Virus record (IMG/VR): IMGVR_UViG_3300028388_001540
Span: 1-48,189 of that record
Direction: 5' to 3' (one strand)
Source of the DNA: a virus
Length of the DNA stretch: 48,189 nucleotides
In this document: positions 1-48,189 of the stretch, piece after piece
How the letters are laid out: each line of letters starts with the position of its first letter
How positions within the stretch are numbered: position 1 is the first letter of the stretch
The notes under the pieces: model-generated
Told to the model about the DNA's origin: nothing
Database searches by the model: none
The model's input: only the letters and a program-made list of their open reading frames with translations
Made by a program: the position numbers and the translations under genes

Positions 1-116
1 CCGTACATATCCGCCAATTGATACATCTTGTGAAGTGTGTCGGAGTACATCCAAATCTGCTCACCACATTTCAATGTATGCAGTTCGTACAATTGTCCGT
101 TTTCGTCTTGTTTCAT
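1..116 (-). CDS. Hypothetical protein, 5' part only (runs off the window)
   Basis: An open frame starts with ATG at 116 and reads off the left edge, giving about 38 residues beginning MKQDENGQLYELHTLKCGEQ. The start follows an A-rich stretch (AAACACAAA-ATG) very like the one before the 705-1037 gene, which favours this start. No domain can be recognised in the visible part. It lies on the same strand as the 705-1037 gene but is separated from it by about 590 non-coding bases, so it is probably the first gene of a leftward unit. Confidence 0.6.
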   Translation of the reverse strand, partial: MKQDENGQLYELHTLKCGEQIWMYSDTLHKMYQLADMY

Positions 117-652
117 TTTGTGTTTGTTTTAAAGATTAGCCCCAAAGCCCCGATCGAACGAGTATGCACACATGATAGTGCCGCTTTGGGTTTGCATAAC
201 AGATTAACCCCGTATGCGCAGGCTTTCCGTTTTTATAGTTGGTATTAATCCGCCCCAACTTTTGGCGGTCCTTGGTAAGTTAGTTTTCTATATTGATAAA
301 TGCAGTTTGCACTATTGCTACTTTCTATTTTTACTTATCAATATATTTCAATTGGATACCAACCCAATATCATTGCCCCTGTAAGTTATCGCGATATTTT
401 CGCTCGTTACTTTAAGGCCACAACAATATATTGTTGCGTTGCAATACAACCCCACGCAATCGACCCTTTTGCATTGCAAATGCACGCTTTTCAAAATTGG
501 CTGCGTGCCTAACTTACTCTAACACGTCAAAGAACAACCATACTTTGCAGATCAATTCCGATATGGATCTTGATACATTCCATGCGCTCGGTGAGTCGCA
601 CAGTTATAACAATGTACTCGTTTGGTTTCCCTAAACAACCAACAAGGTAAAG
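117..652. other. Non-coding, hairpin-rich region
   Basis: No convincing gene lies here. The DNA is rich in inverted repeats: the perfect 16-bp palindrome CAACAATATATTGTTG at 421-436, TTGCGT/ACGCAA at 434-439 and 454-459, GCACGC/GCGTGC at 482-487 and 503-508, and CCGCC/GGCGG at 250-254 and 264-268. GTAAGTTA occurs at 275-282 and 381-388, and inverted at 510-517. A tRNA-like minihelix sits at 141-190 and another just beyond the boundary at 653-697. It could be a long leftward leader, a replication origin or a set of small RNAs; the sequence does not decide. Confidence 0.5.
141..190 (-). ncRNA. tRNA-like minihelix 1
   Basis: On the minus strand, CCCAAAGC (190-183) pairs perfectly with GCTTTGGG (148-141) like an acceptor stem. 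Between them lie a small hairpin GCAC/GTGC and a T-arm-like hairpin CTCG-TTCGAT-CGGG carrying the GTTCGAT sequence of tRNA T-loops. At about 50 nt it is too short for a tRNA and lacks separate D and anticodon arms. It sits in the leader of the gene starting at 116. It could be a tRNA relic, a tRNA mimic or chance. Confidence 0.35.
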
Positions 653-697
653 AACCCGATCAGGGAATCGAACCCCAACAATGTACCGTATCGGGTT
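653..697 (-). ncRNA. tRNA-like minihelix 2
   Basis: On the minus strand AACCCGAT (697-690) pairs perfectly with ATCGGGTT (660-653), an 8-bp acceptor-like stem. Inside is a T-arm-like hairpin TGGGG-TTCGATT-CCCTG, with two wobble pairs, which joins the acceptor 3' strand directly as in a tRNA. Only about 12 nt stand where the D and anticodon arms should be. It begins 7 nt after the stop codon of the 705-1037 gene. No CCA follows, and there is no T-run, so it is not an ordinary terminator. Confidence 0.4.
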
Positions 698-704
698 GTG
701 AAAT

Positions 705-1037
705 TTACTTTTTCGCCATTTGACCAGCTGCGATAAACAAGTGCGTAACAGTGTATAAACTTCGTTTATTTCCCTTACTGTCAACAAGGTACTTTCGTTT
801 GACGTTTTCGCGTTTGTCCAATTCAGCGAGCGCGTTAATTACATTCTTAACATTGCACAATTTCCTGAGTGTTGGCGCGTTATCCAATTGACTCAAATAA
901 GCCTCAACATACTTGGAACCCTCACCTGAACCCCATTTACAAAGGGCTGTTATTGTGCGCGTATCGTTTAACCATGCTTCGCGGGCTTGTTTTTTTGCCG
1001 TTACTTTTTCGCTAACTTTTTTCGTTTTCTTTTTCAT
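705..1037 (-). CDS. Hypothetical small basic protein
   Basis: A 110-residue protein with a Lys-rich N-terminus (MKKKTKKVSEKVTAKKQ) followed by a more ordinary, mostly helical sequence; the middle (LRKLCNVKNVINALAELDKR) and end (YTVTHLFIAAGQ) could form a small helical or winged-helix fold, but I recognise no family. The ATG at 1037 follows an A-rich leader that continues directly from the left arm of the 88-bp inverted repeat, so this gene is read leftward out of the repeat. Its basic charge and place in a control region would suit a small DNA- or RNA-binding protein; that is inference only. Confidence 0.7.
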   Translation of the reverse strand: MKKKTKKVSEKVTAKKQAREAWLNDTRTITALCKWGSGEGSKYVEAYLSQLDNAPTLRKLCNVKNVINALAELDKRENVKRKYLVDSKGNKRSLYTVTHLFIAAGQMAKK

Positions 1038-1052
1038 TTTGTTTTTGTTTTA

Positions 1053-1140
1053 GTGGTTCTGTTTATTATACAGGTTAGTAGTGTGCGCTTTACTAAGGCT
1101 TTTATACACGTTGTTGTAGGTGGTGTTATACTCTTATACC
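1053..1140. repeat. Left arm of perfect 88-bp inverted repeat
   Basis: The reverse complement of 1053-1140 is identical, base for base, to 1499-1586. Read leftward, the arm forms the leader of the 705-1037 gene. It contains the small palindromic element CTGTATAATAAACAG and the core CCTTAGTAAAGCGC, which is related to a hairpin leader at 5143-5172. The similarity stops sharply at both ends. The last codons of the 1126-1230 ORF lie inside the arm. Confidence 0.95.
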
Positions 1141-1230
1141 GTAGCTGAAGAACCACCGTTTTCTACTTGTGGCCTTGTCTTCAATTACCACTTCAGATAA
1201 TAACTCAAATAACTCTTGCTGTGTTTTCAT
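1126..1230 (-). CDS. Possible 34-aa peptide in the inverted-repeat spacer
   Basis: ATG at 1230 opens 34 codons (MKTQQELFELLSEVVIEDKA...) ending in TAA at 1126. Codon choice and the amphipathic start look like a real short protein, and it reads in the same direction as the 705-1037 gene, 88 nt downstream. The final five codons come from the inverted-repeat arm. If the spacer were inverted the ORF would face right and keep the same C-terminus, because the arms are identical. Its function is unknown; it may be a leader peptide. Confidence 0.45.
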   Translation of the reverse strand: MKTQQELFELLSEVVIEDKATSRKRWFFSYGIRV

Positions 1231-1303
1231 AACATTGTGTTTTTAGTGGGTTACCCCGTTGTTTTTTGTTGATACAATGATCGGTACTAAGGTTTACATA
1301 TTA

Positions 1304-1319
1304 TGTCATATAAATGACA
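1304..1319. promoter_or_regulatory. Palindrome TGTCA-N6-TGACA, putative operator
   Basis: TGTCA and TGACA flank TATAAA. A mirror arrangement with the same core, TGACA-TATAAAAC-TGTCA, lies at 1430-1447. Both are in the spacer of the 88-bp inverted repeat, between diverging transcription units, which is where a repressor would be expected to bind. Confidence 0.4.
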
Positions 1320-1429
1320 ATTATATAAATCCGATAAAAATAAATCGTAAGTAGCTGGAAATCAATTAGTTGCAATCCAACACAGTACAAACGCCTATTT
1401 ATATATATAGGTATTGGAGATAATGTTCC

Positions 1430-1447
1430 TGACATATAAAACTGTCA
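1430..1447. promoter_or_regulatory. Palindrome TGACA-N8-TGTCA, putative operator
   Basis: This is the second member of the pair with 1304-1319. It overlaps a 13-base element (1422-1434) whose reverse complement, TGTCAGGAACATT, recurs at 2059-2071 before the 2105 gene. A shorter form, AGGAACATTATCA, lies at 3966-3978 before the 4012 gene. Confidence 0.4.
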
Positions 1448-1498
1448 ATTAGCCGACAAAAGGTTAAAAACCCACGTATTGCAATAACTATAAATAAA

Positions 1499-1586
1499 GG
1501 TATAAGAGTATAACACCACCTACAACAACGTGTATAAAAGCCTTAGTAAAGCGCACACTACTAACCTGTATAATAAACAGAACCAC
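1499..1586. repeat. Right arm of perfect 88-bp inverted repeat
   Basis: This is the exact reverse complement of 1053-1140, separated from it by 358 bp. Read rightward it becomes the leader of the 1617 reading frame, just as the left arm leads into the 705-1037 gene. Confidence 0.95.
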
Positions 1587-1616
1587 CAAAAATAAAGGAT
1601 CAAAGTTTTGAACAAA

Positions 1617-1832
1617 ATGAGCAAATGTCATCCAGCAGACAGATATTAGTTGCAGGTGCAACCAATTAGCGGAAACACTTTGTTGTTACGATTGAACGAA
1701 CGGTCAATTAAAAATATGGTTTGTGGAGTTGATGACTCGTGTGTACGTTGTCGGATTTTTAATCAAGCACTCGAACTTTATTTGATCAAATGTCTTTTAA
1801 ACGACAAAACGAATGAGCTGGTTTTATTATAG
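1617..1832 (+). pseudogene. Amber-interrupted small ORF
   Basis: ATG at 1617 follows the right repeat arm and an A-rich leader. The frame reads MSKCHPADRY, meets TAG at 1647-1649, then stays open for 60 more codons (LQVQPISGNTLLL..., with three spaced Cys) to TAG at 1830. TAG is a normal terminator elsewhere in this genome (for example the genes ending at 2407, 3967 and 5881), so genome-wide amber recoding is unlikely. It may be a decayed gene, a readthrough gene, or a rightward transcript that acts as RNA. A second start at the TTG at 1650 is possible. Confidence 0.3.
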
Positions 1833-2000
1833 GTAACGAAATGATGCCGAACGTATGCACTATGTGGCAACAACGTACAATCCTATATGGTCAATAGCGG
1901 ATGCACGATGTTGGATTTGACTTGGAATTTGACCCCCCACCCCATGCGACACGGGGGTAGCTTTTGTGAGAGCAGCCAATCGCTCATAGTATATATACTC

Positions 2001-2059
2001 CACCCCCATGTACACAACCCATGTACACAACTCATTTTACCCTGGGGGGGGCTTTTTTT
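2001..2059 (+). terminator. Putative rho-independent terminator
   Basis: A C-run at 2003-2007 can pair with the G-run at about 2044-2051, enclosing the tandem CCATGTACACAAC repeat; seven T follow. Other pairings are possible, so the exact stem is uncertain. Confidence 0.5.
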
Positions 2060-2090
2060 GTCAGGAACATTGTCAATTGAAAAATAATCA

Positions 2091-2102
2091 TTTACTTAGC
2101 GG
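2091..2102 (+). promoter_or_regulatory. Second-class promoter-like motif TTTACTTAGCGG
   Basis: The motif ends two bases before the ATG at 2105. Relatives occur at 2517, 3987, 8588 and 10264, each upstream of a gene that lacks a TAnnTTTG box. The element AGGAACATTGTCA lies about 20 nt upstream of it here. Confidence 0.4.
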
Positions 2103-2104
2103 TC

Positions 2105-2407
2105 ATGAAACCACTTATAGATTCATGGGTAAAGCGTTTGGGTCTTGAAGACTGGAGTATCCGTACTGAGCGGATAGACCCTGATAGCATTGAGTATGAT
2201 GGTGAGGATTACTTTGTAGGGATAGAGAGGGACTTTGATGCCAGGAGTGCTGTCATTTACCACGACATACCTTTGGATGAGGAGAGCATAGTGCATGAGT
2301 TGTTGCATATATGTTTCCCACAGGCAGATGATGAGGATTACGATGAGTATGAGAATTTCATTGCACAGGCCACCAAGGACACGATAATGCTGTATGAAAT
2401 GAATTAG
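2105..2407 (+). CDS. Small HELLH metallopeptidase-like protein
   Basis: A 100-residue protein with the zincin signature HExxH seen as VHELLHICFP near residue 65, in a helix following the segment ARSAVIYHDIPLDEESI. The two His and the Glu would bind and activate zinc; the third ligand cannot be assigned, though the acidic segment after it (QADDEDYDEYEN) could supply one. Small stand-alone HExxH proteins of this kind are common in phages of Bacteroidetes, but their substrates are generally unknown. The start ATG follows the TTTACTTAGCGG motif and the stop is followed by a clear terminator, so it is probably transcribed alone. Confidence 0.7.
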   Translation: MKPLIDSWVKRLGLEDWSIRTERIDPDSIEYDGEDYFVGIERDFDARSAVIYHDIPLDEESIVHELLHICFPQADDEDYDEYENFIAQATKDTIMLYEMN

Positions 2408-2454
2408 GATAATAATCTGCTACATATCTTTTATCTGATCGTTCATGATTTGTT

Positions 2455-2484
2455 CCCCGCCCTGGCAGATGGCGGGGTTTTTTA
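2455..2484 (+). terminator. Rho-independent terminator after the metallopeptidase-like gene
   Basis: CCCCGCC (2455-2461) pairs perfectly with GGCGGGG (2471-2477) and is followed by six T. It separates the 2105 gene from the methyltransferase unit. Confidence 0.85.
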
Positions 2485-2516
2485 TTAGAAAAAGTTGCGT
2501 GGTATTGGAATATTTA

Positions 2517-2540
2517 TTTACTTGCACCAAAATTAAAAAC
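2517..2540 (+). promoter_or_regulatory. Repeated promoter/leader element before the methyltransferase
   Basis: TTTACTTGCACC followed by AAAATTAAAAAC matches the element at 3987-4010 in 23 of 24 bases. It ends 8 nt before the ATG of the methyltransferase. The first half belongs to the TTTACTTrGCG motif family. Confidence 0.55.
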
Positions 2541-2548
2541 ACACAACA

Positions 2549-3967
2549 ATGAATGTATTATCACTATTCGATGGAATGAGTTGCGGTCAGATCGCGCTCA
2601 ACAAACTTGGTATAAAGTACGACAAGTACTTTGCCTGTGAGATTGACAAGTATGCAATGCAGGTAACCCAACACAACTTTCCTGACACCATACAATTGGG
2701 AGATGTTCAGTTCGTTACTAAGGAAACATTTGGAACACACAGGGTCCAATTGGTAATGGGCGGATCACCCTGCCAAGGATTCAGCTTTGCTGGAAAGCAG
2801 TTGAACTTTGAAGACCCAAGGTCTGCGCTGTTCTTTGAGTTCGTCAGGCTCGTAAGGGAGTTGAAACCAAAGTACTTCCTGCTTGAGAATGTCAAGATGA
2901 AGAAGGAGTATCAGAATGTCATCACTCAGTATATGGGGGTTGAACCCATCGAGATAAATTCAGCATTGGTATCAGCTCAGAATAGACGAAGACTCTACTG
3001 GACGAACATCCCGAATGTAGGACAGCCTGAAGACAAGGGTATTGTACTAAGAGACATAATTGATTACTCTATAAGTAAGCAATTGTCGGAAAAGGAAATG
3101 TCTTACATGGAATCGGGTAATGAGAAGTGGACTGGAGCTAAAAACAGTAGACTTGAACATTACGGAAAGACAGAGGATGATAAGGCAGGATGCCTGACCG
3201 CAAATCAATACAAGGGAGTTTCGTATGGAGTCATAGGTCTTGAACAGGTAGACAATAAACTCCGACACAAGGAGGCCACTAAGAAAGGCTACGCTGAAGC
3301 AGGTGAAGGCGAGGGGCTTGACCTTACATTCCCCGAATCGAAGACACGCAGAGGTAGGGCGATGAAAGATAAATCCAACTGTCTTACTGCGGCAGGTCAT
3401 GAGATGGGAGTTGTAATAGATCCATCAAAGGAAGCGGCTGTAGGTGATTTTAAAGATGATGTAAAAGGTGGTGCCGTAAGAGGCAGGTACAACGAAGACG
3501 GTAAAACAGAGCAGCGTCTTGAGGTCAGGAAGGATGACAAGACCAATTCAATTACTACTGTTCAGAAGGATAGTGTTGTAGTAAGACCTGCGACAATTGT
3601 AGGAAGAAGACTTAACGAACGCGGAGTAAGAGAGGACTATAACAAGGATGTTCCAATTACTCAGTGCCTACAGGTCAAGCATAACTCTGATAAGTCAGGA
3701 ACATTGACAACTGTAGAGAAGGATAATGTTCTCAGCGAGAATGAACCTGGTCGTTACCCTAACGCATACGAAGACAAAAAACTCGTGTGGCGTAAGTTAA
3801 CTCCACTGGAGTGCGAGAGACTTCAGACTGTTCCTGACGGATTTTCACTTGTACTTGACGAGAACGGTAAGCAGTTGGTAAGTGATTCTCAGCGTTACAA
3901 GATGCTTGGTAATGGATGGACGGTTGATGTGATAGCCCATATTTTCAAGAATATGATTTTTGATTAG
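2549..3967 (+). CDS. dcm: DNA (cytosine-5-)-methyltransferase
   Basis: A 472-residue m5C methyltransferase that transfers a methyl group from S-adenosylmethionine to cytosine. Motif I is LFDGMSCGQIALNKLG (residues 6-21). Motif IV is GGSPCQGFSFAG with the catalytic Cys at about residue 75. ENV (motif VI) and QNRRRLYW (motif VIII) follow, and the C-terminus has RLQTVPDGF and YKMLGNGWTVDVIAHI (motifs IX and X). The target-recognition region between about 190 and 395 is long and contains four related segments with a C/S-LT or LTT core (near residues 215, 278, 333 and 384). No partner restriction enzyme is adjacent, so it probably protects phage DNA from host restriction. Confidence 0.95.
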   Translation: MNVLSLFDGMSCGQIALNKLGIKYDKYFACEIDKYAMQVTQHNFPDTIQLGDVQFVTKETFGTHRVQLVMGGSPCQGFSFAGKQLNFEDPRSALFFEFVRLVRELKPKYFLLENVKMKKEYQNVITQYMGVEPIEINSALVSAQNRRRLYWTNIPNVGQPEDKGIVLRDIIDYSISKQLSEKEMSYMESGNEKWTGAKNSRLEHYGKTEDDKAGCLTANQYKGVSYGVIGLEQVDNKLRHKEATKKGYAEAGEGEGLDLTFPESKTRRGRAMKDKSNCLTAAGHEMGVVIDPSKEAAVGDFKDDVKGGAVRGRYNEDGKTEQRLEVRKDDKTNSITTVQKDSVVVRPATIVGRRLNERGVREDYNKDVPITQCLQVKHNSDKSGTLTTVEKDNVLSENEPGRYPNAYEDKKLVWRKLTPLECERLQTVPDGFSLVLDENGKQLVSDSQRYKMLGNGWTVDVIAHIFKNMIFD

Positions 3968-3986
3968 GAACATTATCAGATTTTGT

Positions 3987-4010
3987 TTTACTTGCGCCAA
4001 AATTAAAAAC
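3987..4010 (+). promoter_or_regulatory. Repeated promoter/leader element before the 4012 gene
   Basis: This is the second copy of the 24-bp element at 2517-2540, with G in place of A at one position (TTTACTTGCGCC...). Upstream is AGGAACATTATCA (3966-3978), shared with 2063-2075. Confidence 0.55.
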
Positions 4011-4011
4011 G

Positions 4012-4224
4012 ATGACACCACAACAGCACGTAGAAACGGTAATAGAGAGATGTCTGAATGTATTTCCTTCAGACGGTGACGCACACCTTGACACATTGAG
4101 TGAGCTTGTGTTCAATGGGACTATGGATGTTAAGATGGCAACTATCCTGACACATATTATTGAGAACCCGAACTGTGTGTACATAGTGAAGGCTGACGGG
4201 ACCCTTAAACTGATAGATGCTTAA
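4012..4224 (+). CDS. Hypothetical protein, 70 aa
   Basis: A short acidic protein, MTPQQHVETVIERCLNVFPS..., probably mostly helical, ending VYIVKADGTLKLIDA. I do not recognise it. The ATG directly follows the second copy of the 24-bp promoter/leader element, and its stop overlaps the start of the nuclease gene by 8 bp, so the two are likely translationally coupled. This is the first gene of a tightly packed rightward cluster that runs to 5089. Confidence 0.75.
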   Translation: MTPQQHVETVIERCLNVFPSDGDAHLDTLSELVFNGTMDVKMATILTHIIENPNCVYIVKADGTLKLIDA

Positions 4225-4651
4225 GATAGGCAAGCAGAAGGAGCAGGAGTTCGCAAGGTTCTTCCGTAATGTAACTGAGTCTACTCAGGAGCAGGATATG
4301 AAAGAGCATTGGGATCTGAATGTCAGGTACGATGTCAAAATGCTCAGGAGAAAGACCAGGGGTGGTGATTTCGATGAGAACATACACTGGGTCGAGTTGA
4401 TGAATGTGCATGGTGACACTGGTTGGTTGTACGGTAAGGCAGATTACTTTGCCTTTGAGGTGGAGGATTATTGGATAAGTGTGAGCAAGGATGATCTACA
4501 GAAGATGATAGAGGACAAGTGTGCTGACAAGGAGTGGAGCAACGTTCCTGCCCTATACAGACTCTACAGAAGAAAAGGAAGGAAAGATATCATTACCTTA
4601 GTAAAGACAATAGACCTGATGTACATATCATCATCAATTATCAAGAAGTAA
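4217..4651 (+). CDS. Putative PD-(D/E)XK-type nuclease
   Basis: 144 residues. The N-terminal helix (KQKEQEFARFFRNVTE) carries a conserved-looking Glu. It is followed by HWDLNVRYDVKMLRR, where D...DVK resembles the split PD-(D/E)XK active site, and by the strand-rich segment WVELMNVHGDTGWLYGKADYFAFE. This pattern fits small phage nucleases with a restriction-endonuclease fold, acting as end-processing or host-DNA-degrading enzymes. The fold assignment is by motif only. It overlaps the previous gene by 8 bp and its TAA overlaps the next ATG by one base. Confidence 0.6.
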   Translation: MLKIGKQKEQEFARFFRNVTESTQEQDMKEHWDLNVRYDVKMLRRKTRGGDFDENIHWVELMNVHGDTGWLYGKADYFAFEVEDYWISVSKDDLQKMIEDKCADKEWSNVPALYRLYRRKGRKDIITLVKTIDLMYISSSIIKK

Positions 4652-4833
4652 TGGAAGAAGCATACTACAACGCTTACCAGTTATTGATAGGCACTACAGA
4701 CTACGAAAAGCTTGCAGAGCAGGAGGTGTTTTACCTTCCTGAGAATCACGAAGACCCAGATGTTGTACTGAAGTATTACGAGTCCATTGAGGACTACGAG
4801 AAGTGTAAGAAGATAATAGAGCGAAACTCTTGA
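4651..4833 (+). CDS. Hypothetical acidic protein, 60 aa
   Basis: The start is taken at the ATG at 4651, which shares its A with the TAA of the nuclease gene; an upstream in-frame ATG at 4534 would lie deep inside that gene. The protein (MEEAYYNAYQLLIGTTDYEK...) is rich in Glu, Asp and Tyr and probably helical. No family is recognised. Its TGA overlaps a TTG that opens the next small frame. Confidence 0.65.
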   Translation: MEEAYYNAYQLLIGTTDYEKLAEQEVFYLPENHEDPDVVLKYYESIEDYEKCKKIIERNS

Positions 4834-4934
4834 TCAGAGTAGAAACAACCGTAAATTCCATGGATCAGCTCGGTGATAATGGTGGTAACATATATCCACC
4901 CGCTCTTTTACACAACGGACAAGTATATGAATAG
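4830..4934 (+). CDS. Possible 34-aa protein
   Basis: TTG at 4830 overlaps the preceding TGA (TTGA), and the frame reads 34 codons, LIRVETTVNSMDQLGDNGGN..., to TAG at 4934. An in-frame ATG at 4860 would give a 24-residue form. The TTGA coupling also appears at 30554, which supports the TTG start. Its function is unknown. Confidence 0.4.
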   Translation: MIRVETTVNSMDQLGDNGGNIYPPALLHNGQVYE

Positions 4935-4948
4935 TAAAATTACGATTT

Positions 4949-5089
4949 ATGAAATGTGAACATAAAAACTGCACAAGAGATGCAACGAGTAAGAACCAAC
5001 AATACCACCCTGATAAATGGCTATGCACTTACCACGCTAACAAGGTTGTGAAAGAGGGTAGACGTAAAAGGAAGTACGGACATAAGTGA
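4949..5089 (+). CDS. Small Cys/His-rich basic protein, 46 aa
   Basis: ATG at 4949 opens MKCEHKNCTRDATS...WLCTYHANK and ends at TGA 5089 with a basic tail (KEGRRKRKYGHK). The pattern C-x2-H-x2-C ... C-x2-H would bind one zinc ion, as in small nucleic-acid-binding knuckles. It ends the rightward cluster that began at 4012. The zinc-binding role is inferred from residue spacing. Confidence 0.6.
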   Translation: MKCEHKNCTRDATSKNQQYHPDKWLCTYHANKVVKEGRRKRKYGHK

Positions 5090-5105
5090 TTTTATTATTT
5101 ATATA

Positions 5106-5172
5106 CCGTGTTGTAGCATCGTTTTAATGTGCTACAACGGCTTACTAAGGCGCGTTTCAATGCGCTTTAGTA
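5106..5172 (+). promoter_or_regulatory. Double-hairpin leader before the 5206 gene
   Basis: Hairpin 1 pairs TTGTAGCA (5111-5118) with TGCTACAA (5130-5137), with CCG/CGG outside. Hairpin 2 pairs 5143-5153 with 5162-5172, 11 bp with one wobble, around GTTTCAAT. The core CTTACTAAGGCGC resembles CTTAGTAAAGCGC in the arms of the 88-bp inverted repeat. Both leaders also end in an A/C-rich stretch before ATG. Confidence 0.6.
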
Positions 5173-5205
5173 CAGGTTGTGTTAACAAGTTAAACCAAAA
5201 CAAAG

Positions 5206-5388
5206 ATGAAGTGGAATAAAATAGACATAAAACCAAAAGAAAATAGTTGGGTGTTAATACAATCTTCACTTAAACATGTACCAAAGTATGAAGTGTGCAT
5301 ATATAATAATGGAGAATGGTACATACCAGCCAATGATGATGTTTGTGAAGAAGCTGACATAGTTAAATGGAGTTACATTAATGATTAA
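5206..5388 (+). CDS. DUF551-like small protein
   Basis: 60 residues. The pattern W-N-K-I-D-I-K-P...V-L-I, then Y-E-V-C-I-Y-N-N-G-E-W-Y and a final V-K-W-S-Y-I matches the short DUF551 type found in many phages, with conserved Trp at the start, middle and end. The role of that family is unknown. Its codons are AT-richer than its neighbours, and it has its own double-hairpin leader. Confidence 0.6.
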   Translation: MKWNKIDIKPKENSWVLIQSSLKHVPKYEVCIYNNGEWYIPANDDVCEEADIVKWSYIND

Positions 5389-5400
5389 ACCAAAAAAAAG

Positions 5401-5583
5401 ATGGCTAGGATAAAGATCGATGTAAAGACGCTTGAGCTTGTATGCGATTGCGCCAAAGACCTTCCAAGGCTTCCGAGAAAGAAGAAGAAACAGTGCAAGA
5501 AGGAAATATCAAGAAAGCTTAACGAACTATTCAAATGGTATATTGAACATGAAGAAAGAAAAAGAATGTCCTATCTGTCATAA
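5401..5583 (+). CDS. Hypothetical basic protein, 60 aa
   Basis: MARIKIDVKTLELVCDCAKDL followed by a Lys/Arg cluster (RLPRKKKKQCKKEISRK) and a helical end. The positive charge suggests nucleic-acid binding, but no family is recognised. It starts 12 nt after the previous stop and overlaps the start of the next gene by 35 bp in another frame. Confidence 0.55.
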   Translation: MARIKIDVKTLELVCDCAKDLPRLPRKKKKQCKKEISRKLNELFKWYIEHEERKRMSYLS

Positions 5584-5881
5584 AGTAGGATTCCATAAGA
5601 TGAGCTGCCCAACGCAGAAGGTGACGGTATTCCTGTCGGATGAAAAACTAGAGCAAAAAGATATTTCCAAAATGGAAACAACTGAAAGTGGTATGTCGGA
5701 ATTTCCGACACACCATGTGATCCCAACACTTGAAGGAGACGAAGCAGAAGAGTTTATCCGTAAGGCAGACGATAACGTAAGACTGATGAAACAGAGACGC
5801 TGTAAGAATCACGTATGGCGCAAGGACTACCTGAACGGTGGTAAGAAGTGTCAGGTGTGCGGAAAATCAAAAGAAGAATAG
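5549..5881 (+). CDS. Protein with two zinc-knuckle-like motifs
   Basis: 110 residues, taking ATG at 5549 because the protein then opens with MKKEKECPICHKVGFHKMSCP, a compact Cys/His motif. A variable acidic middle follows, and the end has RCKNHVWRKDYLNGGKKCQVCGKSKEE, a second possible zinc site (C, H, C-x2-C). An upstream in-frame ATG at 5432 would add 39 residues that overlap the neighbouring gene. It is probably a small nucleic-acid-binding protein. Confidence 0.6.
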   Translation: MKKEKECPICHKVGFHKMSCPTQKVTVFLSDEKLEQKDISKMETTESGMSEFPTHHVIPTLEGDEAEEFIRKADDNVRLMKQRRCKNHVWRKDYLNGGKKCQVCGKSKEE

Positions 5882-5883
5882 AC

Positions 5884-6111
5884 ATGGATATTACGATGTG
5901 TTCGGGCGAGAAATGCCCACTGAAACAGATATGCTACAGATACACTGCGAAGCCGAGTGAACTCCAATCATACTTTATGAAAGCTCCTGTGCTTGGAGGA
6001 ACGTGTGAGTATTTTTGGAGAACAGAACCAAAGAAGTGTAAGTATGTAAAAAGGGAAGGTGAAAGCTGTACCCTGAATGATAACTGTACGTACCCTAACT
6101 GTAAAGAATGA
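5884..6111 (+). CDS. Cys-rich small phage protein, 75 aa
   Basis: ATG at 5884 lies two bases after the preceding stop. The protein reads MDITMCSGEKCPLKQICYRYTAKPS... and has a C-terminal set CKYVKREGESCTLNDNCTYPNC. The N-terminal C-x4-C-x5-C-x-R-Y segment is a recurring pattern in phages of Bacteroidetes and is probably a metal-binding fold. Its function is not known. It overlaps the RuvC-like gene by 4 bp (ATGA). Confidence 0.65.
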   Translation: MDITMCSGEKCPLKQICYRYTAKPSELQSYFMKAPVLGGTCEYFWRTEPKKCKYVKREGESCTLNDNCTYPNCKE

Positions 6112-6638
6112 AAGCAGTAGCAATAGACCCAAGCCTGAGTAATACGTGTCTTACGGCTTTTGATGTTTCTGGTGACAGGCTCATTGTCATTGACTCAGTG
6201 ACCATAACCACCGAAAAGAACCCAAACAAGAAGATACGTGCATCATCAGACCTTATTGAGAGATGTGTGGATCTGTACAGGGGTTCAAAGCAGTTCATAG
6301 AGCGTTACGTTCCTGACATCATATTCGCAGAGACACCGAGTGGTAGTCAGAGTGCAAGTGGAATGAAGAACTACGGAGTGAGTTGCTTCCTTCTCGCCTC
6401 ATTACCTGATAGATGTCTGGAGGTGACACCACAGGAGGTAAAGATGGCAAGTGTAGGAAAGAAGAACGCCAGTAAGAAGGAGATGATAGAATGGGCCTAT
6501 GAAAAGCACCCTGAAGCACCCTGGCTCATCAGGAACGGTTTCCCCTTAATGAAACAGGAGCATATGGCTGATTCGATAGCAGTGATGTATGCAGGAATGA
6601 GAACAAAGGAGTTTGAATGGTTAACTAAAATCAAGTGA
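6108..6638 (+). CDS. RuvC-like Holliday junction resolvase
   Basis: 176 residues with the RNase H fold signature of RuvC-type nucleases: an N-terminal Asp strand (AVAIDPSLSNTCLTAFD), a second acidic strand (DIIFAETPSG, Glu near residue 74), VTPQEVKMASVGKKNASKKEMIEW, and a C-terminal helix with acidic residue (EHMADSIAVMYAG). Two metal ions would be held by these acids to cut branched DNA. In phages such enzymes clear branches before packaging. It starts by ATGA overlap with the previous gene. Confidence 0.85.
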   Translation: MKAVAIDPSLSNTCLTAFDVSGDRLIVIDSVTITTEKNPNKKIRASSDLIERCVDLYRGSKQFIERYVPDIIFAETPSGSQSASGMKNYGVSCFLLASLPDRCLEVTPQEVKMASVGKKNASKKEMIEWAYEKHPEAPWLIRNGFPLMKQEHMADSIAVMYAGMRTKEFEWLTKIK

Positions 6639-6639
6639 T

Positions 6640-7047
6640 ATGTATGTAAGTCAAGAAACAGCAACTGCACAGGAAATGAACATGGTCATATACGAATTTG
6701 ATCATGGTAAAAAGAAAACGTTTGAAACTGACGATGAGAATCTAAAGAGGATTTACGAGAACACATTCTACGCCACTTGTGGGTATGATAGAAGTTGGGA
6801 TAAGTTGATGCCCGTTGTTTTAAAACTGATAGGTATGAATAAGTTCTTTTTTGACAACGATAAATATATTGGATACAGGTGCGATATCAATCATGAACAT
6901 GGGGTAGGGGAAGAGAATATTATAATACGATTTAATGTATACAGACCAGATCGTAAACAATACATTTATGGCGGGCTGAATTTTGATATGGATCCATTAA
7001 AGGCCGTTTATTACTCAGTATATGACTCAATAAAAAAGATGCAATGA
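6640..7047 (+). CDS. Hypothetical protein, 135 aa
   Basis: MYVSQETATAQEMNMVIYEFDHGKKKTF... is a mixed helix/strand protein rich in Tyr and Asp, ending DPLKAVYYSVYDSIKKMQ. No family is recognised. It starts 1 nt after the RuvC-like stop, and its own TGA overlaps the next ATG, so it belongs to that operon. The ATG at 6679 is an alternative start. Confidence 0.7.
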   Translation: MYVSQETATAQEMNMVIYEFDHGKKKTFETDDENLKRIYENTFYATCGYDRSWDKLMPVVLKLIGMNKFFFDNDKYIGYRCDINHEHGVGEENIIIRFNVYRPDRKQYIYGGLNFDMDPLKAVYYSVYDSIKKMQ

Positions 7048-7244
7048 AAAAGAAACAACGGATGCACTACTATGGCGTATTGGCCACGTACAATCCTTAT
7101 GATGATACATGGTATGCATTTCACAGAGATGATGTCAGTACTTACTTTATTGACAGGAATGCTGTCACTTTAGGAAAAGGAAAGGATGCGCTTTCAGCTA
7201 TGAACGACTACCTATACAAGAAGATCACTTCCGCCCTCTCTTAG
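7044..7244 (+). CDS. Hypothetical protein, 66 aa
   Basis: MKKKQRMHYYGVLATYNPYDDTWYAFHRDD... looks like a small beta-strand protein ending in a helix (DALSAMNDYLYKKITSALS). It starts by ATGA overlap and is the last gene of the 5884-7244 run. Its last 20 bases overlap the 3' end of the opposite-strand gene 7225-7497. Confidence 0.65.
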   Translation: MKKKQRMHYYGVLATYNPYDDTWYAFHRDDVSTYFIDRNAVTLGKGKDALSAMNDYLYKKITSALS

Positions 7245-7497
7245 GCTGACGTTTCTTTTGACCTTTACCCCTTGCTCTGCGATCGCCAGGCATGTCTTTT
7301 TTAGAGCCTCGGTTTACGGATCGGGGCTTTTTTACTACCCCATTCTTTGTGTGTGACATATCGTTGTTGTCACCTTTCCTCACAGTACCTTTCTTTACGG
7401 CCTTGCGTCTTGCCTTGTTACGGGCAGCACGTTTTTTCTTCTGTTCTTCTGAAGATTGAAACTTTTTATACTCAGATTTGTAATCTCGCTTTGCCAT
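7225..7497 (-). CDS. Highly basic phage protein, degenerate HNH-like family
   Basis: 90 residues from the ATG at 7497 (MAKRDYKSEYKKFQSS...). A longer frame to 7554 would overlap the 7525 gene, so I take the shorter start. The sequence RAARNKARRKAVKKGTVRKGDNNDMSH...PRSVNRGSKKDMPGDRR follows a very common phage family in which a 'KGD..DV.HKDGN....N' block resembles an HNH motif. Here the central His survives (MSH) but the usual HxDGN asparagines are changed, so catalysis is doubtful. The charge suggests DNA binding. Confidence 0.7.
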   Translation of the reverse strand: MAKRDYKSEYKKFQSSEEQKKKRAARNKARRKAVKKGTVRKGDNNDMSHTKNGVVKKPRSVNRGSKKDMPGDRRARGKGQKKRQPKRGRK

Positions 7498-7512
7498 ATA
7501 ACAAAGATACGT

Positions 7513-7520
7513 TATATTTG
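7513..7520 (+). promoter_or_regulatory. Bacteroidetes -7 box TATATTTG, 4 nt before ATG
   Basis: TATATTTG then AATA then the ATG at 7525. A start site about 5 nt after the box would fall at or beside the ATG. Confidence 0.65.
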
Positions 7521-7524
7521 AATA

Positions 7525-7911
7525 ATGGAGAGCAACACAACGAGGAGGATACATGAGGACCTGAAAGCCTCAGATAAAAGCGGTTACGAAGAATACGGTG
7601 TAACAGTCGATAGAAAAGACTACACTCAGAAGGAGTGGTTGCAACATGCGTATGAGGAAGTTCTTGATACTGCAAAATATCTTAAAAGGGCTATTGATAC
7701 GTCAGGAACGTTATCACCAGAGAAGGCGGCAGTGGATGTTCTGTTGCAGATAGATGCAAGCATCAATACAGAGATGGGTGAAGACACGTCTCCAGAGGAA
7801 AGAGCTGCGTTCAAAAAGGTATCATCACTCATACTCGAAAGATGTAAGTACATAGACCCTGACAGGTTTACTATTCCCAGCCCGCCTCCAGGAGTGTTAG
7901 CACCATTATGA
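7525..7911 (+). CDS. Hypothetical phage protein, 128 aa
   Basis: The N-terminal half has DYTQKEWLQHAYEEVLDTAKYLKRAI, a helical block with conserved-looking W, H, EE, D and YLKR. This block recurs in small phage proteins, sometimes beside nucleotide metabolism genes, without an assigned role. The middle is helical and the end is Pro-rich (PSPPPGVLAPL). The gene has its own near-leaderless promoter. Its last 41 bases overlap the opposite-strand gene 7871-8095. Confidence 0.7.
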   Translation: MESNTTRRIHEDLKASDKSGYEEYGVTVDRKDYTQKEWLQHAYEEVLDTAKYLKRAIDTSGTLSPEKAAVDVLLQIDASINTEMGEDTSPEERAAFKKVSSLILERCKYIDPDRFTIPSPPPGVLAPL

Positions 7912-8095
7912 GCCTGTCATAGTAAGGCATGTAAGCTCTGTTCCCAGAGTTTGCTTCCAATATCCTTACGTGAGAGTCTATCATCTTACCTACGTTGGTA
8001 ATCATTGACTCATTGTTCAATCTAACCTGATTGTCCATGTTCATGAACGGCTGAAGTCTTTTCTTCAGTTCCTTGAAGTTCTTTGGTTTATCCAT
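7871..8095 (-). CDS. Hypothetical protein, 74 aa
   Basis: MDKPKNFKELKKRLQPFMNMDNQVRLNNESMITNVGKMIDSH... is probably all helical. It starts inside the last 8 bases of the acetyltransferase gene on the same strand, so the pair forms a two-gene leftward unit. Its 3' end overlaps the converging 7525-7911 gene by 41 bp. No family is recognised. Confidence 0.65.
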   Translation of the reverse strand: MDKPKNFKELKKRLQPFMNMDNQVRLNNESMITNVGKMIDSHVRILEANSGNRAYMPYYDRLIMVLTLLEAGWE

Positions 8096-8555
8096 TGTAC
8101 GTAAATATCATTTTATCCCTGAACCCTCTTCTTGTATTAACGAATTTAGGCAGCGAACATACGAGTTTGAAGTTACATCTTGTAAGTAATCTTATGATAG
8201 GTTCATTGTCACTTACAACCTCTGCAAAAACGTTCATCCATCCGTTCTCCATCAGAAAGTACTGCATGAGTTCCATTCCTGTTCCGAAACGTCTGTAATC
8301 TGGATGCACACACATTGATACCTCCATGTTGTGTATGTTACTGAACATGATTCCCTGAACTCCAATGATGACCCCTATTATATCTCCATCAACAATAGCG
8401 ACATAGGTATCGCAGTTACTGTTCAGTACAACCTTCGATATGATACCGTCAGCATCTACAGCATCTATCATCATCATTCCTGACTCATCGGCACACAGCT
8501 TTACCAGTTGTTCTATGGCGTATCCCTCGGTGCTTTTTGCTTTTCTTATATCCAT
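8088..8555 (-). CDS. GNAT-family N-acetyltransferase
   Basis: 155 residues with the GNAT fold: an N-terminal MDIRKAKSTEGYAIEQLVKL helix, central strands (TYVAIVDGDIIGVIIG) and the acetyl-CoA-binding motif A (MEVSMCVHPDYRRFGTGMELMQYF, with R-R-x-G-x-G). The C-terminal NEPIIRLLTRCNFKLV block is where the family places its last helix and strand. The substrate cannot be told; phage GNATs may acetylate host proteins or small molecules. It is an accessory gene facing left between two rightward units. Confidence 0.85.
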   Translation of the reverse strand: MDIRKAKSTEGYAIEQLVKLCADESGMMMIDAVDADGIISKVVLNSNCDTYVAIVDGDIIGVIIGVQGIMFSNIHNMEVSMCVHPDYRRFGTGMELMQYFLMENGWMNVFAEVVSDNEPIIRLLTRCNFKLVCSLPKFVNTRRGFRDKMIFTYNG

Positions 8556-8587
8556 TTTAAAATATTTGCTTGCTAATTTATGAATAG

Positions 8588-8603
8588 TTTTTACATTGCG
8601 CCC
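8588..8603 (+). promoter_or_regulatory. Second-class promoter-like motif (TTTTTACATTGCGCCC)
   Basis: This is a relative of the elements at 2517 and 3987, with one extra base before TTGCGCC. It lies 42 nt upstream of the ATG at 8645, between diverging genes. Confidence 0.35.
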
Positions 8604-8644
8604 ATCATTTGAAAAAACAATTTTAAACCACTAACTTTAAAAAC

Positions 8645-8899
8645 ATGCAAAAAGAAGGCGCAGTACGTGAAGAGGAAAAAAGAGAGCTGAGAAAAAATGC
8701 CATGGAAGTGGCGAGTAAATACTCCCCAGACCTCAATGAATTACAGAGGGTGGTTATAGACAGGAGTACGACCATATACGTTAAAAAAGGTATCGATCCT
8801 GCCGAGGCAAGAAAAAAGTTCATAGAAAAGATGCAGACAAGACAGTACGACATCAGGTACAAGAACTACGATACATCGGAAATGATAGGTGATGAGTGA
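8645..8899 (+). CDS. Hypothetical helical protein, 84 aa
   Basis: MQKEGAVREEEKRELRKNAMEVASKYSPDLNELQRVVIDRSTT... is charged and probably helical throughout. No family is recognised. It is followed, with overlapping ends, by the 8892 gene, and the pair ends at the terminator at 9165-9197. Confidence 0.7.
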   Translation: MQKEGAVREEEKRELRKNAMEVASKYSPDLNELQRVVIDRSTTIYVKKGIDPAEARKKFIEKMQTRQYDIRYKNYDTSEMIGDE

Positions 8900-9101
8900 T
8901 GAACTGAAAATGATTCTATTGAAAGAACTGATGTTCGGTAAGAATGTCTGGGACCATGAGAACAGGGAAGAGATAATGATCCTTCATGATTTCGGATATG
9001 TAAAGGTGTACGACCTTAACATGGAATTTGCCGCAACAACTGAACTGGGAATAAATGAACTTGAAAGATTGATCAAACTTTATTTTGTATTTCTGAATTG
9101 A
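8892..9101 (+). CDS. Hypothetical protein, 69 aa
   Basis: ATG at 8892 gives MSDELKMILLKELMFGKNVWDHENREEIM...; a GTG at 8889 would add one residue. The sequence alternates short helices and strands and may be a small winged-helix-like protein (ILHDFGYVKVYDLNMEF...TTELGINELERLIKLY), which is a guess from pattern only. It overlaps the end of the previous gene by 8 bp. Confidence 0.6.
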   Translation: MSDELKMILLKELMFGKNVWDHENREEIMILHDFGYVKVYDLNMEFAATTELGINELERLIKLYFVFLN

Positions 9102-9164
9102 ATTGTTAGTTTTACATCGTTCAATTTTTGAGTGATAGTTTTCTGATTGGGCTTAGAAAACGTG

Positions 9165-9197
9165 AAGGCCTCCGCAAATGTGGGGGCTTTCTTTTTT
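9165..9197 (+). terminator. Rho-independent terminator
   Basis: AAGGCCTCC (9165-9173) pairs with GGGGGCTTT (9182-9190), with wobbles, and is followed by CTTTTTT. The next promoter box starts at 9200, so termination and initiation are back to back. Confidence 0.8.
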
Positions 9198-9199
9198 CG

Positions 9200-9207
9200 T
9201 ATATTTG
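9200..9207 (+). promoter_or_regulatory. Bacteroidetes -7 box TATATTTG, 3 nt before ATG
   Basis: TATATTTG then AAC then the ATG at 9211. It lies directly after the terminator at 9165-9197. Confidence 0.65.
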
Positions 9208-9210
9208 AAC

Positions 9211-9861
9211 ATGGCTCAACTCAATGCAAACACCCCATATATTCAATGCTACGTAAGAAACAGTTGGATAGGTATGGGAGATGGTGTTACTGAGGGTTAC
9301 ATATTCGGTGTCAAGTCGATGCTGAACAGACCCATGCACTTTCATTTTCAATCAAGTTTCGGTGCTGTTTTCTGGATGCTTCCAATAGCCGCTTTCTGTC
9401 ACGATGAGAACTTTGACAGGATATCTGAAAACGAAGAGGAAAGGTTGAAGATATTGCAGACATGGGACTGTCAGTCAAACAATATAGCGGTAACTACATT
9501 TGCTTTTCTTCAGAACAAGAGAGTGGATGTACATTGCAGGGATGGTAAGTGGAGGTCTGGAAAATATCTTTTCACGATAGATGACTATGAGGGTGACCTG
9601 AATGAACTCAATGTCGGTTACTCCAACGATCAGGACTCAAAGTGTTATCAGTTCATAGTTCTAGATGACGGTAACTTCTGCATACCACCGAACAATCTTT
9701 GCAGGTGGCATAATCCAGACTTCATAGTCCCTTACCCTCAAGACAACGTTCCTAAGATAAAAATATTCAACAAACAGCTTACGTCAGAGGACATAGACAG
9801 AAGCTATGGTAACTCTGCATATTTCTTTTACAATGATACCAAGAAAGAAGAAGATCTGTAA
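9211..9861 (+). CDS. Conserved-looking phage protein of unknown function, 216 aa
   Basis: The start is the ATG at 9211; a longer frame from 9178 would begin inside the terminator. The protein opens MAQLNANTPYIQCYVRNSWIGMGDGVTEGYIFGVKSM and continues through RPMHFHFQSSFGAVFWMLPIAAFCHDE, a pattern I associate with a phage family of unknown role; it is probably a beta-rich globular protein. It has its own near-leaderless promoter. Its end overlaps the next gene by 29 bp. Confidence 0.7.
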   Translation: MAQLNANTPYIQCYVRNSWIGMGDGVTEGYIFGVKSMLNRPMHFHFQSSFGAVFWMLPIAAFCHDENFDRISENEEERLKILQTWDCQSNNIAVTTFAFLQNKRVDVHCRDGKWRSGKYLFTIDDYEGDLNELNVGYSNDQDSKCYQFIVLDDGNFCIPPNNLCRWHNPDFIVPYPQDNVPKIKIFNKQLTSEDIDRSYGNSAYFFYNDTKKEEDL

Positions 9862-10249
9862 AGATTGCGAAAGAGAGGATTACATATGGAGTAAAGGAAG
9901 GTGTAAGCCATGCTCGATCAAGAACTCTAAAAAAGGAAGGTTAATAGGCTTCTCTAAATCAGCAAAGAAAAAAATAGACCTAGACACCAAGTTTTACGAG
10001 GAGATATGGTCTGAACGCCCTCATTACTGCGAGGAATGCGACAAGCATTTAGGTGAAACTTGGGCTAAATATATGTTCTCCCACATTTTGTCTAAGGGTT
10101 CGCAACCAAAACTTAGACACAATAAAGACAATATCAACATTTTATGCTTGGAGTGCCATCAGAAGTGGGAGTTTGGGGATAAAAAGTCTATGAAGATTTA
10201 CCCTGCCAACGAGAGGATGATAGAGCTTCTGAAGCAAAGCCTTTTGTAA
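9833..10249 (+). CDS. HNH/NinG-like zinc protein
   Basis: 138 residues from the ATG at 9833; an upstream in-frame ATG at 9806 is possible. An N-terminal zinc ribbon (CKDCEREDYIWSKGRCKPC) precedes EEIWSERPHYCEECDKHLGETW...FSHILSKGSQPKLRHNKDNINILCLECHQKWEFG. The order Cys-x2-Cys, His, Asn-rich turn, Cys-x2-Cys-His is that of HNH nucleases and of NinG/Rap recombination proteins. It may therefore cut or bind branched or double-stranded DNA. Which of these it is cannot be decided by eye. Confidence 0.65.
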   Translation: MIPRKKKICKDCEREDYIWSKGRCKPCSIKNSKKGRLIGFSKSAKKKIDLDTKFYEEIWSERPHYCEECDKHLGETWAKYMFSHILSKGSQPKLRHNKDNINILCLECHQKWEFGDKKSMKIYPANERMIELLKQSLL

Positions 10250-10263
10250 TTCACTTATATTCA

Positions 10264-10277
10264 GTAACTTAGCGGTG
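10264..10277 (+). promoter_or_regulatory. Second-class promoter-like motif (GTAACTTAGCGGTG)
   Basis: It shares ACTTAGCGGT with 2094-2103. It lies 15 nt before the ATG at 10293, which has no good TAnnTTTG box. Confidence 0.35.
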
Positions 10278-10292
10278 TAAATACTTGTTAAG

Positions 10293-10499
10293 ATGAATAA
10301 GAAGTCATGGAATGTGGTCTATTTCAATCGCCCAGAAGTACATAAGAACTATGTATGGAGCGATGGGAATCGTTATTTTGACGGGTTCTTAGGTGATGAC
10401 AATTCAGTGTACAGAAAAACATCAGGAGTTCCTGTAAAGGAGCCTGAAGCTGTGTATTGGACAGAAAGGCCTAAGCCTGTATCAGACGATGACGAATAG
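10293..10499 (+). CDS. Hypothetical protein, 68 aa
   Basis: MNKKSWNVVYFNRPEVHKNYVWSDGNRYFDGFLGDDNSVYRK... is Trp/Tyr-rich and probably a small beta fold; it ends in an acidic tail (PVSDDDE). No family is recognised. Its last 18 bases overlap the 3' end of the opposite-strand gene 10482-10703. Confidence 0.6.
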   Translation: MNKKSWNVVYFNRPEVHKNYVWSDGNRYFDGFLGDDNSVYRKTSGVPVKEPEAVYWTERPKPVSDDDE

Positions 10500-10703
10500 A
10501 TCGTCAGTCCAACATAAGGGTGTGTAATCCTCTTCAAACTCACCAAGAACAAACTCCTTGGTCAGCCAAAACCTTTCTCCTGTTGTAATGTCAATGTGGT
10601 CTACTTCAAATATGTGAAGACCTTTCTTTTCTTTATGTTCCTTGAGATAAAAAACCTCTCCTGGATTCATATCAAGGAAACTTTTTTGTAATATTGCTAC
10701 CAT
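10482..10703 (-). CDS. Hypothetical protein, 73 aa
   Basis: The ATG at 10703 gives MVAILQKSFLDMNPGEVFYLKEHKEKKGLHIFEVDHIDITTGERFWLTKEF..., which looks like a small beta-barrel. A GTG two codons upstream is possible. The start codon overlaps by 2 bp the start codon of the opposite gene at 10702 (CATG). A TATATTTG box on this strand (10716-10709) lies 5 nt upstream, so the message should begin at or next to the ATG. Confidence 0.65.
   Translation of the reverse strand: MVAILQKSFLDMNPGEVFYLKEHKEKKGLHIFEVDHIDITTGERFWLTKEFVLGEFEEDYTPLCWTDDLFVIV
10689..10696 (+). promoter_or_regulatory. -7 box TAATATTG, 5 nt before ATG
   Basis: One mismatch to TAnnTTTG. It serves the 10702 gene and lies within the coding region of the opposite gene. 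Confidence 0.5.
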
Positions 10704-11049
10704 GGACACAAATATAACACAAGCTTTCTTTGAAGCAATAGATTATTCTCACGTAAAGCACATTATCAGGTCAAATAAGAGTATAAAATCCTATTGGGGA
10801 GGCAAAACTCCGTCAATAGCCGACCTGAAGCGTGTAATAAAGAACATGTGGGAAAGAGTATCCAAGCACGAGTCAGCAGAGGACTGCGTGAATGGGATTG
10901 TAATGATAAAGAACGGAGACGATATCAGGATCGACTTCCTTTATCTTTCTTACTCTTTGAGGAACTCTGAACGATCTTCAGAAGATAACCAGGAAGAGAC
11001 TCAGCAAGCTTCTGAGCCTGAGAAAGGATCTTCTTTGATTCTTCCGTAA
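10702..11049 (+). CDS. Hypothetical protein, 115 aa
   Basis: MDTNITQAFFEAIDYSHVKHIIRSNKSIKSYWGGKTPSIADLKRVIKNMWERV... is a helical protein that shades, after LSYSLRN, into a low-complexity acidic tail (SSEDNQEETQQASEPEKGSS). The last 125 bases, which encode that tail, are overlapped on the other strand by a 58-codon gene; the tail probably reflects constraint from that gene. No family is recognised. Confidence 0.6.
   Translation: MDTNITQAFFEAIDYSHVKHIIRSNKSIKSYWGGKTPSIADLKRVIKNMWERVSKHESAEDCVNGIVMIKNGDDIRIDFLYLSYSLRNSERSSEDNQEETQQASEPEKGSSLILP
10709..10716 (-). promoter_or_regulatory. Bacteroidetes -7 box TATATTTG, 5 nt before ATG
   Basis: On the minus strand TATATTTG is followed by TGTCC and the ATG at 10703. 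With the plus-strand box at 10689-10696 it forms a symmetric pair of overlapping divergent promoters. Confidence 0.6.
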
Positions 11050-11101
11050 TATCGTACTTAATTACGATCTTCTTTTTCTTAGGGTCTATTTTTATTTCCA
11101 T
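10925..11101 (-). CDS. Hypothetical basic protein, 58 aa, antisense to the 10702 gene
   Basis: ATG at 11101 gives MEIKIDPKKKKIVIKYDITE...KILSQAQKLAESLPGYLLKIVQ with a Lys/Ser tail, ending TGA at 10925. Its start overlaps the TAA of the upstream 31-aa gene (TAATG), which strongly supports translation. Of its 177 bases, 125 overlap the 3' end of the converging 10702-11049 gene. The sequence suggests a strand followed by an amphipathic helix. No family is recognised. Confidence 0.65.
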   Translation of the reverse strand: MEIKIDPKKKKIVIKYDITEESKKILSQAQKLAESLPGYLLKIVQSSSKSKKDKGSRS

Positions 11102-11196
11102 TAGGAGTTTATTATAATCATTATAAGAACGATAGCTAATGCTACGAATATTAAAGCCTCTATTATAGGAGGCTTTGCATTTGTGTTTGCTGTCAT
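11101..11196 (-). CDS. 31-aa single-span membrane peptide
   Basis: ATG at 11196 overlaps the stop of the GIY-YIG gene (ATGA) and the TAA at 11101-11103 overlaps the next ATG. The peptide MTANTNAKPPIIEALIFVALAIVLIMIIINS has a short polar N-terminus and one hydrophobic helix of about 16-18 residues. Tight coupling at both ends argues that it is expressed. It might modify the membrane or act as a holin- or antiholin-like accessory, but that is speculation. A hairpin at 11153-11176 lies inside its coding sequence. Confidence 0.6.
   Translation of the reverse strand: MTANTNAKPPIIEALIFVALAIVLIMIIINS
11153..11176. terminator. Perfect 8-bp hairpin, possible terminator
   Basis: AAAGCCTC pairs with GAGGCTTT around TATTATAG. 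T-runs are short on either side, so termination is uncertain. It falls within the 31-aa membrane gene and could end the converging 10702 transcript. Confidence 0.35.
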
Positions 11197-11819
11197 TTCA
11201 AGTTGTGTGTTTTACCGACTATTATTAAACTTGACTTATTTCTTCTTCTACCATTTAACCATTGCTTTAATCTGCTGTAGGTTAATCCTAATGCTTCAGC
11301 CGCATCACCTATACAGTCATAGTAAATACCAGTCTCTAAGCATAATACAGTCTTAGAGTTTGCGTTATTGCCACCCTTGGAATGATATGATATTTTCTTT
11401 AATGCCTCCTTTGTATGTTTGTGGTTTCTCCTATCCCTTTTGAATTCCTCGCTATGTTTCACACCATACATTCCGTTATTTTCCCCTTTATTTTTAATAC
11501 TTATTTTTCTTTTTGATTCTTCACTCATTTTTTTGGGTGAATTACTTGAATTAACAAGGACGCAATTCAAACCATTGTCTCCAATAGCGTTGTAATATTC
11601 CTGATAATACCTTTCTTTATCGTTCAATTCAAATTCTTCACATTCACATAAAACATCAAATGAATGATTTTCATACCCATATTTTTGTATTGAGTTATAA
11701 AGTCTTAATTGCTTGCTAAAGTGATTGTATTTATAGTATTTGAATCTTTTTTCTATATCAGTACTTTGCCCAATATAGACCTTTCCGCTTGGGCTTGTTA
11801 TTTTGTATATACCAATCAT
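11193..11819 (-). CDS. Free-standing GIY-YIG homing endonuclease
   Basis: 208 residues. The GIY-YIG nuclease domain opens with IGIYKITSPSGKVYIGQSTDIEKRF, with GIY at 3-5 and YIG about 10 residues later. NUMOD3-like DNA-binding repeats follow (SEESKRKISIKNKGENNGMYGVKHSEE), then a NUMOD1-like helix-turn-helix at the C-terminus (CLETGIYYDCIGDAAEALGLTYSRLKQWLNG...). Such enzymes cut intronless alleles to spread themselves. No intron is evident here; it sits 5 bp after the exonuclease gene. Its DNA is clearly AT-richer than its neighbours, which suggests recent arrival. Confidence 0.9.
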   Translation of the reverse strand: MIGIYKITSPSGKVYIGQSTDIEKRFKYYKYNHFSKQLRLYNSIQKYGYENHSFDVLCECEEFELNDKERYYQEYYNAIGDNGLNCVLVNSSNSPKKMSEESKRKISIKNKGENNGMYGVKHSEEFKRDRRNHKHTKEALKKISYHSKGGNNANSKTVLCLETGIYYDCIGDAAEALGLTYSRLKQWLNGRRRNKSSLIIVGKTHNLK

Positions 11820-11824
11820 TGATT

Positions 11825-12634
11825 TTATTTAGAAGATTGATTCTTTCTCCAATCGTCTTTTAGTTTTTCTTCCCATACCTTATTTGATACAGTAAAATAG
11901 CTTCCACAAGCTTTAACTTTACATTGCAATTGATGCTTTAATATTCCAGCTTTCGTGTGTCTTGATTTTCTGTAAATTATATTATCAGAACCGCAAGACG
12001 GACAAGAGAAACGACCATGTCCAGTGGCTGCTCCAACATGAATATTGTGATTGACGTATGGCTGTAATTTGTGGAATACGTCCTCCAAAAGTCTAACGTC
12101 CTGTTTGCAATAGGTTACCATCTTGTCCATCGCCTCCGAGCAGTTATCAAGGCAGATAGCTTTCCAATCTCCGAAGCCCATAGGGTTTTTCCCTTCTCCA
12201 AATAATAGGTTTCCCAAATAGTCTAACCTATTTGAGTTGAATCTAAAATGCGTTCTTGCCTTCTTTAAAGTGTCGTAGCTGTTAAGCTTTGGCGGCATCT
12301 CAATGCCATGAATCAAGCATCTGGTGCGAATCCACTTCTCATCGAAGTTATCACCGTTGTGTGCCACTAACTCGTCTGCCATTAGTGCCACATCCATAAA
12401 ACGTTTAAGAGCTGCTTTATCGCAACCCTCATCCCATTCAACGCTATGAACTTCATCCTGACCCTCCCACTTCCAGCAGATGCATATAACTGCTCTTTCC
12501 TTGATGATGTTGTCGTGTGGTATGTTAGCCTTATAACTTGATGACCAAAAGAACCCTATGTTCGGGCTGGTTTCAATATCATAGAATAGACGCTTGAAGC
12601 CATCTGGTGGCATCATAAATTTAAGTTCCTTCAT
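11825..12634 (-). CDS. DnaQ-like 3'-5' exonuclease with C-terminal zinc ribbon
   Basis: 269 residues. The DEDDy exonuclease motifs are visible: FYDIETSP (Exo I, near residue 18), VAHNGDNFDEKW (Exo II, near 92) and VTYCKQDVRLLEDV (Exo III, Y-x3-D, near 175). A zinc ribbon follows (CPSCGSDN...CKVKACGSYF). Such proteins remove nucleotides from DNA or RNA 3' ends by a two-metal mechanism and act in proofreading, recombination or nucleotide salvage. It is the first gene of a leftward operon with the GIY-YIG, 31-aa and 58-aa genes, and it diverges from the terminase operon. Confidence 0.85.
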   Translation of the reverse strand: MKELKFMMPPDGFKRLFYDIETSPNIGFFWSSSYKANIPHDNIIKERAVICICWKWEGQDEVHSVEWDEGCDKAALKRFMDVALMADELVAHNGDNFDEKWIRTRCLIHGIEMPPKLNSYDTLKKARTHFRFNSNRLDYLGNLLFGEGKNPMGFGDWKAICLDNCSEAMDKMVTYCKQDVRLLEDVFHKLQPYVNHNIHVGAATGHGRFSCPSCGSDNIIYRKSRHTKAGILKHQLQCKVKACGSYFTVSNKVWEEKLKDDWRKNQSSK

Positions 12635-12683
12635 ATCTCTTTTAATTTTAATTCTGTAAATATATGACTTTTTAAAAAATCAA

Positions 12684-12709
12684 GGGGCGATACCCGAAAG
12701 TATCACCCC
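12684..12709. promoter_or_regulatory. GC-rich inverted repeat between divergent operons
   Basis: GGGG (12684-12687) and GATAC (12689-12693) pair with GTATC (12700-12704) and CCCC (12706-12709), with one C/A mismatch, around the loop CCGAAA. It lies between the leftward exonuclease operon and the rightward terminase promoter. Read leftward it is followed by TTGATTTTTT, so it could stop transcription toward the exonuclease gene. It could also be an operator. Confidence 0.5.
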
Positions 12710-12749
12710 AAGAAAGGAGAAGGAAGGAACAGGGTCAAAGTTAATGATT

Positions 12750-12757
12750 ATATTTGT
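12750..12757 (+). promoter_or_regulatory. Bacteroidetes -7 box TATATTTG of the terminase operon
   Basis: It is followed by 17 nt before the ATG at 12775, so unlike most boxes here it gives a short untranslated leader. Confidence 0.6.
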
Positions 12758-12774
12758 AACAAACTAAACACTAC

Positions 12775-14709
12775 ATGACCAAGGGGAAGGGTCCAGAAAT
12801 AATAGTAAGGGGAAATCCGAAACCGCCTAAGTTCGTTTGGGAAGGAAAACCGAAGATGACGAAAAAGGAGGAGTCTATTTGGTGGGGTAAAGAGCAAGAG
12901 AAATGGGTAGAAGGTCATGATGGATTAAAGGGGCTTCACTATTTCTACCTTACACAGATAAAGATAAAGCAACCAAGGGGTCAACTTATCAATCCGTGGT
13001 GGAGAGATGTTGATGAGTGGGTTATAGATGAATACTACGAAGCGACAAGGCTCGGACAGGATATCTGCATCTACAAGAGAAGGGGTATAGGTCTGTCCGC
13101 TCTTTTTGGGGCAGGAGTTTCGATGTGGAAGGCGATGATAAGCCCAGGTTCGACATCGCTCCTGACATCAAACAATAGAAGTAAGACAGAAAAACTCTTC
13201 AACGAAAAGGTAGCTGTAGCATACGATAAGCTTGATGAATGGATAAAGCCAGAGAAGAAGTCACAACGACTTACTGGCTACATGACCATTGACATCAAGG
13301 ATCACGAGGGGATGACAACTGGTAATAACTCTAACATCCTTGCAAGACAGACAAGTGATTCAAGGAAGGATGCGTCAAACTTTGAGTCTGAACGTGCTGC
13401 CCATGCGTTCATCGATGAGTTGTTCCTGCATGATTATGCGTCAGAGGTACGTCAGTCCATACAGGCATGTTTGATGGATGACTTTGAAAAAATCGCTCCC
13501 GTAGTGTTCGGTGGAAGTGCTGGTATCGTATCAGAGGAGGGTATCAAAGAAGCTGAACTTATGTGGAAGGAGGCTGAGTCTTTAGGTGTCAGGACCGTTT
13601 TCATACCTGGAACAATGGGTATCAGTAAAGCCCCTGAGTATGATGAGAAGGGTAATCAGACGGGGAGGTTCTATGACTTCTGTCCGAACGGATGGTCTGA
13701 TCAGGAGGGCGCAAGGGAATGGATAGAGAAACGAAGGGAATATCTTGATAAGAGTGATGACAAGCGTGATTACATAGGTTTTGTCAAGTCATACCCAATG
13801 GATATCAACGACATCTTTGAGATGAACAATGTCGGTATCATTCCTGAAGATATCCTACCTAAGATAAACGCACAGAAGAAGATAATCGTAGAGAATCCAA
13901 GACCTGTTAATACATATGATCTTGTTGAGCAAGGTGACAGGGTGATCGCTGTTGCAAATACTAAAGGAAACTACACTATACTTGAACACCCAGTTCAGGG
14001 AGAGCAGTACAGGGCTGGAACCGACCCTATTCCAATGGTTGATACGGACAGCATGGATACCAAAAAGGCGTTAAGCACTGGTAAACGTTCCGTTCACTCT
14101 ACCATCATAAAGCGACCAAGCACACAGGAATACGTTGCCTACTACCAAAGAAGAACCAACGACCCCATTACCATATATCAGGAGACAATGCTCCTGCAAC
14201 GTTATTACAACGACTGCAAGAACATGATCGAGCGTAACGAAGGGAGGGTGTTGATGGATCAGTACAGACAGTTCGGAACATGGTCATACATAGCAAATCA
14301 ACCGATAATAACTGGAGCCAAGTCATTTGATAGGAAAGCCGCCAAAGGATTCCATAAGGACAAATGGAACAGAGATACCATATATAATTTCTTCTTTGAG
14401 TACCTGAGAAATCACGCAAGCAGGATATGGTTCCTTGATATTATCAATCAACTTCCAGACTTCCACGTTAGCAACACCGACCTTTTGGATGCGTTAGTTG
14501 CGTGTGAGCTGTATGATAGGGATGAATACAAGAAATCAGAGAAGAGAGTTTCAGTGAAATACAAGGAAGTAAGCTACACAACTACCGATGAATCAGGAAG
14601 AAGAGTAACAAAGTGGAAGAAAATTCCGATATTTGAAGGAGGTGACGTAATTGCACCTCCAACAGGAGTGGGTATATGGAACACAAGAACGCCAAAGGAA
14701 GAAATGTAA
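12775..14709 (+). CDS. terL: Terminase large subunit
   Basis: 644 residues, the ATP-driven DNA-packaging motor and nuclease. A Walker A-like segment, YKRRGIGLSALFGAGVS, lies near residue 100. The hhhhDE Walker B, HAFIDELFL, has Asp-Glu near 214-215. The C-terminal RNase H-like nuclease shows YRAGTDPIPMVD (Asp near 417) and VSNTDLLDALVACELYD (near 567-580). The Walker A lacks the standard GKT/S, as in many phage terminases. It heads the head-gene operon and overlaps the next small gene by 34 bp. No small terminase is recognised in the window. Confidence 0.93.
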   Translation: MTKGKGPEIIVRGNPKPPKFVWEGKPKMTKKEESIWWGKEQEKWVEGHDGLKGLHYFYLTQIKIKQPRGQLINPWWRDVDEWVIDEYYEATRLGQDICIYKRRGIGLSALFGAGVSMWKAMISPGSTSLLTSNNRSKTEKLFNEKVAVAYDKLDEWIKPEKKSQRLTGYMTIDIKDHEGMTTGNNSNILARQTSDSRKDASNFESERAAHAFIDELFLHDYASEVRQSIQACLMDDFEKIAPVVFGGSAGIVSEEGIKEAELMWKEAESLGVRTVFIPGTMGISKAPEYDEKGNQTGRFYDFCPNGWSDQEGAREWIEKRREYLDKSDDKRDYIGFVKSYPMDINDIFEMNNVGIIPEDILPKINAQKKIIVENPRPVNTYDLVEQGDRVIAVANTKGNYTILEHPVQGEQYRAGTDPIPMVDTDSMDTKKALSTGKRSVHSTIIKRPSTQEYVAYYQRRTNDPITIYQETMLLQRYYNDCKNMIERNEGRVLMDQYRQFGTWSYIANQPIITGAKSFDRKAAKGFHKDKWNRDTIYNFFFEYLRNHASRIWFLDIINQLPDFHVSNTDLLDALVACELYDRDEYKKSEKRVSVKYKEVSYTTTDESGRRVTKWKKIPIFEGGDVIAPPTGVGIWNTRTPKEEM

Positions 14710-14885
14710 GGTGGGTGGGAAGAGACGGAAACAACAAGAATGGAACCTTCTTAGCTGTTGGCTATAAAGGTGATATAAATAACGGTTTGAACACTTACGC
14801 AATAGTAATCAGAAATATTGATGGCAAGGTCGTTGAACTTCCTTTTGCTGCTTTAAAATTCACAACGGATGATACTGGACAATAG
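14676..14885 (+). CDS. Hypothetical small protein between terminase and portal, 69 aa
   Basis: MEHKNAKGRNVRWVGRDGNNKNGTFLAVGYKGD...NTYAIVIRNIDGKVVELPFAALKFTTDD looks like a small SH3-type beta-barrel. It overlaps the terminase end by 34 bp and the portal start by 17 bp, so it is coupled to both. It may bind nucleic acid or the packaging complex, but there is no direct evidence. Confidence 0.6.
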   Translation: MEHKNAKGRNVRWVGRDGNNKNGTFLAVGYKGDINNGLNTYAIVIRNIDGKVVELPFAALKFTTDDTGQ

Positions 14886-17154
14886 TCACAGCCAAGAAAT
14901 AGTCTACGATAGACCAGACAACTATTTCGATAAGAAGAAGATTGAAGAGAAGTACGGAACGATAGAGAATTGGTACGCTCAGAATGTCAGGTACATTGCC
15001 ACTCACTACAACATAGCCGCAAACACGGACGAAGTTAAGCGAGAAGGTAAAAGAAGTACGAAGCGTTGGGCTGAGGAATCTCCAGTTGACCAGATCATCA
15101 ACAACTACAGATACTTCATGGGTACGCAGGAGAACTTCAACTTCGCGTACCTTACTGAGGATGAAAAAGGTGGTGAGCTTCCTGCCCCATACATCAAAGG
15201 TGAGCAGATCTTTGAGCTTATCGAGTATATGCGTGGAGGAATCAGAAAGGTTCTTAATTCCACAAAGGTTACCATCGAAAGCCTTGAGCCATCCAAGATA
15301 TCGAAGAAGATGCAGAAGGTTCAGATGATAAAACTGAAAAAAGACCTTGCTGAGTTCTTCAATCAGACACAGGAGAAGTACGGTATGGGATTCTTCCCTG
15401 AAGGTATTGGGAATAACATTGACCTTGATGAGGCCGTTGAAAAAGTAATGAAGTCCCCTATCGATGAGATGGAGGAGTACGGACTTGACCTTATCAATGA
15501 TATTATCAACAGGAACAGACTGAAAGACCAAATGATGCGGGCGTTCACCGACTGTGCTGTTGGCCGTTATTGTGGTGTTTATGTTGATGAGATGCATGGA
15601 AGACCATACACAGAGGTTATTCCCCCATACAACCTTATACTTGATTTCAGTAACGACTCCGACTATAACGAAACCGCTGAGTTCGTTGGTTGGGTATCGT
15701 TCATGACACCAGAAGAGATCTATTACAGATACGACCTTACAGATGAAGAAAGAGAACTCGTTAAGGAGATGTCTATTACAACTCCAGGGATTGGTTTTGA
15801 ACTCCTTAATCATTACAACGGATCAAGCGGTTCAGATATCGGTTTCAATTGGTGGGGCGGTCCTGATGGTAGAAATTATCGACAGGTTGCAGTAGTAACT
15901 GGATTTTGGATAACAGAGGTTCCAGAGAAATCAAAGATCAACAAAAAGAAAGGCGGCAAGGATATAACGCCAATTCACGGAAACGACTCAGAGCGATATT
16001 CCTACCTGAGAATAGATAGGGCTACACTTATAGGTAACGCCATTATTACAGATTACGGCAGAGACTATAATGTTGTCTACGACTCTATGAACCCAAGCAG
16101 ACCAATGCTACCTGTACGGGCATTCATTCCTAACATGATGATGGGCATGAACCGTTCTGTTGTTGACAGGATGAAGAAACTACAGGATGACATTGACGCT
16201 TACGAGTACAAGATACGTCAGAACATAGGTAAAGACCTTGGTAACGTACTGTTTGTGAACGGAATGAAGGTAGGTGATGGTGATTCCGTGAGAGAGATTA
16301 TCACGAACCTGAAGAAATATGCCATGCACGTTACTGACGGTTCAGACGGTGAAGACCCGAATGTGCTTGACGGTCAGAGACTTGTAGAGAAATTGGACAT
16401 GTCGCTAGGTGGAAATGTATCAATCTACGTTTCACTTATACAGGAGAAAGAGCGAATGATGAAGGAGATCATCAATGCTTCAAAGGTATCCATGGGGCAG
16501 TTGACAAGCTATGTCGGATACGGCTCACAACAGCAGTCCATCAGTCAGAATCAGTTGGGTATGGCAACATACTACGATGGATTCATGACATACTACACAT
16601 ACCTACTTCAGTATATCCTTAACAAGGCAAAGATCATGTTGATGGACATGGACGGAGAAGAAGCTGCAGATATTATGCTTTCAGAGGATGCTGTCAAGTT
16701 TTTCAAGAATACCACGGAGTTCCAATTGGAGGACATGATGGTAAAGGTTGATATTGAGGATGTCATCGATGAGCAGTCACGACAACGGCTACTTACTATC
16801 GCTCAGGCAATGGCTCAGAACGCAGATAAGACAGGATTTGATTGGGATGACTATATCGAACTTGAAACTGCACGTACATACACTGAGTTGAAAGATAAGA
16901 TGACCTTGAAGATCAAGAAACGTAAGATGCAGCAAGAGCAGCAACAACAGATGATGATGCTTCAACAACAGGCAGAACAAGAACGTCAACGTCAGTTCGC
17001 AATGCAGCAGCAGGAAATGGCAGAGGCTGGAAGAAATGCAAGAGAAGAAGCCAAACTCCGCCAAAAGACCATGCAGCCAGTTGCAGATAGAGAGGCAGAA
17101 CTCGCCTATGAACAGGAGCGTCAGCAGATGCCTCCCGAAGGTGGCGGTGCATAG
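14869..17154 (+). CDS. Portal protein
   Basis: 761 residues, assigned by size, position right after the terminase and overall character: long helices, an N-terminal wing and a C-terminal Gln-rich coiled coil (KMQQEQQQQMMMLQQQAEQE...) before PPEGGGA. In this family it would form the dodecameric ring at one capsid vertex through which DNA passes. It lacks the sequence of the smaller siphovirus portals and is closer in length to podovirus and crAss-like portals. The start MILDNSHSQEIVYDRPDNYF lies inside the previous gene. Confidence 0.8.
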   Translation: MILDNSHSQEIVYDRPDNYFDKKKIEEKYGTIENWYAQNVRYIATHYNIAANTDEVKREGKRSTKRWAEESPVDQIINNYRYFMGTQENFNFAYLTEDEKGGELPAPYIKGEQIFELIEYMRGGIRKVLNSTKVTIESLEPSKISKKMQKVQMIKLKKDLAEFFNQTQEKYGMGFFPEGIGNNIDLDEAVEKVMKSPIDEMEEYGLDLINDIINRNRLKDQMMRAFTDCAVGRYCGVYVDEMHGRPYTEVIPPYNLILDFSNDSDYNETAEFVGWVSFMTPEEIYYRYDLTDEERELVKEMSITTPGIGFELLNHYNGSSGSDIGFNWWGGPDGRNYRQVAVVTGFWITEVPEKSKINKKKGGKDITPIHGNDSERYSYLRIDRATLIGNAIITDYGRDYNVVYDSMNPSRPMLPVRAFIPNMMMGMNRSVVDRMKKLQDDIDAYEYKIRQNIGKDLGNVLFVNGMKVGDGDSVREIITNLKKYAMHVTDGSDGEDPNVLDGQRLVEKLDMSLGGNVSIYVSLIQEKERMMKEIINASKVSMGQLTSYVGYGSQQQSISQNQLGMATYYDGFMTYYTYLLQYILNKAKIMLMDMDGEEAADIMLSEDAVKFFKNTTEFQLEDMMVKVDIEDVIDEQSRQRLLTIAQAMAQNADKTGFDWDDYIELETARTYTELKDKMTLKIKKRKMQQEQQQQMMMLQQQAEQERQRQFAMQQQEMAEAGRNAREEAKLRQKTMQPVADREAELAYEQERQQMPPEGGGA

Positions 17155-17179
17155 TGTTGTAAATCAATCAAATAATATA

Positions 17180-17187
17180 TAACTTTG
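17180..17187 (+). promoter_or_regulatory. Bacteroidetes -7 box TAACTTTG, 4 nt before ATG
   Basis: TAACTTTG then TAGA then the ATG at 17192. A TTG at 17157-17159 lies 20 nt upstream of the box and fits the -33 element. Confidence 0.65.
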
Positions 17188-17191
17188 TAGA

Positions 17192-18400
17192 ATGGAAGAA
17201 TTAAAGGAAGAGGTTGTCCAGGATGAAAACAATGAACAACCGCAAGAAGAACAGGAACAGGGTTCTTTGAATTATGAAGTAGAGGTATCTCTTGAAGAGG
17301 ACGAGGAGAAATCAATCGTCTCAAAACTCATGGAGGACAACCCAGGCAAGGATGAGGAAGAACTCTCCGAGCAGATCAATGAACTGAAGTCAAAGGTGCT
17401 TGAGGATAAAAAAGCTCAGGCGATTGATGACCTTAAAAGGATCGATGCTGTTAAAGAGCGTGAGGGTAATTCCGAACTGTCCGATGAAGAGGCATGGGAA
17501 ATCGTTCTTCAGGAAGAGCAGGAGTCGCAGCAGGAGTCACAGCAGGAGTCGATATTGAAAGACCCTTTCAGCCTTGACAATGAGCCTGACAAAAAAGAAG
17601 AACCAACCGTTACGGAATCTCAAAAGCTTCAGGAAATGGAGCAGAAGGTTCAACAGGCGGAATCAGTTCTATCAGACCCTCTTATTGAAGGCTACTTGAA
17701 ATACAAGGAATCTGGAAACGGAAACTTCCGAGAGTATTTGAAGTCTTTTGAGCTTGACAAGGATTACGACACCATGTCCGACAAGGATATTTACAAGCAA
17801 GGTGTTGCAAAGCTCGGTCTTACAGAGGAGGAACTTGAGTATGAACTTGACAGGTTCGATGACCTTTCTCCAGCACAGAAGAAGATGGAAGCGCGAAAGA
17901 TGCGTGAAGAGTTGAAGCGTGAGCAGGAGGACAGGATCAAGAACGTTGCATTTGAGAATAATCAGCAGACAGCTGAGCAACAGAAGCGAATGCAAGAGAT
18001 ACAAAAGAAAAATCACGAAGAGTTCGTGGGACTTACACAGAGCATGACTGGTAAGGGTTATTATGGTTTAGATCTCACCGAAGACATGACCAAGGCCATT
18101 CATGATCACGTAATCTCAGGAAAAATAGGTTTCGTAAATCAAGACGGTACAGTGAACGTCAAGAAGATGTTTGACTTTGCTGCTTGGGACCTGTTCAAGA
18201 AGGATGTCCTTCAGAATAAGGTTCATCAAGGCAAGGTAAAAGGTCAGAAGGCGGAGTTCATCAAACGTGCAGCACCGAAAAGAACTGGTTTAAAAACCAC
18301 AAAAGTAGGTGGCCGTGGAAATGACTACAACTCGTACCTGAAGGCAAGAGCAGAAACCAAATCAAAGATGGGTGTTAGTGGAGGGAACATAACACTTTAA
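17192..18400 (+). CDS. Putative capsid scaffold protein
   Basis: 402 residues between portal and capsid, the usual place of the scaffold. The N-terminal third is very acidic (MEELKEEVVQDENNEQPQEEQEQ...) and contains QESQQESQQES repeats. The middle is strongly helical and likely coiled coil (EARKMREELKREQEDRIKNV...EQQKRMQEIQKK). The C-terminus is basic (KGQKAEFIKRAAPKRTGLKTTKVGGRGN). That charge layout fits scaffolds whose basic tail binds the capsid protein. It has its own near-leaderless promoter, which may set its level apart from the portal. Confidence 0.7.
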   Translation: MEELKEEVVQDENNEQPQEEQEQGSLNYEVEVSLEEDEEKSIVSKLMEDNPGKDEEELSEQINELKSKVLEDKKAQAIDDLKRIDAVKEREGNSELSDEEAWEIVLQEEQESQQESQQESILKDPFSLDNEPDKKEEPTVTESQKLQEMEQKVQQAESVLSDPLIEGYLKYKESGNGNFREYLKSFELDKDYDTMSDKDIYKQGVAKLGLTEEELEYELDRFDDLSPAQKKMEARKMREELKREQEDRIKNVAFENNQQTAEQQKRMQEIQKKNHEEFVGLTQSMTGKGYYGLDLTEDMTKAIHDHVISGKIGFVNQDGTVNVKKMFDFAAWDLFKKDVLQNKVHQGKVKGQKAEFIKRAAPKRTGLKTTKVGGRGNDYNSYLKARAETKSKMGVSGGNITL

Positions 18401-18422
18401 ACAAACTTAAAAGAAATCTAAA

Positions 18423-19796
18423 ATGGCACAAAATAGCCCTTTAAACGTTGCAGACAACCTAACGGTTCGTGCGTTGTCTGACCGAAACGATTTCCGAAAT
18501 GTATATGACCTTTCAGGAGGTTATAACAAGTTCGGGATGATCGTTAACATTTTGAACATGCCTTTCGGAGGCGGTAAGCAGTTCGATACTGACAAATATG
18601 AGAAAGCTGTAATGGGTCGTGGACACGTTATTGCTCAGGTTGCTGCCGCAGGTGGTAGTCAAGTTGGTAATACAATTGTTCTTCCATTGGCTCCGCAGGG
18701 TACTCCTCCTGCTCCAGTTGACAGCTTCCGAGTTGGTGACGTTGTAGTTGCTGCTGATCACAGTGTATCAGGTAAAGTAATTGCTGCTTCTCCAGGTTCT
18801 ATCACTATTGAGCCTACTGAGTCCACTATTGCTGATATGCTTACTGCGTTCTCTGCTGCTGGAACTTACGTTAAGGTATTGGGAGACAGCTCTCCGAACT
18901 TCTACTCTGATGGAAAATCTCCATTGTATGAGTTCCCAGAGTTGATCTACAACTACTCTGCTGTTAAGCGTGACACTTACTTGGCTTCACGAAGAGAGAA
19001 CATCAAGTCTCGTATCTACTACAAGGACAAGTTCTGGGGTGATGCTCAGTTGGACCTTATGGTACAGCGATTCCTTCGTCAGATGGAGAAGCAGATGTTG
19101 TTCTCAAACCAAGCTCAGTGGACATCTCAGGTAGGTGGTCTTTCTGACATGAACGGTGGTGTTCGTTGGTCTATCATCAACCGAGGTGGTGAGTACCTTC
19201 CACTAGCTTCTGCCTTGACTCAGGCTCAGTTCGACAACTTCCTTGCTAACGTATGGAGCCGTAAGGCAAGCCGAACTACTCCTATCACCTTGTTCATGGG
19301 TCGTGGAATGATGCAGCACATTCAGCGTAACTTCACTGATGGTTACATCGAGCAAGCTGGTACAATGAACACATTCGGTGGACAAGAGGTGAAAGGTGTT
19401 GATGTACGTATGTACGCTATCGCTGGTGTTGAAGTGGCAATGGTTGAACTTCCAGTTCTTAATGATACTGAGTTCTTCCCAGAGTTGACTTCAGTTGCTG
19501 GTCTTAGCAACCCATACCGTCAGCAGCACACGTTGTTCGCTCTTGACCTTGATCCTATCGAAGTTAAAGGCGGAGGTCTTGCTCCTGCTATCGAGAAAAT
19601 CTACCGAGGACCTGCTGAGTTCTACGCTGGTTACATCAAAGGTATGGCTGATGCAGGTGTACCTACTGTTGACAACTTCGCAGACTACAGTGTTGATATC
19701 GTAAGTTCAGTTGACGCTCACCGAGTTGACGTTATGGCTGACAACGGAATCGACATGATCGGTAAGTTCAGTGGATTGATTGAATTGATAGCCTAA
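18423..19796 (+). CDS. Major capsid protein
   Basis: 457 residues directly after the scaffold. The protein MAQNSPLNVADNLTVRALSDRNDFRNVYDLSGGYNKFG... has a mixed helix/strand core and a strand-rich insertion (residues about 95-150, FRVGDVVVAADHSVSGKVIAASPGSITIEP). The long helix-rich block KDKFWGDAQLDLMVQRFLRQMEKQMLF is compatible with the HK97 fold. Codons shift to highly expressed choices (GGT, GCT, CGT), consistent with the most abundant virion protein. Assignment rests on context, size and codon use. Confidence 0.8.
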   Translation: MAQNSPLNVADNLTVRALSDRNDFRNVYDLSGGYNKFGMIVNILNMPFGGGKQFDTDKYEKAVMGRGHVIAQVAAAGGSQVGNTIVLPLAPQGTPPAPVDSFRVGDVVVAADHSVSGKVIAASPGSITIEPTESTIADMLTAFSAAGTYVKVLGDSSPNFYSDGKSPLYEFPELIYNYSAVKRDTYLASRRENIKSRIYYKDKFWGDAQLDLMVQRFLRQMEKQMLFSNQAQWTSQVGGLSDMNGGVRWSIINRGGEYLPLASALTQAQFDNFLANVWSRKASRTTPITLFMGRGMMQHIQRNFTDGYIEQAGTMNTFGGQEVKGVDVRMYAIAGVEVAMVELPVLNDTEFFPELTSVAGLSNPYRQQHTLFALDLDPIEVKGGGLAPAIEKIYRGPAEFYAGYIKGMADAGVPTVDNFADYSVDIVSSVDAHRVDVMADNGIDMIGKFSGLIELIA

Positions 19797-19822
19797 TTAC
19801 AAACTTTTAAAAAACATTCAAA

Positions 19823-20803
19823 ATGTCTACACAAAATTTACCATACATTGTAATTGTAAATAACCCAAGTGGAACTCCAGCAGATACTGCTGAGGTTTCT
19901 GGGGCTGATGCAGTATTTAAAGACGGAACTGGCACTGAGGTTTACAGGTTCAAAACAAGCAAAGGAATTGATTCTGAACTAAAATTCGGATTGATTGAAA
20001 GTGCTAAAACTGGAACATTCACCGTTGCTTCTGTTTCTGCTGGTGATGAATTTTCATTCATTATCTCTCAAGATACAGATGAAGTTGGTGGAGATGGACT
20101 TATTCAGGTTGAAGCTTCATATGTTGCATCTGCTGGGGATACAGTTACTGACGTTGCTTCTGCTTTGAAAGATGTAATCAATGCTAATGTTCAGTTGAAA
20201 GTAACAGCAAGCAATGTAGCTGGTGTTCTTACATTGACTGCTGACACTGGATACCCATTGTACACTATAAGCATACCGTCAAACGCTCTTGGTTCTTTTA
20301 CAGAAACAACTGGTACAGCGGTTTCTCCAACTGGTAACTCAACAACTGGAGAACTTACCACTCTTACATTTGCAGCTCCAGTTGCTGTTTCTCCAGGGGA
20401 CACTATTAGCGCATCTGGATTTAGTTCAAATAACAATGATTTCGTTGTTCAAGATGTAGCTGGTAACGATGTTGTTATATTCGCTGATTCATCTGAAGCT
20501 CCTGGTGGTACTGCTGGTGATATCATTCTTTTAGCTCAAGACAAAAGATTTGATTCTGATGACTTGATTGCTGAGGGTGTTGAAGCTTCTTTCCAAAGAG
20601 ACGCTAACGGAGTACCTATTCAGCTTGAGGCTAATGAAACATACCTTGAGGCTTCGTATTCATTTATGGCTCCAAAGGGATACGGTGGATTTAACAATCA
20701 AACAAGCGATCAAGAGCATTTGCTTAAAGTTTATGTTAAACAAACTGATGCTGACATTGATGATGCGGTCGATGGTTTGAAAAACGTTATCGCAGCTATC
20801 TAA
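19823..20803 (+). CDS. Beta-rich virion protein (head decoration or tail-tube-like)
   Basis: 326 residues made of at least two beta domains. The first has the pattern GTFTVASVSAGDEFSFIIS...GDTVTDVASALKDVINA, common in phage virion proteins. The second (TLTFAAPVAVSPGDTISASGF...NDFVVQDVAGNDVVIFAD, about 178-222) resembles modules in the 21910 and 24410 products. Its place directly after the capsid gene and its similar codon bias suggest an abundant structural protein such as a capsid decoration protein. It ends at a strong terminator. Confidence 0.65.
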   Translation: MSTQNLPYIVIVNNPSGTPADTAEVSGADAVFKDGTGTEVYRFKTSKGIDSELKFGLIESAKTGTFTVASVSAGDEFSFIISQDTDEVGGDGLIQVEASYVASAGDTVTDVASALKDVINANVQLKVTASNVAGVLTLTADTGYPLYTISIPSNALGSFTETTGTAVSPTGNSTTGELTTLTFAAPVAVSPGDTISASGFSSNNNDFVVQDVAGNDVVIFADSSEAPGGTAGDIILLAQDKRFDSDDLIAEGVEASFQRDANGVPIQLEANETYLEASYSFMAPKGYGGFNNQTSDQEHLLKVYVKQTDADIDDAVDGLKNVIAAI

Positions 20804-20824
20804 GCATATCCGTACATTTTTAAG

Positions 20825-20856
20825 AGAGGTGGCAGTTTTGTCACCTCTTTTTTTTA
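20825..20856 (+). terminator. Rho-independent terminator after the capsid unit
   Basis: AGAGGTG (20825-20831) pairs with CACCTCT (20842-20848) and is followed by a run of T. Confidence 0.88.
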
Positions 20857-20888
20857 TCTTTATGTTGTTAATTAACTAATACTTTAAA

Positions 20889-21818
20889 ATGGAAAGAGAA
20901 ATTGCAGTGATTAAACCGAAGGGTGTAAATCACATTAAACAGGCTGTAACGCTTACTGCGACCTACAACTTGAAAGGGAGAAACATCTCCCTTAATCAGT
21001 ACGGAGAAGTGAAGTCAGGAAACCTTACAAAGAACCGAGGTGATATCCGATTCGCTGGAGAACTTGCAACGGAAAGCAAGATATTCGGTGATTCTGTTGA
21101 GGAGGTTGAGGATCAGATCAACTTTTGGATGAACCACCCAATGGTGGAGGATGTGAACGGAGTAGGAAAGGATGGTGCAAGATTCACTATCGAGGTAATT
21201 GAAAAGACACGGGAAAAGAAGCGTGCAAAGACCGTGAATGTGAACAGAGTCCTTTCTACTGTTTACGGTATGACAGAAACAGAGCGAAGAAACGTAATGT
21301 ACTTCTTCAGAAGCAACCCAGAGGACATGTCTGATGAGGATGTTACACTTGAGCTTGTTGACCTGGAGTCAGGAATATTAATGAAGCCTGAGAATCAGGA
21401 AAGATTCCTTGATACCTTCGGTTCATTGAACAACATGAAAGTTGCCAAGCGTGTTGACATGATCGTTTACGTGAACAAGGCGTTGTTCAGCGGAGACATC
21501 ACTGAGAGTGAGGGTAAGTATTACTTCGGTGACATTCTGCTCGGTAAGGATGAGGATGACCTTGAGTTGTTCTTCAAAGATAACCCACAGGTTTACAAGA
21601 ACCTTGTACATATCTTTGCTACGAAAGGCGATGTAACTGCTAAGATCGAGCATGATGGCGTTGAGGATGCTGATGTCTCTGAAGAGGAGAAGAGAGCGTT
21701 CTACGAGAAGCTTTACAAGAAGTACAAGATGAGAGGTAAATTCCCAAGTGATCTTGACAGGGCCATTGAGCGTATCCATGAGTATGAAGAGGAGAACGGA
21801 ATCGAACTGAGCAAATAA
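20889..21818 (+). CDS. Structural protein of unknown function, 309 aa
   Basis: MEREIAVIKPKGVNHIKQAVTLTATYNLKGRNISLNQYGEVK... is an acidic, mixed-fold protein with a helical C-terminal half ending EEEKRAFYEKLYKKYKMRGKFPSDLDRAIERIHEYEEENG. It is flanked by terminators on both sides and so is a separate transcription unit inside the head region. It may be a head-completion or minor virion protein; no family is recognised. Confidence 0.6.
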   Translation: MEREIAVIKPKGVNHIKQAVTLTATYNLKGRNISLNQYGEVKSGNLTKNRGDIRFAGELATESKIFGDSVEEVEDQINFWMNHPMVEDVNGVGKDGARFTIEVIEKTREKKRAKTVNVNRVLSTVYGMTETERRNVMYFFRSNPEDMSDEDVTLELVDLESGILMKPENQERFLDTFGSLNNMKVAKRVDMIVYVNKALFSGDITESEGKYYFGDILLGKDEDDLELFFKDNPQVYKNLVHIFATKGDVTAKIEHDGVEDADVSEEEKRAFYEKLYKKYKMRGKFPSDLDRAIERIHEYEEENGIELSK

Positions 21819-21851
21819 CAGCTCTTCGGATAGTATCCGTTGATAGACCCT

Positions 21852-21880
21852 GACCCCGTAAGGTCGGGGTTTCTTTTTAT
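21852..21880 (+). terminator. Rho-independent terminator
   Basis: ACCCCG (21853-21858) pairs with CGGGGT (21865-21870), followed by TTCTTTTT. A short palindrome CGGATA-G-TATCCG lies just upstream at 21827-21839. Confidence 0.8.
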
Positions 21881-21897
21881 GTGTCCGTAACAATGCG

Positions 21898-21905
21898 TAT
21901 CTTTG
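21898..21905 (+). promoter_or_regulatory. Bacteroidetes -7 box TATCTTTG, 4 nt before ATG
   Basis: TATCTTTG then TTGT then the ATG at 21910. It starts 18 nt after the preceding terminator. Confidence 0.65.
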
Positions 21906-21909
21906 TTGT

Positions 21910-22983
21910 ATGGTCACAGGATTAGATCTTTCAAAGCTGTTCGATGACAAGATAGACAACAGCTACTCTGATTATGTAAGCGTTCCTAAGAAACAGAGGG
22001 CGTTTGACAATGCGTTCCTACGTATCATAGAGAACAAGTACAGGGGTCTTGATACACAGAAAGAGTTCGATGAACTGTCTGAACTTTTGGTTATTGACAG
22101 GAACGTTACCGTTAATAATAATCGATTCAGAACAAAACCAGTTCCATTGGCATCTGTTTCTGGAACGACATTTACTTTTTCAGCAGAGCATAATCTTGTT
22201 ACTGGTAACACGTTTACTGTTCAGGATACAGGAACAGCGAATGACGGAGTTACATTTACTGTTGCATCTGTTACAAGTAACGCTGTACTTGAAACAACAG
22301 TGGCTGGTGTTGCTGTAACATCAAACACTGGTAGCGTTGTTTCCACAGAAATAATGGTTGAGGATTACCTACATCTTCTTGCTATGAAGATAGACATGTA
22401 CTCAACATACGAAAAGGATCAGGTTACTGCTTACAAAGCTTACTCAGGAACACCTGGGATACTTGAGTTCTTCAGACCTACAAATATTAGAACTGGTGAC
22501 AAGATATATGGAGCCGCTAGTCTTTTAGGTTCTGGTGGCGCATACTTCAAGCAAATATCAGAGTTCAAGTACGAGGTGTATACTGATGAGAAGCTGACGA
22601 ACGGAGTGCTTTTCAATGTTCCTGCCGTATTACCTGTGGTCAAACTTACAAAGGTGTACTCAGATTGGGGTAAATACCTTCCAAGTGATAGACGTATCTC
22701 TGAATCTGGTGAGCCAAAACTTACAGAGCCAAGATACAATCAGCACAAGAACTTCTTCCTGTTGCATCCACAGGACATGAATACATTATCTGTAAGTGTT
22801 GATTATATCAGAGAGCCTGACGTAAAAGTAGTAGTAGACAATAACACGGAAGACCTTACATTATTCTACAGTGAAACACTATTGAACAGGCTTACTGATG
22901 AGGCTGTGAAGATGTTCTACCAAGAGGTACGTGATCCCAATCAGTATCAGGTAGCAGACAGAGAAATGTTGGATAACCCATAA
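21910..22983 (+). CDS. Putative connector or tail protein, 357 aa
   Basis: The N-terminal part is helical (MVTGLDLSKLFDDKIDNSYSDYVSVPKKQRAFDNAFLRIIE). A beta module follows (GTTFTFSAEHNLVTGNTFTVQDTG..., about 84-132) related to others in this operon. The C-terminus, FLLHPQDMNTLSVSVDYIREPDV...LLNRLTDEAVKMFYQEVRDPNQYQ, has the style of phage head-tail connector proteins. It starts a run of coupled genes ending with the 1891-aa protein. The role is inferred from position. Confidence 0.6.
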   Translation: MVTGLDLSKLFDDKIDNSYSDYVSVPKKQRAFDNAFLRIIENKYRGLDTQKEFDELSELLVIDRNVTVNNNRFRTKPVPLASVSGTTFTFSAEHNLVTGNTFTVQDTGTANDGVTFTVASVTSNAVLETTVAGVAVTSNTGSVVSTEIMVEDYLHLLAMKIDMYSTYEKDQVTAYKAYSGTPGILEFFRPTNIRTGDKIYGAASLLGSGGAYFKQISEFKYEVYTDEKLTNGVLFNVPAVLPVVKLTKVYSDWGKYLPSDRRISESGEPKLTEPRYNQHKNFFLLHPQDMNTLSVSVDYIREPDVKVVVDNNTEDLTLFYSETLLNRLTDEAVKMFYQEVRDPNQYQVADREMLDNP

Positions 22984-23081
22984 TGAGTATATCAGGAGAC
23001 ATATTAATAGAGTGGGAGGTGGACCTGACGTATGAAGAATTGTATGAAGAACTAATATACGAGTACATTGAAAACACTTGA
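22983..23081 (+). CDS. Small acidic protein, 32 aa
   Basis: ATG at 22983 overlaps the preceding TAA (TAATG) and gives MSISGDILIEWEVDLTYEELYEELIYEYIENT, ending TGA at 23081. It is strongly acidic and probably one helix. The next gene starts at a TTG inside it. Coupling on both sides supports translation. It may bind a basic partner in the connector; no family is known. Confidence 0.5.
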   Translation: MSISGDILIEWEVDLTYEELYEELIYEYIENT

Positions 23082-23727
23082 GTGCATAGAGTTGATACAG
23101 CTGGCAGACGAGGGCGGTATATTCACTGACGAGTCAAGATTCGACAGGGGTACGATGCTTACCGTACTGAATGCTGCAAGAGCGTTTGCCATTACGGAAA
23201 TGTACAGTAAGAACACAAGGGTCCATCCTAACTTCATTCAGCGTATATACCCAGAGTACAAGGAGGCACTGCAGCAGGATGACTGCTACAACCTGTTTGA
23301 GATACCAAGAACGGTTGCCATCAACGACAAGATGGATGGTCTTATGTATGTTGGTAGTATCAAGGGTAATGAAGCATATTGGAAAGTTCGCACACGTATG
23401 CAGTTGAACTCAAGAAGAAATCAGAGGGTTCATAAACTTGCCATGAACAAGCACGTACACTACCTGTATGATGCGACAAGGGGCTACCTTGAGATATATG
23501 ATGACAAGGTAAAGTATCCGTTGGTAGAAGGGATATTTGAGGATCCTACAAGTGTACCACAGTTCAGTGTTGAGCATGATGAGTATCCTATAACAAGCGA
23601 TGTGATGAAGCGTATAGAGGACCTTGTAAGAAGAGGAACGATATTGGATTCTGTCAGGATTCCTGTCAACAAAATATCCAACTCTCAGGAAGATTCAAAC
23701 GTACAACGTGACATTCAAACGAAATGA
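23068..23727 (+). CDS. Putative connector/ring protein, 219 aa
   Basis: The frame starts with TTG at 23068, overlapping the 32-aa gene by 14 bp; no ATG lies near. The protein (MKTLECIELIQLADEGGIFTDESRFDRGTMLTVLNAARAFAITEMYSKN...) is mixed helix and strand. Together with the next gene it occupies the place of the stacked ring proteins below the portal in short-tailed phages, which is the basis of the call. It ends by ATGA overlap with the next gene. Confidence 0.6.
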   Translation: MKTLECIELIQLADEGGIFTDESRFDRGTMLTVLNAARAFAITEMYSKNTRVHPNFIQRIYPEYKEALQQDDCYNLFEIPRTVAINDKMDGLMYVGSIKGNEAYWKVRTRMQLNSRRNQRVHKLAMNKHVHYLYDATRGYLEIYDDKVKYPLVEGIFEDPTSVPQFSVEHDEYPITSDVMKRIEDLVRRGTILDSVRIPVNKISNSQEDSNVQRDIQTK

Positions 23728-24410
23728 TAGAGGTAGGTAAATACAGCATTGTAAGTTTACAGGAGGCGGTAGAATCTGCAAAGGAGATGTTACGCATACA
23801 GGATACAACTGAGTTCGATGGATTCCTGCTTAGAAAGGCAGACGAGGCAATGCGCCATATCGGTGATGACACCACCTACGCAAAACGTGCATGTACACTT
23901 GATATCGTTGATGGCAGAGCAAAGCTTCCTATGGGGTTCATAAGACTGCTCGGTGCAAGAATGTCCGACTCCAACGGCAACTGCTTTGAGCAGCCGTACC
24001 TTGACCTGCCTTACCTTACAGACTGTGGGTGTGAGAATATTGCGAACATCAACAACGGATTCAATAACCCATTCCAAATTCAAGAGGGATATATCGTCTT
24101 CCACGCGCCTTCAGACCTTGAAACGGACACCATCCGTATCGCATACATCTCAAGGAGCGTGGACGATGACGGGTTGATGCTGATGTCTGAGAGGCACGAG
24201 AGAGCGATAGAGGCTTATTTGTGCTATCAGTTCACACTGAGTTTCTTTGAAAACTATCCTGTCAACATAAGACAAGAGTTCAAGAACACCTGGAAGAATC
24301 AGAAGCAGCACCTTAAAGGCATGAGCCAAAGAGAAAGATTTGAAGAGAACAAACGTGAGATAGCCGCCATCCTGAATGCGTGGATAACCTCGGACAGAAA
24401 CGATAGATAA
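23724..24410 (+). CDS. Putative tail-tubular/ring protein, 228 aa
   Basis: The protein opens with helices (YSIVSLQEAVESAKEMLRIQDTTEFDGFLLRKADEAMRHIG), then strands (ACTLDIVDGRAKLPMGFIRLLGARM), and closes with a long helical tail. This layout resembles T7 gp11-like tail-tubular or crAss-like ring proteins. It is coupled at both ends (ATGA before, one-base overlap after), directly ahead of the large nozzle-like protein. Assignment is by architecture and context. Confidence 0.6.
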   Translation: MIEVGKYSIVSLQEAVESAKEMLRIQDTTEFDGFLLRKADEAMRHIGDDTTYAKRACTLDIVDGRAKLPMGFIRLLGARMSDSNGNCFEQPYLDLPYLTDCGCENIANINNGFNNPFQIQEGYIVFHAPSDLETDTIRIAYISRSVDDDGLMLMSERHERAIEAYLCYQFTLSFFENYPVNIRQEFKNTWKNQKQHLKGMSQRERFEENKREIAAILNAWITSDRNDR

Positions 24411-27400
24411 TGGCTGATCAACCAGTAAGATTCAACCCTGTCGGAAACATGGACAAGGACAGTGATCCTCGCTATGTCCGTCAGGGAAACTATATTGATG
24501 CAAAGAACATTCAGAAGCTCACTGAAAAGGGCGGTACTGGTGGTGCTGTTATTCCTGTAAAAGGAAATGAGTATGCGTTTGAACTTGGCAGTGTTCAGGT
24601 TCAGAACAAGAAGTACAGGATATACCCTGGTGAATCAGATAGCTTTTCAGTAGAGTCATACAATACTGTTCCAAAAGAGACTGATCAGGAATTTCCAGAG
24701 TTAAGTAATTTCCTTACATACATTAGGTTGACGATTACTTCTGAACCAACGTTTAATGTTGGTGACTACATAACTATAAGCGGTGCAGTTCCAAATGAAT
24801 TAAACGGGTCGTGGAGGGTATTATCCATATCAAACAATGATGTTGTACTGGAAATATCTCAAAATACAATACCTTCAATTGTACCCACAAGTGGTCCTGC
24901 GTCAAATATAGGTAATCCAGTTATAGATTCTGGTGTTTATGAGATAACGTTCCTGACAATGAATCAGGATTATGTTATTCAAACAATACCCACATCTGGA
25001 GATTTACAGTCTATACTTTCAAATCTTCAGTCTTCTCCATATTCGGCTCAATTCACATTTACTTTGACCTCAGATTATATTGAGGTTGAACTTAATTCTT
25101 ACGACTACTATGATTACTATATAAAGTCAACGGGTCCAAGTAGACTTGAGATATTAGCTATACAAGAGGCAATACCAGTAAATCTTGTTGGTGGTCTTAT
25201 AGCAAACGGAAGTTACGATCTTCTTGGTGATCTTTTCATTACATCAACAACACTTGCTGATGCTAATATAGAATTGAATTTTGATGTGCTATCAATTACA
25301 AACCAAAATGACGTTACCATACTTTTCAATCAGGAGCATGGCTTCAGTGTTGGTGAATGGATAGGAATAACAGGTTGTAGTGAAAGTTGGTTGAACGGAA
25401 CCTTTCTTGTGTCAGGAACACCATCTCCAAACAGTGTAAGGATAGTAACAAGCAACTACTGGGGCGCGGGTAACACACTACCAGCTCAGAACACGCTTTC
25501 AGACATAACAATCATCAAAGACCCAAGGTCTATAGGTGAAATAGGTGTGGCTCAATATGACCACCATTCTGACACATGGAGTTACACTAGGCTTTTGAGA
25601 GCTTTGAAATTGAACTTTGTGTTGAAACACGCAAACGATATTACAGGGCGTGATGACATACGAAGAAGAACTCTGTACTATACTGATGACTACAACAACA
25701 GAAGGGCATTCTACTATTACGGTGAGTACATTGAAGACGGTGCTTTAACGCATATCATTTCTGACAATTACTACACATACGATAATATTGACCAACAGTC
25801 AGAGGTGTCTTCTCCATCGATAGAAGCGAAAGTAAGCCTTGCTGAACAATTGCAGGGTGGTTCTTTGAAAGCTGGTAACAAAAGGTATTTCTGTTACTTG
25901 GTTGATTACTTTGGTAACAAAAGTGCATACTCTCAAATAAGCAATATTGTAAGTGCTTACAGAGGTGTTCCCAGTGGACAGATATATGGCAATGATGAAG
26001 GGCAAGACACGTACAAAAAGAACAGGATAAGGATTGAAGACATTGATCAAAATAAGTACGAATACATTGCTCTTGGGTACATAGACTACACTGGAGATGT
26101 TATAAGTGCATATGTTTTATCAGAAAGAGAGATAACTGGTAGAACAATGATCATAGAGCATAACGGATCTGAGCAATCTTTTGTTGTAGACTTAGCGACA
26201 ATAACTGTAAGCAACCTTAATATACCAAAGAAGGCACTGAATGTTGACATCATTGATAATAGGCTTGTGTTCTCTAATTTACAGGAGCCTAAGAAAATAG
26301 ACCTTAGACCATGGGCTAAGACGTTCAAGCACAGAGTAAAAAAGAAGTATGTAACAGAGTCAAGCAAATATCAATTAGGCGAATATCAAGATGTTCAGGT
26401 AATACACGATAATCTTGGTTATATGCTGAATGAAACATACCGATTTGGTGTGCAGGTTTACTTTAAGGATTCAGGAACGTGGTCAGAAGCTGCATGGGTT
26501 GATGACATTAAGATAGACTTTAAACAAATAAACGAATCCAATCCAGAGAACGATAATAGAAGAGGGCAAAATGGTAATGAAATAATTACCAATTATGACC
26601 TGAATGAAACTATACAAGGAGACGAGTATGTGAGACTACCGTTTGGCGGTGTTGTGGATCCGTCAAATAACTCTAATTTAGAGTTAAAAACAAAAAAGTT
26701 CACTAGAGTAATAGTTCCTTATGTTGAGTTTTTTGACTTTGACCTTAATTTTGAAGTTGAAGGTGTTCCTATAAGAAACCTTATCAGCAAGATAAAGATT
26801 GTACGAGCAGAATGCATTCCAGAAGTTATTGCTACTGGTCCAATTGTACTTTCTGTTGGATTTGGAAACCCTGGTCAATCAGCGGGAACATCTGGAAACT
26901 CAAGGTATCATTTAGATAATTACATAACGTTATCAGATAATCAGTCTGAATCAATTACAGAGTCAACATCTTTAGGCCAAGATGCAAATAATAAGGTAGA
27001 ATTAGATAACCCAACATTTCCTTTATCTTATGATGGTTATGAAGGAGATATATATCATTATGTTGGGCCTAAAATATATCTTACAGAAAATGACAATGAT
27101 CCTATATTCGATTGGATATCTTTTGAAGGAACATTTCATGAATACCCATTTGCTTATGGCTTTCCATCTCAAGGAGGAGCCAAGCCGTTTTTCTATAAAG
27201 CATCAAGTTTAAATCTTGATTCGGGTAATTATTTTGCTTGGGGTTTCTTTTTAGATAAAGAGAGCGAGTTTGCTCAAAGAAATAAAATAGGTAACCAGAA
27301 CAACATATCCGTTCCTGGCAACGGAATATCTAATGTATGGAGAAGAGCTTACTACTCAGATTCTGTTGGTGTTGGAAACGCAACTGGAGGGTTCTACTAT

Positions 27401-30085
27401 GATATATTTACCCCTGGATCGGGTCCGCTATCAAACAATGGATATGATGCATACAATAACCCGTACATAGGTGGTGGGTATCCTACACTTCAGAGTTATT
27501 TCCCAAGATTTTCAAGTTTAAATCCATCAAACAGAATAATAAGTCAAAGATTATGCCCAATATATCATTACGGTGAGGATCCATACAAAAAATTGTATGA
27601 AGGAACTGGTGCGCCAGAAGGTTTTAGCGGAAAACACGGGCAGCCTTTTGGTCTTTATGTTAGACTTGGCAATGAACACTCAACGGCACAAGTTAACCTT
27701 CCAGAAGACGAGTTCACTAGAGTTAAGACACCGTTCTATCCATTTTGGGTAAATAGAAGAATTGTTACATTTTATTCTCCAGACATATTATTTGACAATC
27801 AAGCAATACCAACATCTGGTAAACTGAATGTGTTTGGAGAATATAGAATGGATGCTGATAGATTTAACGATTTTGCAAACGGTATTTTTCAGACGGTCAA
27901 TCAATTGTCTGGTTATTCAGAGTATACTGTAGAGGGAATGCAGACAACGTTTGATCAATATGATATTGATGAGGTATTTGACGTTGGGGATGGTGCTTCT
28001 CAAGAGATATATGATGGAGCAACATTTAGAAAGGGTTATTCTGCACAAGCTAAGAATTGGAACGGAACAACTGCAATTCAAGCAATTAAAGAAAAGACAT
28101 ATGAGAAATACAATAATCTTTGGATAAACCCAAGATCACTTGTATTTAAGGTTGACGGAAACCCAGACCCATCATTGAGAGATGGTCTTACTGGTATTGA
28201 GGCTCCTAATAAAAACACGGATTACGGTGTTTACTACGTGCAGATGTTCTCAGAAAACAAAGGTAAGTATGGGGCAACTGGAGACTCTTCATATATAGAC
28301 ACTGGATTCTCTGTTGATATTGATGATCTTGCTGATACTAATGGTAGGGTTGATAGGAATCAGATAAACGTGTTCGGTGGTGACACATTCACGCAGTCAA
28401 CGTACCTAGCTGCAAGAAAAATAAATCCGACATTGGCTCCAGATGATGGGGATTGGGGTGAATCAACTGAAGGAAGAATAGATGCTAACGGACCTGGATG
28501 GGGTGGCGGTATGAAGTTCTACTCTCAGAATAGGGTTAACTCGCAGTTACGAACAGATGATTCTGATTCGTATTTATATCCAAAAGACACGCAAGATCAG
28601 GGAGATTGGCTTGAAGATTTTGTTTTTGGTCATGGCAGTAACTTCCGATATAACTCTGGATATACACCACAAAGTGGAGTATTATCGTACAACTCAATAA
28701 ACGACAGACTGCTCAAGCAACAGGTAGACCTACCATCGCGCATAGACTACAGTGAGAAGTACGAGCAGAACACACTTGATGACAAGAACCAATCGTTCCT
28801 ACCTCTTAACTTCAAAGACATAGACCAAGCATTCGGAGAGATAATCTCGCACAAGAATGTAAACGGTGAACTGTTCACACTTCAACCAAGAAAATTCCAA
28901 GCTCAGTTCTTTAATGCGTCAGGAACATTGCAAACCGAATCAACCGAAGGGCTTAACGTGGTTATCGGTGACGGGGCTGTTCTTTCAAGGGATGGTCGAA
29001 CACTATCATCATACGGTACAGAGCATAAGTGGTCTGTGATCAAAGGTAAAAGCCCAGGTGGTAAGGATGTCCTTTACTGGTACAACCAAGAGTCAAAACT
29101 GATTATGCGTTTCGGTGCAGATGGAACCGTTGTTCTTTCTGATGTGCATGGTCTACGTTCATTCCTTGAACTTGATGCAAGATGGACGCAAGGTAAGGAC
29201 ACTCCATATGTTGGAGATGGTGTACGTGCAGTTTGGGATGACGAGTACAAAGAGGCTATTTGGACATGGAGGGGTGTCAGGAACGTTAACACATGGCGCG
29301 GTCAAGGTCTTGTCAGGGGTCCTGTCGGAACTCCAACTGGAACACCTGCTGTTGTGGAATACCTTGTAGGTCAAGTAGTTAGCAATCCAAACGCACCTAC
29401 AGATGGGTCTAATGGTGTTGCTGAAACATTCGATAATATTCCAAGATTGTTCAGATGTACGGTGACACACACGAACATTGGCAATTACGAGCCTGGCGTA
29501 GGAGCATTATGGCAAGATGTATGGGAACAGATACCATACGATGATGAGAACTACTACACATGGTTCACGCTTGCATTCAATGAGATGACCAACGGTTTTT
29601 CTTCCTTCTACTCACACAGACCGAAGATATACTTCCCATGGAGGAATAAGTTCCTGTCGGCACACCCAACAGATGAAAGTAAAATCTACGAACACAGAAA
29701 GGGTGAGTACACTACTTGGTACAATACAGAAGCAGGAGAACTGTCTGAGGACGCATACATTGAGGGTGTTGTGAACTACATGCCAGAGTCAAGTAAGAAG
29801 TTCGTAGCAACTCAGGTTATCAGTGACAATGAGCCTGACAGAATGGAATTTGAAACCAAGCGTCACAAGAGTTATCTTGAAAAGGGTGAGTTCGATGATC
29901 ACGATGACCATTGGAGAAGCCCTATCAAGAATGATACTACAGGTGGCAACACTCCTGACGCAGACACGGAATCTCTTACAGGTGATTACATTAAGGTCAA
30001 GTTCTTCATAACCAAAAAGCTTTACAACAGACTTTACAACTTTGTAATTAAAGTAAGGGAAAGGTTGAGGGTCTATAGAAAATGA
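24410..30085 (+). CDS. Large tail nozzle/stabilisation-like protein, 1891 aa
   Basis: The N-terminus VRFNPVGNMDKDSDPRYVRQ, then GNYIDAKNIQKL and a GN-containing segment, is typical of very large nozzle or 'stabilisation' proteins of crAss-like and other podovirus-type Bacteroidetes phages. The rest is beta-rich, with Tyr/Asn/Gly-rich blocks. Two modules near residues 105-150 and 300-349 share a G-D/E-x-I-x-I-x-G...NG-x-W/F-x-V pattern with the 19823 and 21910 proteins. Near 1640-1695 a segment Y-x-V-G-Q-V-V...LFRCTVTHTN recalls small carbohydrate-binding modules. The C-terminus is basic. It probably forms the distal tail and is followed by a terminator. Confidence 0.65.
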   Translation: MADQPVRFNPVGNMDKDSDPRYVRQGNYIDAKNIQKLTEKGGTGGAVIPVKGNEYAFELGSVQVQNKKYRIYPGESDSFSVESYNTVPKETDQEFPELSNFLTYIRLTITSEPTFNVGDYITISGAVPNELNGSWRVLSISNNDVVLEISQNTIPSIVPTSGPASNIGNPVIDSGVYEITFLTMNQDYVIQTIPTSGDLQSILSNLQSSPYSAQFTFTLTSDYIEVELNSYDYYDYYIKSTGPSRLEILAIQEAIPVNLVGGLIANGSYDLLGDLFITSTTLADANIELNFDVLSITNQNDVTILFNQEHGFSVGEWIGITGCSESWLNGTFLVSGTPSPNSVRIVTSNYWGAGNTLPAQNTLSDITIIKDPRSIGEIGVAQYDHHSDTWSYTRLLRALKLNFVLKHANDITGRDDIRRRTLYYTDDYNNRRAFYYYGEYIEDGALTHIISDNYYTYDNIDQQSEVSSPSIEAKVSLAEQLQGGSLKAGNKRYFCYLVDYFGNKSAYSQISNIVSAYRGVPSGQIYGNDEGQDTYKKNRIRIEDIDQNKYEYIALGYIDYTGDVISAYVLSEREITGRTMIIEHNGSEQSFVVDLATITVSNLNIPKKALNVDIIDNRLVFSNLQEPKKIDLRPWAKTFKHRVKKKYVTESSKYQLGEYQDVQVIHDNLGYMLNETYRFGVQVYFKDSGTWSEAAWVDDIKIDFKQINESNPENDNRRGQNGNEIITNYDLNETIQGDEYVRLPFGGVVDPSNNSNLELKTKKFTRVIVPYVEFFDFDLNFEVEGVPIRNLISKIKIVRAECIPEVIATGPIVLSVGFGNPGQSAGTSGNSRYHLDNYITLSDNQSESITESTSLGQDANNKVELDNPTFPLSYDGYEGDIYHYVGPKIYLTENDNDPIFDWISFEGTFHEYPFAYGFPSQGGAKPFFYKASSLNLDSGNYFAWGFFLDKESEFAQRNKIGNQNNISVPGNGISNVWRRAYYSDSVGVGNATGGFYYDIFTPGSGPLSNNGYDAYNNPYIGGGYPTLQSYFPRFSSLNPSNRIISQRLCPIYHYGEDPYKKLYEGTGAPEGFSGKHGQPFGLYVRLGNEHSTAQVNLPEDEFTRVKTPFYPFWVNRRIVTFYSPDILFDNQAIPTSGKLNVFGEYRMDADRFNDFANGIFQTVNQLSGYSEYTVEGMQTTFDQYDIDEVFDVGDGASQEIYDGATFRKGYSAQAKNWNGTTAIQAIKEKTYEKYNNLWINPRSLVFKVDGNPDPSLRDGLTGIEAPNKNTDYGVYYVQMFSENKGKYGATGDSSYIDTGFSVDIDDLADTNGRVDRNQINVFGGDTFTQSTYLAARKINPTLAPDDGDWGESTEGRIDANGPGWGGGMKFYSQNRVNSQLRTDDSDSYLYPKDTQDQGDWLEDFVFGHGSNFRYNSGYTPQSGVLSYNSINDRLLKQQVDLPSRIDYSEKYEQNTLDDKNQSFLPLNFKDIDQAFGEIISHKNVNGELFTLQPRKFQAQFFNASGTLQTESTEGLNVVIGDGAVLSRDGRTLSSYGTEHKWSVIKGKSPGGKDVLYWYNQESKLIMRFGADGTVVLSDVHGLRSFLELDARWTQGKDTPYVGDGVRAVWDDEYKEAIWTWRGVRNVNTWRGQGLVRGPVGTPTGTPAVVEYLVGQVVSNPNAPTDGSNGVAETFDNIPRLFRCTVTHTNIGNYEPGVGALWQDVWEQIPYDDENYYTWFTLAFNEMTNGFSSFYSHRPKIYFPWRNKFLSAHPTDESKIYEHRKGEYTTWYNTEAGELSEDAYIEGVVNYMPESSKKFVATQVISDNEPDRMEFETKRHKSYLEKGEFDDHDDHWRSPIKNDTTGGNTPDADTESLTGDYIKVKFFITKKLYNRLYNFVIKVRERLRVYRK

Positions 30086-30132
30086 TTACTTTTGCTTAAG
30101 CCCGTCCTGGGTTAGTTCGTTGCCGAACTTTG

Positions 30133-30162
30133 AGCCGTTGCAGAAATGTAGCGGCTTTTTTT
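30133..30162 (+). terminator. Rho-independent terminator after the 1891-aa gene
   Basis: AGCCGTTGC (30133-30141) pairs with GTAGCGGCT (30148-30156), 9 bp with two wobbles, followed by seven T. Upstream GTTCG-TTGC-CGAAC (30115-30128) makes another small hairpin. Confidence 0.85.
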
Positions 30163-30163
30163 G

Positions 30164-30171
30164 TATATTTG
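30164..30171 (+). promoter_or_regulatory. Bacteroidetes -7 box TATATTTG of the non-coding RNA
   Basis: The box begins two bases after the terminator T-run. A TTG at 30138-30140 lies 23 nt upstream and may be the -33 element. Transcription would begin near 30177, and no start codon follows close by, unlike the other boxes. Confidence 0.6.
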
Positions 30172-30177
30172 TATCGC

Positions 30178-30475
30178 AACTCAAATAGAGTTTGTCGGTT
30201 TTAAAAGAGTTTACCGAAAGTTCTAAGGCAACGAACAATAATTAACCAAAGTTCTTTTTAGTGTTGAAAGCCCTGCATCGAGCAATGTCGTCCTACTGAC
30301 AACTCGGCAATAAAACATCTCGTTGTATCAACGGATACCTGTGGGGTTAGATATTGTAAGCTACACTAGGGGTGGCATGGCGAGAACGGATACAATGATT
30401 GAGAGGCGGTTCTTGACGATGGCAATACGGTAGACGCTAGCCAGCAGATGTCGGATAATACCTCCGATGTTTGAA
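30178..30475 (+). ncRNA. Candidate structured non-coding RNA inside the virion operon
   Basis: About 300 nt without a usable reading frame, with its own promoter. Stem-loops visible by eye: AACTC/GAGTT (30179-30193); TCGGT/ACCGA (30195-30199 with 30213-30217); GTTC/GAAC (30220-30223 with 30233-30236); CGAG/CTCG plus TGTC/GACA (30279-30306); GTATC-AACG-GATAC (30325-30338), with CGTTG-TAT-CAACG as an alternative; CGAGAAC/GTTCTTG (30381-30387 with 30409-30415), extended by CAT/ATG; and ATGTCGGA/TCCGATGT (30448-30470). ACGGATAC occurs twice (30331 and 30386). It has no tmRNA, RNase P or group I intron signature that I can find. Both ends are estimates. Confidence 0.6.
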
Positions 30476-30515
30476 TAGAGTAGGTGTATCGTATAGTGAT
30501 GTACTTTGTTTTTCG

Positions 30516-30523
30516 TATCTTTG
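30516..30523 (+). promoter_or_regulatory. Bacteroidetes -7 box TATCTTTG, 4 nt before a minigene
   Basis: TATCTTTG then AAGT then an ATG at 30528, the same 4-nt spacing as at several other operons. Confidence 0.6.
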
Positions 30524-30527
30524 AAGT

Positions 30528-30557
30528 ATGTGTAATCTTAAAAATGTATTGTTTTGA
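30528..30557 (+). CDS. Nine-codon leader minigene
   Basis: ATG at 30528 reads MCNLKNVLF and stops at TGA 30555-30557, which overlaps the TTG start (30554-30556) of the 288-aa gene. The box-to-ATG distance is that of the near-leaderless genes. The likely role is to load ribosomes on a leaderless message and hand them to the TTG start by termination-reinitiation. Confidence 0.5.
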   Translation: MCNLKNVLF

Positions 30558-31420
30558 GTTGGATTGGAGCCGTGGTACAAGGTGTAAGTGGTGCTATTCA
30601 AATGGGCGTGTCAATGGATCAGCTATCAAAGCTACCATCAGCAAAGACCTTCTCACCAGCTACAGACCTTGAGACAGCCACATCGATGGCACGTAGAGCA
30701 GCCCAACAGGGTATGACTCCACAGGAACGTGCTGCCGCAGAACAAGCGATAGGTACTGCACAGAGCAGAACACAGAGAGCAATGGAGCAGCGTGGTCTTG
30801 GGAACCTTGCCGCTGCCGTATCACAGATCAGGACCACTGAAGCCATTAATCAGTTAGAGGCTCAGAATCAAGCTATTAAACGTCAGAGTCTTGGTCAGTA
30901 TGCAAGCTTGGCTGGTCAAATGCAAGCTATTGAAAATCAGAATGTTCAGTCTTTCAATCAAATGCTGTACGCACAGCAACAGGCTTTAGGTCAGGCTGCA
31001 CAGGCAGGATTCAGAAACCTTGCTGGAACAGGAGCTACTATCGCAGAGGCTATTGAGGGGAAGGAAGCTATTGATGATGAGACAATAAAAGACCCTGTAA
31101 CAACTGGTCAAATGGGAGTTACTGATACAATGCCTACAAATTATAGTTCTGGTCTTGAAATGACAGAAACTCCAACAGAAGGGTTATCAACAACTGGTTT
31201 GTCAATGGATACTCTTGGAACAGTTGATTCAGTTTATGCGGCTGGTGCTGGTTCATCCCCATTCATGGCTCAAGAACAAATACCAGTTCAGAACTTGTTC
31301 CCATCAGAAATATCTACAACAAATATGTATGGGGATTTATCTACATCAAATTTAATGTACGATAATTTTTATGATGACAGTATAGGTGCTGGTCTTACAA
31401 CGGCTCCAACTAATCAATAA
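30554..31420 (+). CDS. Putative internal virion protein, 288 aa
   Basis: The TTG start is chosen because it overlaps the minigene stop and because the protein then begins MSWIGAVVQGVSGAIQMGVS, a short hydrophobic, Gly-rich helix like those opening T7 gp14-type internal core proteins. A long Ala/Gln-rich helical region follows (EQAIGTAQSRTQRAMEQRGLGNLAAAV...QAIKRQSLGQYASLAGQMQAI), then a Thr/Ser-rich tail. Proteins of this type are packed in the head or tail and ejected with the DNA. The assignment is by composition and position. Confidence 0.6.
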   Translation: MSWIGAVVQGVSGAIQMGVSMDQLSKLPSAKTFSPATDLETATSMARRAAQQGMTPQERAAAEQAIGTAQSRTQRAMEQRGLGNLAAAVSQIRTTEAINQLEAQNQAIKRQSLGQYASLAGQMQAIENQNVQSFNQMLYAQQQALGQAAQAGFRNLAGTGATIAEAIEGKEAIDDETIKDPVTTGQMGVTDTMPTNYSSGLEMTETPTEGLSTTGLSMDTLGTVDSVYAAGAGSSPFMAQEQIPVQNLFPSEISTTNMYGDLSTSNLMYDNFYDDSIGAGLTTAPTNQ

Positions 31421-31423
31421 AAC

Positions 31424-33157
31424 ATGGCAAACGGACCATTCGGAAATCCTTTAAGCACGGGTATCGCTCTCTCTTTCGAGGTAGATATGACCCCCTACAG
31501 GGAGATGCACAAGAGAAAGCTTCTTGCTGCCAAAGAGAAAGAGGAGGATCAAAAAAAGAAGCAGCAGCAGTATGCTGACATACTAAAGAATATCACCCCT
31601 CCTGACGCATCAAAGATACACAAGAAGTATATGCCAGAGATTCAAAATCAATACGCTGAACTGATAGACTCTGCAATGGGTTACATAAACAACAATGATA
31701 TGGCAAGTCTTCATAAGCATATGTTTGAATTTGATTCAAATGCTAAAAAGGCTGTACAAGCAACTGAGAATTACAAGAACTATGTAGACTCAGATGCCAA
31801 TAAGACGTTCAAAAGCATTGAGGCTATCAGGACCATGGAGGATGATAATACTCCTTTATCTCAAATAGCTAAAGACTATCAGAATGATGTTGAGTATGGG
31901 GATGGGTATCTTTTTTGGTCTACCATAGAAAGACCTGATATATTGGGTAACGCCAATAAAGTTCTCCAAGGCACTGAGAAGATGTTTATGACTGATGATT
32001 CTGGCAATTACATAAGAACTGGTAAAGTAGGTCCAAGAGGAAAGGAATTATATAGAAAATCAATTAAAGACCCTGATAAATTCTTTGAAAATCAAGCCAC
32101 TTTATTAAAGAACAGTGCTGGAGGTAATAGACTTATTATGGAGTATGGGGGTATAAACGCATCTCAACTTGACGAAAGACAACCAGACGGAAGACAATTG
32201 AGGGATGTACTTGCGGATAGATTAGTAAGAGAAACACTTAGCCCTAAAGTTTATGGGGAGGCTGGATTGGATCCAAATGTTCCAAGAGCAGATAAAAAAG
32301 ACTACACAAGACCAGGTGTAATGGGTAAGGTTCAAATAGCGGAGGCAACTCCAACCCCAATATCAAAAGAAGCTTTTAATTTTGAATCATACAAAAAGGG
32401 AGCAGTTCCTTTTATTGAGACTGAAATAGCTAAAATAATAGAGCAAAACCCTGGTAATGACGCTGCTATTGCGGCAGCTATAGAAAAAAAGACAGGACCA
32501 ACTGGGGAGGTTAAAGATGCGAATGATTTCTTTGGACCTAATATAATATCTGTACGAGGAACAGAGGTGAATATAGATAAGCCAACAGAAGCAGCTAAAC
32601 AAATTGCTGATGCGTTATCTCAAATAGATGAGAATGATTTCAAATCCATATCGGGTAATTTTGGATATTCAGAACCCACACCAACAGAAGTGGTAAAGGA
32701 TTTTGAAAAGACAGCAACTATAAATGTTTTCGGAAGAGATATAAGGAAGACATTCAAAATACCAAAGGGAGAAGTATATATTGTAGGTTCAAAGGGGTCT
32801 AAGAAAGTAAAGATATTGAACGCAGTTGATGTACCTAACTCTACTTTTAGAACTGTAAATAGAGATAAACAAAACGACATTTGGCACGGTATTGATTTTC
32901 CAGTTGAGGAAGAAAGTGCAATTAAGCAAGTCTTAAATGAAGCATTAGGTAAAGATGTCCTTGATGATTTTGTAAAAAGCAACGGTCTTCCAAAAACTTT
33001 CATTGTTCCTGAAGTAGACGAAAACATACAGACACTTCAGACACTTGATAAAGAATTGACTCCAGAGTTCCTTGATGCAGAACTTAAAAAAATAGGGGTG
33101 TATGGGTCAGGAACGCAGTCATCCGAATCAAGCGAAGTATCAAATCCATTTGAATAA
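31424..33157 (+). CDS. Putative internal/structural virion protein, 577 aa
   Basis: After MANGPFGNPLSTGIALSFEVDMTPYREM comes a Lys/Glu/Gln-rich coiled coil (HKRKLLAAKEKEEDQKKKQQQYADILKN), then a helical domain and a more mixed C-terminus ending in a Ser-rich tail (GSGTQSSESSEVSNPFE). It lies between the 288-aa and 3094-aa genes with 2-3 nt gaps, so the three form one unit. By context it is an ejected or tail-interior protein. Confidence 0.6.
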   Translation: MANGPFGNPLSTGIALSFEVDMTPYREMHKRKLLAAKEKEEDQKKKQQQYADILKNITPPDASKIHKKYMPEIQNQYAELIDSAMGYINNNDMASLHKHMFEFDSNAKKAVQATENYKNYVDSDANKTFKSIEAIRTMEDDNTPLSQIAKDYQNDVEYGDGYLFWSTIERPDILGNANKVLQGTEKMFMTDDSGNYIRTGKVGPRGKELYRKSIKDPDKFFENQATLLKNSAGGNRLIMEYGGINASQLDERQPDGRQLRDVLADRLVRETLSPKVYGEAGLDPNVPRADKKDYTRPGVMGKVQIAEATPTPISKEAFNFESYKKGAVPFIETEIAKIIEQNPGNDAAIAAAIEKKTGPTGEVKDANDFFGPNIISVRGTEVNIDKPTEAAKQIADALSQIDENDFKSISGNFGYSEPTPTEVVKDFEKTATINVFGRDIRKTFKIPKGEVYIVGSKGSKKVKILNAVDVPNSTFRTVNRDKQNDIWHGIDFPVEEESAIKQVLNEALGKDVLDDFVKSNGLPKTFIVPEVDENIQTLQTLDKELTPEFLDAELKKIGVYGSGTQSSESSEVSNPFE

Positions 33158-33159
33158 GA

Positions 33160-36100
33160 ATGAACGATAAAGGAAAGCAGTTTTACGACTACTTAGTATC
33201 TAAAGATATAAAAGTACCAGCTACTTATGAGGAGTTTCAATCTTCAATGCAAGATTCAGCAATAGCCTCTCAATTCCATTCTTTCGTTAAGTCTAAGGGA
33301 ATTACCGTACCAGAATCAGTGGATGAATTTTCTTCTGTATTCAGTATTCAGGAAGCACAAGAATCTGTTCCTGACGTAAAAAAAAAAGAACAGACCGAAC
33401 CGACTCAGGCAGTCCAAACTCAACAAGCAGCACCGACTCAGGTAGCTCCTTTACCTGGTCTTGGAGGTGTTTCGGAAGAACCTACACCATCTCCTTCAGT
33501 TGGTCAGGGCGTACTTAGGGATGTAGACCGAAATCAGCCGAGAGGCGAGGCATTCATTTCACAGGCATCAGACCTTACAAGAACAGATGTAAGAGAACCA
33601 CAGGTAGATGGCGAAGAGTTACCTACAGGACCTACAGGGCCTACAGGGGCTACTGGTGCTGACGGTCAGGGAGATATTGTTCCTGACATAGATTACGAAA
33701 CAATGGGTATTGGTGAAACGCCTACAGGCGCACCGATTTCAATGGATGACCCATACATAAGAAAGCAGGATGAGTTAAGAAGGCAAGCTCGTGATAATAA
33801 TTATCAGTTCGGAATTGATGAACCTGATGAGTTTTTACCTAATTATACTGCTGTCGGTATTCCTGAAAACGTAAAAGAATCTGACGTAAAAGATTATCTA
33901 AGTAATCAAATAGGCGAGGTTCAAAGAAGGGTAAATCAAGTAATGTCCAATCCTGAAGCATACGGATTTCCACAAAGGATTCTGTCAGCAACAGAAGAAG
34001 ATATTCAAGAATTAACCAATCAAATATACAAACAAGCCTCACCAGCTTCAACATATAATAGAGGTAGGGGAGGTTTAGTTCCGCTTCCAATTGAATCTCA
34101 AGGAGAGAACTTTATAAATCTCGATGAATCATATTTTAGAAACGTAGTTAAAAACGCTGTAAACAATTACAAATCAAGATACGAGGTAGAGAAAAACGAA
34201 AGGATTCTAACAGAAATAACCAGTGATTACATAAAAGCTGGGTACGAAAAAGAAAAGATACGTGGGGTTATTTTCGGTGAACTTTCAAATCAAGAAAAGT
34301 TTGACCAAGAAGAGAAAAAACTGTACGACATAAATAATCAGTTAAGGACATTGAGGGGTCAGCTTTCATCATTGACACCAGACTCTCCTAAATACTCAGA
34401 AGTACAACAAAAATACAATGGTCTTATTCTCAGTGCAGATGATGCAAGGAAAAAGCTTGGAGATGATAGAGAGGCACTATATGACACAAGAACAGGAGAG
34501 CGTGTTGATAAAATAGACAGCCCTAACACATCTGACCTTACGCTTCAGATTCAGGATGAAATGGATCAGTTGACGTTTGAGGAAGATATACAAGATGTAT
34601 ATATAAAGGCTGGTCTTGCTGATAATGAACATAGATCATATGGGCAGAAGGCAAAGTTTGATATTGAAATTCCTTTAACAAGAACTGGTAAAACAGATAT
34701 GTTAATGCATGGTCAAGCCATTGACGGTTTGAAAATGTTAGGATATCAATCGTCTCCAGTTTTGGATGAAGATGGAAATCAAACAAATAGGATATCATTC
34801 AAGGATGTATCTCTTTCTGACATATCAAACAGTTATGTAAGGCAAGCCGTAAGAAAGACCAATGAAAAACTTGCAGAAGATGCTGAGAGATGGCACGACA
34901 GGAATGTTGATTTTATGGTTAAAAGAATAGCGGCAAGAAACATGTCGTTACTTAACATTGACCCTGGAAAGATAAAAAAGGAGCAGTTTTCTGCGCTTGG
35001 CATTGATTTCTACCCAACAAGAATGCTTGAGGTCATAGGCGAGGAGGTTTTGCCAAAAGGAATGACTGAGGAAATTGGTATTTCTGACGTTAAACTTGTT
35101 GATAATGCAATACCCCAATTAGAGGCTCACGGCATAGAATTAACTGAATCTCAAAAAGAAAACGCAAAAAGAGGTATAGACTTAGAGGTTCAGGAAGGGG
35201 TTGCCTCTTTCGTTCCAGTTATCGGTGAACTTGCTTTTTTGAATAAAGGGGCAGGAGCATTAAAAACCGTAACAGGTCTTGGTAAAATAGTGGAGACACT
35301 GAGAACTGGTAGTAAACTTGAAAGAGGTACTGCAATAGCAATAGAGGCTCTGATTGAAGAGGGGCAAATGCAAATCGCTGATATGAATACTGGAGCAGGT
35401 GCTTCGTTCAGCATTATGGGAAATAGACTTAGGAAATATGGTCTTGATAAATTTCCACTGAGGTTTAAGGGTGAACTTGCAAGGTTAAACAAGCTTGGTG
35501 ATAATGTTTGGAGTAACTCTATGACAGGTGTTGTCACTATGGAATTTGCATCCAATGTAGAAGCCGCGATAGAGGATTTTATGGGCGGAGAGACAATGCA
35601 AAACCACATTGAGCAGAACTATTCAGACCTGTCCGAAGTTGGTAAAAGAGGATTAGTTAATGCTCTTGTTTTCAATGTTATTGGGGCGAGGGGTCTGATT
35701 GGTAAGGGGCAGGGAGGATTTAGGATAAGGAAAATGGAGGAGGCTCGTGACGAGATGCGTTCAAAGGGCTATACTCAAGAAGCTGATAGGCTTGATTCAT
35801 ACATAAAAGAATACTACGCTGGTAAAAAAACATCTTGGGAAGTACAACTTACACCTGAAGAAAAATCGGCAATAAGAAACAGGATGGCTCGTGCTGGAGA
35901 AACAGGCGATGTTGAGATTCAAGAATGGTTCAGTAAAAATCCAGAAGAAGGTAAGAAGGTATTAAAGAAGGGCGTTGTATCTGTTGGTACTTTTGACAAG
36001 ATAAAATCTCTATTTGGAATAAGACCAGAAATAATACGTGATTTATCAGAATCAAAAGTAGAAAAGGTCGGAGAGAATTACGAGGTGAAGCTATTGACTG

Positions 36101-39100
36101 ACGGTAAAGAAGTTGCTTCTTATAAAACCGAAAGCAAAGAAGAAGCTGAAACTGTAAGTAATGAAATAAATACAGGCTTAAAAGAGAAAGAGTCTGTAGG
36201 AGAAACAGTTCCTACCGTAACCGAGCCTACAGGTGACATCGTTCCTGCCAAACAAAAAGGAAGACTCACTAAGTTCAGCACTCCTAAAGACGGTATTGTA
36301 GGAGAAGTAACCTATGAAGACGGAACAAAGAAAGAACTTACACAGGAAGAGTATGATGCACTTGAAAAACAAGAAGGGCTGTTTGATGTAGAGACAGGAA
36401 CGCAACCAGTTGCTGAAGCTGTTCCAGTGGAGGTTGAATCTTTAGAGACGGGTGGTGTTAAATATTACAGAACTGATGAAAACGGAAATGAAATTGGTTC
36501 TACAGAGGTAACACCTGTTGGAAATAAAATACAGATAGATAATGTATTTGTAAAAGAAGGTGAAAAAAGGAAAGGTGTTGCAACAAGCATTATTGACAAG
36601 GTAATATCTGATTATAGTGGGAAAACATATGATTACATTGACGAGAATGGAAACACTTTTTCAGAGCCTTATCAGATAGAAGTAGGTACAATTGTATCTG
36701 AAGAGGGAGAGGCTTTCATAGGTTCTGTTAGGGATAAAATAGATAAGTTCAACGTAAAACAAGAAACCGTTCCTGCCGAAGCAAAAGAAGCTGCCATTGC
36801 TGAACCTATAAGTGAAGCGTCATTGGAAGATGGAAGGGTGGAAATAACCAATGTAAAAAGCGGAACACACACTTCAACTAAGCCAATTAAAATATTTAAA
36901 GGCATTGGCGGTAAGAAAGATCTTAAAGGAGCCAGAATAAATGCTCATAAAGGCGCAGAAGGATTTTTTACTGCTGTAGATAAAAACTTAGCAGAAGATT
37001 ACGCAAGAGGCGAGGGTGTTTCTGAAACAGTGTTGCCAAAGGGTACTACGTTTGAAGTTGTTGAAATTGATGGCACTGGGATGACACCTGGGCAGTACAG
37101 AGATGCAGAGGTAAAAGCTATAAATGAATCAAAAGCAGACGTTGTAAAACTAATAACTGTTGATGGCAAGATAAAGGCAGGAACCAAGAAGCAAGAGCAG
37201 TATGTTATTAAGAATGAAAAATTAATAGAAGATGCCATTCAAGAGCAAGCAGCAGGTAAAGTACCTGTACAGCCAGAAGCCAAAGCTGGCGAAAAAGTGG
37301 AGGAAGGAGAACCCAAAGCAGAACCTGAAAAGCCTACCCAAGAAGGTAAAGAAGTCCTCTCAGAAGAAGACGCAAAGTCGGAAGAAAAAGTAAAGGAGTT
37401 CGTTGAAGAAAACTTGTCTGACGAAAAGAAGCAAGAAGAGGCAGATAAGGAAATAGAGTCGAAGTCTGAAGAAGAACTCAAAGAAGACGTTCCTGACGTA
37501 TTAGAATCAATCTCTGAAACAGAAAGAGAGAAGCTTGATAGAGAAGCTAAGTTTAAAGGCAAGTCTACTGTAGATTATGTTATTGACTATCTAAAGGGTA
37601 AGTTAAAGAATGTCAGACAGTCAATCAAGAATATCCTTGAGAAGATTAAATCGAATTACAGAAAGGCAATTATAACCACTGCTGTAATAGCAAGTGTAGT
37701 TAAAGGGTCTGAAGTAAAAATAGGCGGAACATCTTTGAGGGATGTTTTTAAAGATGCTACTGAACTTGTTGTTACGGAAGGTAAATCAAAAGGAGAGAAT
37801 TTAGTACTTGACTTTGCGGTTGAAAACCCAGAGGGATTCAAGGCTATTTTGGAAAGCTATGGAGAAAACAAGTACCTTGATGCTATAGCCGCAAAAGCTG
37901 GCGTGTATGAACCAGGGGTTTTTGAGGTTGAAAACAAAATACCAAGAGACAAGCCAACAGAGGGTGAAACTCCAATCGGTCTTATGGCACTTCCATTACT
38001 GTTCGGTGGTACGAGAAGACGCAGAAAGCCATTGGAAAACGCTGATGCTGACAAGGTGGTAACAGATTGGATGGAAGATGTGCAAAGAATTTACGATGCA
38101 CAGAAGACAAAGGATAAACAGGCTGCCGTAGATGAAGCGGCAACTAATCTTGCGATGAGTGGAAGGCTGAATGAAATTGCTCCTGACCAAAGATTAAAGG
38201 TACTTGAGGACATAGCGAAGCAAACTGCTGCAATGGATGAAAAGAAGTCCGTTTCAATTACATCAGAACTTCAAGGTCTTACATTAAAGGAGCAGTTCAA
38301 GCAGGGTTTTGAGGAGTATGTTTCTGCAATGAAGCAGAAGGAGTCTGATAGGAAAGAAAAAGCAAAAGAAGTTGCTCAGAAAAAAATAGATGCTGAAAAA
38401 GAAAAGGTCAGTAAATTAAAAGAAAAGGCAAAGCAAGAAAAAGAAGAGGCGAAACAAGGTTTTGAAGAATATCTTGATGCTCGAAAAAGAAAAGAAGCTG
38501 AGAGAATACAGAAGATTGAATCCAAACTTAGGGAAAGAATAGATAATCTTAAAGAAAAGGCAAAAGAGGCTGTTCAGAATGCAAAGGATGACGTTGCTGC
38601 CAGAAAGATATTCAATGAGATAATTAAGGCGGAGATGAATGAACTCGGTCTTGGAACATTGAAACAATCAGAGGTTACAAGGCTTCTATCCATGGCAAAA
38701 AATGCAGATAAGAAAAAAGTAGAAGAATTAATTGAGAACGGTATAAACCTAATGGTAAAAGCTGCTAAAAAGAATCTTAAAACAGCAGCTGAAGCATCAA
38801 AGAAAAAGCTTGCAGAAAGAATAAAGAAAGGAGACTTCGGAACGGCTGATCAGAAAGCGATAGCAATAGCTAATATTCCTGTCGAAAACATTCCTGTCAA
38901 AAGACTACCAGAATACTATGATTTATTAGATAACCTTGTATCTAAAAGAGGTAAGATTTCAGCAGTTGATTTAAACAAAGCATCTGATTTCATTGATTCT
39001 ATTTCAGAAGAAATTGAAAACAAAATAGGCGGTGTAGAAACACTTGCAGAACTATATGATGTATTTGACTCAGAAAGAAAAATAGAATCTGAATCTCAAG

Positions 39101-42100
39101 AATACACTGAGGCAAAGAAGTTAAAGAAAGATGAAAGAAATGCAAGACAGCAAGCTTTAATAAATAGGATTGAAGGAAAAGCAAAGGAGGAGTTTAAAAG
39201 TTTCCTTGAGGAACTTGGTATGCCTACTGAAATTACTGATTTTGCCAATAATGAATTTGATGCTATCGTTAAAGAGCATAAGCGTCAAAACACAGAAAAG
39301 GGCAAGCCATTAACTTCAGCTAAGAAAATAGAAAAGATAAAAGAAAAGCGTCAACAGGCTATAGATAATTTTAATAGTCTATACCCCATTGAAAAAGGAA
39401 GTAGAGGTATAGATGTTTCATTATACAAGAATAACGAAGTATTGGCAGAAGCCGCTGCTTTTTTCAATAAACTCGGAAATAATCAGCTTAAAGACCTATT
39501 GCCTTCAGAAATAAATGCGCTTCCATTGATTTACGAGAACATGAATTTTGGACTTATGACTTCATCTGTTTTCAGAATCATGAGCAAAATAAAGGGTTCA
39601 ATGACTGTAGACCAAATGTCAGAATCTTCAAGTCAATTTAGTAGAATGCTTGCTGCAAGTCCAAAGGATTTGCCTGGTGATGTAAAAACGATGGCAGAAG
39701 ACTTTACACTTCCTTTGTATAATCTTGTAAAGCCAGAAACCCCAACATCTGTTAGTATAAAAGATGCTAAAGAACTTGGAAGAAGGATGCTTGCTGAACA
39801 GACACCTTACATAAAATACCTAATGAAAGGTATTAAAGGTGACCCTGTGTATGAAATGTTAAACGGTCTTACTGGGGCGATGACAAGTGCCTCTTCAATG
39901 GTTACTGACGCAAAAAGAAAAACCTATGATCTTTTCATGGGAATGAAGGGTCTTCCATTGGAAAACAATATGATGATTTCAACCTTTCATAGGATTCGTG
40001 AGCATCAAGCACTAAAGGGTGAAAAGGATATAACTATAAGAAGACCTATAGAATACGTTGATGCTAAAATAGAAACTGCACGAACTGATAATCAAGGGGT
40101 TTATGATTTAATGGTTGGTATAAAGGATAAGTACTTTGATAAAAATGGTGATCCTAAAATAGACAAGCTTACAGGAGAGTCACTAATTGAAAAGGAAATA
40201 AACAAAAGGGGAGGTAAAGAACTTGTTGACTTTATGGATAAAATGAATGAGGTCACAAGGGAAATGGGGAGAACGATAGCTGTTATTAGAGGTATTCCAT
40301 ATAAGGAAATAGATTTATATGGAGCGTCAAGGGCTGAACATGGAACTGACAATCTATCTGAAAAGATGTCAAAGATAACTGCTGGTAAGACTCTTTCATC
40401 AGTCAAATCTGGTGCTGTTCTTTCTAGAACAGGAAATACAAAAAAGACATTTGATGCTGTTGGAGATTTCTTGAGTTCATTTGATAATACGGTGCATGAA
40501 TATTACCTGACAGAGCCATTATCTACAATATCTAATTTTGTCTCAATAGCGAATAAGACAGGAAATGTAAACCTTGCGAGATATGCAAACGCAATAAAGG
40601 ATTATGTTTCTGGGTCTATAGAAAACCAAATAAAAACAAATTACTCTGACGGTGGATTTTGGATGAATCTTATGAATGATATTATAAGCACGAGAAAGTC
40701 AGGTGCAGTATTTGGATTGGGAGTCAAGCCATTTGCTGAAACTTTCAGTCAAATAAATAAAATACTTCTAATTCCAGAAGCGAGAAAATCCTTTATGACA
40801 GGCATTCAAGTTCTTAAAGAGTCAGGTGATGGTGTTTTAAATTTCCAAAAGGCTTTTGAGTTTATGAGAGCCATACAATCGACTCATCAAAACAGAGCTG
40901 GTGTTTTAAATGCGGAAGTATACTATCAGCCAGGATACTTTGAGAGGAAATTGAAATCAAACACTGGTAAGTACTTAAACATTTACAATAAATTAAGACC
41001 GCTCTTAAAACCCACAAAGGGTATGAAAAGAGGATTACAAAGGGCTGCTGAAATTAGTCAAATGGCTCCTGATGCTTTTGGTGTTATTCAGGTAAATATT
41101 GGTGCTTTTGCTGAAAAATTCAAAGAGTTAACAGGCAAATATCCTGACATAAATAAAATAATAGAGGACAAACAGTATCGTGCTGAAAATGCTGACGCTA
41201 TAAGAAAATCGAGGGCTTACGCTGACAAACTAACCTCAAGCACAGCAGCACCATCATCAATGTCTGAAGTTTCAAAAGCAGGATATCTTTTACCTCCATT
41301 TAGAATGGGATATATCAAAAAAGAACCTGGCACTAAGTCTCAAAACTTATTCATACTTGACACCTACTCTGGTTCTGAAAAAAGAACCTTATTGACAAAT
41401 CTAAAAGAGTTAAGGGATTCACTTATGAAGCCTTTTATAGCAAGAGGGATGTCTGAGTCTTGGACTGGTTCTGAGAAAAAAACATTTGATGTATTGCAAG
41501 AGATAACTGGAAGAAACGTAGCTGGTATATCTTATCAAATATACAGACTACTTGGATTTGCTACTTTAAACACTCTTATTCAAATTCTTGAAAAAGAACT
41601 GTTTGGAACTGACGAGGAAGAATTAGATTTATACGAAGAATTTGAAAAAGGAGCGAAAAAAGGAATATTAGACCAAGCGTTGCTTCCTCTCTTAGGTAAC
41701 GCTTCATGGGTTACAAGATTAATGCTTTTGGGTGGGATATACGTAGCTGCTAAATACACTGAGGGAGAGCTGGATGAAGATGAGGAAAGCTACTCTGAGG
41801 AGTTTAAAAAATCAGTTTATCTTCCAGATTTGAATAGATACGGTAATATACCTGTGACTGTTTCAAAATTTGGTTTTGAAGGACAAGTTGCTGCTGATGC
41901 GCTTGAATTATCAATGATGGTCGAGAGTTTAACCGAAAATCAAAGTATTAGTTCAGCAGATATTGGGAAGCTTGCATTCTTGCTATCAAGAAACGCAGCC
42001 CCAACACCTCAAGAAGCACTAAGATTAATGAGGTTGCCCAGAACAATGCAAAAGGTTGAAAAAGCAAATAAACTGATAAATGGAATAAATAGTTCATTTA

Positions 42101-42444
42101 TAGTTGATGAAAAGACGAGGGCGATATATAACACATACATAGAACTTGACAATGATAAGTCTGCTTTACCTTCAGATATAAGAAACACTGAATCTATAAA
42201 TGTTGATGGGGTTTCAGTAAAGTACGAGATTGACAAAGATGACCTTATGGGTTTGTACTTTGAAAGAGGGAAGTTAATAAACGGTCTTATGACACCTGAA
42301 ATACTTTCTAAGTTGAGAACAACGTCAGACCCTAAGAAAAGAAAAGATATTCTAAAATCGATATACAAGGAAGTAAACAACCTTAAATACTATCAATTAC
42401 TAAAAGACGCTTACTTCTTAAAGAATGGGAAACGTGTGAATTAA
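33160..42444 (+). CDS. Giant polyvalent virion protein, 3094 aa
   Basis: Two copies of a helical repeat open it: QFYDYLVSKDIKVPATYEEF (7-26) and QFHSFVKSKGITVPESVDEF (about 39-58). A collagen-like PTGPTGPTGATGADG follows near 155. Near 1127-1145, VFVKEGEKRKGVATSIIDKVI resembles GNAT motif A. Residues about 1241-1352 (IKIFKGIGGKKD...EGFFTAVDKNLAEDYARGEG...TTFEVVEIDG) resemble an ADP-ribosyltransferase-like domain of large polyvalent proteins. Long Lys/Glu coiled coils (about 1367-1480 and 1700-1890) and a hydrophobic span near 1501 follow. The C-terminal third is helical with another hydrophobic span near 2850. Such proteins are usually ejected into the host with the DNA; the enzymatic parts are inferred. 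Confidence 0.75.
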   Translation: MNDKGKQFYDYLVSKDIKVPATYEEFQSSMQDSAIASQFHSFVKSKGITVPESVDEFSSVFSIQEAQESVPDVKKKEQTEPTQAVQTQQAAPTQVAPLPGLGGVSEEPTPSPSVGQGVLRDVDRNQPRGEAFISQASDLTRTDVREPQVDGEELPTGPTGPTGATGADGQGDIVPDIDYETMGIGETPTGAPISMDDPYIRKQDELRRQARDNNYQFGIDEPDEFLPNYTAVGIPENVKESDVKDYLSNQIGEVQRRVNQVMSNPEAYGFPQRILSATEEDIQELTNQIYKQASPASTYNRGRGGLVPLPIESQGENFINLDESYFRNVVKNAVNNYKSRYEVEKNERILTEITSDYIKAGYEKEKIRGVIFGELSNQEKFDQEEKKLYDINNQLRTLRGQLSSLTPDSPKYSEVQQKYNGLILSADDARKKLGDDREALYDTRTGERVDKIDSPNTSDLTLQIQDEMDQLTFEEDIQDVYIKAGLADNEHRSYGQKAKFDIEIPLTRTGKTDMLMHGQAIDGLKMLGYQSSPVLDEDGNQTNRISFKDVSLSDISNSYVRQAVRKTNEKLAEDAERWHDRNVDFMVKRIAARNMSLLNIDPGKIKKEQFSALGIDFYPTRMLEVIGEEVLPKGMTEEIGISDVKLVDNAIPQLEAHGIELTESQKENAKRGIDLEVQEGVASFVPVIGELAFLNKGAGALKTVTGLGKIVETLRTGSKLERGTAIAIEALIEEGQMQIADMNTGAGASFSIMGNRLRKYGLDKFPLRFKGELARLNKLGDNVWSNSMTGVVTMEFASNVEAAIEDFMGGETMQNHIEQNYSDLSEVGKRGLVNALVFNVIGARGLIGKGQGGFRIRKMEEARDEMRSKGYTQEADRLDSYIKEYYAGKKTSWEVQLTPEEKSAIRNRMARAGETGDVEIQEWFSKNPEEGKKVLKKGVVSVGTFDKIKSLFGIRPEIIRDLSESKVEKVGENYEVKLLTDGKEVASYKTESKEEAETVSNEINTGLKEKESVGETVPTVTEPTGDIVPAKQKGRLTKFSTPKDGIVGEVTYEDGTKKELTQEEYDALEKQEGLFDVETGTQPVAEAVPVEVESLETGGVKYYRTDENGNEIGSTEVTPVGNKIQIDNVFVKEGEKRKGVATSIIDKVISDYSGKTYDYIDENGNTFSEPYQIEVGTIVSEEGEAFIGSVRDKIDKFNVKQETVPAEAKEAAIAEPISEASLEDGRVEITNVKSGTHTSTKPIKIFKGIGGKKDLKGARINAHKGAEGFFTAVDKNLAEDYARGEGVSETVLPKGTTFEVVEIDGTGMTPGQYRDAEVKAINESKADVVKLITVDGKIKAGTKKQEQYVIKNEKLIEDAIQEQAAGKVPVQPEAKAGEKVEEGEPKAEPEKPTQEGKEVLSEEDAKSEEKVKEFVEENLSDEKKQEEADKEIESKSEEELKEDVPDVLESISETEREKLDREAKFKGKSTVDYVIDYLKGKLKNVRQSIKNILEKIKSNYRKAIITTAVIASVVKGSEVKIGGTSLRDVFKDATELVVTEGKSKGENLVLDFAVENPEGFKAILESYGENKYLDAIAAKAGVYEPGVFEVENKIPRDKPTEGETPIGLMALPLLFGGTRRRRKPLENADADKVVTDWMEDVQRIYDAQKTKDKQAAVDEAATNLAMSGRLNEIAPDQRLKVLEDIAKQTAAMDEKKSVSITSELQGLTLKEQFKQGFEEYVSAMKQKESDRKEKAKEVAQKKIDAEKEKVSKLKEKAKQEKEEAKQGFEEYLDARKRKEAERIQKIESKLRERIDNLKEKAKEAVQNAKDDVAARKIFNEIIKAEMNELGLGTLKQSEVTRLLSMAKNADKKKVEELIENGINLMVKAAKKNLKTAAEASKKKLAERIKKGDFGTADQKAIAIANIPVENIPVKRLPEYYDLLDNLVSKRGKISAVDLNKASDFIDSISEEIENKIGGVETLAELYDVFDSERKIESESQEYTEAKKLKKDERNARQQALINRIEGKAKEEFKSFLEELGMPTEITDFANNEFDAIVKEHKRQNTEKGKPLTSAKKIEKIKEKRQQAIDNFNSLYPIEKGSRGIDVSLYKNNEVLAEAAAFFNKLGNNQLKDLLPSEINALPLIYENMNFGLMTSSVFRIMSKIKGSMTVDQMSESSSQFSRMLAASPKDLPGDVKTMAEDFTLPLYNLVKPETPTSVSIKDAKELGRRMLAEQTPYIKYLMKGIKGDPVYEMLNGLTGAMTSASSMVTDAKRKTYDLFMGMKGLPLENNMMISTFHRIREHQALKGEKDITIRRPIEYVDAKIETARTDNQGVYDLMVGIKDKYFDKNGDPKIDKLTGESLIEKEINKRGGKELVDFMDKMNEVTREMGRTIAVIRGIPYKEIDLYGASRAEHGTDNLSEKMSKITAGKTLSSVKSGAVLSRTGNTKKTFDAVGDFLSSFDNTVHEYYLTEPLSTISNFVSIANKTGNVNLARYANAIKDYVSGSIENQIKTNYSDGGFWMNLMNDIISTRKSGAVFGLGVKPFAETFSQINKILLIPEARKSFMTGIQVLKESGDGVLNFQKAFEFMRAIQSTHQNRAGVLNAEVYYQPGYFERKLKSNTGKYLNIYNKLRPLLKPTKGMKRGLQRAAEISQMAPDAFGVIQVNIGAFAEKFKELTGKYPDINKIIEDKQYRAENADAIRKSRAYADKLTSSTAAPSSMSEVSKAGYLLPPFRMGYIKKEPGTKSQNLFILDTYSGSEKRTLLTNLKELRDSLMKPFIARGMSESWTGSEKKTFDVLQEITGRNVAGISYQIYRLLGFATLNTLIQILEKELFGTDEEELDLYEEFEKGAKKGILDQALLPLLGNASWVTRLMLLGGIYVAAKYTEGELDEDEESYSEEFKKSVYLPDLNRYGNIPVTVSKFGFEGQVAADALELSMMVESLTENQSISSADIGKLAFLLSRNAAPTPQEALRLMRLPRTMQKVEKANKLINGINSSFIVDEKTRAIYNTYIELDNDKSALPSDIRNTESINVDGVSVKYEIDKDDLMGLYFERGKLINGLMTPEILSKLRTTSDPKKRKDILKSIYKEVNNLKYYQLLKDAYFLKNGKRVN

Positions 42445-42473
42445 GTACACAATGTTATATCCTCAAAATTCCG

Positions 42474-42481
42474 TACCTTTG
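42474..42481 (+). promoter_or_regulatory. Bacteroidetes -7 box TACCTTTG, 4 nt before ATG
   Basis: TACCTTTG then ACTT then the ATG at 42486. It starts the unit of basic proteins and fibre genes. Confidence 0.65.
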
Positions 42482-42485
42482 ACTT

Positions 42486-42836
42486 ATGCCGAAAGATAGT
42501 TGCTATAGGAAGTATGCCTCTAAAATGAAAAATAGTGCAAGGCGTTCTCAGCTTATAGCAAAGTGCCGTAAGAAAAGCGGTAAGGTTAAGAAGAGTAAGG
42601 CAGGAGCGAAGCTAAAAAGGTGGGAAAAGGAAAAATGGGTTGATACCCGAACAGGTAAGGCATGTGGTGCTGGTGGTAAGAACGAGTATTGCAGACCTAC
42701 CAAGCGTGTTTCCAAAAAGACTCCGAAGACAAGATCGGAAATGTCCAAGTCGGAACTCGCAAGAAAGAAAAAGGAGAAGAGCAGGGTTGGAATGGGTAAA
42801 CGAGTAAAAGCAGTAAAGCGTGGCAGAAAAAAGTAA
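42486..42836 (+). CDS. DUF5872-like very basic protein, 116 aa
   Basis: The core KAGAKLKRWEKEKWVDTRTGKACGAGGKNEYCRPTKRVSKKTP matches the DUF5872 pattern (W-x2-E-x-W-x-D, then C-G and Y-C-R-P), found in phages and other DNA viruses. Both ends are Lys/Arg-rich (SARRSQLIAKCRKKSGKVKK... and KRVKAVKRGRKK). The Cys pair may bind metal. The charge suggests it coats or compacts DNA; its biochemical role is unknown. The gene has its own near-leaderless promoter. Confidence 0.75.
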   Translation: MPKDSCYRKYASKMKNSARRSQLIAKCRKKSGKVKKSKAGAKLKRWEKEKWVDTRTGKACGAGGKNEYCRPTKRVSKKTPKTRSEMSKSELARKKKEKSRVGMGKRVKAVKRGRKK

Positions 42837-43125
42837 GCATAGCAGAGCGAAAGCAACTATGAAGCGTTTAGGTCTTAAGGGCTTCAATAAGCCTAAGAAG
42901 ACTCCATCTCACGCTAAAAAAAGCCATGTAGTAATGGCTAAGGTCGGTGATAAGACCAAGCTTATTCGTTTCGGTGAGCAGGGTGCAAAGACTGCTGGTA
43001 AACCCAAGAAGGGTGAGTCAGAGAAGATGACAAAGAAACGTAAGAGTTTTAAGGCTCGTCACAGAAAGAACATAAAAAAAGGCAAAATGTCTGCTGCCTA
43101 TTGGGCGGACAAGGTTAAATGGTGA
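42820..43125 (+). CDS. DUF6321-like basic protein, 101 aa
   Basis: The GTG at 42820 opens MAEKSKHSRAKATMKRLGLKG; the body has TPSHAKKSHVVMAKVGDKTKLIRFGEQG and the end RKSFKARHRKNIKKGKMSAAYWADKVKW. This follows closely a phage family (DUF6321) defined by SHVV, IRFG and SAAYWADKVKW. It is strongly basic and probably binds DNA or a virion surface. It overlaps the preceding gene by 17 bp, and its TGA lies within the first codons of the next gene. Confidence 0.75.
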   Translation: MAEKSKHSRAKATMKRLGLKGFNKPKKTPSHAKKSHVVMAKVGDKTKLIRFGEQGAKTAGKPKKGESEKMTKKRKSFKARHRKNIKKGKMSAAYWADKVKW

Positions 43126-43217
43126 GAATCATGGCTTACGGTAAGAAATCAGGAATGAAGAAAGGAAAGAAGTGCAAAAAGCACGGTAAAATGAACTGCA
43201 AGAGTTGTAAGAAATAA
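43119..43217 (+). CDS. Tiny basic Cys/His protein, 28-32 aa
   Basis: From the ATG at 43119 the frame reads MVRIMAYGKKSGMKKGKKCKKHGKMNCKSCKK; the ATG at 43131 gives a 28-residue form. C-x2-H ... C-x2-C could hold one zinc ion. It is coupled to the preceding gene by overlap and completes a trio of basic proteins. It probably binds nucleic acid or condenses DNA. Confidence 0.6.
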   Translation: MVRIMAYGKKSGMKKGKKCKKHGKMNCKSCKK

Positions 43218-43223
43218 TAGAAG

Positions 43224-44042
43224 ATGGCTATCAACCAACTTTCATTCAGTGTATGTTTAGACTGTTCGAGTAACAAATACTCGGTGACTGATACATCATC
43301 AGGATCAGTTACAGCTCCAATAACAGCTGAAACATTGAAGGTGACCTATCCGAATGATGATAGTGTTACGCTTGATCTTTTTGGTAATGACTCAGATACA
43401 CTGTTTGGTAAGTCACTGACATCAAGTGCTTTAGGAGCTTCGTCTGTTTCAATTTCATTTGTACCTGCACTTATTGGAACATACAGTTATGAGTTTTACA
43501 TCATATATGTTGATTCAAACGGTGACCTTGCTTACGAGCCAATATCCGCAAGTTCAACATCAAGTTCATTCTCTGGTGCTGCGTCTGACATCATAAGCGC
43601 AATTACAGCGGTATCTTCGACAACAGGAGTCAGTGCTGTGTACAATTCTACTACACGTTTTATTGATATGTCAGGAACATCATTCGGTGTTGTTGCCATT
43701 GCAAATGGAACTTCAAATGTAACCGTTGAATCTGTTAATGCTGAGACGCTTACTGATGGGAAATACATACTGACATGGAGCCTGACAGATGATGATGCCA
43801 CATACAACGCATCTACAGAGTCGTACTTCTTGTGCAACGTTGAGTGCTGTGTAAGAGGAAAGATGGCAGACATCGATGTAAGTTGTGACTGTGTGGGAGA
43901 CAAGAAGACGGATGAGGCCATTGAAGCCATGCTGATGTTGCAAGGTATCAAGGCTGCTGCTGCATGTGGAAAGGACGCTAAAGCTGATAAGTTGCTTGAA
44001 GGACTTCAGGCGATATGTAATAACGAATGTAAAAGCTGTTAA
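43224..44042 (+). CDS. Virion protein with Cys-rich C-terminus, 272 aa
   Basis: The first 200 residues are beta-rich and Ser/Thr-rich (MAINQLSFSVCLDCSSNKYSVTDTSSGSVT...), like phage virion surface domains, with an inserted helix DIISAITAVSSTTGVSAVY. The C-terminus switches to a helical, Cys-rich segment (FLCNVECCVRGKMADIDVSCDCVGDK...ACGKDAKADKLLEGLQAICNNECKSC). This may be a metal-binding or trimerisation end. It opens the fibre gene cluster. Confidence 0.6.
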   Translation: MAINQLSFSVCLDCSSNKYSVTDTSSGSVTAPITAETLKVTYPNDDSVTLDLFGNDSDTLFGKSLTSSALGASSVSISFVPALIGTYSYEFYIIYVDSNGDLAYEPISASSTSSSFSGAASDIISAITAVSSTTGVSAVYNSTTRFIDMSGTSFGVVAIANGTSNVTVESVNAETLTDGKYILTWSLTDDDATYNASTESYFLCNVECCVRGKMADIDVSCDCVGDKKTDEAIEAMLMLQGIKAAAACGKDAKADKLLEGLQAICNNECKSC

Positions 44043-44045
44043 GAA

Positions 44046-44750
44046 ATGAGCTGTAATTCATGTTCAAATATAACACTGCCTGGAGTTCCAGGACCTGTTG
44101 GGGCAACGGGTGCGACAGGCGCACAAGGACCCCAGGGTGATACAGGCGCACAAGGACCTCAGGGTTCAACTGGCGCACAAGGACCCCAGGGAGATAATGG
44201 CGTATCAATTATTGAAATAGACACTGCTCAAGGATCATTGAGTGGTTCTGCCATAGGTACTACAACTCAAACATCAGCTACAACAGCCAGAGCGTTCACT
44301 ATACCTGCTAATACATGGCAGACCGTTGACGATATGGTGGAGCTTGAGCTTATGGCTGTCGGTGAGGTTTATGACGCTCCAATTGCCTATCATAAGATTT
44401 ACGTTGAACTTGATGGAGTTGCTATTGGTCTAGGTCTTCCAGGAGAAGTTATTGCTCCGTCAAGAATGGGACCTTTAATGCATTTGAAATTACAACTTGT
44501 TCTTTCTGATGCTGGATCAAACAAGATCATCCCAATTGCAGATTATTCTTATCAATTCGGAAACTACTTAAATCTATCAAGTGCTGGAAGCAATACTGAT
44601 AGTTACGAATACAGAATAAGAGGTTCCGAGATAACAATGTCAACAGCAATATCATCTGGTATAACGTTAAAAGTTGCCCCTATAACCGCAAACGCAGCGG
44701 CAACAATGAATCTTTTTTACGCGAAGTTAACATCATATAAAAGAGTATAA
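44046..44750 (+). CDS. Collagen-like fibre protein, 234 aa
   Basis: After MSCNSCSNITLP comes a run of about 13 Gly-X-Y triplets (GVPGPVGATGATGAQGPQGD..., about residues 13-52) that would form a triple helix. A beta-rich head of about 180 residues follows, probably a trimeric knob. At DNA level GGCGCACAAGGACC recurs three times, so triplet number could change by slippage or recombination. The stop overlaps the next ATG (TAATG). It probably contributes to a host-contact fibre. Confidence 0.8.
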   Translation: MSCNSCSNITLPGVPGPVGATGATGAQGPQGDTGAQGPQGSTGAQGPQGDNGVSIIEIDTAQGSLSGSAIGTTTQTSATTARAFTIPANTWQTVDDMVELELMAVGEVYDAPIAYHKIYVELDGVAIGLGLPGEVIAPSRMGPLMHLKLQLVLSDAGSNKIIPIADYSYQFGNYLNLSSAGSNTDSYEYRIRGSEITMSTAISSGITLKVAPITANAAATMNLFYAKLTSYKRV

Positions 44751-45757
44751 TGTCGTTACTTAACATACAATCATTAACAGCTCTAACGAGTGGTACGTTA
44801 AACATAAGCGTAGACCCATCTCCATCTTTACTTGTAGATAGTGCAAGTATAGCTAGGGTAACTGGAACGGTAACTCTTGTTGGTCCGTTGGCTATATCAC
44901 CAACAGGTACACCCCAAAAGAACATGAATGTAAAGGTTCTTTGGGAGGCTTCAGTAACCCCGTCAGGAAGTTCTGTCACGATATTCGGTGAAACTGTTCC
45001 TGACGAATTATTGTCAAGTAATTTTGTTGCTGAGTGTATCTATAACGGATCTGCTTGGGTTGTAAACTTACTCCCTGACTTTGCGGGAACAGGAATAATT
45101 GCAGGTAAACTTCTTGGCACTGATTCAATTTCAACAACAAAGATAATTGATGACGCGGTAACCAACGCTAAACTTGCAAACATTTCAAGAGGAAGTGTAA
45201 AGGTTGGTGGTGCTTCAGATGCCCCTACAGATCTTGATGCTAAAACAAGTGGGAATATTTTGGTCGGAGACGGTACAGATGTAGCTTCTGTAGCTGTAAG
45301 TGGAGATGCTACTCTTTCTTCGGCAGGAGCGTTGACAATTGCAAACAGTGCGGTTACTACGGCTAAGATCGATGATGGTGCTGTTACTCCTTCTAAAATG
45401 AGTGCGGGTGCTAGAAAGTCAATGGTCGCTATTCCAGTTTCGTTTGAAACAGCGGGTGAGATAGGTGTTATAAAATACACCATGTGCTTTGACTGTACGG
45501 TGGACGGAATTGAAGCCACTGTGACGAAGCCAGCAGCAACAGACACTGCAACGATCATATTCAAAGACCATGGAGGGTCTGTTCTTACGGGTTCTCAGGT
45601 TGACATAACAACTGGACTTGTACTTGGCAACATCGTGTCAACTACTCCAACGGCTAACAACACGTTCAGTGCTGGTGAGCAGATAACATTTGAAACAAGT
45701 AAGACAACAGCAGGAACTGGTAATTGCACAGTGGTATTGTGCCTGACACATGATTAA
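44750..45757 (+). CDS. Tail-fibre-like protein, 335 aa
   Basis: The middle carries fibre-type repeats: STTKIIDDAVTNAKLA, then SVKVGGASDAPTDLDAKTSGNILVGDG, VAVSGDATLSSAGALTIANSAVTTAKIDDGAVTPSKMS. The T-x-A-K-I/L-x-D-x-A-V-T style is widespread in phage fibres and precedes a C-terminal beta domain here. It is coupled to both neighbours by one- to four-base overlaps, so the fibre genes are made together. Confidence 0.75.
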   Translation: MSLLNIQSLTALTSGTLNISVDPSPSLLVDSASIARVTGTVTLVGPLAISPTGTPQKNMNVKVLWEASVTPSGSSVTIFGETVPDELLSSNFVAECIYNGSAWVVNLLPDFAGTGIIAGKLLGTDSISTTKIIDDAVTNAKLANISRGSVKVGGASDAPTDLDAKTSGNILVGDGTDVASVAVSGDATLSSAGALTIANSAVTTAKIDDGAVTPSKMSAGARKSMVAIPVSFETAGEIGVIKYTMCFDCTVDGIEATVTKPAATDTATIIFKDHGGSVLTGSQVDITTGLVLGNIVSTTPTANNTFSAGEQITFETSKTTAGTGNCTVVLCLTHD

Positions 45758-46503
45758 TGGGCTACAGAATAGAAAATAAGGCAACAGAGCTTCTTATCTA
45801 CGATACGGATGGGAAGAACATCAACTATTACCCAAAGTCTGAGTTGTCTGTTTCTGCTAGTAATGGAATCATAATCATTACACGTACCCAAGGAGATTCT
45901 GAAAGTACCATATTCAATCAAGAGGCATCAGAGATAGATGACCCCTCAGTTAACTCAGTGTATGAACTTGTCACCACGATCAAATCGTACCTGACATCTC
46001 ATGGTGACGATGACATATCAGGAGGATTTGCAGACTACAATGACAATGCTACGTCAGGAACACCGTTAAGTGTAACTGGTGGCGGTGCGGCAGTGGTCCT
46101 GACAAATGATACCCTTGGTGCTTACACCAATACCCAGTTCCTACCTGAAGGAGTGAGTAGACTTTGGGATGCAAGTACGAATAACTTTGATTGGTCTGAA
46201 CTGTCTGCTGGAGACATGGTTGATATCAGGGCTGATATTACCGTCACAACATCGTCATCCAATACGGCTATAGATGTACTTCTTCATCTTGGCTCAGGAG
46301 GTAGTGCATACACCATACCTTTCTTACAGGATTACAACTTCAAGACATCTGGAACATATCAGAAGGTAATGTTCAACTCTATTTACATGGGTGATGCGAA
46401 CACTTTGAATAACGGTGGTCAGTTCAAGATAACAGCAGACGCAAACTGTACGGTAGTAGTGAACGGTTGGTACGTTAGATGTCTAAGAAGAGGAGTGGTA
46501 TGA
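45757..46503 (+). CDS. Putative fibre/receptor-binding protein, 248 aa
   Basis: The N-terminal part (MGYRIENKATELLIYDTDGKN...NSVYELVTTIKSYLT) looks like an attachment domain. The C-terminal 150 residues (VLTNDTLGAYTNTQFLPEGVSRLWDASTNNFDWSELSAGDMVDIRADITV...) have the strand pattern of a jelly-roll receptor-binding head. The same order, short base then jelly-roll, is usual in phage host-recognition proteins. It overlaps the next gene by 25 bp. Confidence 0.6.
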   Translation: MGYRIENKATELLIYDTDGKNINYYPKSELSVSASNGIIIITRTQGDSESTIFNQEASEIDDPSVNSVYELVTTIKSYLTSHGDDDISGGFADYNDNATSGTPLSVTGGGAAVVLTNDTLGAYTNTQFLPEGVSRLWDASTNNFDWSELSAGDMVDIRADITVTTSSSNTAIDVLLHLGSGGSAYTIPFLQDYNFKTSGTYQKVMFNSIYMGDANTLNNGGQFKITADANCTVVVNGWYVRCLRRGVV

Positions 46504-46841
46504 TATTCAACGAATCGAACATAACGAACAGAACTGTATTGGCGAGGTGTTGCTTTGCCGATATGGTCATTGATATGCTTGAGGCTCGTGCCATCGGAGA
46601 TACTGAACTGTATGAGTGCAAGAAGAGAAAGGCAATGTTCCTGTCGTATGCTATTGGAGAAATGTGTACCTACATAGACGAAGGAGTTTACACATTGAAT
46701 CAAAGCGCAGACACAGAGGTTTCTTGCTTTAAAGACGCAACTGCTAAAAAGTTTCTGGCTCAAATGGATGAGCTTTGTGGATGTCCATGTGGATGTTCAG
46801 ACGCGAAAATATTAGACGATAATCTACCTAAATACATTTAA
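46479..46841 (+). CDS. Cys-rich hypothetical protein, 120 aa
   Basis: MSKKRSGMIFNESNITNRTVLARCCFADMVIDMLEARAIGDTELYECKKRKAMFLSYAIGEMC... is mostly helical and ends with a dense Cys cluster (CGCPCGCSDAK). The 43224 product also ends in a Cys-rich helical segment, so the two may be related in function. It may be a chaperone or base of the adhesin complex; no family is recognised. Confidence 0.6.
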   Translation: MSKKRSGMIFNESNITNRTVLARCCFADMVIDMLEARAIGDTELYECKKRKAMFLSYAIGEMCTYIDEGVYTLNQSADTEVSCFKDATAKKFLAQMDELCGCPCGCSDAKILDDNLPKYI

Positions 46842-46842
46842 A

Positions 46843-47136
46843 ATGTCAAAATTATCACCAGGCGAAGTAGAGAGCCTAGACAAGTTGAGAAAGGTTGTAG
46901 GTAACGGATGTAAGTTACTACCTGTTGGGGCGCATACAGGTTTGTCTGCTTACTGTTTTATTGCTCAAGAAGACACAACAATATCAGCATTCTCTGTTGA
47001 TGGGGTCGATGCTCGTTCTGCATACGGTCTTGACAATGGGCTGAAGGCTGGAGCGTATATTGTAGTACCAGAGGGAAGCGTAATTACAGCGTTGACAATT
47101 GATACAGCTGGAAGCGTTATCGTATACAATCTGTAA
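46843..47136 (+). CDS. Small virion-associated protein, 97 aa
   Basis: MSKLSPGEVESLDKLRKVVGNGCKLLPVGAHTGLSAYCFIAQEDTTISAFSVDGVD... is beta-rich after a short helix and looks like a small jelly-roll or cupin-like fold ending ITALTIDTAGSVIVYNL. It lies 1 nt after the previous stop and 3 nt before the adhesin gene. It is probably a fibre accessory protein. Confidence 0.55.
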   Translation: MSKLSPGEVESLDKLRKVVGNGCKLLPVGAHTGLSAYCFIAQEDTTISAFSVDGVDARSAYGLDNGLKAGAYIVVPEGSVITALTIDTAGSVIVYNL

Positions 47137-47139
47137 GAA

Positions 47140-48189
47140 ATGCCTGGTATCCACAATGGCATAGGAACTACTTTTATAAGCCCTGCTTTTGGCGGTGCTG
47201 CTCCTAATCCCGACTTCATTTCCGAATGGGACACAACTCAGGCTGGAAGTGCATCCGACACGGTAGTGCTTCCTCTTTTGTCGGGCGGCACATACTCAGG
47301 TACAATTGATTGGGGAGACGGAAACACTTCAGCATTAAGCTATGCGAATAGAAGTCATACTTATGCTGCAGGAGGAACGTACACCATAACCATCTCAGGG
47401 TCAGACATTCAAGGATTCCAGTTTAACAACGGAGGAGATAGAAGAAAAATCACAGACGTTTCAAATTGGGGTAACCTGACGATTACAACTGATAGGGCAT
47501 TTTACGGCTGTTCAAATTTAGATGTTAGTGCAACGGATGCTCCGACACTTTCATCAACAACGGCTACATCAAATCTATTCAGAAACTGTGCAAGTTTGAC
47601 AACTCCTGATTTCAGTAATTGGGATGTATCAAGTTGTACTGATTTCAGAAGTTGCTTTTACAATGGCACCAATTTCAATGGAAACATTGATAATTGGGAT
47701 ATGTCATCTGCATTGACACTTGGCAATCCATCGTTTGATTCATTCGGGATGTTGGCAGGTTGTCAATCATTTAATAGAGATATAAGTGGTTGGGATGTAT
47801 CAAATGTAACGGTATTTGCTGGTCTGTTTTATAATTGTATTGCTTTTGACCAAGATCTGAGTTCTTGGGATATGTCCTCTGCTCAAAATGTAAGAGCAAT
47901 GTTTTCTGGTTGCACGGCATTCAATAATGGTGGTTCAGACGGTATTAAAAATTGGGACGTTTCAAACGTAACCATATTTGGTAATTCATCAGGTGGTGGA
48001 TTTGGTGGTATGTTCGCTAAAACATCAGCTTTCAACCAACCAATTGGCAGTTGGACAATTAACACATCTGCAAGTGTGATTATGTCCCAGATGTTCTTTG
48101 AATCTGCATTCAATCAAGACATCTCAACGTGGAACGTTTCTACAGTAACAAAGACAGACTCAATGTTTCAGTCGGCAAGCTATAATCAA
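47140..48189 (+). CDS. BspA/DUF285-type adhesin with PKD domain, 5' part only
   Basis: ATG at 47140 opens 350 codons and runs off the window. Residues about 48-88 form a PKD-like domain (TYSGTIDWGDGNTS...SHTYAAGGTYTITISG). After about residue 155 come repeats of the DUF285/BspA leucine-rich type: F-x-N-W-D-V-S-S, then M-F-x-x-C/S-x-x-F-N-x-D-I-S-x-W-D-V-S-x-V-T, at least seven units of roughly 25-40 residues. These repeats form solenoids used in cell-surface binding. As the last gene of the fibre cluster it is a strong candidate for the receptor-binding protein. Confidence 0.85.
   Translation, partial: MPGIHNGIGTTFISPAFGGAAPNPDFISEWDTTQAGSASDTVVLPLLSGGTYSGTIDWGDGNTSALSYANRSHTYAAGGTYTITISGSDIQGFQFNNGGDRRKITDVSNWGNLTITTDRAFYGCSNLDVSATDAPTLSSTTATSNLFRNCASLTTPDFSNWDVSSCTDFRSCFYNGTNFNGNIDNWDMSSALTLGNPSFDSFGMLAGCQSFNRDISGWDVSNVTVFAGLFYNCIAFDQDLSSWDMSSAQNVRAMFSGCTAFNNGGSDGIKNWDVSNVTIFGNSSGGGFGGMFAKTSAFNQPIGSWTINTSASVIMSQMFFESAFNQDISTWNVSTVTKTDSMFQSASYNQ

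Follow-up and report, generated by a model that had tools for sequence, protein, structure and literature searches.

In crAss-like phages (Crassvirales), the virion block places the muzzle gene ahead of cargo-type genes, as in phi-crAss001, where gp44 encodes the muzzle protein and gp45 and gp46 are the cargo genes behind it (PMC10172136). In Flavobacterium, the TAnnTTTG promoter box lies at -12 to -5 relative to the start (PMC9723704). Phage morons, a third point of comparison, are extra DNA between genes that are adjacent in relatives, with their own transcription signals and dispensable in those relatives. Here, we analyze a stretch of 48,189 nucleotides that makes up IMG/VR virus record IMGVR_UViG_3300028388_001540 (referred to below as the window), in which a crAss-like virion block is interrupted by about 411 nt of non-coding DNA. 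Our best explanation, which we hold with roughly even confidence, is that this insert is a moron-like accessory noncoding transcription unit present in one lineage of environmental crAss-like Bacteroidota phages.

The window preserves the crAss-like order, with a muzzle gene and then cargo-type genes, but departs from it in that an insert separates the muzzle gene from the next gene and that the 288-aa product of this next gene has no family match (neither Pfam nor PHROGs). We assign the phage to the crAss-like podoviruses on two grounds: its muzzle protein matches crAss_MUZ, and its portal has matches among PHROG portal families. The TAnnTTTG promoter style, together with the phylum matched by the terminator described below, points to a Bacteroidota host. 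The 288-, 577-, and 3094-aa ORFs occupy positions corresponding to the phi-crAss001 cargo genes, and because a family match was found for none of them, their putative cargo role is assigned by position only. The coordinates of all features are collected in Table 1.

Table 1. Features of the muzzle gene junction and its insert, in window coordinates.
Feature	Position	Strand	Evidence or remark
1891-aa crAss-like muzzle (tail) protein gene, left neighbor	24410-30085	+	Pfam PF25731 crAss_MUZ, E 2.7e-43
Left copy of imperfect flanking direct repeat, TGATTACTTT, including muzzle stop codon	30083-30092	+	BLAST against L002 record; pairwise alignment
Lineage-specific non-coding insertion, ~411 nt	30086-30496	+	Absent at same junction in L002, L003, L022, and L042; non-coding codon usage
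TACTTTTG, match to Bacteroidota -7 box TAnnTTTG, with TTG 19 nt upstream	30087-30094	+	Pattern scan
Putative short RNA 1, about 64 nt	30099-30163	+	Hairpins 30099-30113 and 30115-30131, then terminator hairpin
Left arm of 17-bp helix, GTTCGTTGCCGAACTTT	30115-30131	+	p 0.0006 by shuffling
Intrinsic terminator, GAGCCGTTGCAGAAATGTAGCGGC plus T-run	30132-30163	+	Terminator scan (30132-30157 plus T-run)
TATATTTG, -7 box fused to terminator	30164-30171	+	Pattern scan; predicted RNA 2 start near 30176
Putative RNA 2 or leader body	30176-30496	+	No terminator before next promoter; fold not better than shuffles
Right arm of 17-bp helix, AAAGTTC-TAA-GGCAACGAAC	30217-30236	+	Local complementarity
Long imperfect hairpin at 3' end of insert	30425-30494	+	Includes 11-bp stem, loop TAATACC
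Right copy of flanking repeat, TGATGTACTTT	30497-30507	+	BLAST against L002 record; pairwise alignment
Ordinary promoter/leader of 288-aa gene, TATCTTTG at 30516-30523	30497-30553	+	Conserved in relatives
288-aa gene	30554-31420	+	TTG start (30554) supported, aligned position being ATG in relatives; cargo/internal virion protein by position only

A sequence-only reading of the window had described 468 bases without a usable frame between the 1891-aa and 288-aa genes, holding a terminator, a promoter, a short repeat, and a further promoter at the end. Each of these elements was recovered: the gap spans 30086-30553, between ORFs 24410-30085 and 30554-31420; the terminator is found by scan; the promoter box TATATTTG lies where it was placed; the repeat ACGGATAC has copies at 30331-30338 and 30386-30393; and the last promoter is represented by TATCTTTG. 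Codon-usage log-odds, trained on 15 genes of the window phage, are negative in every 90-nt piece of the insert in all six frames, while the phage genes score +0.09 to +0.37 per codon. The stop-free pieces of the insert gave no convincing Pfam or PHROGs match. The insert encodes no protein.

Searches with the 288-aa and muzzle proteins identified four relatives that cover the junction and encode the same protein pair (L002, L003, L022, and L042), and all four have junction gaps of only 22-55 nt (about 54, 55, 22, and 55 nt, respectively). One of them, L002, shares 96% identity with the window in the portal and 94% in the muzzle C-terminus; identity in the latter is 89% for L003 and 56% for L042. 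The final ~55 nt of the gap are the normal conserved leader of the 288-aa gene, including a promoter, TTGTACTTTG...TATCTTTG, that is common to the window, L002, and L003, and the extra DNA is thus confined to about 30086-30496. When the window is aligned by BLAST to the L002 record, window position 30092 pairs with 37108 and position 30495 with 37095, so the empty-site sequence stands at both edges of the insert. This 14-nt stretch, TGATTGTACTTT, occurs there in imperfect copies of 10-14 nt, the pattern that a target duplication or a short-homology event would leave. We also considered whether the end of the muzzle gene is duplicated at the right edge; the evidence is weak (p 0.024, against one sequence out of four), and we do not claim it.

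The same edges bear on the possibility of an assembly artefact, in which a short repeat led to foreign sequence being assembled into the contig. Such an error could account for the single occurrence of the insert and for the imperfect short repeat at both edges, but the flanks stay in register on both sides, the terminator-promoter module is in the phage's own style, and the composition is near that of the phage (GC 0.43 in the insert against 0.40 in the window). We consider an artefact very unlikely. The comparison with relatives bears on the role first proposed for the gap, a structured phage RNA that serves the virion in packaging or tail assembly. The location among virion genes and the structured left part of the insert suit such an RNA; however, four relatives that encode the same virion proteins lack the insert at this junction, among them one whose portal is 96% identical, and no copy was found elsewhere in the relatives' records, several of which are fragments. 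The sequence-only reading had itself named absence of the gap in close relatives as an observation that would speak against its proposal. Because relatives with nearly identical virion proteins do without the insert, an RNA for packaging or tail assembly is the least probable of the explanations that we weighed.

Other sites where the window and L002 differ suggest that optional cassettes are not restricted to this junction. Window positions 9207-9833, part of a 227-aa ORF (9178-9861) right behind a TATATTTG box, are absent in L002, and about 560 nt of L002 (28327-28886, or L108:10327-10886) are absent from the window at 21869-21878. The 227-aa ORF directly follows a fused terminator-TATATTTG module, and at the counterpart site in L002 the module stands directly before the next gene, an HNH-like 147-aa ORF. 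In the L002 cassette, a fused terminator-promoter is accompanied by what may be a short hairpin RNA and by two ORFs on the minus strand, 62 and 99 aa long. The insert at 30086 fits this series of optional cassettes, with the difference that no protein is encoded in it.

Elsewhere in the window, the most over-represented 9-mer is GTCAGGAAC (reverse complement GTTCCTGAC), with 17 copies on both strands against about 0.4 expected (for example, 1433-, 2060+, 3694+, 28918+, and 46053+) and an extended consensus of about GTCAGGAACATTRTCA. It has 11 copies in the L002 record, none in 20 kb of the L022 record, and one in 460 kb of control loci, and is possibly a primase, recombination, or protein-binding site. 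A 98-nt inverted repeat (1043-1140 and 1499-1596, 97% complementary, 358 nt apart) lies in an ORF-poor region upstream of a C5 methyltransferase gene, and parts of that region match relatives; the repeat may be an invertible element, a replication structure, or an assembly artefact.

Measured against phage morons, the insert is extra DNA between genes that are adjacent in four relatives. Morons differ from their phage in base composition, and GC here is 0.43 against 0.40. Bracketing signals are present as consensus matches only, with promoter boxes at 30087 and 30164 on either side of the terminator (30132-30163), and no terminator follows RNA 2. Unlike a moron, whose product is usually a protein, the insert has no coding signal in any of the six frames, and its strong promoter comes after the terminator, so that the order promoter-RNA-terminator holds only for the possible 64-nt RNA. 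An RNA product is possible but unproven, and we therefore use the term “moron-like” rather than “moron.”

The transcription signals are concentrated in the gap. Three TAnnTTTG boxes fall within its 468 nt (30087, 30164, and 30516), compared with 22 on the plus strand of the other 47.7 kb, and the spacing described in Flavobacterium places their predicted starts near 30099, 30176, and 30528. The first box, TACTTTTG, had been missed in the sequence-only reading; it lies partly inside the flanking repeat, could be fortuitous, and as a single consensus match is a weak candidate for the promoter of a short RNA starting near 30099. The terminator shares its hairpin with Bacteroidota terminators of the AGCC-N-GCAGAAATGTA-N-GGCTTTTTT type, but the rest of the insert does not resemble them. 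Among 395 Bacteroidota genomes, five contain 84-93% matches to it over 28-40 nt, one directly behind a tRNA gene. Since the search with the insert matched these genomes in the terminator/promoter part only, the terminator is of a common host type. Similar fused terminator-promoter modules occur elsewhere in the window (9168-9207) and in the L002 record (16294-16322).

We propose that the insert, lying downstream of the muzzle gene and ahead of the promoter that serves the following virion gene, would act as an insulated transcription unit. The host-type terminator would stop transcription coming from the muzzle gene, as well as that of a possible ~64-nt RNA begun at the TACTTTTG box, and the host-type promoter fused to it would start a second non-coding RNA towards the 288-aa gene. 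As this downstream gene keeps its own conserved promoter, expression of the virion gene would be independent of the insert. Its product would be one or two small RNAs that are dispensable and play an accessory part in regulating the host or the phage. A complementarity of 17 nt links the RNA just before the terminator to the start of the second RNA, and the two could pair.

Analysis of RNA folding assigns the exceptional structure to the left part of the insert. Among 481 windows tested, the most extreme fold is that of 30110-30259 (150 nt, plus strand; z about -5.6), and the left ~150 nt alone are exceptional (z -5.3 to -6.1); 30100-30260 reaches z -5.26, with none of 200 shuffles as good, and the whole insert z -3.2. 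This signal consists of the terminator hairpin plus the 17-bp helix. The complementarity of GTTCGTTGCC (30115-30124) and GGCAACGAAC (30227-30236), reported earlier as a short perfect match, is real and had been understated, as it extends to 17 bp interrupted by a 3-nt bulge (p 0.0006 in a local complementarity test with shuffling of one side). This test replaced an RNAduplex test that accepted long loop-rich duplexes and was uninformative; we also set aside a self-palindrome test of the entire insert (p 0.3), in which each hairpin is counted twice. The “six independent stem-loops” described from sequence are not evidence of structure beyond chance, because shuffled sequences fold as well as the stretch that the promoter would start, 30177-30520 (z -0.51). 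The left third is folded far beyond chance, and the proposed 250-350-nt RNA from 30177 is not in itself unusually structured. At the 3' end, the 100-nt window 30410-30509 around the long imperfect hairpin is moderately unusual (z -2.9).

This arrangement invites a reading in cis, in which the insert is a leader or attenuator that sets expression of the downstream virion gene by alternating among the 17-bp helix, the terminator hairpin, and read-through. The terminator does sit within the helix, and RNA 2, having no terminator, would run into the 288-aa gene. The helix and the hairpin, however, stack in the same predicted structure and do not compete, the 288-aa gene has its own promoter, which is conserved in relatives that lack the insert, and those relatives manage without it; a cis-acting leader is distinctly improbable. 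In trans, the predicted duplex of RNA 30098-30163 (-28.2 kcal/mol folded alone) with RNA 30177-30260 (-10.2) reaches -53.9, a gain of about 15 kcal/mol. There is a small chance that the insert makes two small RNAs in tandem, the first reaching to the terminator and the second beginning immediately downstream of it, and that they pair through the 17-nt stretch and form a self-contained RNA-RNA regulatory pair, a mobile accessory unit aimed at host or competitor-phage transcripts.

Searches for homologues of the insert returned its terminator and promoter. No Rfam family matched the window at the gathering threshold, a check that the sequence-only reading had suggested, and low-threshold scans of the insert gave sub-threshold resemblances only. 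The nearest were the terminator-ended sRNAs suhB/mmgR (RF00519), anti-hemB (RF02837), and RcsR1 (RF02552), which resemble 30093-30171 in being short hairpins that end in an intrinsic terminator. Their scores of 18.7, 16.1, and 14.2 bits are far below the gathering thresholds of 41, 49.5, and 60, respectively; these families are described from other phyla, and the match is mostly to the terminator. Neither ARAGORN nor Rfam finds a tRNA or tmRNA, and the likeness of GGCAATACGGTAGACGCTAGCC (30420-30441) to a tRNA-Leu D-arm is a resemblance only. By blastn, the insert has no significant match in phages, plasmids, or E. coli genomes. Scans of viral contigs with 16-mers revealed no extended similarity on BLAST follow-up, and a scan of genome contigs with 18-mers gave the number of matches expected by chance, likewise without extended similarity. 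In the relatives' records, the insert was matched at the terminator/promoter only. A 26-nt exact match joins the right helix arm (window 30216-30241) to L052:6272-6297 on the minus strand, within a 2105-aa coding sequence of an unrelated phage contig and without wider similarity. Simple chance is unlikely given the seed, and the match is best described as chance or unexplained.

Several observations count against an accessory unit. As no homologue of the insert was found in any collection searched, neither conservation nor covariation backs an RNA function; no terminator separates RNA 2, which is no more structured than shuffles, from the next promoter; and the promoters and transcription start sites are consensus matches only, with the leftmost box possibly fortuitous. 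The main rival is a decayed cassette, in which a small gene was inserted with its terminator-promoter module and lost its reading frame, leaving an idle RNA. The lack of conservation and the chance-level fold of RNA 2 agree with decay, and similar modules adjoin small protein genes, namely, the 227-aa ORF of the window and the minus-strand 62- and 99-aa ORFs of L002. None of the six frames retains coding composition, however, the stop-free pieces have no convincing family match, and the left part is unusually structured. We regard decay as unlikely overall, though worth serious consideration.

Most likely, the insert is an optional extra that gives rise to a small RNA on which construction of the virus does not depend. 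It provides a clear example of a gap that, seen in a single genome, resembles a conserved RNA gene but on comparison with relatives proves to be a lineage-specific insertion. If the insert is transcribed, environmental crAss-like phages would swap non-coding accessory cassettes, besides protein-coding ones, into the virion operon at terminator-promoter junctions.
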